Below, in pieces: positions 1 through 33,864 of a stretch of 33,864 nucleotides of DNA. Made by a program: the position numbers and the translations under genes. Origin of the DNA: a virus; the IMG/VR virus record IMGVR_UViG_3300036770_000349, positions 1-33,864 of that record; one strand, written 5' to 3'. How positions within the stretch are numbered: the stretch's first letter is position 1; each line of letters starts with the position of its first letter. Below the pieces are notes generated by a model. The model made no database searches, was not told where the DNA came from, and saw only the letters and a program-made list of their open reading frames with translations.

Positions 1-712
1 ACGTGCCAGAAATGAAATCAGGGTTGTTAAGTAATGGCTTTAAGCGAGCAGAAAGACCCAATGCTTTTTCTGCGCTTTGGGCTTTGGTGTAAAGATCGTC
101 AAGTTGCTCCGCAGCCTTTGCTCCAAACGTCTCAGCAAACTTTTTAGCGCTTGGAAGCACTTGAATTTTTGGCGCTCCAGCGGCAGAAATTCGTGTTTTT
201 TGCGCTTCTTGTTCTGGCGGCATTGGCATACGGCCAACGATTTGATCAGCCGTCAACAACAAGCGCTCCTTGGTTTCTGGCGAAAACTCGGCAGGAATTA
301 ATTGTTCTGCGCCGGGGACGCCTTTATAGGCCTCCAACGCTCCACGCCGCCACATGTCGTAAGTAGGCTGATCGTTCACGGCAGCCAACAAATCACGCTG
401 GCGCTTCATTCCAGCAGCCTCAATCTCCGTCATGGTCTTTTGGCGCGTCAAATCAGCATTACGCATTTCGCCCAAGGTCTTAGCAAGCGTTGCTCCCGGC
501 GCACCGAAACGAAGCAGTTGGTTCTGCGCTTCCGGCGATTCTAAATCTGCCGTAGACAAGTAGTTACGCAGTTCAGCCTCTTGGCGAGCAGCCTCTATTT
601 GCGCTGCTTGTTGCTGTTGAGCAAGGCGATTGGCACGGCCAAGTTCCATGCCCTGCACGTATGAGCCAAGGATGTTAACTGGCTCAAGTTGAGTTGCGCC
701 GATGACTGCCAT
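1..712 (-). CDS. Ejection/internal virion-type protein, N-terminal part (runs off window)
   Basis: The reading frame starts at an ATG at 712 with GAGG six bases upstream and stays open for 237 codons to the window edge. The product begins MAVIGATQLEPVNILGSY, is rich in Gln, Ala and Glu, and is predicted helical with a Gln-rich stretch around residues 33-45. There is no signal peptide or membrane segment. It follows the ejection-type gene at 721-1476 by 8 bases, in the place where P22-like phages keep internal proteins injected with the DNA. That role is inferred from position and composition; I do not recognise a named domain. Confidence 0.7.
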   Translation of the reverse strand, partial: MAVIGATQLEPVNILGSYVQGMELGRANRLAQQQQAAQIEAARQEAELRNYLSTADLESPEAQNQLLRFGAPGATLAKTLGEMRNADLTRQKTMTEIEAAGMKRQRDLLAAVNDQPTYDMWRRGALEAYKGVPGAEQLIPAEFSPETKERLLLTADQIVGRMPMPPEQEAQKTRISAAGAPKIQVLPSAKKFAETFGAKAAEQLDDLYTKAQSAEKALGLSARLKPLLNNPDFISGT

Positions 713-720
713 GATTTACC

Positions 721-1476
721 TCAGTACCGTCGTCCGGTAACGGTTACGCCCGGAAGCATCTCGTCTAAAAACTGACCTGAGTATTGCGGCGAACCGCCGA
801 AATAGCCGCCACTGTACATGCCGTACAAACCAGCGCCTTGACCAAGGGCTTGGTTCAAAGCATTAGCCTGACCAAGATAACCAGACGCACGAGCCTGACC
901 GCCGCTCATCATCAAGTTACCGACGTTGGTTCCCATCTGTCCGGCCTGACCAGCAACCTGCTGCGTGGCCGTTTGGCCCGCACCGTACAGGCTGCCAAGT
1001 GCGCCGAGACGGTTGCCCAACTGAGCCTGAGCGCGGTTAAACGCGTTCATGTATTCCTGTGAACCTAATTCTTGCCCAAAGCGCTGTGCGCCTTTAAGCA
1101 TCGAGCCTGACAACAATCCACCGCGAGCGGCAGCAGATCGCTCAAGCGCCTTCTGCCCTTCAGACAAGCGGAACGCATACCCAGGGTCCATCGTTAAATC
1201 TTCTGGTCGGTAGCCGCGAGTCAACATGCCGTAGTCAGCAGCCGTAGCGTCACCGCCGATGCCGAGCAGTCGCATCAGTTCGTTTTGCGAAGTAATGCCA
1301 GCCTGACGGAATGGTTCGGCTAATTCCGTCTGTTTTTGGAATATTTCGCGCTGAACATTAGCGGCCTCTTGTGCCGCTCTTTCTTGCGCGTCAGCCGCTT
1401 TGCTGGCGGCTCTTGAACTCATTGCGCCGCCGACAATGCTGGAGCCTGCTGTGACGGCAACTGCTGGATTAGGCAT
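721..1476 (-). CDS. Probable DNA ejection (internal virion) protein
   Basis: Of 251 residues from the ATG at 1476; the frame extends to a TTG at 1503, but the ATG has a GGGGA-type site and fits better. The start, MPNPAVAVTAGSSIVGG, is hydrophobic and small-residue rich. An Ala/Gln/Glu-rich helical stretch follows, then a Gly/Ala/Gln-rich second half. The stretch around DPGYAFRLSEGQKAL and GGLLSGSMLKG is a signature I know from many podovirus proteins annotated as injection or DNA-transfer proteins. It sits downstream of the fibre genes, as the P22 ejection genes do. The function is inferred from this resemblance. Confidence 0.65.
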   Translation of the reverse strand: MPNPAVAVTAGSSIVGGAMSSRAASKAADAQERAAQEAANVQREIFQKQTELAEPFRQAGITSQNELMRLLGIGGDATAADYGMLTRGYRPEDLTMDPGYAFRLSEGQKALERSAAARGGLLSGSMLKGAQRFGQELGSQEYMNAFNRAQAQLGNRLGALGSLYGAGQTATQQVAGQAGQMGTNVGNLMMSGGQARASGYLGQANALNQALGQGAGLYGMYSGGYFGGSPQYSGQFLDEMLPGVTVTGRRY

Positions 1477-1918
1477 GAGGGAATTCCCCGCGATATGTCG
1501 CAAAACTTTCGCCGTATAGTGCCATTACCGCACCTGCTTTTTCCATAGCAGACTCTCGGCCCTGACACAACAGCACCACTAAAAGAACCAAGTCATAGTA
1601 AGCGGCACGCCAAACGAACGACCGTTCGTCGGCCAAGCCGTTGCGCTCGGCGTCATCCGAAGCCTTCCACTTTAGGATTGCCATTCCCAACGCAGGCAAT
1701 AACTGCCCAGCGTGAGCCATAAAGAAACTGTTTGCAGGCATGTTGACGAGCGCCCGCCACACGGTGTTATCCAACACCTTGCGATCCACGGCATCGCCAT
1801 CGGCTACGTCGTCAAACGTCTGCGTAACGTGCCACAAGTCAATCAACCATGCGGCAGCGTCGGGCGGTATCTCTAGCGCCTTAAAGTTCTCAACCAGCCA
1901 GTATTCGGCGTCAATCAC
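1469..1918 (-). CDS. Conserved phage protein of unknown function
   Basis: A 149-residue, Trp-rich, predicted all-helical protein. The GTG start at 1918 overlaps the stop of the upstream gene as GTGA, so translation is probably coupled. It opens MIDAEYWLVENFKALEIP and contains DLWHVTQTFDDVADGD around residues 27-42, followed by hydrophobic helices. I recall similar proteins at the same place in other podovirus genomes, without a function. It lies between a beta-rich structural protein and the ejection-type protein, so a virion or assembly role is possible. Confidence 0.75.
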   Translation of the reverse strand: MIDAEYWLVENFKALEIPPDAAAWLIDLWHVTQTFDDVADGDAVDRKVLDNTVWRALVNMPANSFFMAHAGQLLPALGMAILKWKASDDAERNGLADERSFVWRAAYYDLVLLVVLLCQGRESAMEKAGAVMALYGESFATYRGEFPHA

Positions 1919-2250
1919 GAGATTTCTCGGCCCGACACGTACATGTTAATAGCCGAGGCAGTTCCGGCAATGGTTGAGATAAATCCGCTAGGCGGAATGA
2001 CATGTCCAACCAGTTCGGGGAAGGTATACGTTTCGGACGGCAACAGCGTCTTGATCTTAACGATCAAGTTGTTGTTGCTCGTAGCCGTAGCCACCGGCAC
2101 CAAATTGACCGAAATCGTTGCTGCCGATGCCGAATAGTTCGTAGCCGTGAACTTGTCGATAATTGCCGTCACGTTGGTAGCCGTGTACTGCGTCGTTTGG
2201 CTGCTTTCCACAGTCTTCGGAAGAACCAATGCTTTTGCTGCAACTGCCAT
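1915..2250 (-). CDS. Small beta-sandwich structural protein
   Basis: 111 residues from the ATG at 2250, which has GAGG six bases upstream; a TTG at 2262 is less likely. It is Thr/Ser/Val-rich with alternating hydrophobic residues (ISVNLVPVATA, SETYTFPELVGHVI), predicted to be beta strands. No Cys or signal peptide. It sits between the glycine-rich fibre protein and a small helical protein in the distal tail/fibre block. Similar short beta proteins recur in podovirus tail-fibre regions; a fibre, capping or decoration role is inferred. Confidence 0.7.
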   Translation of the reverse strand: MAVAAKALVLPKTVESSQTTQYTATNVTAIIDKFTATNYSASAATISVNLVPVATATSNNNLIVKIKTLLPSETYTFPELVGHVIPPSGFISTIAGTASAINMYVSGREIS

Positions 2251-2258
2251 AAAGCGCC

Positions 2259-2867
2259 TCAATACGTCCAGTAAAAACAGATTTGCCCACGAGCGCCGCG
2301 AGCGCCGATGTCGTCTTGGCCGCCCGCACCGCCGCCGCCCGGCGCAGTGCCCGCCTGTCCAGAGTCTACGCCACCTTGACCGCCGCCTTCGGCCTGACCA
2401 CCGGCATCGCCGCCAATTTCTCCCACGCCCGAAAATCCATCTTCCGATCCAGCGTCGCCGCCTGTTGCCACCCCTCCGGTGCCGCCAAGTCCAGAAGATT
2501 GGCCCCCGCCACCGCCGCCAGCGGTCAGCGAAACGGCGCCCGTGATTGTTGAGGGGTTGCCGTTAGCGCCATTGTTGTTGCCGTAAGTAGTCAGTGCAGT
2601 AACGCCGCCCACGGTATATGTAAACTGCGTGACGCCGCCGGTAACAGCCATTGTCTTAACAACATACGCGCCACCACCCCCACCGCCACCAAACCCGCCA
2701 ATATTAGAGCCACCCGCTCCACCGCCGCCCCACATTTTAATGGTAACGCCAGTCGCCCCAGATGGAGCGGTAATTGTGTCAGTACCGGAGATGTAGCACG
2801 TTGAGGTGCCTCCACCGCCGCCACCTTGGGCGCCAGCCAACCAAAGAAGAATATCTACGCCTGACAT
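2259..2867 (-). CDS. Glycine-rich tail fibre/adhesin-type protein
   Basis: 202 residues from the ATG at 2867, which shares an A with the upstream stop (TAATG). After a short start (MSGVDILLWLAGAQ) come Gly runs of up to seven, a beta segment including TITAPSGATGVTIKMWG, and a C-terminal half that is mostly Gly with Ala, Asp and Gln. This is the glycine-rich domain seen in many phage fibre tips, where Gly-rich stretches can pack as polyglycine-II helices in receptor-binding adhesins. Receptor binding here is inferred from composition and the position just after a fibre gene. Confidence 0.7.
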   Translation of the reverse strand: MSGVDILLWLAGAQGGGGGGTSTCYISGTDTITAPSGATGVTIKMWGGGGAGGSNIGGFGGGGGGGAYVVKTMAVTGGVTQFTYTVGGVTALTTYGNNNGANGNPSTITGAVSLTAGGGGGGQSSGLGGTGGVATGGDAGSEDGFSGVGEIGGDAGGQAEGGGQGGVDSGQAGTAPGGGGAGGQDDIGARGARGQICFYWTY

Positions 2868-3667
2868 TAGGTAATGCCTACACCGCTGATATACCAATCA
2901 GTTGAGCCAGTTTTAACTAGCACTGCCATTGCATTTTGCGCCAAAGTGCGCGTACCCGTTGAGGTGCTGTTCGCTAATTTCAATGTATCAGTTGTAATAG
3001 CGACCGAAAGCGATGTTGCGTTGGCATTAATAATTCCCATAATCGTGCCAACTGGGAACGCTGTCGCGCTATTAGCCGGGATTGTTAGCGTTAGGCTGGT
3101 TCCGTCCATGTAAATATGTTTACCGGCATCGCATAACTTTAATTCATAATTTGCCGCTTGGCTGTTTTGCGGACAGTCTCTATATCCAATAATATGATTA
3201 ACATTCGGCGTACAGTTATCGGGAACCTTGGGCTCGCCAGTAAATATTGGATTGTTAATTGGGGCAAACTTGGCATCTGCCTCAGTCTCGCTATAAGCAT
3301 CAGTAATTCCGTAGCCAGCCAAAGTTGTTGGGGTATTGGTAATATACGACCAATCAATCCCCGATACCGAAGCGTCAATAATTGCTACGATATTATCGTA
3401 AGAGCCAATAAGTACGCCCGCTGAAGTCCTAACGACAAACTTGTACGCATACCCTTCTGTCAACCAAATCTCCGCAGGCGTGCGGCCAGCCGAGTCCAGC
3501 ACAATTGGATTGGCGTTAGCGGTGCCGCCTGTATTGTCTGTGTAGGTTGCGCGAGGGGTTGTTGTTCCGGCGTCATACGCATAGACAAGACCGCCTGAGA
3601 GCGGATCACCGTTGTTGTCGAAGAACTGTGCGCCAGCGCCAGCAAAGGCTGAAAGATTAACGGTCAT
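2867..3667 (-). CDS. Tail fibre protein
   Basis: 266 residues. The N-terminus (MTVNLSAFAGAGAQFFDNNG, then LVYAYDAGTTTPRATYTD and IVLDSAGRTPAEIWL) is the virion-attachment domain common to many podovirus fibres and tailspikes. The middle carries TPTTLAGYGITDAY, the short repeat found in lambda-Stf-like and T4-like fibres. The C-terminal third is a beta-rich module ending in DWYISGVGIT. At this length it has no room for a catalytic beta-helix, so it is more likely a short fibre or an adaptor for the glycine-rich protein encoded next. The ATGA overlap with the upstream gene suggests coupling. Confidence 0.8.
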   Translation of the reverse strand: MTVNLSAFAGAGAQFFDNNGDPLSGGLVYAYDAGTTTPRATYTDNTGGTANANPIVLDSAGRTPAEIWLTEGYAYKFVVRTSAGVLIGSYDNIVAIIDASVSGIDWSYITNTPTTLAGYGITDAYSETEADAKFAPINNPIFTGEPKVPDNCTPNVNHIIGYRDCPQNSQAANYELKLCDAGKHIYMDGTSLTLTIPANSATAFPVGTIMGIINANATSLSVAITTDTLKLANSTSTGTRTLAQNAMAVLVKTGSTDWYISGVGIT

Positions 3668-4368
3668 ATATTCACCTGATTAACGGTAAGAATGACTGAT
3701 GGGGTGGCTGGGTGGGGCGAAGTTGCGGCAAAGTACTGCAACTGCACATCAATAGTGTCTACCGACCACATCAATTCAAAATAGTCGCCATTAGACATTT
3801 CAACAAAAAAGTTTGCTGCCGTAAAAATTTCCGCGTCGTTACCCTTAATACGAACACGGGAATTTGAATCGGAAATGTCTACGCCGTTTTTTCTGCCCCA
3901 AACATTTGCCGAGCCATCTCCACCCGATGTTTTGTCGAATTGGATAGAAAAGGCAAAATTGTATAGTCCGGGGCGATTGCAAAAGATTTGTGAAGTTGTT
4001 GAACCGCGACGAACGCCGCGAGCATAGGCGGTATTCGTAAATGTCACCGCATACGCCGTATTGATAACCGCTGCTGTCTGCGTCGTAGTGTCATAGAACA
4101 TGCCGTAATCGGCAGGCACAATTTGCTGCGGAGGCGGCAAAACTTGCAGGGCTTGAATCTGGGACTGAATGTCCGCTAATTCAGACTGCGTTTGTGTTAG
4201 CGCATCAGGCTGAATCTCAATGTCGTTCAGCGTTGATTGATTAGTGCCCGAGCCCGTTAAGACAAACAAATTGTTAAAAAAACGAAACCACTCACGGGAC
4301 ACCAGCCCCGTGCGCTCGTCTATCAGCGGCACGCGAGGTGCCGGTATGCGGGTAATGTTACTAGGCAT
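3664..4368 (-). CDS. Tail protein with coiled coil and C1q-like C-terminus
   Basis: 234 residues. The start (IPAPRVPLIDERTGLVSREW, then FRFFNNLFVLTGSG) is a phage tail signature I recognise. Residues about 45-75 form a Gln/Leu coiled coil suited to trimerisation. The C-terminal 150 residues look like a C1q/TNF-type jelly roll (GLYNFAFSIQFDKTSGG, IFTAANFFVEMSNGDYF, LMWSVDTIDVQL). It directly follows the gp10-like gene, where P22 carries its tail-needle gene, so it may be a needle or a fibre. The jelly-roll assignment is by eye. Confidence 0.7.
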   Translation of the reverse strand: MPSNITRIPAPRVPLIDERTGLVSREWFRFFNNLFVLTGSGTNQSTLNDIEIQPDALTQTQSELADIQSQIQALQVLPPPQQIVPADYGMFYDTTTQTAAVINTAYAVTFTNTAYARGVRRGSTTSQIFCNRPGLYNFAFSIQFDKTSGGDGSANVWGRKNGVDISDSNSRVRIKGNDAEIFTAANFFVEMSNGDYFELMWSVDTIDVQLQYFAATSPHPATPSVILTVNQVNI

Positions 4369-5791
4369 TAGTTCCCGATACCGTTAGTTCTGCGCCCATG
4401 ATGGCGATCTTTACCGGGTCAGTGCCAGAGAGTTCATACACGCGGTCACGCAGTTTAAGCGTCATGCCCAAACGTCGATAAAACACACGGAAGAAATACT
4501 GACCAATTTTGCCTATCGTTGCTTGATGGTAATTTGACCACGTATGGCCGCCATCGTCTGACCAACGCAACATAATCTCAGGATCATTGCCTTGACCAAG
4601 GTTTAGGCCAACTCCTGATTCCATATCAATCTGAAGCGCATGGTGGGCAGTGCGCTTGAGGTTATTTTGCCCTGTCGGCAACGCACGCCACGACCGTAGC
4701 CACTTCTGCACAGCGCCATTGTCTGCGTACTCATCTAAACTAAACGTATAGACGTTGCCGTTCTCAAAGTCACCGACAGTCGGCTTATCAAGGAAGTTGG
4801 TTTGGCAGTTAGAGCGATGACGCTTGAAGTTGCCATTCTCAAACCCGGCACGCTCATGCCACGAGTTTGTAGAAGCGTCATATACCCAAGTTGCGTTAGC
4901 CGATGGGAAAATCAGCACATAAAACGTATGGCCGTCCTGCTGATACGTATAGGCTAGCGCATCGGTTGGGTCGGCGTAATTCTGAATAGCGTATTCAATG
5001 GCATGGGTCGAAATACGCACGCCTTGGTAGCCTTCGGCTCGATATACGATGCCGGTGCCACGGGCGTCCGCTCCTAGCCAAAACACGCTGTTATCCATCT
5101 TGGCAACAGAGTACGGAGCGATACAGCCAATTTCGTTGTATGCGCCTTGAATACGCGCTAACGGGAAATCAATCTCGCCAGCGTTGTACCAGACCTCTAC
5201 CGAGTTCTCGCCAAACAACCACACTTCGCGGTGGTCAACGATAACAGCAACCACATCGTCAGGCGCACCTTCGGCACTGGCAAAGTCCAGCGGATCAATA
5301 GACGCGCCGTCAAATAGGCTCGTAATCCAAATTCGCTGACTGTTAGGTTCGTTAAAGACGAAGTATCCATCCAGATACCCAACCGTCACCGCACCCGGAA
5401 AGTCAGGGTCAGTGATCTGAGCAAACGCCAGCGTGTCAAAGTCGTATAAATAGCCGTCTGGATTGCAGGCAATAAATAACTGCGTGCCGTTGTCAGCCAT
5501 CGACACCGGGCCGCTGCCCGTCACATCGCCTATCTTGGTAACGGCTAAGGCACTAGTGACTTTGTAGAACTCGCTACCCGAGATGACATACAAAATGTCG
5601 TTGTGCGTGTATAAGCCACGGATAGGGCCGCTGCCGACCGTTACCAAAAACTTGAGGCCGGGGCAGCGCTGAAGGTAAGCGGGTTCCTTGCCGCCTTCTG
5701 GGATGATTTCTGGATACAGATTGACCATTCGATTGGCAGCCGCGTTCGGACTGCGAATCAAATACGCTGATCCCAGAATCGGCGTCTTCAT
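4361..5791 (-). CDS. Packaged DNA stabilisation protein (P22 gp10-like)
   Basis: 476 residues, close to P22 gp10 (472). The N-terminus MKTPILGSAYLIRSPNAAAN, followed by RMVNLYPEIIPEGGKEPAYL and QRCPGLKFLVTVG, is diagnostic of the Phage_stabilise family (PF11134). Repeated beta motifs follow (GLYTHNDILYVISG, SMADNGTQLFIACN), as in a beta-propeller-like hub. In P22, gp10 docks on gp4, plugs the portal channel after packaging and carries the needle. Its order after the gp4-like gene with a TAATG overlap matches P22. Confidence 0.9.
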   Translation of the reverse strand: MKTPILGSAYLIRSPNAAANRMVNLYPEIIPEGGKEPAYLQRCPGLKFLVTVGSGPIRGLYTHNDILYVISGSEFYKVTSALAVTKIGDVTGSGPVSMADNGTQLFIACNPDGYLYDFDTLAFAQITDPDFPGAVTVGYLDGYFVFNEPNSQRIWITSLFDGASIDPLDFASAEGAPDDVVAVIVDHREVWLFGENSVEVWYNAGEIDFPLARIQGAYNEIGCIAPYSVAKMDNSVFWLGADARGTGIVYRAEGYQGVRISTHAIEYAIQNYADPTDALAYTYQQDGHTFYVLIFPSANATWVYDASTNSWHERAGFENGNFKRHRSNCQTNFLDKPTVGDFENGNVYTFSLDEYADNGAVQKWLRSWRALPTGQNNLKRTAHHALQIDMESGVGLNLGQGNDPEIMLRWSDDGGHTWSNYHQATIGKIGQYFFRVFYRRLGMTLKLRDRVYELSGTDPVKIAIMGAELTVSGTNA

Positions 5792-6504
5792 TAGTAGTTG
5801 CCAGTAAAGACATTAAAGCGCGGACGATTAACGATCAGCGAGGCTGGCATCGTCATTAGGTCATCCGGGTTGTTAATGCGCTTCAGGTCACGCTTGCTGT
5901 ACATGGCAATGCGCCGCACCTGCGGAGACGGCTCAACGCCAAACTCAGGGGCAATCTCACAGGCCAAGTTATATCGGAACGCACGCAGATAACCCGGCGG
6001 GAACGCCAAGGCCGTTGCTAGCGTGGCAGGTTGGGTTAGCGGCTCAACCGACACAAAGTGGAACTCCAGTACCCGAGTGGGAACTGGATAGATATAAATC
6101 TCCACATTGGGATATGTCATATTGACCCACATATACTGCGGGTACGTAGACGTTACCGTTTTAACCGCAATCGCGTTGTATTGCTGATTGTTTAAAAACT
6201 GTATCCCATAGGATACATTGGTGGACGCATCACGGAAGTAAGTAGCGTCGTCCATCAAAATGGGGCGTTGGGCGACAAACGTGCCGCTTGGCCCCATCGT
6301 GATGTTTCGCACGTTGGGCTGCCAGTTATAGACCTGATCTTGGGTGGAATATACAGCCAAACGCTCCGTACTCCATGAGTCAAGCATCTGGTTTAAGGCA
6401 GTCAGCGCGTCTTGCGACACCGCAGCAGACGGGGTTTCCCCTTCAGCCAAAACACCCAACAAGCGCAATGCGCCGTTGATTTGGTCGGCGGCAGTCGTAG
6501 ACAT
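5791..6504 (-). CDS. Head-to-tail adaptor (P22 gp4-like)
   Basis: 237 residues, longer than P22 gp4 (166). The N-terminal helical part (DQINGALRLLGVLAEGETPS, ALTALNQMLDSWSTERL) is the conserved phage adaptor signature. A beta-containing middle follows, then FPPGYLRAFRYNLACEIAPE with conserved helical residues. Gp4-type proteins assemble as a ring under the portal and receive gp10. The gene is directly upstream of the gp10-like gene, as expected. P22 gp4 also has muramidase activity; I cannot identify matching catalytic residues here. Confidence 0.85.
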   Translation of the reverse strand: MSTTAADQINGALRLLGVLAEGETPSAAVSQDALTALNQMLDSWSTERLAVYSTQDQVYNWQPNVRNITMGPSGTFVAQRPILMDDATYFRDASTNVSYGIQFLNNQQYNAIAVKTVTSTYPQYMWVNMTYPNVEIYIYPVPTRVLEFHFVSVEPLTQPATLATALAFPPGYLRAFRYNLACEIAPEFGVEPSPQVRRIAMYSKRDLKRINNPDDLMTMPASLIVNRPRFNVFTGNY

Positions 6505-6514
6505 GGATTACTCC

Positions 6515-6700
6515 TTACGCCGATTCTTTACGGCGTCTCTTGACAGGGAGATTATTAACTGCTTCACCCTCAACTTCAACCGATTCCTGAGGCTCCTTGG
6601 GGTCGAACTCTTCCCACCCCCACTGCATGTCCTCAGCGGCCTCTGCGCGGCTTATAGCGACTTTAGTACCGTATTTCTCGTGTCTCAGGTAGATATTCAC
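6515..6700 (-). CDS. Small acidic hypothetical protein
   Basis: 61 residues from a GTG at 6700 that has an ideal AAGGAG six bases upstream and overlaps the preceding stop (GTGA). A longer TTG start at 6718 would place that ribosome site inside the coding region. The product starts with NIYLRHEKYGTKVA and is acidic in the middle (WGWEEFDPKEPQE), with a basic tail (VKRRRKESA). No family recognised. It lies between the glycosyltransferase-like gene and the gp4-like adaptor. Confidence 0.65.
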   Translation of the reverse strand: MNIYLRHEKYGTKVAISRAEAAEDMQWGWEEFDPKEPQESVEVEGEAVNNLPVKRRRKESA

Positions 6701-7365
6701 ATTCGGCTCCTTAACCAATTACCAAGGTGTCCCTGAAACGTCTTGTAGCCGACATGGCCCATCTTAATTTCAGGGTCTATCCAGACCTTGCCACCCATGT
6801 CCGTCCAGCGACGGCAAAAGGCGTAATCTTCGCCCATTTTGTGTTTACCAATTCGGTAATCGGCAAACAAAGCCCACGCCTTCTTATTAGGCGCGTTTTC
6901 GACGAAAAACTCGGTGTTGGGGTACTGCTCAACCATTTTTTCTAACTGAGAGCGAGATACCTTCATAAACCCTGCTGGAACCCCGTCAACTTCCAGCAAT
7001 CCCGTTGCCGGATCGGCGTGCAGTTCGGGCTTGTCTTGCCACTTCACGCAGTAGTTGATAGGGTCTTTGCGCTGCGGGTAAATGCCCGCAACCATGTCCA
7101 CAGGGTAGTCAATTAGTTTCAGAAGCGCCCCTTCCTCCCAGCATACGTCTGAGTCAATAAAGACCAGCGTATCGGCCTCTGAGGCAAGAAATTGGGCAAC
7201 AATTAACGCTCTGGCGTCAGCAATTAGCGCGTTTCCGCACTCGTCATGCAACGACCAGACATCCCCTCTGGCTTGCAAAGCCAGCAGGTCTGTAAACAAA
7301 GAACGCATGGTTCCAAGGTGAATAGTTCCGGTGTAGGCCGGTATGGCAACCATGACATGTTTCAT
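6697..7365 (-). CDS. Glycosyltransferase-like protein, GT-A type
   Basis: 222 residues starting MKHVMVAIPAYTG, the first strand of a GT-A fold. A metal/nucleotide-sugar DxD motif follows hydrophobic strand residues (LVFIDSDVCW, D71-S72-D73), with EEGALLKLI after it. Further on, VAGIYPQRK and the acidic GEDYAFCRRW fit the acceptor side and catalytic base of this superfamily. It would transfer a sugar from a nucleotide sugar; the target is unknown (virion protein, DNA or host surface). It overlaps the methyltransferase stop as ATGA, so the two are probably co-translated. Confidence 0.75.
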   Translation of the reverse strand: MKHVMVAIPAYTGTIHLGTMRSLFTDLLALQARGDVWSLHDECGNALIADARALIVAQFLASEADTLVFIDSDVCWEEGALLKLIDYPVDMVAGIYPQRKDPINYCVKWQDKPELHADPATGLLEVDGVPAGFMKVSRSQLEKMVEQYPNTEFFVENAPNKKAWALFADYRIGKHKMGEDYAFCRRWTDMGGKVWIDPEIKMGHVGYKTFQGHLGNWLRSRM

Positions 7366-7877
7366 GCAATCCTCGATGGCTTGACGGCTTGTAAAGCAAA
7401 TTCTAGCACGTCGCCATTTTCGTGAAGATGAATGATGTCAAAATCTGCTTTATAAATGGACCGGAAGTCCGACATTGCCGTTTTGCCCACTTGGCTGTAC
7501 TGCGGCTGGGACAAAAATACAAAAGACTCTTTGGGAATGACTCGGGTATGCGACGGGTCACCCCATGCCCAAACGCTCGTCGGCAACGGAACCGTGCCGA
7601 AGAACACTCCAGCAGGTTTCAGTACGCGCCAGAAATCTGACCATTGGGCAAAGAAGAACTTGTAGTCGCCCTGCGTTCCGCAATGCTCCAGCACCTCATA
7701 GGCGTGGATTTCGTCAGCAGAGTCGTCGGGAAACGGTAACGGCAGATTGATGTCATGGACGACATCTGGGTTGTGCCGTGGTTCTAGGTCGATTGCGACG
7801 AGGCCGGTCCATTCGGACCGGCCCCGCTGGTGTAACTTCTTGACGCGGCTAGAACCGCAGCCAAGCAATAACTCCAT
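7362..7877 (-). CDS. Class I SAM-dependent methyltransferase
   Basis: 171 residues. Motif I is LLLGCGSSRVKK (residues 3-14), the acidic ribose-binding end of strand 2 is AIDLEP (D30), and the Methyltransf_11-type stretch DEIHAYEVLEH follows at 55-65. There is no (N/D)PP(Y/F) or PCQ motif, so a DNA base methylase is unlikely; a small-molecule, sugar or protein target fits better. The start overlaps the stop of the head-protein gene (TAATG). A strong hairpin lies inside its first 80 bases. Paired with the glycosyltransferase gene, it may make or modify one glycan. Confidence 0.8.
   Translation of the reverse strand: MELLLGCGSSRVKKLHQRGRSEWTGLVAIDLEPRHNPDVVHDINLPLPFPDDSADEIHAYEVLEHCGTQGDYKFFFAQWSDFWRVLKPAGVFFGTVPLPTSVWAWGDPSHTRVIPKESFVFLSQPQYSQVGKTAMSDFRSIYKADFDIIHLHENGDVLEFALQAVKPSRIA
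7802..7823 (-). other. Perfect 9-bp hairpin inside the methyltransferase gene
   Basis: GGCCGGTCC (7802-7810), loop ATTC, then GGACCGGCC (7815-7823). On the coding (minus) strand the stem-loop starts about 55 bases after the methyltransferase start codon. No T-run follows, so it is not an intrinsic terminator. It could pause ribosomes or polymerase, or mark an RNA processing site separating high head-gene expression from what follows. Confidence 0.5.
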
Positions 7878-8131
7878 TAAGCAATCAGCCCCACGTCCTG
7901 GAGACGCGAGATGATTGAGTTCACCGCAACAGCGATGTCAGTCGCCGTCGGGGTGGTCGCAAGAGTCGTCACGGCAGCGCCCTGATCAACAGGGGTAGCA
8001 CCGTAAAAACCCACGAGGGCCGTAGAAACGCCGCCGAACTGCACCGGCACACCAGCGCGACCCACATTGAGGGTTTCGCCGCTGTTGCCGTCGCCGACCT
8101 GCTGCCCATCACCAACTTTAGGAAGAGCCAT
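7877..8131 (-). CDS. Small head/decoration-type protein, paralogue A
   Basis: 84 residues. The last 44 (GFYGATPVDQGAAVTTL to LQDVGLIA) are nearly identical to those of the gene just upstream at 8158-8376. The N-terminal 40 (MALPKVGDGQQVGDGNSGET) differ. The GFYG.TPV.Q motif with a C-terminal helix ending in SRLQ..GLI recalls phage head-fibre or decoration proteins (phi29-type head fibre N-terminus); this link is from memory. It lies just downstream of the coat gene, consistent with a capsid accessory protein. Confidence 0.75.
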   Translation of the reverse strand: MALPKVGDGQQVGDGNSGETLNVGRAGVPVQFGGVSTALVGFYGATPVDQGAAVTTLATTPTATDIAVAVNSIISRLQDVGLIA

Positions 8132-8157
8132 TTTCTATTTACTCCTTGATCCGATGT

Positions 8158-8376
8158 TTACGCGATCAAACCGACGGACTGAAGCCGCGAGATGATCGAG
8201 TTGACGGCCACGGCAATATCCGTGGCAGTCGGGGTGGTTGCAAGCGTGGTTACCGCCGCACCCTGCACGACAGGCGTGTTGCCGTAAAAACCAATCGTCC
8301 CGCCGGAGGCGCCAAGGACGGCTCCGTCAAGTTGCTGGTCTTCGTAGGCTACGCCAATAGGCTTGGTGTTAGGCAT
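8158..8376 (-). CDS. Small head/decoration-type protein, paralogue B
   Basis: 72 residues, ATG at 8376, four bases after the coat gene. The N-terminus (MPNTKPIGVAYEDQQLDGAV) is unique, while the C-terminal 44 residues match paralogue A at 41 positions. Two variable N-terminal modules on one conserved C-terminal module suggest that the conserved part trimerises or binds the capsid and the N-terminus gives specificity. That reading is inference. Confidence 0.75.
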   Translation of the reverse strand: MPNTKPIGVAYEDQQLDGAVLGASGGTIGFYGNTPVVQGAAVTTLATTPTATDIAVAVNSIISRLQSVGLIA

Positions 8377-8380
8377 GGCA

Positions 8381-9583
8381 TTAACCCCACATGCGAACGG
8401 CCATTTGCGGGCGGATCACCGAGTAACCATACAGAACGTCGATACGGCACGGCATACGGTCGTTGTTGATGTCGTACTGACGGACAACGCGCATGGAGAT
8501 ACCGTTGTGGACCTGACGCGAAGCCATGTCAACGCCCTGCGGGAGCAGGAGGTCAGCCGTGGCAAACGCGATGGCGTCACGGTGGTACACGAGGTTCTGC
8601 GGGTTCTGGCCGGTGGCCGAGCCGAGCATCGTGACAACCTTGCCGCTGCCCGGAAGAGCATTGACGGTCGCCAGAGCCACGTTAGCCGAGTACAGAGCCG
8701 GAGCAAACTTCAGCGTGCCGGTTGAGGAGGCCGTGAGGGCTTCCGTCACCGTGAACTGCTGGAGCGAACCAGTGGACTCGCGGGTCTGCGGGTTGACCGC
8801 ATACACGCCTTCGATGGTGAACACGTCGCCCACGTTCCAAGTCTTGCTTGAACCAGTGAACGAAATGCCGACCTGCGAAGTGCCTTCAACGGTCACAGCA
8901 GCCGACGTAGTGATGGTCGTGCCCCAATCGCCGTTGGTGTGGACCTTGATCGACTGCGACATGGCAAGTTCGTCGTAACCGAGGATGCCTTCGCCCATCA
9001 AGCCGCTCTTGAACTGCTTGCTGATCGTCGACACCGGGTTGAACAAGCCCTTCATGCCCTCGACGAGCGCGGCGTTAGCGGCCGGGTTCACGGTGGCGTA
9101 GCGGGGCGACATGCCAGCAGCGGCTTCGTTCAACTTCTGCTGCGCCTGCAACAGAACGAGCGAGGTGCCCGGAGTTGTGCCCGGAGTACCAACCGACTGA
9201 TAGATGCTCTTGTACGAGTTAGCAACGTCAGCGTCGATGCTGGAGGCCAACTGGCTGATACGCGGCTTCAGCACGCGCTCGGCAAAGTCGTCCAACTGCA
9301 TCGTCATTTCGGCGGTTGTGAAGTTGACGCCGATGTGCTTCTGCGAAGCAACCGTCAAGGTCGTGAACTGCTCGTTGTCGTCCTGAACTTGCAGGGCGGC
9401 ACCGTCGGTCACAAGAGCGCGATCCGGCAGACGGATACGCAGCGTGGTGCCGATCTTGGCGCCTTCCACGGCATACGAATCGTCGTACTGACGGTTCACG
9501 TTGCGGGTGATCACAAGGTTGTTTTCTAAAATCTCTAAAGATTTTCTTGTGATCATGTCAATAGTAAGAAGTGAATTACCCAC
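8381..9583 (-). CDS. Major capsid protein (P22 gp5-like coat)
   Basis: 400 residues from a GTG at 9583 with GAGGA eight bases upstream. The sequence fits the P22 coat family (PF11651): MGNSLLTIDMITRKSLEILE, then RQYDDSYAVEGAKIGTTLRI, HIGVNFTTAEMTMQLDDFAE and RVLKPRISQLASSIDADVAN. An inserted beta domain lies about residues 225-310, corresponding to the P22 I-domain region. The C-terminus (IDVLYGYSVIRPQMAVRM) is typical. It follows the scaffold gene, as in P22. Length is close to P22 gp5 (430). Confidence 0.92.
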   Translation of the reverse strand: MGNSLLTIDMITRKSLEILENNLVITRNVNRQYDDSYAVEGAKIGTTLRIRLPDRALVTDGAALQVQDDNEQFTTLTVASQKHIGVNFTTAEMTMQLDDFAERVLKPRISQLASSIDADVANSYKSIYQSVGTPGTTPGTSLVLLQAQQKLNEAAAGMSPRYATVNPAANAALVEGMKGLFNPVSTISKQFKSGLMGEGILGYDELAMSQSIKVHTNGDWGTTITTSAAVTVEGTSQVGISFTGSSKTWNVGDVFTIEGVYAVNPQTRESTGSLQQFTVTEALTASSTGTLKFAPALYSANVALATVNALPGSGKVVTMLGSATGQNPQNLVYHRDAIAFATADLLLPQGVDMASRQVHNGISMRVVRQYDINNDRMPCRIDVLYGYSVIRPQMAVRMWG

Positions 9584-9604
9584 TTTTATGTCCTCAAAAA
9601 GAAG

Positions 9605-10378
9605 TTAGCGGTTACGCGCTTCCCACTGCTTAATCTGTCGCTGACGCTCGCGCTCAATCCACTCTGACGTACTCATAGCCGAAATTGACCGTGGGTCTGT
9701 CGTGTCGTAGACCGAAGCGCCAGAGCCTTTTGATGTGACAGGCTTAATTGGCGGGGGCGCACTGGTTGTCTTTTTGACCGGAGCAGGATCGTTAGCCAAC
9801 TTGGCTTCAATCTTGCCGATCTCTTTTGCTTGCAAGAATTGCGGTAAGCGGGAGATACGTTCAGCCTCGCGAACGTTAGTGCCCAAGTAATACGCAATAT
9901 CTGGGCCTAAATCCGAAGCCTGAATCGTCTGAGCCATCACGGTCGTAATTGGAAGAGCGTTGTTGTACGCGACTTGTTCAAAGTCATCGTACTTATCACG
10001 CGCTGCCTCTTCACGCTCGTGGTAAGCCTCAAGGAGAGCCATTTGCTCACGCTCTGCTTCGCGTCGGGCGAGAAGTTCAGCGGCTTTGCGTTCGGCTAAA
10101 GCCTCGGCATAAGCATCTGGGTCTTCGTCTCGACTTGGCAAAGGTGCTGCGTCAGTCGGTGAGGACTGCGCTCTAAGCGCCTGCTCTCTTTCCCACTTGC
10201 GACGTTCTCTCGCAAGTCTTTTGCCGACCATCGCGTCTAACTCGTCTTGAGTAAACGTCTTGGCTGGCTTTTCTTCCGGCTGTGCTGCCTCTTGGGCAAT
10301 AACTTCGGGTTCCGGGGCTGCCGTAGCCGCCGGTTCCGGCGCGGGAGTTTGTTCCGCTATAACTTCAGTATCAGACAT
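9605..10378 (-). CDS. Capsid scaffolding protein
   Basis: 257 residues, highly charged and helical. It starts with an Ala/Pro/Glu-rich disordered region (about 1-40), then KTFTQDELDAMVGKRLARER, a recurrent start of the coiled-coil part of phage scaffolds, followed by a long Arg/Glu/Ala helix (about 80-135). The C-terminus is basic (EWIERERQRQIKQWEARNR), as expected for a coat-binding helix-turn-helix. Directly upstream of the coat gene. It should direct procapsid assembly and then leave the head. Confidence 0.88.
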   Translation of the reverse strand: MSDTEVIAEQTPAPEPAATAAPEPEVIAQEAAQPEEKPAKTFTQDELDAMVGKRLARERRKWEREQALRAQSSPTDAAPLPSRDEDPDAYAEALAERKAAELLARREAEREQMALLEAYHEREEAARDKYDDFEQVAYNNALPITTVMAQTIQASDLGPDIAYYLGTNVREAERISRLPQFLQAKEIGKIEAKLANDPAPVKKTTSAPPPIKPVTSKGSGASVYDTTDPRSISAMSTSEWIERERQRQIKQWEARNR

Positions 10379-10427
10379 TGTTGATCCTTACGAATCCCTG
10401 ATGTGCCGCACCAGTACGGATAAAAGT

Positions 10428-10658
10428 TTATTGTGCAGTCGTTGACGTTTCAACTGACGCTGCAAGGCTATCCTTGAGCATCTTTAGGAAAGCGTCTCGC
10501 CCAACCTGTAACTGGTCGTAACTAAAACGTGCGCCGTCCAGTTTGCGATTGAGATCGAGTAAGTGACTCAAGATAACCTTTTGCTCATCGCTAAAGGTTT
10601 CCGGATCGTACTCAACGCCATCAATCGAGACTTTAGGCTTATTCGTGTCTTTCGCCAT
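10428..10658 (-). CDS. Small phage protein, DUF6447-like
   Basis: 76 residues. VSIDGVEYDPETFSDEQKVI followed by two amphipathic helices (LLDLNRKLDGARFSYDQLQV, GRDAFLKMLKDSLAAS) matches the pattern of the DUF6447 family, recalled from memory. No membrane segment or Cys. It sits between the scaffold gene and the fibre-adjacent gene with short gaps on both sides. Function unknown. Confidence 0.65.
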   Translation of the reverse strand: MAKDTNKPKVSIDGVEYDPETFSDEQKVILSHLLDLNRKLDGARFSYDQLQVGRDAFLKMLKDSLAASVETSTTAQ

Positions 10659-10708
10659 TTTTCTCTCCTTAACATTCGCTGAAGGGGCAGCGAATTAACC
10701 CATCAATT

Positions 10709-11032
10709 TTAGGCCGCCCACGGTAGCGGGACGACCTTCGGCTGCTCAACCTTTTGGTTGTCAATCTGCTGCTGCGCCATACCCTCAAAGCGAGCCACGC
10801 CGTCAGCGCCGAGCGCCTCTTTCGTCCACGCAATCACTTGCGCTTCGGTCACGCTGTCAAGGCTGGCAAAGTTAGCGGCGTCCGGCGGGAGCAACTTGGT
10901 ATCGCTTTGCACAAAGCCTTTCAATCCATCCTCATCTGCGTCAATGTCAAAGCATACGGTGACGACAACGCCTTGCAGAGCGCCTTCGTTCATTGCCTCA
11001 ATTTGACGGATTTTCCATACAAAAGTAGCCAT
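10709..11032 (-). CDS. Fibre-adjacent hypothetical protein
   Basis: 107 residues, abutting the stop of the long S74 fibre gene. MATFVWKIRQIEAMNEG followed by VVVTVCFDIDADEDG suggests a beta sheet, then a helix (EAQVIAWTKEALGADGVARF) and a Pro-rich end (VVPLPWAA). Proteins of this layout are common next to phage fibre genes. A role in fibre assembly is possible but unsupported. The C-terminus is Gln-rich. Confidence 0.65.
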   Translation of the reverse strand: MATFVWKIRQIEAMNEGALQGVVVTVCFDIDADEDGLKGFVQSDTKLLPPDAANFASLDSVTEAQVIAWTKEALGADGVARFEGMAQQQIDNQKVEQPKVVPLPWAA

Positions 11033-13480
11033 TTATTTAGCCTCCAGTTCAGCGACACGCGCTGTCAGTTCTTGCACAGCCTTCACAAGCAAAGCCACCA
11101 TGTTTCCGTAATGCAGGGCATCCGGTCGGCCTTCGCTGTCGTAAGCCACAAACTCGGTCAACCCAGCGTCATGCACTTCCTCGGCAATCAAGCCGCCAAA
11201 TACGGTATCACCACCGTCATTACCCTTGTAAGTGACGCTGCGAAGTTTCAGTACGTCGGCAAGGCCGTGCGTAGCGTTTGTAATATCCGACTTGTAACGA
11301 AGCGACGAGGTTGAGCGGTATAAAAACCCGCTTGAGTCAACAAATACGTTTGCCGCTGACGCGGTGGTTAAGTTGTATGGTGAATTTGCTGCCGTTCCCG
11401 TAGACAACTTTCCGTCGTTTTGAACATAAAGCAACGGAGTCGCCGCACTATTTTCGCCATATATTGTGTAATCGCTAGATGCGGTACTTGCCCCTTTTAC
11501 GCGAAGCCGAACATTTGTTAATCCAGTATCTGCAATACCAACATTCCCAGCAAAGTAGTTATCCGCCGACCCCGCTGCATAGAAGTTCCAACGGTTAGAG
11601 CCAGAGGCGATGCTACTGTAAAAGCCGTAGTTGTTGGTGGCTCCGGTGAGACTGGGTTGAGCAATAAACCCGTGTTGATCTGTAACCGTTGATCCTGATC
11701 CAATAGTTGCGCCGTTTGCATTAAAATGAAGGATGCTGGCTACCGTAAATGATGCGGCTTGGGTGGATGCTGACGATACAAAACCAACTGCCGATGTAGT
11801 CGTTGTTGATGGAATCGTTTGGTTTATCCTTATGCCCCTAGATAGCCCTCCAGAAGAAGGTGCAGTTCCTAACACTTCAAAACGAGATGCTGCATCCGCC
11901 GTCCCGCCGACCCCGACGCGACCCTCCGAGTCGATGCGCATCCGCTCGTTAAACGTGCCGCCAGAACCACCAGCCGTTCCAAACACTATCGGCGATGCTG
12001 CCCAAGAGTTCCAAATTATTGCGGCGTTATCAACAAGGCTAGATGAAGCGCCTGTTTGCAATAAGTTAAAAGCATCGCCCCATGAGCGAATTTCAACACC
12101 GGCGCTTGAGCCTGTTGCTGAAGAATTAACAACGGTTAATCTTGTTGCGGGGGATCGTTGGGAGACGCCGCCAATACCTGTGTTGCCCGCGAAGTAATTG
12201 TCAGCCGTACCCGCCATATATACGTTATAGCGGTTGGAACCAGACGCTATGTCTCCATAGAAACCGTAGTTGTTGGTGGCTCCGGTAAGGTTAGAGCCAG
12301 CAATAAAACCAAATTGATTGGTAACTGTTGAGCCAGCGCCAATCGTTGCTTGCGAAGCACTGAAATGACGCAACTCACCTAAAGTGAAACTTGCCGCCTC
12401 TGTGTTTAAGCCAGTAGAGAATCCATACCCGCCACTTGTTGAGCCGCTTGGAATGGTTCCCGTAACACCAACACCAAACGATACCGTGCCGCTGGTTGGT
12501 AATGTGCCGAGGATGTTTAGTTTAGTTGCAGCCCCCGCCGCCCCGCCGACCCCGACGTTGCCGTCCGGGCTAATCGCCATTCGAGTATTGCCGGGCGATC
12601 CAGCAACACTTGTCGTGCGAAATTCCAACGGCAACGGAGTCGCAGACCCTTCCGAGTTAGCACTTACAGATACAGCCGTGCTATCCGCACGCAAACTTGC
12701 CGTAACGGAATTTGTCGGCGTCGAACTGTTGGACAAACTAAACGATGCAATCTGCGAAGTTCCGTTCGGAATTGCAGTAACTCGAGTTTCTCCATTAGTC
12801 GTTTTGTTTTGGAATATAAGACGAGTTGCCCAATCGCCGCCAAAGTCGGCTAAAACTCGCTGCGCAGTACCAGAAAAAATTAAATTGCCAGAAGCAATAT
12901 CCAGTTTTTCGGTTGGCGTTGTTGTGCCAATTCCCCATCTTTGTGAAGCATCAATTGCGCCAGCATAAGTGCCGCCGTTGGTTTCAAAGACAATTACTCC
13001 TCCAGCGTTATAATTAGCCAGAGTTAAACGGCTTTCCCCCACGCTGTAATACAATGCGCCAGAACCAGCGGTCATGTCAGTTAGGTAAATTGCTGACCCT
13101 TTAACGGTTCCTGCAACGTCTAACTTAAATGCTGGCGTACTGGTTCCTAAACCAACGCGATCAGTAGACGCATCAACAAACACCAAGTTGACATCAGCGT
13201 CGCCTTTTACCTGAAAATCAATGTTGCCAGCATCGTTATTGACGATGACCGACGCGGCACCCACGCGGAACGACTCAACACCATTCGCCGACACTCCAAG
13301 CGTGTCTGCATCAGGAAAGTAAATGCCGGTATTGGTGTCACCCACATTGGTAATACCAGGAGCGGCAGCGGTGCCGTCTTGAAACTCGGCTACACGGCAA
13401 AAGTGGTAGGTATCACCCACCGCCGGAGCGCGAAGTTGCGGAGTTGCGGTATCAAGTGCAATTACGTCAAGAGATGCCAC
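11033..13480 (-). CDS. Long tail fibre/spike with C-terminal S74 chaperone domain
   Basis: 815 residues from a GTG at 13480. The body is Ser/Thr/Gly/Ala/Asn-rich beta sequence with repeated (M/L)xI(x)nGxVGVGG-type elements. Two copies of a roughly 115-residue module are centred on residues 380 and 590. The C-terminal 91 residues form a Peptidase_S74 intramolecular chaperone (SSLRYKSDI, GGLIAEEVHDAGL, then a coiled coil ALLVKAVQELTARVAELEAK). The Ser-Lys pair for autocleavage is S725 and K730, so the chaperone is probably cut off after trimerisation. The gene lies between the portal and scaffold genes, not with the other fibre genes. Confidence 0.88.
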   Translation of the reverse strand: MASLDVIALDTATPQLRAPAVGDTYHFCRVAEFQDGTAAAPGITNVGDTNTGIYFPDADTLGVSANGVESFRVGAASVIVNNDAGNIDFQVKGDADVNLVFVDASTDRVGLGTSTPAFKLDVAGTVKGSAIYLTDMTAGSGALYYSVGESRLTLANYNAGGVIVFETNGGTYAGAIDASQRWGIGTTTPTEKLDIASGNLIFSGTAQRVLADFGGDWATRLIFQNKTTNGETRVTAIPNGTSQIASFSLSNSSTPTNSVTASLRADSTAVSVSANSEGSATPLPLEFRTTSVAGSPGNTRMAISPDGNVGVGGAAGAATKLNILGTLPTSGTVSFGVGVTGTIPSGSTSGGYGFSTGLNTEAASFTLGELRHFSASQATIGAGSTVTNQFGFIAGSNLTGATNNYGFYGDIASGSNRYNVYMAGTADNYFAGNTGIGGVSQRSPATRLTVVNSSATGSSAGVEIRSWGDAFNLLQTGASSSLVDNAAIIWNSWAASPIVFGTAGGSGGTFNERMRIDSEGRVGVGGTADAASRFEVLGTAPSSGGLSRGIRINQTIPSTTTTSAVGFVSSASTQAASFTVASILHFNANGATIGSGSTVTDQHGFIAQPSLTGATNNYGFYSSIASGSNRWNFYAAGSADNYFAGNVGIADTGLTNVRLRVKGASTASSDYTIYGENSAATPLLYVQNDGKLSTGTAANSPYNLTTASAANVFVDSSGFLYRSTSSLRYKSDITNATHGLADVLKLRSVTYKGNDGGDTVFGGLIAEEVHDAGLTEFVAYDSEGRPDALHYGNMVALLVKAVQELTARVAELEAK
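11530..12520 (-). repeat. Duplicated module inside the S74 fibre gene
   Basis: Two copies of a module of about 115 codons lie at roughly 12170-12520 and 11530-11885. Shared blocks include GATNNYGFY, IASGSNR, ADNYFAGN and AASFT, in the same order and spacing. A 23-base identical stretch occurs in both (near 11625 and 12256). Outside such blocks the copies differ, including the flanking target-exposed residues, so the duplication is not recent. Confidence 0.75.
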
Positions 13481-13491
13481 AGTGTAATCCT

Positions 13492-13719
13492 CTAAATCGG
13501 TTCGTAACTGTTGCCGTTACAGGCAATAACAGGTTGGACGACAAAATAACTTGTGCCGCCACAATCTACAATGTTGCGATCACACGGATAAACGCTTCCA
13601 TCACAGGATAAAACTTTATATTTCCATCCCTCAGGAGACTGAAAGCCTCGCGCTCCTAAAGACGGGACGTTGCCAAGTCCAAGCGGCAACCCGTTACGTA
13701 ATGCAACGCCCCAACTCAT
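13492..13719 (-). CDS. Small Cys-containing structural protein
   Basis: 75 residues, overlapping the preceding stop as ATGA. It begins MSWGVALRNGLPLGLGNVPS and carries four Cys (LSCDGS, YPCDRN, VDCGG, IACNG) in the second half. The spacing resembles two small hairpins rather than a zinc finger. It stands between a beta-rich head protein and the long fibre gene. Similar small proteins occur near fibre genes in related phages; function unknown. Confidence 0.65.
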   Translation of the reverse strand: MSWGVALRNGLPLGLGNVPSLGARGFQSPEGWKYKVLSCDGSVYPCDRNIVDCGGTSYFVVQPVIACNGNSYEPI

Positions 13720-14018
13720 CGAATGTTAATCGGTTTGGCGTACACAATGCCGTTTGTAAACACTTGCAAAGCACTGACGCGCCAAGGAGCGCCCGTACCC
13801 TGCGGCACAATAAACGGAATCGGGGTGTTGCCGGGAATCGGCGTGCTGTCGGTCGTTGCCGTTGCGCCTTCGCCAATGGCGATATAAGCGTCAGTGGTGG
13901 ACCATACGACAACGCCTTGCGGGCCTGACTGCCATTCGCCAGTTGAACCAGCGGTGCCGTTGTACGTAATGGATTTGGCCGGAAAAACGGCGTCAGAAAG
14001 AGGGTTAAGAAGTTCCAT
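13716..14018 (-). CDS. Small beta-rich head protein
   Basis: 100 residues of predicted beta strands with no Cys: AVFPAKSITYNGTAGSTGEW, VVVWSTTDAYIAIGEGAT, IPFIVPQGTGAPWRVSALQV. I recognise the pattern from podovirus genomes next to the portal gene but know no function. Overlaps the downstream gene by ATGA. A capsid decoration or portal-neck role is a guess from its position. Confidence 0.65.
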   Translation of the reverse strand: MELLNPLSDAVFPAKSITYNGTAGSTGEWQSGPQGVVVWSTTDAYIAIGEGATATTDSTPIPGNTPIPFIVPQGTGAPWRVSALQVFTNGIVYAKPINIR

Positions 14019-14027
14019 GTGATTACC

Positions 14028-14390
14028 TCAAGCAAGAAATCGAAGGCGGTACAGAGTAGATAAATACAGCGCCACGATCTCATCAATAATGTTTTGGATT
14101 GCCGTTTCTTCCTTTTCACAGAATTTGTAGCGGTTTTCTTCAATTTCCGCCAACTGATCCTGCAAGAACTCAACGACGTTACTGGTTTTTTTAGCCGATT
14201 GCAGCGATACAGGGCCAATCAGGCCATGACGGCCCTGATAAGCCTCTGCAAAGTCGTCTGCCAACCCTACGATGCTTTCGTAGAACTTGCCCAAGGCTTT
14301 GTGCTTGGCATACGAACGGGTGTTGAGATGCACGGAATGGGTCACATCCCGCGCTAGGAACAACATACCTACAAAATCAGCCGGTTTCAT
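14028..14390 (-). CDS. Helical phage protein, DUF5856/Dps-like
   Basis: 120 residues, all helical. The core HSVHLNTRSYAKHKALGKFY, followed by ESIVGLADDFAEAYQGR, has the spaced His/Asp/Glu pattern of Dps/ferritin-like proteins (H..H.......H....FY......D..AE). It matches DUF5856 as I remember it. At this length only about two of the four helices of Dps are covered well. It overlaps the portal stop as ATGA. Whether it binds metal or is a repurposed structural protein cannot be told here. Confidence 0.7.
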   Translation of the reverse strand: MKPADFVGMLFLARDVTHSVHLNTRSYAKHKALGKFYESIVGLADDFAEAYQGRHGLIGPVSLQSAKKTSNVVEFLQDQLAEIEENRYKFCEKEETAIQNIIDEIVALYLSTLYRLRFLA

Positions 14391-16546
14391 GCCATACCCT
14401 CGCCCATCGTCGGCGGCTCACGCGGCACCTCCGAGGGCATTAAATCACCTGTTGACATCATACCTGAAATTGTGCCCATTACGATGTCTTGTATCTGCTC
14501 TTCGTTTAAGCCGGACTGTACAGCAGCAATACGCTTGGTTTCGGCGTCATACGCCTTAATCTGCGCTTCCTGCTCTTTAATCCGCAGTTCCGTGGCTTCC
14601 ATTGAGCGCGAAACGCCTTGAAGCATCTGAAACATCTGATCCATTTCCGCGCTCATTGCCTCAATCTGCTGATTAGCAGCCTGTAGCGCCGGGTCTTCGT
14701 TAGGATCGGCCAGAATCTTCGGATCAATGGTCTTAGCCAAACGCTTGGCAATTTCCTGCGCTCCCGGCCAATCCATGTTCTTAACGAACAAGTCACCCGC
14801 CACAGCCCACAGGTTCGGGTTGGCTTGCAGGATTTGCGACATCGCGTCCATGGCTTCCTGACGCTTGGTCATGTAGGACGGCCCGGTTGTAACGGCAACG
14901 TCGTACTTACCCACAGACGGGTTGTAGATTTTTTCAATGACCACGCCAGCCTGATCCACAATCTTGCGGACAGGCTCTTGCTGCATCGGGTCGATACGCA
15001 CCGTTGAGGTTTCCCCGTCGATGCCGATGATGCGAGCAATACGCTGGGTATCGTAAATCTTCGGAATCAAGTCAACGAGTTGGCGAGTGACGTAGCGGAT
15101 AGCGCGGGCAAGGTTATCTACGTAATGATATGACCCCGTATCGCCCTGACGTTCACGCGCCAATATGGCCCGACCCGAACGCTCGTTAGACGTGGCGCCA
15201 AGGCTAGAGTCATAGTAGCCCGTCGTTGACTTAATGTCGTCCGACGCGCCCATCTTAGCCTGAATAAGGCCGGTTTGGGCAAGGGGTGGGGCGGCACGTT
15301 GGGGCAGCGGCAGCATGTTGCCAGCGCCGTCCGTAACGTCAGGATTAACCTCCAAATACGGCCAGTTCTGGGTATTGGCGGTCTTCCACTGATGCTCGTA
15401 CCCCTCAAACTGCCCACCGTAGCCGATAAACGGCGCTTTGGGGGCCAAGGCGAGCATTTCCGCCTCTTGGGATACCCAGTAGTTGTACATGCGCTGCGCG
15501 TCTTTAGCGTTACGCACAAGGCCGCTGATGTAGATACGGCCTTCCACCTCGTATTCGTTGCCGACCACGCGGACAACCGGAATCCACTTACCCGGCCACT
15601 CCTGCTCTTCCAGCACTTCGTAGCCGTTCGTCTTCATCCACTTGATCTTGCGGATGTCTACGTCACGGGTGCGAATCGGTGCGAGGCCCATCGCCTCCAT
15701 TTGCGCCGCTTCAGGCGAGCCAGCGTAAGCGGTAGCACCGCCCGGATAGAGGTTTAACTTCGCCTTTTCATAGTAAGCGTAGAAGTATTCCGCAATCCGT
15801 ACTGAATCGTCGGTAATCCACTGCGCCAGATTCTCGTCACCAATACCACGGCTCTGGATCGACGAGATGGGTTCGGCGTCAGGAAAATGACGCTCAAACT
15901 CCTCACGGGGCATGTCCTCGGTTATGAAACACCATTCTGCATCGGCTCCGCACGGGTCTTGGATGTGCGGGTCCATATATACCGAGAACGAGTTACGAAC
16001 GCGAGCGATACGGATGTCTTGGTCAAACGAATCCGGGTCGCAATACTCGGTCAGGATGCGGATATAACCTTCACCATACGTAACCTGATTCTCACAGGCG
16101 GTGTCGTAAGCAACATCGGCATCCGAGATGTACTCGATGTGCCGGACGATTCCGTCAAACACCTCGGCAACTTCAATGTCCGCCTTGTCATCAACCGGGA
16201 TGACCTTGCCCGAAGGCCGGTTCTGACGCTGGTCGTTTGTGACCTGTCTGACGTGCTGTGGAAGTTTGTTGATGGTCAGGCAGGGACGAGCATTGATCGT
16301 CTGACCTTGCACTGCGCCACGAGTGGCTAAGACTTCTTGAGGCCATTGCCACCTTTGGTCTGGAGAACCGGCAAAAAACCGTAAATCGTCCAATTCGCTT
16401 TCACGAGATTGGCTGTAGGCGCTTATCGCCAACGTCATGCGTTTCCGAGCCTGAGCAAGCAGGTCAGCAACATTGTTCTGGCGGCGACTTTCCGGCGTGT
16501 TTGCCACGCGGCCTGCCCCAGAAATACCAGTTGGGTCTTTAGCCAT
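14387..16546 (-). CDS. Portal protein (P22-like)
   Basis: 719 residues, essentially the length of P22 gp1 (725). Recognisable blocks include RPCLTINKLPQHVRQVTNDQ near residue 85, RQNRPSGKVIPVDD, YGEGYIRILTEYCDPDSFDQ, IRIARVRNSFSVYMDPHI, and STTGYYDSSLGATSNERSGR (clip/wing region). The C-terminal 120 residues form a helical barrel (LQAANQQIEAMSAEMDQMFQ), as in P22. It is the dodecameric DNA gate for packaging and ejection. Confidence 0.92.
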   Translation of the reverse strand: MAKDPTGISGAGRVANTPESRRQNNVADLLAQARKRMTLAISAYSQSRESELDDLRFFAGSPDQRWQWPQEVLATRGAVQGQTINARPCLTINKLPQHVRQVTNDQRQNRPSGKVIPVDDKADIEVAEVFDGIVRHIEYISDADVAYDTACENQVTYGEGYIRILTEYCDPDSFDQDIRIARVRNSFSVYMDPHIQDPCGADAEWCFITEDMPREEFERHFPDAEPISSIQSRGIGDENLAQWITDDSVRIAEYFYAYYEKAKLNLYPGGATAYAGSPEAAQMEAMGLAPIRTRDVDIRKIKWMKTNGYEVLEEQEWPGKWIPVVRVVGNEYEVEGRIYISGLVRNAKDAQRMYNYWVSQEAEMLALAPKAPFIGYGGQFEGYEHQWKTANTQNWPYLEVNPDVTDGAGNMLPLPQRAAPPLAQTGLIQAKMGASDDIKSTTGYYDSSLGATSNERSGRAILARERQGDTGSYHYVDNLARAIRYVTRQLVDLIPKIYDTQRIARIIGIDGETSTVRIDPMQQEPVRKIVDQAGVVIEKIYNPSVGKYDVAVTTGPSYMTKRQEAMDAMSQILQANPNLWAVAGDLFVKNMDWPGAQEIAKRLAKTIDPKILADPNEDPALQAANQQIEAMSAEMDQMFQMLQGVSRSMEATELRIKEQEAQIKAYDAETKRIAAVQSGLNEEQIQDIVMGTISGMMSTGDLMPSEVPREPPTMGEGMA

Positions 16547-17111
16547 TAAATTTGTTGCCTTTTCTAAGGTTTTCAGACGCTAAAATAACTTGCAAATTCC
16601 AAGGAACATGCAAGCCACTTACGTTTTTGCCCTGCAATGGCACAACGTGGTCTACATGCCAAGAAATGCCAGTCAAGGCGCTTCTTTGCAATGCTAAATC
16701 ATACACTTCCGCAATAATCCATTGGTCGTCATCTGACAACCAATTAGGCATACGCTCTATTTCCGCTGCTCTACGCCTTGCGGATATGGCTTTAACTTGC
16801 GGCTGGTTTCGGCGTTTCCAATTTCTAGAAATTGCCAAATAACGGTCCCAATGGCGCTCATTCCATGCCTTGTTATTGGCAATTTTCCGCTCGTAATTAC
16901 GTTTAACCCAAGAGTTATAGCGCTTGTTAACTTTTTCCGGATTGTTTTTTACGTAATCCGCACAATGTTTATTGTGTTTTTCAGGGTTTGCTTTATTCCA
17001 AGCAGCAGCAGCGTCTACAGAGCATTGAACGCATCGTTTTGTAGAAACGTAACGCCCGGACGTATGCCCGTTTTTGCAAGGCACGCCTACGTTGTACCTT
17101 GCAGCAGCCAT
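16539..17111 (-). CDS. HNH homing-type endonuclease 1
   Basis: 190 residues. The N-terminus carries Cys/His pairs (CKNGHTSG, RCVQC), then a long basic Asn/Arg/Lys region made of short repeats. The C-terminal nuclease is WHVDHVVPLQGKNVSGLHVP followed by WNLQVILASENLRKGNKF: H-H, N and H-type catalytic residues of an HNH fold. Its ATG overlaps the upstream stop (TAATG), and its end overlaps the portal start by 8 bases, so it sits between genes without breaking either. Probably a free-standing mobile gene. Confidence 0.85.
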   Translation of the reverse strand: MAAARYNVGVPCKNGHTSGRYVSTKRCVQCSVDAAAAWNKANPEKHNKHCADYVKNNPEKVNKRYNSWVKRNYERKIANNKAWNERHWDRYLAISRNWKRRNQPQVKAISARRRAAEIERMPNWLSDDDQWIIAEVYDLALQRSALTGISWHVDHVVPLQGKNVSGLHVPWNLQVILASENLRKGNKFNG

Positions 17112-17257
17112 TACTTGCCCTTCTTGCCCTTCGCCGCAGCGCGACGTTTGACGGAGTACGCAATCGCCAGACTTTGCTTCATCGGCTTGCCCGACTTTAG
17201 TTCAGCCTTGAGGTTACGTCGGAAAGCGCCTTTAGAGGCAGACTTTACGAGAGGCAT
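17111..17257 (-). CDS. Small basic protein between terminase and portal
   Basis: 48 residues: MPLVKSASKGAFRRNLKAEL, then KSGKPMKQSLAIAYSVKRRA, ending in Lys-rich AKGKKGK. The start and stop both overlap neighbours as TAATG. I recognise the MPLVKS...GKPxxQxxAIAYS pattern as a very common tiny phage protein of unknown role. The charge suggests nucleic-acid or capsid binding. Confidence 0.8.
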   Translation of the reverse strand: MPLVKSASKGAFRRNLKAELKSGKPMKQSLAIAYSVKRRAAAKGKKGK

Positions 17258-17445
17258 TAACGCATACCCCGTTTCATCGGCGTCGGTCGGAAATCAACCG
17301 TCGTGCGGATCATGTCCTCGTTAACGCGCTTCGGCATACGCGGAGCAGGCATCCGGGGCTTCTGCATCCGGCTATTTTGGATTATGTCACCGACTGTTGC
17401 GCCGGGAGACACGCCGATTGGACCGGGGTTTTTCTTTCCGTACAT
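17257..17445 (-). CDS. Small Pro/Arg-rich hypothetical protein
   Basis: 62 residues starting MYGKKNPGPIGVSPGATVGD, then short Met/Pro/Arg repeats (MQKPRMPAPRMPKRV). Basic and probably disordered. Starts five bases after the preceding stop and ends in a TAATG overlap with the next gene. No family recognised. Confidence 0.7.
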   Translation of the reverse strand: MYGKKNPGPIGVSPGATVGDIIQNSRMQKPRMPAPRMPKRVNEDMIRTTVDFRPTPMKRGMR

Positions 17446-17450
17446 GTTTT

Positions 17451-17624
17451 TTACCCTTTTTTGGAGGATTTACGGGGCTTTCGGGCGGTAAGGGCTGACT
17501 TTCGGAAAGCGGCAGCCGTTGGAGCGCCTTTAGAACCCGGTTTACGCATTTTCTCGCCCGATCCCGCAGCGATTCGAGCGCGTTTAGCATGAATGTTCGC
17601 ATAGAGACCCTTTTTTGCAGCCAT
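17451..17624 (-). CDS. Small basic KGLYANI-type phage protein
   Basis: 57 residues: MAAKKGLYANIHAKRARIAA, followed by GSGEKMRKPGSKGAPTAAAF and a Lys/Arg-rich end. MxxKKGLYANI is a signature of a widespread tiny phage protein of unknown role. It starts one base after the HNH 2 stop. A different frame over the same bases (17387-17602) is longer but lacks any recognisable pattern. Very basic, likely nucleic-acid binding. Confidence 0.8.
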   Translation of the reverse strand: MAAKKGLYANIHAKRARIAAGSGEKMRKPGSKGAPTAAAFRKSALTARKPRKSSKKG

Positions 17625-17625
17625 T

Positions 17626-18120
17626 TCAGAACCTATTGTGTTTGGAAATGTTTTGCGCCGCCGTAATCACTTGCAGATTCCAAGGCACATGCAGCCCGCA
17701 AACCGAATCATGCTTTAAAGGCACAATATGGTCAACGTGCCAGTTGACTTTTGTAAGTTTAGACCGTAGGGACGCAACTTCGTAAATTTCTTTAAGCAGC
17801 CATTTGTCGTCTTCTGACAACCAAGGCGGAGATGCTTGGCGTTTTGCCGCCCTTCTTTCAGCGGCGGCAGCGCAAAACAGATGCATGTTGGCTTTTTGGT
17901 ACTCCAGCATGCGTTTGCGCTCTTTGTCTCTGTTTCTGTGATATCTGTCTAAAGCCTGTTTGCGAAAGAAAATTCTGCGACGGCGATAAACGGCTTTATA
18001 GTCGCGCTTGCTGTCCAATGCTTTGCTTTTATGAAGGCGAGAACAATACAGCGCATTAGCCCGTTTATGGCTAATGTCGGTTTGGCAAAACAAACAGACT
18101 CTAGTCGTTAGCACTTCCAT
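17626..18120 (-). CDS. HNH homing-type endonuclease 2
   Basis: 164 residues. The N-terminal zinc-type pairs (CLFCQTD, LYCSRLH) are followed by a long Arg/Lys helix. The nuclease (WHVDHIVPLKHDSVCGLHVP, WNLQVITAAQNISKHNRF) is clearly paralogous to that of HNH 1, including the preceding PWLSEDDKWLLKEIYEVA helix. Its ATG lies inside the last codons of the upstream gene (13-base overlap). Two related HNH genes within 1.6 kb, neither interrupting a gene, suggest local spread. Confidence 0.85.
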   Translation of the reverse strand: MEVLTTRVCLFCQTDISHKRANALYCSRLHKSKALDSKRDYKAVYRRRRIFFRKQALDRYHRNRDKERKRMLEYQKANMHLFCAAAAERRAAKRQASPPWLSEDDKWLLKEIYEVASLRSKLTKVNWHVDHIVPLKHDSVCGLHVPWNLQVITAAQNISKHNRF

Positions 18121-18368
18121 CGGCGCAAACTGGCTTTAGCCCGTTCTGCTGGGCCTTTTGCCTTTTTTACCACACCAGACATGCGCGAGCAAAAGGATTT
18201 TTTACGAGCCGCATCCTTCTTGGTTTTAGGATTTGGCGCAGGTGCCTTTAGATTGCTGCCGGTTGCTTTGTTATACCGAGCACGACCTTTCGCGGTCAAT
18301 CCCGCCCCTCTTGACACGGGCTGTTTTTCTCCTCTACCAACTGAGAGGCTGACAGACTTTCTAGCCAT
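18108..18368 (-). CDS. Basic phage protein, DUF6321-like
   Basis: 86 residues from the ATG at 18368, which shares an A with the terminase stop (TAATG). MARKSVSLSVGRGEKQPVSR, then GAGLTAKGRARYNKATGSNL, and near the end KKSFCSRMSGVVKKAKGPAE and LRRWKC. The GLTAKG...N..TGSNLK and KSFCxRMxG blocks are the DUF6321 signature as I remember it. Common next to phage terminase genes; role unknown. Confidence 0.82.
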   Translation of the reverse strand: MARKSVSLSVGRGEKQPVSRGAGLTAKGRARYNKATGSNLKAPAPNPKTKKDAARKKSFCSRMSGVVKKAKGPAERAKASLRRWKC

Positions 18369-19897
18369 TAGGCACCCATCCAAGTGTTAATCATGCCGCT
18401 ATCGCGGTGTGTGGTAATCGTGCGGGGACGCTCGCGGTATTCGCGGTGAGCGACTGGATACGCAAACGTAACGGCGATGGCATCAGCAGCGTCAGGCGAT
18501 GCAAGGCCACGCGACTTCATGTCTTTCTTCGACTCCAGCAAGATGGAGCCAGAGGAATTGATCTTCTGCTTTGGACCAGTCAGATCGGCTTTTAGTTGCC
18601 GGTCATTCGGTAGCGCAGCGTCTTTCAGCCACGACTTCATTTCGCCCCACAACTCTGCACGCTTGTTTTGCCACATAGCCGGGGTCTTGGACTTCCATCC
18701 GAAGTTGACGCCTCGAACTACCTTATAGCGCTGCTCTTTCAGGCGATCAAGGATGCCGTAACCGAGGCCACCTTCGTCGAGGACGACAAGCGCAGGGTTG
18801 TACTCTTCAATGGCATCAATCACGCGACCCACAATCTCCATCGTGTCTTCGCCCTTAAAGCGCTTGATAGCGATGATGTCGCGGCCTTTACGCACAGCAA
18901 TTACCGTCGAGTCTGCTCCGCTTCGCGCTGGATCGACTCCAATAACGATAGGCGCTGTTTCATCCTTATACCGGGCACGAGCCATGGCCTGATCCACCAG
19001 GCTAGGCGGTATAAATTGGTCGTCACCTTCTGACGGAAACTCTCCATAGACTTCCACCTTGGCTTGCGGTGAGTCGATGCCGTATTCGTCGATGATCTGT
19101 TGATACACCGACTTATCGGTTTCTTCAACGGTGCGAGCGTCAATGTTGCGGGTGTTCCAGAACGCACGCTTAGAGTGGAACGCCTCGAAGAAGTAGCCCT
19201 CGTTACGACGGGGGTTGCTAAAGGCCATCCAGAAACGGTGCGGGGTGTTTTCCGTAAAAAAGCCTGCCGTTACCGACCAAATGGAGTCAGGGATACCGGA
19301 CGCTTCGTCGAAGATCACCATAACGCCATCAAAGTTGTGGACACCGGCATACGAGTCGGGGTTCTCTTCGGACCACAAGCGACCTTCGACGGACCAGTAG
19401 CGCGTACCTTTCTTGAGGTCACGCTCAACAAGTTCGGCGAGCCACTTAGCGGGCATCACGCGGGTGGCGCTAATCTCAAACCAATGCGAGTTGATGAGTA
19501 ATGCTGCCCACTTAGTAATTTCTGCCCATGTGATTGAGCGTAACTGCGCTTCGGAGTTAGCCGACACAATGGTCGTTGAGCCTATGCGGGTACTGAGCAT
19601 CCAGAGGATTAGCCACGACACGAGCGCAGACTTACCGATACCGCGACCGGAAGCCGTAGCCATACGCAGGACTTCGTAGGAGGTGGCGGTCTTATTCTTA
19701 GCAACATGTGCTGCAATATCTCGAAGTATGTCACGCTGCCACTTACGCGGACCCTTGAAGTGTTCGAGCGGCGTGCCTTTCTGGCCCCAAGGGAAAGCAA
19801 GTAGCACGAAAGCCTCTGGGTCGTCCTTGATGACGGGCGACCAGAGTTTGCTCATCAGCAACTCTTCTTCTTCGGGGCTATAGATCGGCTGTTGCAT
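18368..19897 (-). CDS. Terminase large subunit
   Basis: 509 residues, about P22 gp2 length (499). The ATPase has an adenine-binding/Walker A stretch SGRGIGKS (83-90), Walker B VMVIFDEAS (192-200) and coupling motif AFSNP near 225-229. The nuclease has VIGVDPARSGADS (D322), VVLDEGG (D374, E375) and SPDAADAIAVTFAY (D469, D472), giving the RNase H-like metal site. It cuts concatemers and pumps DNA through the portal. A head-full mechanism is inferred from the P22-like head genes, not shown. Confidence 0.95.
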   Translation of the reverse strand: MQQPIYSPEEEELLMSKLWSPVIKDDPEAFVLLAFPWGQKGTPLEHFKGPRKWQRDILRDIAAHVAKNKTATSYEVLRMATASGRGIGKSALVSWLILWMLSTRIGSTTIVSANSEAQLRSITWAEITKWAALLINSHWFEISATRVMPAKWLAELVERDLKKGTRYWSVEGRLWSEENPDSYAGVHNFDGVMVIFDEASGIPDSIWSVTAGFFTENTPHRFWMAFSNPRRNEGYFFEAFHSKRAFWNTRNIDARTVEETDKSVYQQIIDEYGIDSPQAKVEVYGEFPSEGDDQFIPPSLVDQAMARARYKDETAPIVIGVDPARSGADSTVIAVRKGRDIIAIKRFKGEDTMEIVGRVIDAIEEYNPALVVLDEGGLGYGILDRLKEQRYKVVRGVNFGWKSKTPAMWQNKRAELWGEMKSWLKDAALPNDRQLKADLTGPKQKINSSGSILLESKKDMKSRGLASPDAADAIAVTFAYPVAHREYRERPRTITTHRDSGMINTWMGA

Positions 19898-19899
19898 TA

Positions 19900-20577
19900 C
19901 TATTCTTCACCGCTCAATGGAGGGGCCATTGAGGACTGAATAAACCCTTTAAGGGAGCGGTTTTTAGGATCGTTTGCAATTCGCTTAAAGTTTTCAGTGT
20001 CTTTAGCGTATTGCTGGCTGGTTTCGTACTTGCTACGCCCTGTGCCAATCCAAGCACTTGCAAACGGAATGCCTAAACGTTTAGACACTTTAGACTTGTC
20101 GTAAATAGCGGCAATTAACCTGCCAGCCTCAGGGCCGTAATCAACAGAATAACGGTTATAAATAGCCACCGATTCTGGGTCATTAACGTTAAATTCGTTA
20201 GTGCCCAAGTTTTCTCGGCCTTCTTTTAACAACATAGCCGTCACTACTTCTGGCGACATGTTTTCTGCAACGCCCGGCACTTTGTTGCGAATAGCATTGC
20301 CAATAGCGGTCGAAAACAACCGGACTGATTCAGCGTTGTATTTAGACGGCAACGTTTCTAATTTCTGTTTACGGCGGTCGTAACGGTATCCGCCAATAAA
20401 GACTGGGTTGTTGTAGTTAGCCAGTGATTCGGCGTACTTAAACTTTCTACCGCCAAGTCCACCAATAGTGCGAACATCTAATTGCGGCTCTTTAATGTAA
20501 GGCGACTGAGCCAGAACATTAACGTCCGGTTTAGGTTCGTACCCAAAAAGTTGAGCCAATCTATTCAGCATTGACAT
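19900..20577 (-). CDS. Possible lysozyme-like structural protein between the terminase genes
   Basis: 225 residues without signal peptide or membrane segment. The second half has MSPEVVTAMLLKEGRENLG, then FNVNDPESVAIYNRY and EAGRLIAAIYDKSKVSKRLG. KEGR (E119), followed by a small-residue helix, recalls lysozyme-like domains carried on phage virion proteins, with E119 as the catalytic candidate. The first 80 residues are extended and basic. The gene overlaps the small-terminase candidate and lies two bases before the large terminase, an unusual place for a peptidoglycan hydrolase. Assignment is tentative. Confidence 0.55.
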   Translation of the reverse strand: MSMLNRLAQLFGYEPKPDVNVLAQSPYIKEPQLDVRTIGGLGGRKFKYAESLANYNNPVFIGGYRYDRRKQKLETLPSKYNAESVRLFSTAIGNAIRNKVPGVAENMSPEVVTAMLLKEGRENLGTNEFNVNDPESVAIYNRYSVDYGPEAGRLIAAIYDKSKVSKRLGIPFASAWIGTGRSKYETSQQYAKDTENFKRIANDPKNRSLKGFIQSSMAPPLSGEE

Positions 20578-21055
20578 GGGCAGTGTCCTTCGGTGCGTAC
20601 TGTATCGCAGCGGGTTGCTCGTGCGCTAATTGATCCGGTGTAGCGTCAAATACGCGACCCGCCAAGACGCGAGATTCTGCCTCTTGCAGCGCGGCGACAA
20701 TACTAATTTGCGACTTAATATCGACCTGTACTTGCTGCTTGGCGACCCATCCGTGAAGGTGGGTAAGCAGAGCGAGGGCTGCCTTGCTATCTCCCTCAAG
20801 CGCGGCAGAGCGCAATTGAGCCGCCGCCTCAACTTCAGAGTCCGCACGACCTTTCCCCTCGGCGACCGCAGCCGCGTTATCTAACTGGCAGAGTCTACGG
20901 TACTCGACGGGCAGCAACCCAGCCGCAAAGGCCAAAGCGTCACCCTTTAGCCCAAGTTTGGCGGCATCGTAAATTTTTTGCAGAACCTCCGGCGATGCCT
21001 TCAGTTCCCGAGGCTTAAAAGGAATGGACTTAAAGGATTCTGTTACGAGGTTCAT
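20561..21055 (-). CDS. Terminase small subunit candidate
   Basis: 164 residues from the ATG at 21055 (MNLVTESFKSIPFKPRELKA). Residues about 22-50 form a helix-turn-helix (VLQKIYDAAKLGLKGDALAF, AAGLLPVEYRRL) typical of phage small terminases that read the packaging site. A helical oligomerisation region follows (ADSEVEAAAQLRSAALEGDS, KAALALLTHLHGWV). It precedes the large terminase by one gene. The resemblance is by layout rather than a diagnostic motif. Confidence 0.72.
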   Translation of the reverse strand: MNLVTESFKSIPFKPRELKASPEVLQKIYDAAKLGLKGDALAFAAGLLPVEYRRLCQLDNAAAVAEGKGRADSEVEAAAQLRSAALEGDSKAALALLTHLHGWVAKQQVQVDIKSQISIVAALQEAESRVLAGRVFDATPDQLAHEQPAAIQYAPKDTAHVNAE

Positions 21056-21233
21056 ACCGGAACTCTTTGCCAGAACAGGCGGAAACGTCAGACATCCAGC
21101 CGTGGTGGGTGGCATGGGCACACCAGACCTTCTCAGCAACCCTACTCACTTCAGCAGACCAGAAACAAGATCGGCACACCAAAGCCTTGGCAGCAAACTC
21201 TAACCACTCTGCCTCAGACATTTGTATCGGCAT
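21030..21233 (-). CDS. Small Cys/His-rich, possibly zinc-binding protein
   Basis: 67 residues from the ATG at 21233 (a second ATG at 21221). MPIQMSEAEWLEFAAKALVC is followed by CRSC, KVWCAHATHHGW and SACSGKEFRYEP. Four or five Cys with His could bind one zinc. It ends 26 bases inside the small-terminase candidate, and is the first gene of the minus-strand late cluster. The frame extends upstream to 21356, but that part looks non-coding. Unknown function. Confidence 0.55.
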   Translation of the reverse strand: MPIQMSEAEWLEFAAKALVCRSCFWSAEVSRVAEKVWCAHATHHGWMSDVSACSGKEFRYEPRNRIL

Positions 21234-21317
21234 ACCGAGACTGTAACAGAAGGTTTGGCGGGGAAGGAAGGGCAACGTGCAGGGTGATCCTGCCGGGAGG
21301 CCGCGATCTCCAACTAA

Positions 21318-21333
21318 TTTGGCTAACGCCAAA
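21318..21333. other. Short perfect hairpin
   Basis: TTTGGC, loop TAAC, GCCAAA. It lies about 85 bases upstream of the first late gene (21233) in its presumed leader. No T-run on either side, so an operator or leader structure is likelier than a terminator. Confidence 0.35.
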
Positions 21334-21664
21334 CAAGCCACCCTGTCGGGAGGCAACCGTGGAGCCTGTGTGCCGAGGCGGAAGCGTCTAGGGAGAAAGA
21401 CGTTTAGTGCCTTAGATGGTGGGGTCCGTCCCTTCAGTTACCTCTCGGTCGCTACCAGCGCATCTGGTCAGACGTTGCAAAAGGAATGTTAGCGGAAATT
21501 AATAAAAATAAAAAAGTTTTTGTGATGCCTTCGTAATCGTGACCGGTCAACGCCTGGCCCTACCCCCCCTGTTGTTTTCCCACCACACCTGTTGTGCGTG
21601 TACCACAAGCCTGGATGCTAATGATTCTCATCATGCGTAAGCGAATCGTTTGCAATTACTCGAT

Positions 21665-21743
21665 GTTGCGTAGATGCAACACGTTGCGTTAGTGCAACAC
21701 CTGGTAGTTGTTGCTGGATCGCAACAAGTGGTAAGGGTGCAAC
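21665..21743. repeat. Array of GTTGC-N6-GCAAC dyads
   Basis: Three perfect 16-base dyads: 21665-21680, 21683-21698 and 21710-21725. A further half-site GCAAC lies at 21739-21743, where a fourth dyad would begin at 21728. Start-to-start steps are 18, 27 and 18, all multiples of 9. The right arm is always followed by A. This looks like binding sites for a dimeric protein: iterons of an origin, or operators of the late/early promoters. Confidence 0.7.
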
Positions 21744-21866
21744 AAGTAGGCTTCGAGCGTTAGTAGAATCGGAAAGGGGCTGTTAGTAAGCAATCCTACA
21801 TACGCTAAAAGCCTATAAAAATAGGGGTTTGCGATAGTTGTAAGTAAACTAGCAAGTAATTATCCA

Positions 21867-21887
21867 AGTCTATTTTATATATAGACT
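21867..21887. other. AT-rich 21-base palindrome
   Basis: AGTCTAT, TTTATAT, ATAGACT: perfect 7-base arms around a 7-base A/T centre. It is set in the most AT-rich part of the region. A DNA-unwinding element or operator would fit; as RNA it would be a weak hairpin. Confidence 0.45.
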
Positions 21888-22061
21888 CGCTGTTGGCCTT
21901 ATAGAAATCTCTCTTTTCTTACTTACACATACAAAACCCCCTTATTTTTCTAGGGTTTCCGCGTTAGTAACTTTTCGTTTCCGTTTTCTACTGACGTTTC
22001 CGCACTTGCTAACGCACCAGATACCTGGCGATGTTGCATACTATCTTTCGTAAAATAATCC

Positions 22062-22090
22062 TTTACATGATTAGAAGGCTAGGGTATAAA
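22062..22090 (+). promoter_or_regulatory. Early plus-strand promoter
   Basis: TTTACA (22062-22067), 17-base spacer, TATAAA (22085-22090): a good sigma70-type promoter. A start near 22097 gives a leader of about 29 bases with GGAG (22114-22117) before the ATG at 22126. It should drive the plus-strand cluster 22126-24191. Confidence 0.7.
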
Positions 22091-22125
22091 GGAATCGTTG
22101 ACAACAACTACACGGAGCAACTGCA

Positions 22126-22341
22126 ATGCCTTCAGTCACATTTGTACATTACGGCGCAAGCAAGACGATGACGGCAAGCCTTACGCCGTCCCGTATCTTT
22201 ACCGTTGTCTACGGTGTTTCGCCTAACGGTACACAAGAAGAAGTCATTTTTAAGGGTAGCGTGTCGCAAGAAATGATCAGCAAGATCATGCCAACTGCTA
22301 CCGCTAAAGGCTTCACCTCGGTTCGCATTACTCACCCGTGA
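22126..22341 (+). CDS. Small early protein, unknown
   Basis: 71 residues with GGAG eight bases before the ATG. Basic and beta-rich: MPSVTFVHYGASKTMTASLT, then FTVVYGVSPNGTQEEVIFKG and a C-terminal SVRITHP. No family recognised. As first gene after a strong early promoter it may act on the host, but nothing in the sequence shows how. Confidence 0.65.
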   Translation: MPSVTFVHYGASKTMTASLTPSRIFTVVYGVSPNGTQEEVIFKGSVSQEMISKIMPTATAKGFTSVRITHP

Positions 22342-22355
22342 CGGAGCATCTAGCA

Positions 22356-22643
22356 ATGCAAAACAATTATGAACGCGACTATAACATCCGCGCCGAACTG
22401 CCAGAGTTTGACACCTACGATGACGGACGCTTTCAAGCGTTAACGCTCACCCTTGACGATGGGCGTTACGTTGTCATTACCGACACGGGTGGGATGGATT
22501 ATCCGACGTTAGATGACTTCAACGTGTGCGTATATCGCTCCGAAGAATCTTTCGGTGACGATCCGGGCGTCTCGCTCATCGCTTCCGCCACTTCTGACAA
22601 CTTCAGCAACATTGAATCGGCACTCGCTGCCGTGGGGGTCTAA
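22356..22643 (+). CDS. Small acidic early protein, unknown
   Basis: 95 residues from the ATG at 22356 (GGAG nine bases upstream); a GTG at 22338 overlapping the preceding stop is possible. Very acidic: LPEFDTYDDGRFQALTLTLD, DGRYVVITDTGGMDYPTLDD, SEESFGDDPG. Its charge could mimic DNA, as some phage anti-host proteins do. That is speculation from composition. Confidence 0.65.
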   Translation: MQNNYERDYNIRAELPEFDTYDDGRFQALTLTLDDGRYVVITDTGGMDYPTLDDFNVCVYRSEESFGDDPGVSLIASATSDNFSNIESALAAVGV

Positions 22644-22645
22644 CT

Positions 22646-22786
22646 ATGACTCGTTTCCTAAACTCTCTTGTGTTCGTAGGCTTCACCCTCGCTTGTGTTG
22701 CCTTTGTCCTTGACGATTTCACCCTCGCTGTGGGTGGCGTTACCGTTTGGGGTATCGCTGCCCTCGTTGACTATTGCCGCAACTAA
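22646..22786 (+). CDS. Tiny membrane protein
   Basis: 46 residues: MTRFLNSLVFVGFTLACVAF, then a second hydrophobic part AVGGVTVWGIAALVDYC. The ATG is three bases after the preceding stop; no clear ribosome site is present, so coupling is likely. One or two membrane segments are predicted. Too short for most gene finders. Confidence 0.5.
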   Translation: MTRFLNSLVFVGFTLACVAFVLDDFTLAVGGVTVWGIAALVDYCRN

Positions 22787-22804
22787 CTCTCGGAGAATCA
22801 CAAA

Positions 22805-22993
22805 ATGAAAAACGAATTCTTGTTTCGTTTCGCCCCGTCGTCTGTTGTTATGGCTACCTACGTAGAACGCCGCAGACTCGCGCAGATGTTCCGCGCTTAC
22901 CGCGCCGACCGTCGCAAGTATCGCGTCTCACGTATCGCTGACGGGTATAGCGTCACCTGTGGCTTTGCGACCGCCATTATCTCTCGCATCTAA
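22805..22993 (+). CDS. Small basic early protein, unknown
   Basis: 62 residues with CGGAG upstream. Arg-rich: MATYVERRRLAQMFRAYRAD followed by RRKYRVSRIADGYSVTCGFA. No family recognised; nucleic-acid binding is possible from charge. Confidence 0.6.
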   Translation: MKNEFLFRFAPSSVVMATYVERRRLAQMFRAYRADRRKYRVSRIADGYSVTCGFATAIISRI

Positions 22994-23012
22994 TTACAAA
23001 CGGAGAACAATC

Positions 23013-23312
23013 ATGGGTTACACAATCAACGACACCGAGTCCCGTTATAACGGGTGGACTAACTACGCCACATGGCGCGTTAACTTGGAGATATTTGACG
23101 AAATCAACGCCTTGGATATGTGGCCGCGTGAGGTTCGAGACGATGACGCTTACAGCCTCGGCAAACAGTTAGAAGAGTACGCCGACGAGGTCGTGACGGG
23201 AGCCGCTCCCGAAGGCTTGGCGGCAGACTATGCCCGAGCCTTCCTGTCTGACGTTAATTGGCAAGAGATAGCCGAGCATCTGTTAGACGCTATCAAGCAG
23301 GAGGCCGCATGA
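23013..23312 (+). CDS. Early protein with NGWTNYATW motif (DUF7249-like)
   Basis: 99 residues, ATG at 23013 with CGGAG upstream. SRYNGWTNYATWRVNLEIFD near the N-terminus is the hallmark of a widespread phage/plasmid family (DUF7249 as I recall). The remainder is acidic and helical with a C-terminal LLDAIKQEAA. Function unknown. Its stop overlaps the next ATG (ATGA). Confidence 0.75.
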   Translation: MGYTINDTESRYNGWTNYATWRVNLEIFDEINALDMWPREVRDDDAYSLGKQLEEYADEVVTGAAPEGLAADYARAFLSDVNWQEIAEHLLDAIKQEAA

Positions 23313-23494
23313 GGACGTTCGACGTTGTGCTAGTCGCAACCGTTAAAGAGGTCATGACCATCGAGGCGCGGGACGAAGACGCCGCCGCTGACATTGCCTT
23401 ACAGATAGCCCAGTCAGGCCACACCCTCAACCGTGAAATGGGTTGGGAAGTCGAAGAAGTCAACGTAGGAGACCCCCTAGATGTCGCAGACTGA
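23309..23494 (+). CDS. Small acidic protein, unknown
   Basis: 61 residues from an ATG preceded by GGAGG. Pattern MRTFDVVLVATVKEVMTIEA, then REDAAA-like helix (DEDAAADIALQIAQSG) and an acidic end (WEVEEVNVGDPLDVAD). The beta-helix-beta layout is common in tiny phage proteins. Overlaps both neighbours. Confidence 0.65.
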   Translation: MRTFDVVLVATVKEVMTIEARDEDAAADIALQIAQSGHTLNREMGWEVEEVNVGDPLDVAD

Positions 23495-23690
23495 ACAAAT
23501 ACGCGCCGCCCTGATTCTAGGGCGGTCGCTCACCCCCTTGGACGCGCTCCAGGACTACGGCTGTTTCCGCCTTGCCGCTCGGATTGCCGAGTTAAGGCGC
23601 GAAGGTATGGACATCGAGTGCGCAACCGAAACTAAAAACGGCAAGCGATATGCACGTTATTTCCTGCGGAGGCCGTATGCGGTTGCATAA
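23481..23690 (+). CDS. Helix-turn-helix protein (HTH_39-like)
   Basis: 69 residues. SLTPLDALQDYGCFRLAARI followed by AELRREGMDIECATETKNGK and RYARYFL is the winged helix-turn-helix of the HTH_39 family (PF14090 as I recall): helices, then a beta-hairpin wing. Probably binds DNA as an early regulator. Starts 14 bases inside the preceding gene. Confidence 0.75.
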   Translation: MSQTEQIRAALILGRSLTPLDALQDYGCFRLAARIAELRREGMDIECATETKNGKRYARYFLRRPYAVA

Positions 23691-23799
23691 ACTTTGGCAG
23701 TTGGGCTATTGGTTTGCGCGTGGTGGCGACTGGCGGCACGTTCCGCCACCCAACTGGCGATCCTCACGCGCACAGCATCCGCTCTCTAACTACTGGTGA
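23677..23799 (+). CDS. Tiny Trp/Arg-rich ORF
   Basis: 40 residues (MRLHKLWQLGYWFARGGDWR, then PPPNWRSSRAQHPLSN) with GCGGAGG just upstream of the ATG. It overlaps the end of the HTH gene and ends four bases before the next ATG. The ribosome site and operon fit argue for a gene, but nothing is recognisable. Confidence 0.4.
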   Translation: MRLHKLWQLGYWFARGGDWRHVPPPNWRSSRAQHPLSNYW

Positions 23800-23803
23800 A
23801 CCT

Positions 23804-24013
23804 ATGGAAAAACCACACTTTCCAACCCTGCAAGAATTAGAGGCTCTATTTGCCGAAGACACCACACCCCTCACCTACCGCGCTCCCGTAGACCCTGCGC
23901 GGCTCCAAACGGCTGTGCGGGCGTTTATCAGCGCGTGGGACGATGACCTAACCGTGAGGGAGTTGTCGCCTTTTGTTGAAGAGGTGCGCCGCGCATTGGA
24001 GGGCAGACCGTGA
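23804..24013 (+). CDS. Small early protein, unknown
   Basis: 69 residues from the ATG at 23804: MEKPHFPTLQELEALFAEDT, then helices QTAVRAFISAWDDDL and FVEEVRRALEG. Acidic, helical. No family recognised. A longer reading from 23714 is possible but the preceding ORF occupies that space. Its end overlaps the next start (GTGA). Confidence 0.6.
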   Translation: MEKPHFPTLQELEALFAEDTTPLTYRAPVDPARLQTAVRAFISAWDDDLTVRELSPFVEEVRRALEGRP

Positions 24014-24144
24014 CAGAGTTCCACGAACGCTGGGGATTGCTTCCGACTTATCCTAAAATCACAAGATGCACCCGCAGGTATTGGATAACGTACTTGGGTC
24101 GATGTATCGATACGGCGAGGGCTACCCTATGGCGGGATTCCTGA
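24010..24144 (+). CDS. Tiny basic ORF at the end of the early operon
   Basis: 44 residues from a GTG that overlaps the preceding stop and has GGAGG seven bases upstream, one of the best ribosome sites in the operon. MTEFHERWGLLPTYPKITRC is followed by TRRYWITYLGRCIDTARATL. Not recognised. Confidence 0.45.
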   Translation: MTEFHERWGLLPTYPKITRCTRRYWITYLGRCIDTARATLWRDS

Positions 24145-24191
24145 TCGCTGTAGCCCTGACGGTACTTGCGTCGATATTGTTCGACGATTAA
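24066..24191 (+). CDS. Tiny single-pass membrane ORF
   Basis: 41 residues, ATG at 24066, overlapping the previous ORF in another frame. The C-terminal half is one membrane segment (MAGFLIAVALTVLASILFDD). No ribosome site is visible. It ends just before the terminator. Either this or the 24010 ORF, or both, may be real. Confidence 0.35.
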   Translation: MHPQVLDNVLGSMYRYGEGYPMAGFLIAVALTVLASILFDD

Positions 24192-24193
24192 CC

Positions 24194-24214
24194 GAGGGGG
24201 CTTCGCGCCCCCTC
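24194..24214 (+). terminator. Terminator between convergent operons
   Basis: GAGGGGG (24194-24200) pairs with CCCCCTC (24208-24214); an inner C-G pair narrows the loop to TTCGC. It is followed on the plus strand by TCTTATTTC, a modest T-rich tail. It lies between the convergent early operon and the helicase gene and may act in both directions. Confidence 0.65.
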
Positions 24215-24216
24215 TC

Positions 24217-25542
24217 TTATTTCACCACCTGAAGGTCAGGCTTGCCCTCGGCAACCGCTCGGATTTCCGACTTGGTGCGGTTCGCTAACTCTGGAGCAAT
24301 CCAGAGATGTTTAGGAGTCTGATGCTCACGGCTCATGACTCGGCCAACGTCTTTCCATCCGCTCTCCCGCAGGGCTACGAATAACGCTTCACGGGAGGGC
24401 TTATGGCCGTCCGTCGAGGCAGCCAGTTCAGCCAGTACCGCATACCAGGGCGAACCCACAACGCCTTTCGAGAACGGCCCACGGCGTTGCCGTACCATCT
24501 CGGCAATGAACGCCTCGCCTCCGCTCATGCCGAGGTCAACCATCGCTAGTTTCGCATCGGTAATGGGCGGCACGGCTCCAGGGTTAAACGCGCTAACGTC
24601 CCTCGCATCAAGGTAGGCAGCCACGGCCTCAAACCCGCCGTTGTGATACCACTCCCACAGCCTCGCAGCCTCGTTATCCGGTAGGCGAGGGGCTTGCGAC
24701 CAAATCACAAACCAGCGACGGTCATCAGCGGGTATCGTGATCGGCGCACGCTCGTTACTGAACGCTAAAACGAGAATTCTATTGATGACGTAATATGGGT
24801 GCTGCTGCTTCTTGTTGACCATCAGCAACTCGGGCGGCGCAGCGATTACGGGCTTGAGGTTGTTTTCCATCGCCCTGCGGTCATCGCCTTTTCGATAACG
24901 AATCTCATTTAGCACGATGACTTCAGACTCGTAGGTATAGCCCCACGACCCTGCGACCTCTTCAGCCCTAGCCACGGCTATGTTTCGCAGCGCATCACCG
25001 CCAATAGACCACAGGAACGGCGCCCATAACGTGTCCTTGCCCGATCCAGGTGCGCCCGTATGCAGCACGGCGTGGTTAATCTTCCGGTTCGGGTGCTGGC
25101 GTTTATAGGCCATCACGTTCAAAACGTGTTCGCGCTCGAAGTCAGTCGGAATCATGCGCTGCAAGTGCTGGAGCCACGGCGTCACATCCCCGCTCGCGCC
25201 GACTGGCCTTGCGCTCTTCCACTTGTTCACATGGGCAACGCCCGAGCGTTTCAGCAACTCGGTTTCACCAGGCGCATAGGTCAGCGCACTGGCAACATAA
25301 CTGCCCATGGCCGCACGGTTCTCATCGAAGAACGTGGCCGCTTCGATACGTCGAGACTTGTTGTGTACGGAATAGCACGGCGTACCCCGAAACAGAGCGT
25401 TGAACGTCTGCCGTGAATAGTCCTGATGCGTTTGTACGTCGAAAAACAGGTCGCCCTCGGCAACGTACACAAACCGCTTGAACCAATCAGCCGGGGCTAA
25501 CTGGGATACATCACCTTCCGCGAGACTTTCGTACTCATCCAT
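24217..25542 (-). CDS. Replicative helicase, SF3/DUF5906-like
   Basis: 441 residues. Walker A is TGAPGSGKDT (162-171), Walker B VIVLNEI (208-214), a sensor-type strand VLAFSNE (258-264), and PADDRRWFVIW (271-281), an arrangement typical of phage SF3-like helicases (DUF5906/D5-type). The first 130 residues are not a complete primase-polymerase domain, so priming may depend on another protein. The C-terminal 100 residues look like a winged helix (REALFVALRESGWKDVGRVM). It is the only clear replication enzyme in the window. A possible leader peptide and an antisense RNA lie at its 5' end. Confidence 0.8.
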   Translation of the reverse strand: MDEYESLAEGDVSQLAPADWFKRFVYVAEGDLFFDVQTHQDYSRQTFNALFRGTPCYSVHNKSRRIEAATFFDENRAAMGSYVASALTYAPGETELLKRSGVAHVNKWKSARPVGASGDVTPWLQHLQRMIPTDFEREHVLNVMAYKRQHPNRKINHAVLHTGAPGSGKDTLWAPFLWSIGGDALRNIAVARAEEVAGSWGYTYESEVIVLNEIRYRKGDDRRAMENNLKPVIAAPPELLMVNKKQQHPYYVINRILVLAFSNERAPITIPADDRRWFVIWSQAPRLPDNEAARLWEWYHNGGFEAVAAYLDARDVSAFNPGAVPPITDAKLAMVDLGMSGGEAFIAEMVRQRRGPFSKGVVGSPWYAVLAELAASTDGHKPSREALFVALRESGWKDVGRVMSREHQTPKHLWIAPELANRTKSEIRAVAEGKPDLQVVK

Positions 25543-25600
25543 TGCATAACCCCACTAATCTGCTATTCTCACGGAGCATTGCGATTTTCTCCGTGTACAT
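25535..25600 (-). CDS. Possible leader peptide of the helicase gene
   Basis: 21 residues (MYTEKIAMLRENSRLVGLCN plus G) from an ATG at 25600, or 14 from the ATG at 25579, which has GGAG ten bases upstream. The stop overlaps the first codons of the helicase gene. Such a layout can couple helicase translation to the leader. It is too short to be sure. Confidence 0.2.
   Translation of the reverse strand: MYTEKIAMLRENSRLVGLCNG
25542..25569 (+). promoter_or_regulatory. Candidate promoter facing away from the helicase gene
   Basis: TTGCAT (25542-25547), 16-base spacer, TATTCT (25564-25569). Moderate match to a sigma70 promoter, reading into the terminator at 25618. Confidence 0.35.
25570..25595. 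other. Inverted repeat in the helicase leader
   Basis: CACGGAG (25570-25576) and CTCCGTG (25589-25595), perfect 7-base arms around 12 bases. In the helicase transcript the hairpin would cover the GGAG site of the leader peptide; in the opposite transcript it forms a 5' stem-loop. It could also be an operator. Confidence 0.5.
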
Positions 25601-25643
25601 TCTCCTAGAGAGTCCTTAGCCCCACTTCGGTGGGGCTTTTTTT
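25576..25643 (+). ncRNA. Candidate small antisense RNA
   Basis: A promoter-like element (25542-25569) and a strong terminator (25618-25643) frame a 65-70 base plus-strand unit with no ORF. It would be complementary to the leader of the minus-strand helicase gene, including its hairpin and ribosome-site region. Antisense RNAs of this kind control replication proteins in plasmids such as ColE1 and R1. The RNA itself is inferred. Confidence 0.35.
25618..25643 (+). terminator. Strong intrinsic terminator, plus-strand direction
   Basis: AGCCCCAC, loop TTCG, GTGGGGCT, then a run of seven T (25637-25643). The UUCG-loop stem and T-run are textbook for plus-strand transcripts. On the minus strand no T-run follows, so it does not serve the genes on either side, which are both minus strand. 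Confidence 0.85.
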
Positions 25644-25962
25644 ATGTGCCGCCCATCCGTCGGTTGGCCGAAATGGTGCGCCAAGTATCAAGGACGATGC
25701 GCTCTGTCTCGCGCTTATTCGCCATCTTGCAGTACAGCGCCACAGCCGCACAGTATCGCTCATGCGCTTCCTTGGTGGCGTGGTGGGTCGCGGCAATCGC
25801 TTGCCGCTCCGCCACCGTACCCTCGGCGTGAGTGAAGACGGCCTCACGGGTCGCCTTCCAGCCATACTCAGCACGCTCCATCTCAGCCTTCGCCAGCGCA
25901 CACGGCTCGTCAGTATCGACGAGATACCGCAGCGCCTTCTCGGCTCTCTCTTCGCTGATCAT
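25642..25962 (-). CDS. Conserved phage helical protein
   Basis: 106 residues, all helical and charged: ISEERAEKALRYLVDTDEPC, ALAKAEMERAEYGWKATREA, then a second helix pair ending DTWRTISANRRMG. I recognise this layout (a short helical protein ending in a WRT..A..R motif) from recombination operons of other phages, without known function. Its ATG overlaps the preceding stop (TAATG). Confidence 0.75.
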   Translation of the reverse strand: MISEERAEKALRYLVDTDEPCALAKAEMERAEYGWKATREAVFTHAEGTVAERQAIAATHHATKEAHERYCAAVALYCKMANKRETERIVLDTWRTISANRRMGGT

Positions 25963-26234
25963 TAGAACCCCAGCGGATCGTTCAGGTCAGCGCTTGCCCA
26001 GTTCTCTTCAGTCAGCCCTGCCGCTGGTGCGGGCTTCGGCGGAGCCTTTTGGCCTTCCTTCAACTGGACACTAATGGACAAAAAATTGTTACCGGCCTTT
26101 GAGGCTTTCTTCCACGCAGATAGTTTGTACTCGACGCCGCCCACGTTCAGGTCGCCGGTAAAGTCCGGGCGCTTCTCGTTGCCTTTTTTATCGTTTGCGA
26201 ACAGCACGCCACGGTTAGTGTTGTCGTAATTCAC
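25962..26234 (-). CDS. DUF736-like, possible single-strand DNA-binding protein
   Basis: 90 residues from a GTG with AAGGAG upstream. NRGVLFANDKKGNEKRPDFT, then GDLNVGGVEYKLSAWKKASK and FLSISVQLKEG resemble the OB-like core of DUF736. After a Pro-rich linker it ends SADLNDPLGF, an acidic tip with terminal Phe like that of bacterial SSB proteins. Between the helicase and exonuclease genes, an SSB role is plausible. GTGA overlap with the upstream stop. Confidence 0.65.
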   Translation of the reverse strand: MNYDNTNRGVLFANDKKGNEKRPDFTGDLNVGGVEYKLSAWKKASKAGNNFLSISVQLKEGQKAPPKPAPAAGLTEENWASADLNDPLGF

Positions 26235-26842
26235 AGATTCATCTCCTTCAGTTTAGAAACTTTATCATCTAACTCAGCCAAAAACTCTTGCACCTCTTTC
26301 TCAAGAACCATGATGCAGTCTGTATCACGCGGGATACGCACCACCAGCAGTTGTAACTCCTCGGGCATCCTCGGATCGTATGAGACCCAATCGCACCACT
26401 CCTTATCCGCGCAAGCCATCTGCCATTGCATTTGGTAAAAGTATTTTTGTGGCGGATCACGGTCAAAAAGATACTCAATATGCGTGGCTGTTGAGGGGCA
26501 TTTAATTTCAACGCAACCATTCACGCCCACTAATCCGTCTGGGCTGGCTCCTGCCATCTCGATTGCAGGGTGGTTGATAAAGCCCACCTCGGTGACGAGT
26601 TCACCGACCTTGGCGCTATAGGCATCACGCGCTGCGGCTTCCTGCTCGACGCCCCATTCCATTGCTGCGGAAGAAAACCCCTCCGTCGGCTTGCCGGTCA
26701 AGCGTTCGCATACCAGTTGCGCCATGTAGTTGTTGCGCGAAGCGGCGTAGCCGGTCTTCGTGCGTGCGACTACATCGGCTACCTTCGAGGCAGTCACCTT
26801 GCCCAGACGGGCGGTGTGCCACTCTGTTGTCCTTTGCTCCAT
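26231..26842 (-). CDS. YqaJ-type (lambda exonuclease family) recombination nuclease
   Basis: 203 residues from the ATG at 26842 (AGGAG seven bases upstream; a GTG lies one codon earlier). RTTEWHTARLGKVTASKVAD is the family start. AMEWGVEQEAAARDAYSAKV supplies an early metal-site Glu, GASPDGLVG the Asp (about D102) and VEIKCPS the E-x-K (about E112, K114). Resects double-strand ends 5' to 3', producing tails for the Erf protein encoded upstream. Confidence 0.9.
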   Translation of the reverse strand: MEQRTTEWHTARLGKVTASKVADVVARTKTGYAASRNNYMAQLVCERLTGKPTEGFSSAAMEWGVEQEAAARDAYSAKVGELVTEVGFINHPAIEMAGASPDGLVGVNGCVEIKCPSTATHIEYLFDRDPPQKYFYQMQWQMACADKEWCDWVSYDPRMPEELQLLVVRIPRDTDCIMVLEKEVQEFLAELDDKVSKLKEMNL

Positions 26843-27066
26843 CACTCTTCTCCTGTCTCCATGAGACGTTTAAGTTCTCGACACTCGCGCTCCAGGCGCT
26901 CCATCTTTTCTGTAACTACAACAAGTCGGCTAGTTGCCTCGTCCCGTTGCTCCAACACGCGCCTCAACTTCTCGGCCAACGCTTGCGACAATTCCGATGA
27001 GTCAGGAATCGCCATTGTGTGACCGATGATTTCGTAATCCGACATCAGCGCGTAATAGGGGGTCAT
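26842..27066 (-). CDS. Small coiled-coil protein
   Basis: 74 residues. After MTPYYALMSDYEIIGHTMAI comes a long heptad-like helix (LAEKLRRVLEQRDEATSRLV, TEKMERLERECRELKRLM). Starts with an ATGA overlap and ends overlapping the exonuclease start. No family recognised; a partner or chaperone of its neighbours is possible. Confidence 0.6.
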   Translation of the reverse strand: MTPYYALMSDYEIIGHTMAIPDSSELSQALAEKLRRVLEQRDEATSRLVVVTEKMERLERECRELKRLMETGEE

Positions 27067-27557
27067 GGGTATTTTTCTAAACGCAAATGTTGTGGAGAAA
27101 TAACCCGTGTTGTTTCGGAATAGTCAGAAGGCGTCGCCTTCTCCCATGCCAAGTCATGCGGCAACCAACCCAAAATCTCTACAGCGCGTATCTCTGGCAT
27201 GACGGGTTTAGCGACGAACAACACCAAGCCCTTACCGACTTGATGCTGACGCACAGCAGCCGTGTTGCCTGTTCGCACGCGGCGAACCTCAATGTTTCTG
27301 CCAACGTCCGGCCAGTCTTTGTAACGCTGGTGATCGCGGGCATCCCATACGTGAGCGTGCCAGTAACGGTTGGTGTACTTGGCTACGGCCAACTCTGCTG
27401 CACACGCAGCCACTTGCGCCGTTCGGTCGTCTTCCATGCGCTTAGGGTCGTAATGAATAGCGTCTTGGCTATCCCACCGCGCTGAACATCGTCGAGCGCC
27501 GACAAGGTTTACCAAGTCGTATTCCCACCGTTCTAACTCAATAATCGGATAACTCAT
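27063..27557 (-). CDS. PD-(D/E)XK-like nuclease-fold protein
   Basis: 164 residues from the ATG at 27557, which overlaps the preceding stop (ATGA). CAAELAVAKYTNRYWHAHVW gives a helix with Glu, WPDVGRNIEVRRV gives the Asp and E-V-R strand of a PD-(D/E)XK core (with Arg in place of Lys), followed by LVLFVAKPVMPEIRAVEILG and WLPHDLAW. I know this pattern (DVG..xVR...) from uncharacterised phage proteins. Activity is uncertain because of the Lys to Arg change. Confidence 0.6.
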   Translation of the reverse strand: MSYPIIELERWEYDLVNLVGARRCSARWDSQDAIHYDPKRMEDDRTAQVAACAAELAVAKYTNRYWHAHVWDARDHQRYKDWPDVGRNIEVRRVRTGNTAAVRQHQVGKGLVLFVAKPVMPEIRAVEILGWLPHDLAWEKATPSDYSETTRVISPQHLRLEKYP

Positions 27558-27865
27558 AACTCTGGCACCTCGTACCATTTCAGGATGATCTTGGCGGCAT
27601 CGCGGTGGTCTCGCATCACGCGCAAATCCTTGGCCTTGTTCTTCTCAAAGAAGCCGGTAGAACAAGCGCCAGATTCCCGCTCTGCAATCATCTGATCCAT
27701 TGTTTCAATGGTGTTCGTCAGCGACCAGGCTACGATGTACGTCTCAACGTCACTCAGTATTTGCTTCACAAGTTGCTGCTCTTTCAGTTTGAGGCCAACT
27801 TGCTTTTCTTTTCGCTGAACAGACTTAGATGCACCTTTCGCTCGCTTGCGTTTAGACTTTTCCAT
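27554..27865 (-). CDS. Basic hypothetical protein overlapping erf
   Basis: 103 residues if it starts at the ATG at 27865, with GAGGAG eleven bases upstream; this overlaps the Erf C-terminus by 82 bases. The N-terminal 30 residues are Lys/Arg-rich (MEKSKRKRAKGASKSVQRKE). A GTG at 27769, just after the Erf stop, would remove that segment. The rest is helical with an Asp/Arg-rich end (RVMRDHRDAAKIILKWYEVP). Unknown function. Confidence 0.55.
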   Translation of the reverse strand: MEKSKRKRAKGASKSVQRKEKQVGLKLKEQQLVKQILSDVETYIVAWSLTNTIETMDQMIAERESGACSTGFFEKNKAKDLRVMRDHRDAAKIILKWYEVPEL

Positions 27866-28365
27866 ATTCCGTTTAACTCCTCGATAGTGGCTGCTAGTTG
27901 TACTGCCGCTTCAACGGCAGGATCGGTAGTGGCTGCGGCGACTTCATGCGTCTGCGAGTCGGCATCGTTGTCGCCTTCGGTCGGGATGCAGAACGCTTGG
28001 AAGGCGGCGTACTTGTAAGCGGCAGACATAGCCTTGTTACTGGCCTTGTCGCCTGAGTCCATCGCCTCACCTACCGTGATGACCGTATGCTTGCTGCCGT
28101 CTTCGGCGGCCACGAAGTCAAACTCCACGGTCAGCGTGACGTAGAACAGCGCAGTGCCTTGGCGGTTCTGGCGCTCGATAACCTGTCGGTCAGTCACGCG
28201 AGGCAGGATGCACAGGCCGTGCTTTGACAGCAGCGGCGAGAGCGCACCGTACACAGCGTCGATGCCACGGAAAGCGTAGCCCTGTGACTGGTTCTTGCTG
28301 TCTTTGCTAATGCCGATCTTGGATAGTTCGGCGGTGACAGAAGCAATCTTCTCGTAGACCTTCAT
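27784..28365 (-). CDS. erf: Erf-family single-strand annealing protein
   Basis: 193 residues. The ERF core (PF04404) is seen in MKVYEKIASVTAELSKIGIS, GYAFRGIDAVYGALSPLLSK, HGLCILPRV, ALFYVTLTVEFDFVAAEDGS, and VGEAMDSGDKASNKAMSAAY, then KYAAFQAFCIPTE. P22 Erf binds single strands and circularises terminally redundant phage DNA by annealing; with the YqaJ exonuclease in the same operon this makes a complete annealing pathway. The C-terminal 50 residues are variable. Confidence 0.9.
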   Translation of the reverse strand: MKVYEKIASVTAELSKIGISKDSKNQSQGYAFRGIDAVYGALSPLLSKHGLCILPRVTDRQVIERQNRQGTALFYVTLTVEFDFVAAEDGSKHTVITVGEAMDSGDKASNKAMSAAYKYAAFQAFCIPTEGDNDADSQTHEVAAATTDPAVEAAVQLAATIEELNGIWKSLNASERKVHLSLFSEKKSKLASN

Positions 28366-28574
28366 TGCGGATTCCTCAGTTTGGCGGATGCAGCGTCAAT
28401 CGCAGCGATGCACTCGGCAAATGCTTGATGCAGTTTGAAAGCGCCTTCGGCTTCGATGCGGTTGAGTTCGTTTAAGCCTTCGATGACGTTGAAGGCGGCG
28501 TGTTCGGCGCGGCAGTGCAACTCCATGAGTCGGTCACGTTCCTGCTCGGCCAAGATGCGGTAATCATCTTCCAT
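28362..28574 (-). CDS. First gene of the recombination operon, unknown helical protein
   Basis: 70 residues, helical: YRILAEQERDRLMELHCRAE, then HAAFNVIEGLNELNRIEAEG. AGGAG is seven bases before the ATG. It follows the divergent promoter at 28.6 kb and overlaps erf by ATGA. No family recognised. Confidence 0.65.
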   Translation of the reverse strand: MEDDYRILAEQERDRLMELHCRAEHAAFNVIEGLNELNRIEAEGAFKLHQAFAECIAAIDAASAKLRNPQ

Positions 28575-28586
28575 GTCTTTCTCCTA

Positions 28587-28648
28587 CGGGGCCAATCCCC
28601 GAAGTGCAGTATACTCCCGTTGACGATCCTGTCAACACCTGTTACTGT
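28587..28648. promoter_or_regulatory. Divergent overlapping promoters with central operator
   Basis: Minus strand: TTGACA (28635-28630), 16-base spacer, TATACT (28613-28608), driving the recombination operon. Plus strand: TTGACG (28620-28625), 17-base spacer, TACTGT (28643-28648), driving the Cro-like gene. Between and within both -35 boxes lies a perfect dyad GTTGAC-N6-GTCAAC (28619-28636). A CGGGG-CCAAT-CCCCG hairpin (28587-28601) falls in the minus-strand leader. One bound dimer would cover both -35 boxes. Confidence 0.75.
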
Positions 28649-28655
28649 GCAATCT

Positions 28656-28820
28656 ATGACACCGAAAAAACTACTGAAGATTTATGGCTCCCAGAGCGAG
28701 ATTGCTCGGGCGTTGGGCGTAACCAGGCAGGCTGTGCTGCGCTGGTTCAAAGAGGACAAGATTCCGCCTCTGCGCCTTTACCAGATTGAGTGCGTGCTGA
28801 AAGTTCGTGAAGGTGCTTGA
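28656..28820 (+). CDS. Cro/YdaS-like HTH regulator
   Basis: 54 residues: MTPKKLLKIYGSQSEIARAL, then GVTRQAVLRWFKEDKIPPLR and LYQIECVLK. It is a minimal helix-turn-helix of the Cro/YdaS type (SQSEIARALGVTRQAVLRW is the two-helix unit). The plus-strand -10 box ends only seven bases before the ATG, so the mRNA would be leaderless, as for lambda cI from PRM. It probably binds the adjacent GTTGAC/GTCAAC dyad. No larger CI-type repressor gene is visible. Confidence 0.8.
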   Translation: MTPKKLLKIYGSQSEIARALGVTRQAVLRWFKEDKIPPLRLYQIECVLKVREGA

Positions 28821-29643
28821 TTTGTTCAGCGGTATCGGCGGCTTTAGCCTTGGGCTTGAGCGTGCCGGTATGCAGACGGTAGCGTTCTGCGAGCCGAATA
28901 AGTTTTGCCAAGCCGTGCTGCACAAGCACTGGCCGGATGTGCCGATATACGAGGATGTACGTGACTTATCAGCAACTCGATTGGCTAACGATGGAGTCCG
29001 ATTTGACGTTATCTGCGGCGGATTCCCCTGCCAAGACATTAGCACTGCCGGAAAAGGCGCAGGACTTGCCGGTGAGCGATCAGGACTCTGGTGGGAATAC
29101 CACCGCCTCATCGCGGAAACGAGGCCGACCTGGGTCATTGCAGAAAATGTCGCGGCCTTACGCCATCGAGGACTGGATGAAGTTCTCCGCAGCCTATTTG
29201 AGATCGGGTACGACGCAGAATGGCACTGTATTCCCGCTTCAGCCCTTGGCGCCCCTCACCGTCGAGACCGAATCTGGATTGTGGCCTACCCCCACAGCGA
29301 ATCCGTCAAACGCTTGCAGTCTGGACGCTGGACTGAAGGAAGCAGAACGATTGCACCCACAAGGACGTTGGACGCTATGGAGTCAGGTAGCAGCGCAGGA
29401 GGTTTATGGTCGCAGGATGTGGCCGACGCCCGATGCGAGTCCTCACAAATATCGGCTTCAGGGCAACACCCAGCAATCCAAATCACTCAACGGAATACAT
29501 GGTGGGAAACTGAACCCGCAGTGGGTCGAGTGGCTGATGGGGTTCCCAATCGGCTGGACAGACTTAAAGCACTCGGGAACGCGGTAGTGCCGCAGATACC
29601 AGAACTCATAGGACGATGGATAAATGAACAATCCCGTAACTAA
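28807..29643 (+). CDS. DNA (cytosine-5) methyltransferase
   Basis: 278 residues from a GTG overlapping the regulator's end by 14 bases. Motif I VLDLFSGIGGFSLGLERAG (3-21), motif IV GGFPCQDIS with catalytic C75, motif VI ENV (113-115), motif VIII HRRDRIWIV (151-159), and motif X RLKALGNAVVPQI (252-264) are all present. The recognition region between VIII and X is short (about 75 residues). It likely protects phage DNA from host restriction. A second protein family is encoded in the +1 frame inside it (28937-29587). Confidence 0.93.
   Translation: MKVLDLFSGIGGFSLGLERAGMQTVAFCEPNKFCQAVLHKHWPDVPIYEDVRDLSATRLANDGVRFDVICGGFPCQDISTAGKGAGLAGERSGLWWEYHRLIAETRPTWVIAENVAALRHRGLDEVLRSLFEIGYDAEWHCIPASALGAPHRRDRIWIVAYPHSESVKRLQSGRWTEGSRTIAPTRTLDAMESGSSAGGLWSQDVADARCESSQISASGQHPAIQITQRNTWWETEPAVGRVADGVPNRLDRLKALGNAVVPQIPELIGRWINEQSRN
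28937..29587 (+). CDS. Nested WPTP/EWLMGFP protein in the +1 frame of the methyltransferase
   Basis: 216 residues from the ATG at 28937 (later ATGs at 28955 and 28991; 28991 fits the family start best as MESDLTLSAADSPAKTLALP). It is entirely inside the methyltransferase gene. It has two WPTP motifs (GLWPTPTANPSNAC, RMWPTPDASPHKYR) and ends LNPQWVEWLMGFPIGWTDLK. I recognise these, with the SPAKT start and the SGTTQNGTVFPLQPLAPLT block, from proteins found with phage cytosine methylase genes. The ORF is open from 28883. No clear ribosome site. Function unknown. Confidence 0.6.
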   Translation: MCRYTRMYVTYQQLDWLTMESDLTLSAADSPAKTLALPEKAQDLPVSDQDSGGNTTASSRKRGRPGSLQKMSRPYAIEDWMKFSAAYLRSGTTQNGTVFPLQPLAPLTVETESGLWPTPTANPSNACSLDAGLKEAERLHPQGRWTLWSQVAAQEVYGRRMWPTPDASPHKYRLQGNTQQSKSLNGIHGGKLNPQWVEWLMGFPIGWTDLKHSGTR

Positions 29644-29938
29644 TAGCAGTGACATCTCGTGGTCTTCCCAAGCCAACATGCGGTATTGGGAGAGCGTGAA
29701 GGACACCCCGTTCGGCAAACTGCGGTTAGCCGATGCGTACCTCGCTCGGATCGGCGTAGGCGACTGGCAGCAGCGGCAGGAGCGCACGTCGTGGCTCAAG
29801 AACTACGTGGGCGACATCCTGCGCTCACTAGACGACGCCACCGAGGCGTATGGCGACCCGCATATCCGAGGTATGGTGCGGGAACTGTGGGGCGAGCCAG
29901 GTGTGACCAAGTTGAAGGCTAGGTGTAAACCGGCATAA
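29624..29938 (+). CDS. Conserved hypothetical protein after the methyltransferase
   Basis: 104 residues, starting 20 bases inside the methyltransferase end. SDISWSSQANMRYWESVKDT, then helices LADAYLARIGVGDWQQRQER, LKNYVGDILRSLDDATEAY and GMVRELWGEPGVTKLKAR. Helical, soluble, no Cys cluster. Not recognised. Confidence 0.65.
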   Translation: MNNPVTNSSDISWSSQANMRYWESVKDTPFGKLRLADAYLARIGVGDWQQRQERTSWLKNYVGDILRSLDDATEAYGDPHIRGMVRELWGEPGVTKLKARCKPA

Positions 29939-29939
29939 T
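29912..29939 (+). promoter_or_regulatory. Candidate promoter for the VRR-NUC gene
   Basis: TTGAAG (29912-29917), 16-base spacer, CATAAT (29934-29939). It ends seven bases before the ATG at 29946, so any transcript would begin at or next to the start codon. Confidence 0.35.
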
Positions 29940-29945
29940 TAGCGT

Positions 29946-30254
29946 ATGCGCTACGCTAAACGCCGAGACAACAACCACACCGAGATAGTGGATGCCCTCC
30001 GCAAGGCTAACTTCGAGGTCATTGACTTCGCGTCGGCCGGACACGACATCCCTGACCTGTTGGCCGTAAAGCCAATGCACGACGGTGTGGCGTGGATTTG
30101 CTGGATAGAGGTCAAGGCCAAGGGTGGGCGGCTGTCAGAGGGGCAGAAACGCTTTCAGGGCTTCTTCCAGCCGAGGGGCGAATGGTACGAAGCCCGTGAC
30201 CCTGACGACACCGTGTGCGCCCTCCAAGCCCTTTACTTGCAGCGCCTTAAATAA
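29946..30254 (+). CDS. VRR-NUC (PD-(D/E)XK) nuclease
   Basis: 102 residues. The core is GHDIPDLLAVKP (metal Asp), CWIEVKAKGGRLSEGQKRFQ (E-V-K) and a C-terminal helix with aromatic residues (GFFQPRGEWYEARDPDDTVC). VRR-NUC proteins act on branched DNA or as Holliday-junction nucleases; a stand-alone copy is common in phages. No ribosome site is evident before the ATG, in line with a leaderless message. Confidence 0.85.
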   Translation: MRYAKRRDNNHTEIVDALRKANFEVIDFASAGHDIPDLLAVKPMHDGVAWICWIEVKAKGGRLSEGQKRFQGFFQPRGEWYEARDPDDTVCALQALYLQRLK

Positions 30255-30266
30255 TTCATTTACAAT
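30237..30266 (+). promoter_or_regulatory. Candidate promoter for the 30273 gene
   Basis: TTGCAG (30237-30242), 18-base spacer, TACAAT (30261-30266), ending six bases before the ATG at 30273. It overlaps the 3' end of the VRR-NUC gene. Confidence 0.35.
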
Positions 30267-30272
30267 ACGGCC

Positions 30273-30527
30273 ATGAAGAACTGGCGCGTATTGAACCAAA
30301 ACCTGAATCTGTTTAACGAGGCCGAGGTCAAGGCGCTCTTGGATGAGGAGATTGCCGGTCAGCGGCGATCCACGTTCCTCAAGCGCCTACACCAGCGGTA
30401 CTGCACCCTGCGTGCAAACCGCGAACGGGCTGAGATATTCAGCGCCGTCGCCAAGCCTGCGGTTGGTGTACAATTGGATAATGCAGAAGCAATGCACCAA
30501 GTGCCTGCAAGTCAAGCCTCTAACTGA
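30273..30527 (+). CDS. Small helical protein, 3' end overlapped by HNH 3
   Basis: 84 residues. The first 55 (MKNWRVLNQNLNLFNEAEVK, ALLDEEIAGQRRSTFLKRLH, QRYCTLRANRERAEIF) match a small conserved phage helical protein I recognise by pattern. The last 25 are of a different character and lie over the start of the HNH gene at 30481. That fits insertion of the HNH gene at the 3' end, replacing the original tail. Confidence 0.6.
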   Translation: MKNWRVLNQNLNLFNEAEVKALLDEEIAGQRRSTFLKRLHQRYCTLRANRERAEIFSAVAKPAVGVQLDNAEAMHQVPASQASN

Positions 30528-31089
30528 GTTTCATCGGTTTAAGGCGTCTAAGGACGGCCATAAGTCTCGCTGTAAGCCGTGCAACTCTGCTGACTCAGCG
30601 CAGTGGCAGCGCGACAATCAAGACAAGTATTACGCCCGATATAAGCAGTGGGCGGAAAACAATCGAGACAAGACGCGAGCAGCCTCAAAGCGTTGGAACC
30701 AGCGTAACCGTGGCGTAGCGTATAAGCGGCGAGTCGAGAGTGTTGGCCGCGAAGTTGAAAACGCACGATCCCGCAAATGGTCTGCACAAAACCGAGATAA
30801 GGCGCGGGCGTGGAAGGCAGCGTGGAAAAAGAATAACCCTGCTGCCGTTGCGGCAATGAGTGGCAAGCGTCGGGCGGCGCTTAGAAACGCCATCCCGTTA
30901 TGGGCGGATGGCGATGCAATCTCGCGCATATACCAAGAGTGCCAGAACAAGCCGGGGCATCATGTAGATCACATAGTGCCTTTGATTTCTGAATTGGTGT
31001 GCGGTCTGCACTGCGAGGCCAACCTGCAAATCATTCCTGCGATAGAAAACTACTCCAAGAACAATCGCAGGTGGCCTGATATGCCCTAG
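30481..31089 (+). CDS. HNH homing-type endonuclease 3
   Basis: 202 residues from the ATG at 30481. The N-terminus is a CxxC...CxxC zinc element (CTKCLQVKPL, SRCKPC), then Asn/Arg/Lys repeats (QRDNQDKYYARYKQWAENN). The nuclease HHVDHIVPLISELVCGLHCE and ANLQIIPAIENYSKNN is the same type as in the two HNH genes beside the portal, but on the other strand 12 kb away. A longer frame from 30343 lacks sense. A TACAAT box ends just before its ATG. Its stop shares CTAG with the stop of the convergent phosphoesterase gene. Confidence 0.85.
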   Translation: MQKQCTKCLQVKPLTEFHRFKASKDGHKSRCKPCNSADSAQWQRDNQDKYYARYKQWAENNRDKTRAASKRWNQRNRGVAYKRRVESVGREVENARSRKWSAQNRDKARAWKAAWKKNNPAAVAAMSGKRRAALRNAIPLWADGDAISRIYQECQNKPGHHVDHIVPLISELVCGLHCEANLQIIPAIENYSKNNRRWPDMP

Positions 31090-32150
31090 AACTTCCTGCG
31101 TTTAAATTTAAGGAAGTCTACCCCTTCATCGGGGTCCCAGAACACTTTGACCAAATCGGGATGCTCTGGCGGCAAATACGGGTCAATAATTGTGACCGCG
31201 CAAGGCGATAGGGTCATGTCTCTAAACCCCCTCTCCTTACTGTATCTATCGTAAGTCTTATACGAGGCCACCTTGCAAGCGTGCATGGTAATGCCGCTAT
31301 CTGGGTCTTTGAGAACGGCATACGCCGACTCGTGCTTATGGCCCGCCACTGCTACGTGGTCTCTAACGCCCATCGTTAAGGCTTTCATCGGCCCATGGGC
31401 TGGATTCCAGATCGACGAACCAGAAAAGTCATGGCGAGCGTTTATACGGACTCTGGCGTCATTAGGAAACTGCAACTGGATACGGCACTCGGATGGCCGG
31501 TACATCGTTCCCTGATACTTCGTAATCCATTTAAGAGGGTCTCCGGCTCCAGCCCATAGATCGTGGTTGCCTCCGATCATGTACAGCCACGGGCATAGCC
31601 CCAAGAACCATTCAGCCAGTTTCCAAGCCTGAGACGCAGACGTAGACTGCTCTGCATATAGTCGAGCAAGCCTGCCTACCCATGCGTTTGTTGAGTCGCC
31701 CACATTGGCCGCAAACAAACCCTTTGTATTGCGTACTAATAAAGCATGCTTTTCTAGCAGGCCAATATCCGTTCCGTCGTCATCAACGTGCGGATCACCG
31801 AAATGCAAGATGCCGACAGGGCCATCAATAGTGACCTTGACGGGAATAAGTTTGGAAGCCTCTTCATGCCGCTGTTTCTGGGCAAACTGCTTTTTTCGAT
31901 GAGCAACTAATTCCTCAATAGGTATATCGTCATCGGGAAGCGGGGTAAACGAAAACCCCGGCTTTTCTACGACTTGGCGACCAGGCTGATACGTGGAGTC
32001 AGGGACAACATGCCCCTTCTCCTTCATCTTTTTAATTCGCATCATTAGCGTCCGCTCGTTCATTTTGAACTTAGCGGCGACCTGTGCCCGTATCCCGTTG
32101 GCTTCCTGTAGCGCCTCTAATATCTGATCGTCGGTGGCCTTGGACTGCAT
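31086..32150 (-). CDS. Metallophosphoesterase with N-terminal helix-turn-helix
   Basis: 354 residues. Residues about 8-46 form a Fis-like HTH (ILEALQEANGIRAQVAAKFK, MNERTLMMRIKKMKEKG). The phosphoesterase follows: GDPHVDDDG (D119, H121), NVGDSTN (D152), GGNHDLW (N195, H196), RHDF (H240) and GHKHE (H271, H273), a complete two-metal site. Family members cut phosphodiesters or phosphomonoesters. The DNA-binding part suggests a nucleic-acid substrate, which is inference. It is the last gene of the lysis-side minus-strand run. Confidence 0.85.
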   Translation of the reverse strand: MQSKATDDQILEALQEANGIRAQVAAKFKMNERTLMMRIKKMKEKGHVVPDSTYQPGRQVVEKPGFSFTPLPDDDIPIEELVAHRKKQFAQKQRHEEASKLIPVKVTIDGPVGILHFGDPHVDDDGTDIGLLEKHALLVRNTKGLFAANVGDSTNAWVGRLARLYAEQSTSASQAWKLAEWFLGLCPWLYMIGGNHDLWAGAGDPLKWITKYQGTMYRPSECRIQLQFPNDARVRINARHDFSGSSIWNPAHGPMKALTMGVRDHVAVAGHKHESAYAVLKDPDSGITMHACKVASYKTYDRYSKERGFRDMTLSPCAVTIIDPYLPPEHPDLVKVFWDPDEGVDFLKFKRRKF

Positions 32151-32153
32151 TGC

Positions 32154-32450
32154 TTACCCCATAGTAGTGAGCATCTGTTGCAGCAAGTGTCCGATTCGAT
32201 CTACAAATTGCTCATCGCGGCTAAGGTCATCGTGACCAGCGATGTCAAGCATTGCGTGGATCGCTTCATGCGCCCACACCTGCTGCCGGTTTGTGCCTTT
32301 ACAAGAACTTACGATGTGTATCTCGTATTTGTCTGGAAGCCACATTCCAACACAATTTTTGCCGTGACGCCACTTAGAGGGTGAAATTACTTTGACTTTG
32401 ATGGTGTGACCGGCTAATTGGAAGTGTTCAGGTATGCCGTCTGCTCTCAT
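32154..32450 (-). CDS. Zincin-type protein with HExxH motif
   Basis: 98 residues. HEAIHAMLDIAGHDD carries the zinc-binding HExxH, after a beta sheet (HTIKVKVISPSKWRHGKNCV, YEIHIVSSCKGTNRQQVW). Its size and layout resemble small phage metallopeptidase-like proteins (SprT/ImmA-like core). A third ligand could be D/E in SRDEQFVDRIG. Placed between the endolysin and phosphoesterase genes; substrate unknown. Confidence 0.75.
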   Translation of the reverse strand: MRADGIPEHFQLAGHTIKVKVISPSKWRHGKNCVGMWLPDKYEIHIVSSCKGTNRQQVWAHEAIHAMLDIAGHDDLSRDEQFVDRIGHLLQQMLTTMG

Positions 32451-32459
32451 TTTCGCCTC

Positions 32460-32834
32460 CTAGGGGTATGACCACACACTCGGTCTTAAACCGCCCTCCA
32501 AAGTATCCAAGTGTATGAAGCGGCCATTACCTTTTTGTTGAACACCGATGCCAGTAAAGCCCATCTGAAAGGCTAACTTCAATAGTCGGTGAGCCTCCGC
32601 ACCGACCACGGCAATGTCACACGCACAGCCCGAAGCGTGCGCTCCAGGTTGAGTCTTCTTCGCCTCGATAGGGTGCTTGGGGCAACGGTAGCCGGAGGTA
32701 ATCTTCATCGGCTTGCCGTAGAGGTTTCGCAGGGCTTGGAGTTTGTTCATAAACTCCTGCTGCATCTCGTTCTTGCCGCAGTGCGAGCAGTTGAACTCTT
32801 CGGCCTTAAAGTTCGGTACGAGCGCCCAATCCAT
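32460..32834 (-). CDS. Endolysin, peptidase M15 family
   Basis: 124 residues from the ATG at 32834 (GGGGG six bases upstream; a GTG at 32858 overlaps Rz). The fold is Peptidase_M15 (PF08291 type): ITSGYRCPKHP, GAHASGCACDIAV with H66 and D73, FTGIGVQQKGNGRFIHLDT with H108, and RPSVWSYP at the end. These are the zinc ligands of L,D/D-Ala carboxypeptidase-type murein peptidases. N-terminal CSHCG and another Cys pair are extra. No signal peptide, so it needs the holin. Confidence 0.9.
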   Translation of the reverse strand: MDWALVPNFKAEEFNCSHCGKNEMQQEFMNKLQALRNLYGKPMKITSGYRCPKHPIEAKKTQPGAHASGCACDIAVVGAEAHRLLKLAFQMGFTGIGVQQKGNGRFIHLDTLEGGLRPSVWSYP

Positions 32835-32836
32835 AC

Positions 32837-33313
32837 TCAACCCCCATCTAGTATCCACCCTTGCAAGGCACGCAGTTTAGCGTTCTCTGCGTCACAGGCG
32901 GCGACTAGGGCGTAGAGGTCGGCTCCGATGTCTGGCCCCGCTTGAGGATTGCTTCGAGCCGATCCGTCATCGCTCCGGGCGGCGGGGGCGGGATCATCAG
33001 TTCCTTCGGGGGCTGCCCCACCTTGGGGGTCGGGGGTGACGCACAGCCGGACAGGAGTGCGATTAACAGTACGATTAAGAGTACGCTCACGAAGGCGCTC
33101 CATCTCGGACTGGTACGAATCCGCAGCACGTTCAGCACGCGCTCTATCCGCCCGTTCCGCAGCCAGCGCGGTCTCCAGTCGTTCAATTTGCGGCCTAAGT
33201 TCCGCACGTCCCTGCTCCCGAAATGTATATACGGCGTATATACACAATAGCCCTAACCCTGCTGCCAAGATGGCGTGTGGTGCATAACGCCACAGCCATG
33301 TCGCCCACATCAT
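32837..33313 (-). CDS. Rz: Inner-membrane spanin (Rz-like)
   Basis: 158 residues. An N-terminal membrane segment (about 8-28, HAILAAGLGLLCIYAVYTF) is followed by a long coiled coil (RPQIERLETALAAERADRAR, AERAADSYQSEMERLRERTL), then a Pro/Ala/Asp-rich part. Overlaps the upstream TM gene by ATGA. The Rz1 partner is nested in another frame. Identification is by layout and by the nested lipoprotein. Confidence 0.85.
   Translation of the reverse strand: MMWATWLWRYAPHAILAAGLGLLCIYAVYTFREQGRAELRPQIERLETALAAERADRARAERAADSYQSEMERLRERTLNRTVNRTPVRLCVTPDPQGGAAPEGTDDPAPAARSDDGSARSNPQAGPDIGADLYALVAACDAENAKLRALQGWILDGG
32905..33090 (-). CDS. Rz1: Outer-membrane spanin lipoprotein (Rz1-like), nested in Rz
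   Basis: 61 residues from a GTG at 33090 with GGAG seven bases upstream, entirely inside the Rz gene in another frame. Signal peptide MSVLLIVLLIALLSGC with a lipobox ending at Cys16, then Pro-rich SPPTPKVGQPPKEL and MIPPPPPGAMT. This is the classic Rz1 form. The signal peptide lacks N-terminal Lys/Arg, and the frame extends upstream to 33207, so the start could be earlier. Confidence 0.85.
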   Translation of the reverse strand: MSVLLIVLLIALLSGCASPPTPKVGQPPKELMIPPPPPGAMTDRLEAILKRGQTSEPTSTP

Positions 33314-33546
33314 TTGTCGGCCTTGGTGCTGCTCAGTTGGTTAATCAGATTGAAGATGTCATCCAGCGTCTTGCGGATGTATTCAATATCGTCCTTGTAA
33401 TCTTCCCGGCGCACGTACATGTGCGGCAGGTTACGGATGTCTTTATCCAGGCGCTCGATGGTGCGCGTCAGATTATTGACGACCCAACCGCCAAGGAAAG
33501 CCGCCACACCCAAAACGATGTTGAAAAGAACCTGCATGTCGTCCAC
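33310..33546 (-). CDS. Small membrane protein of the lysis cassette
   Basis: 78 residues from a GTG with GGAG seven bases upstream, one base after the holin stop. One membrane segment (VLFNIVLGVAAFLGGWVV) is followed by a charged coiled coil (NLTRTIERLDKDIRNL, DDIEYIRKTLDDIFNLINQL). A second holin, antiholin or spanin-associated protein are all possible; the fold resembles proteins annotated as putative holin-like in related phages. Confidence 0.7.
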   Translation of the reverse strand: MDDMQVLFNIVLGVAAFLGGWVVNNLTRTIERLDKDIRNLPHMYVRREDYKDDIEYIRKTLDDIFNLINQLSSTKADK

Positions 33547-33547
33547 G

Positions 33548-33742
33548 TCACTTCTCCGATAATGCCTGCGTGGTGACAGCCCGCAGCACGAGGTTAGCCA
33601 AAGCGCCGATCATTAGAATGGCCGCAGCCACTTCCTGCCCCCACAGCACGGTCATGTGACCGCCTACAAGTTCAAGGCCGCCAAGGACGGCAAGCAGAAC
33701 ATTCCACCAAACAGTTTTAGACTTGAGTGCGCCTTGCAGCAT
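33548..33742 (-). CDS. Holin
   Basis: 64 residues with two hydrophobic segments (VWWNVLLAVLGGLELVGG and EVAAAILMIGALANLVLRAV) and a charged C-terminus (TTQALSEK). Size, topology, the LKSKTVWWN start and the position at the head of the lysis cassette fit a class II holin. It would form the membrane lesions that release the endolysin. Confidence 0.8.
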   Translation of the reverse strand: MLQGALKSKTVWWNVLLAVLGGLELVGGHMTVLWGQEVAAAILMIGALANLVLRAVTTQALSEK

Positions 33743-33744
33743 GA

Positions 33745-33864
33745 CTACCTCGCTAGGGCGTTACGGTTTTGCTCTCGCTCTTGAACTTGCGAAGCGCGTT
33801 CAATTTGAGCCGGAGCCAACAAGATTGCTGAGTTGATTTCGGCCTCAGTCAGTTGTCGCAACAA
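33745..33864 (-). CDS. C-terminal end of a gene upstream of the lysis cassette
   Basis: The last 39 codons and TAG stop of an ORF that enters from outside the window. Sequence: LLRQLTEAEINSAILLAPAQ, then IERASQVQEREQNRNALAR. Gln/Arg/Glu-rich and helical, consistent with the tail of a large internal virion protein. It cannot be joined in frame to the ORF at 1-712: a direct circular join gives a stop after seven codons. Confidence 0.6.
   Translation of the reverse strand: MLRQLTEAEINSAILLAPAQIERASQVQEREQNRNALAR

Follow-up and report, generated by a model that had tools for sequence, protein, structure and literature searches.

The window analysed here comprises 33,864 nt, positions 1 to 33,864 of IMG/VR record IMGVR_UViG_3300036770_000349. 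Two divergent groups of genes meet at an 81-bp intergenic region. The genes around it are:

25962-26234, minus strand: single-strand binding protein-like gene of the minus operon (phrog_18154, 5e-16)
26231-26845, minus strand: YqaJ-type exonuclease, same operon (PF09588, 8.1e-29)
27784-28365, minus strand: ERF single-strand annealing protein (PF04404, 4.9e-23; phrog_155)
28362-28574, minus strand: 70-aa gene, first of the minus operon (ORF list)
28656-28820, plus strand: 54-aa Cro-like repressor of N15/P22 type with recognition helix TRQAVLRW (PF14549, identity to N15 Cro, 2hin/6on0 fold)
28807-29643, plus strand: C5 cytosine methyltransferase, second gene of the plus operon (PF00145, 4.7e-47)

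The Cro-like protein and its genome

The preliminary description had placed a 54-residue Cro/YdaS-type protein on one side of this region and a recombination operon on the other. Both assignments hold: the minus strand carries the 70-aa, ERF and YqaJ exonuclease genes, and the small protein matches both PF14549 (P22_Cro) and the N15 Cro fold. P22_Cro is its best profile match (45.4 bits against a curated cut-off of 30.2, E 7e-12), with HTH_3 also matching behind it, and identity to N15 Cro and phiKO2 Cro is 39%. An AlphaFold2 model (pLDDT 89.4) contains four helices and superposes over 46 residues on N15 Cro, free and DNA-bound (2hin_A, rmsd 0.7 Å; 6on0_A, 0.8 Å). Foldseek assigns these matches a probability of 1.0, but an E-value of only 5e-3 to 1e-2, given such a short chain. 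No fifth helix is predicted. N15 Cro, with 71 residues, has one beyond the point at which the present protein stops, and dimerises through its C-terminal part. A longer upstream start is also listed for the ORF. By profile and predicted fold, the assignment as an N15/P22-type Cro is firm.

The virus apparently infects bacteria without lysogeny. Its structural module includes portal, terminase, major head and scaffold genes. Tyrosine integrase (PF00589) had no match in the window or in eight relatives, which are records of 31-38 kb and possibly incomplete. The absence of a CI-type repressor, already remarked on in the preliminary description, is borne out by the HTH_3 search, in which the 54-aa protein is the sole match in the window; each of the same eight possibly incomplete records likewise gave one match. 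The gene opposed to cro belongs to the ERF operon. A search for close relatives in bacterial genomes (prophages) gave, among the matches listed, four weak ones, with 40-63% identity over short stretches. The methyltransferase and cro genes overlap, the former beginning before cro ends. Many clade A relatives have a different end to cro, directly followed by the homologue of the gene at 29624, which suggests that the methyltransferase is a mobile insertion.

Interlocked promoters, dyad and leader

The intergenic region contains the following elements:

28587-28601, minus strand: hairpin CGGGG-ATTGG-CCCCG, at the place where the minus transcript is predicted to start (folding and relatives)
28608-28613, minus strand: -10 box TATACT of the recombination-operon promoter (promoter scan)
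28619-28636, no strand: dyad GTTGAC-GATCCT-GTCAAC (GTTGACGATCCTGTCAAC), proposed single Cro operator, one exact copy in the window, arms invariant in relatives
28620-28625, plus strand: -35 box TTGACG of the cro promoter, also the proposed left half-site (sequence and promoter scoring)
28630-28635, minus strand: -35 box TTGACA of the recombination-operon promoter, also the proposed right half-site (promoter scan)
28643-28648, plus strand: -10 box TACTGT of the cro promoter, preceded by TGT (extended -10; promoter scoring)

The minus promoter, TTGACA (28635-28630)-16 bp-TATACT (28613-28608), agrees with the sigma-70 consensus at 11 of 12 positions. The plus promoter, TTGACG-17 bp-TACTGT, agrees at 8 of 12 and is absent from a strict promoter scan. 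The -35 box of each promoter sits within the spacer of the other, and the earlier statement that the dyad at 28619-28636 holds both opposed boxes proved exact by sequence and promoter scoring. The -10 box of cro ends 7 nt ahead of the ATG and no Shine-Dalgarno sequence precedes the gene; therefore, the cro mRNA is predicted to be leaderless, beginning at or next to the AUG. In this it would resemble the cro mRNA of PY54, for which RACE placed the 5' end at the AUG (PMC4488713). The distance from -10 box to ATG is 6-8 nt in every relative scored except N15, and a leaderless cro mRNA looks like the rule of the family.

The dyad is not a rare object. The window contains 22 perfect 6+6 inverted repeats with a 6-bp gap, where its length alone would predict 8, and the dyad itself has four matches with up to two mismatches, against 1.4 expected. 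Moreover, 10 of its 12 arm bases lie inside the -35 boxes, five in each arm being the -35 consensus TTGAC. Since the boxes supply these bases, the dyad and the opposed -35 boxes are one observation and not two, and the idea that the dyad is significant by itself was rejected. It is thus no independent evidence of an operator; what it adds is its outer G28619 and C28636, which fall outside both hexamers, together with conservation and the comparison of relatives. The exact arrangement GTTGAC-N6-GTCAAC is nevertheless present once in the window, in keeping with the one dyad of the preliminary description, and no related operator copies were found there beyond it. Likewise, TTGAC-N0-12-GTCAA has a single occurrence in the window, and the dyad is the sole perfect 6+6 repeat with a gap of 0-10 in the 81-bp intergenic region. 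When the 16-bp frame of the N15 operator is laid on it (TTGACG-ATCC-TGTCAA, 28620-28635), the two -35 hexamers are exactly the half-sites, separated by 4 bp, and one further base matches on each side.

The hairpin is a separate feature, and the range of the preliminary description begins at 28587 because it sits there. It lies directly upstream of the Shine-Dalgarno sequence of the recombination operon. The folding energy of the leader (-8.7 kcal/mol, z -0.98) is not unusual. In relatives, a stem pair is altered on both sides (GGGG/CCCC to GAGG/CCTC) and the loop is nearly fixed. The hairpin was also considered as a known RNA family, and no Rfam match was found in 28300-29000 at E up to 1. One relative (L006) is without hairpin, leader and the beginning of the 70-aa gene just upstream of its cro start at 2748, and retains both promoters and the dyad; this may be an assembly error.

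Cassettes, palindromes and recognition helices

Conservation was assessed in clades A and B, with 20 distinct promoter regions in 162 occurrences (overlapping loci of one contig were counted apart). All 12 arm bases of the dyad are invariant in the 20 regions, the outer G and C included, while 21 of the 55 columns from hairpin to ATG vary, among them half of the dyad spacer. Nor is there any variation in the minus -10 box, at C28614 or at G28641-T28642, which leaves room for a reading with two operators.

A Cro-type gene is found next to a divergent early operon in many phages. From the 70-aa gene across the leader and hairpin to the minus -10 box (ending CCAGTATGTC), L137 and L133 are near-identical. 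Past this point the minus spacer, plus promoter, palindrome, cro and downstream genes all change together, and the TTGACA -35 box of the minus promoter is retained. The same kind of swap distinguishes L145 from L024, beginning at the end of the hairpin. These comparisons support the view that the palindrome travels with cro as a cassette, behind which the hairpin is kept. Further cassettes, found by scanning for the conserved hairpin and TTGACA, added the helices SRQAVAKW, YPQAIYQW, YPQVIYQW, YAQSIYQW and TRQVVYLW. All of them have a minus promoter of TTGACA, 16 or 17 bp and a -10 box, with the cro -10 box 6-8 nt before the ATG. The interlock of the two -35 boxes differs by cassette: the gap between hexamers is 4 or 5, or zero (TTGACTTGTCAA, L321/L226), or the boxes coincide fully. 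From sequence, the constant theme is opposed -35 boxes at one place, and the palindrome varies with the repressor. In eight loci (L158, L319, L332, L269, L315, L084, L237 and L357) the 7-bp TTGTCAA appears to be the -35 of both divergent promoters. In L145 and L084, a symmetrical array (ATACCAGnnnGCTTGTCAAGCnnnCTGGTAT) has the shared -35 at its centre and may represent two operators placed around it.

Palindromes were set against the recognition helices of the adjacent proteins. As a positive control, the dyad scan recovers the known OR3 of N15, TTATAG-N4-CTATAA (operators annotated in U45242), with helix TPGAVYQW. GTTTAG-N4-CTAAAC goes with TKGAVSQW, TATCAG-N4-CTGATA with HQSAVSQW and GTTAAG-N4-CTTAAC with TRQAISQW. 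The dyad with N6 accompanies TRQAVLRW in 31 of 31 distinct upstream regions. GTTGAC-N7-GTCAAC is found with TRQSINKW and SRQAIHKW (6/6 regions) and with SRQAVHVW (2/2), and the intact dyad occurs with no helix other than these four. The SRQAVHVW loci L357 and L360 (L358 carries the same region) deserve attention. Their plus promoter has another -35 box (TTGTCA-17-TATAGT), which leaves the left GTTGAC without that role. That this arm is kept is the best single evidence from sequence suggesting that the protein reads it, in one lineage. A scan with the L357 protein added solely a longer copy of a contig already in the set. Other relatives speak against a reading with one dyad for Cro: the arm gap is 6 here and 7 with the TRQS, SRQAI and SRQAVH helices; SRQAVAKW regions, with a similar helix, are without the left arm and show GTCAAC-N4-GTTGC; and TRAAVQQW relatives retain TTGACA-N5-TGTCAA with a different helix. 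A clean helix code cannot be claimed from these sequences. In TKGAVSQW-type loci L159, L161, L164, L168, L171, L172 and L173, GTTTAG-N4-CTAAAC lies over the minus -10 box, and a third GTTTAG half-site is present at the cro promoter.

The half-site gap is 4 bp in this phage and 5 bp in relatives with gap-7 arms. Lambda operators have a 5-bp gap between half-sites. Because 4 bp (N15) and 5 bp (lambda) are known Cro spacings, binding by a single dimer is sterically reasonable.

A proposed early-shutoff circuit and its alternatives

The region would be the control centre of the early genes, built on two divergent, overlapping sigma-70 promoters. Judging from the geometry, the overlap would admit one RNA polymerase at a time. 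The strong minus promoter would drive the operon of the 70-aa, ERF and exonuclease genes, and the weaker plus promoter a leaderless cro mRNA, whose start is placed by the position of the -10 box. As Cro accumulates, the putative dimer would bind the dyad, with the two -35 hexamers as half-sites, and block both promoters, producing negative autoregulation and an early shut-off of the recombination operon. Cro thus probably represses both divergent early promoters from one operator in the 16-bp N15-like frame, although we infer its binding, dimerisation and repressor action from the DNA sequence. Most likely, repression from the one site acts together with polymerase exclusion. The term genetic switch, used in the preliminary description, was too strong: with neither CI nor integrase found, no second state is visible, and negative autoregulation with early shut-off therefore fits better. 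The best reading of the sequence would be an early-shutoff circuit rather than a lysis-lysogeny switch.

A rather unlikely alternative is that the dyad is only a by-product of interlocked consensus -35 boxes, with regulation by polymerase competition and Cro binding elsewhere or having other targets. TTGAC..GTCAA does arise automatically from two opposed -35 boxes, their offset differs across cassettes (gap 4, 5, zero or coincident) and the TRAAVQQW relatives keep the arrangement with another helix. However, the invariant outer G and C belong to no -35 box, L357 retains a left arm that it does not need as a -35, and the palindrome changes with cro while the leader and the minus -10 box stay unchanged.

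The conserved arms could also be shared by two flanking 16-bp operators, one per promoter and 22 bp apart, occupied by two dimers, an arrangement that we judge improbable. The candidate sites are:

28609-28624: left operator GTATAC-TCCC-GTTGAC
28631-28646: right operator GTCAAC-ACCT-GTTACT

Sites with 4-bp gaps are found in many relatives (GTTTAG, GTTAAG, TATCAG, N15 TTATAG), and in SRQAVAKW relatives the right-hand place carries GTCAAC-N4-GTTGC. Outside the hexamers, C28614 and G28641-T28642 are the same throughout both clades while the 4-bp gaps vary, and the difference between arm gaps of 6 and 7 would cease to matter. The outer half-sites, however, match poorly (about 4/6 and 3/6) and coincide with -10 boxes, and the left one is common to the two Cro types of the L133/L137 swap. 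The left operator GTATAC-N4-GTTGAC as the sole site was weak on the same grounds, its outer half being the -10 box and common to both types. It is hardly credible that the 54-aa protein, instead of regulating this region, serves chiefly as a YdaS-like toxin or a factor aimed at the host. YdaS_toxin (PF15943) does pass its cut-off (41.9 against 30 bits), but P22_Cro outscores it, N15 Cro heads both the structural matches and the PDB sequence matches, and many phages have the gene at the same place next to a divergent early operon.

Lambda Cro represses its own promoter and, at PL, the recombination operon, and the cro promoter and recombination operon are likewise the proposed Cro targets here. 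Lambda has three sites at each of two control regions (OR and OL), PL and PR lie far apart and CI competes, whereas in this phage one region and one dyad would serve both directions. The preliminary description had called the arrangement simpler than the three-site lambda operators; one dyad is indeed all that is present, but single-operator Cro control has already been described in PY54 (PMC4488713) and phiKO2 (PMC4997575). These phages and N15 share the all-alpha Cro fold family with this one (PMC4488713; PMC4997575). In PY54 and phiKO2/N15, Cro binds one palindromic operator, OR3, located between divergent genes and in N15/phiKO2 16 bp long with a 4-bp gap (PMC4488713; PMC4997575), and PY54 Cro represses cI but probably not itself (PMC4488713). 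However, PY54 and phiKO2/N15 are temperate, and in them the gene opposed to cro is the prophage repressor (PMC4488713; PMC4997575), whereas here a recombination operon is opposed, no CI was found and both -35 boxes sit on the proposed operator. Overlapping divergent promoters under a regulator also control the conjugation genes of pLS20 (PMC4207663). There the regulators are different, the context is a plasmid and DNA looping belongs to the system; this locus gives no sign of looping.

The arrangement is therefore a compact relative of the textbook phage control circuit and not a new kind of switch. New here are a proposed operator coincident with interlocked -35 boxes in a CI-less phage and the modular exchange. 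A broader generalisation is offered tentatively, as falling short of probable: the two -35 hexamers may be Cro half-sites in a large group of apparently non-lysogenic phages, in which leader, hairpin and minus promoter would stay fixed while repressor gene, promoter and operator were swapped behind them as one cassette; the result would be immunity-like types of specificity in the absence of lysogeny. If the proposed circuit is true, few complete Cro circuits would be smaller; it would consist of a repressor of 54 residues, 16-18 bp of DNA and two promoters, with no antagonist. Among the relatives, helix and palindrome change in step next to an early recombination operon, a natural series that opens the long-standing question of a Cro recognition code to direct test. 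Another question raised here is why phages without visible lysogeny diversify the specificity of their repressor, as the immunity regions of temperate phages do.
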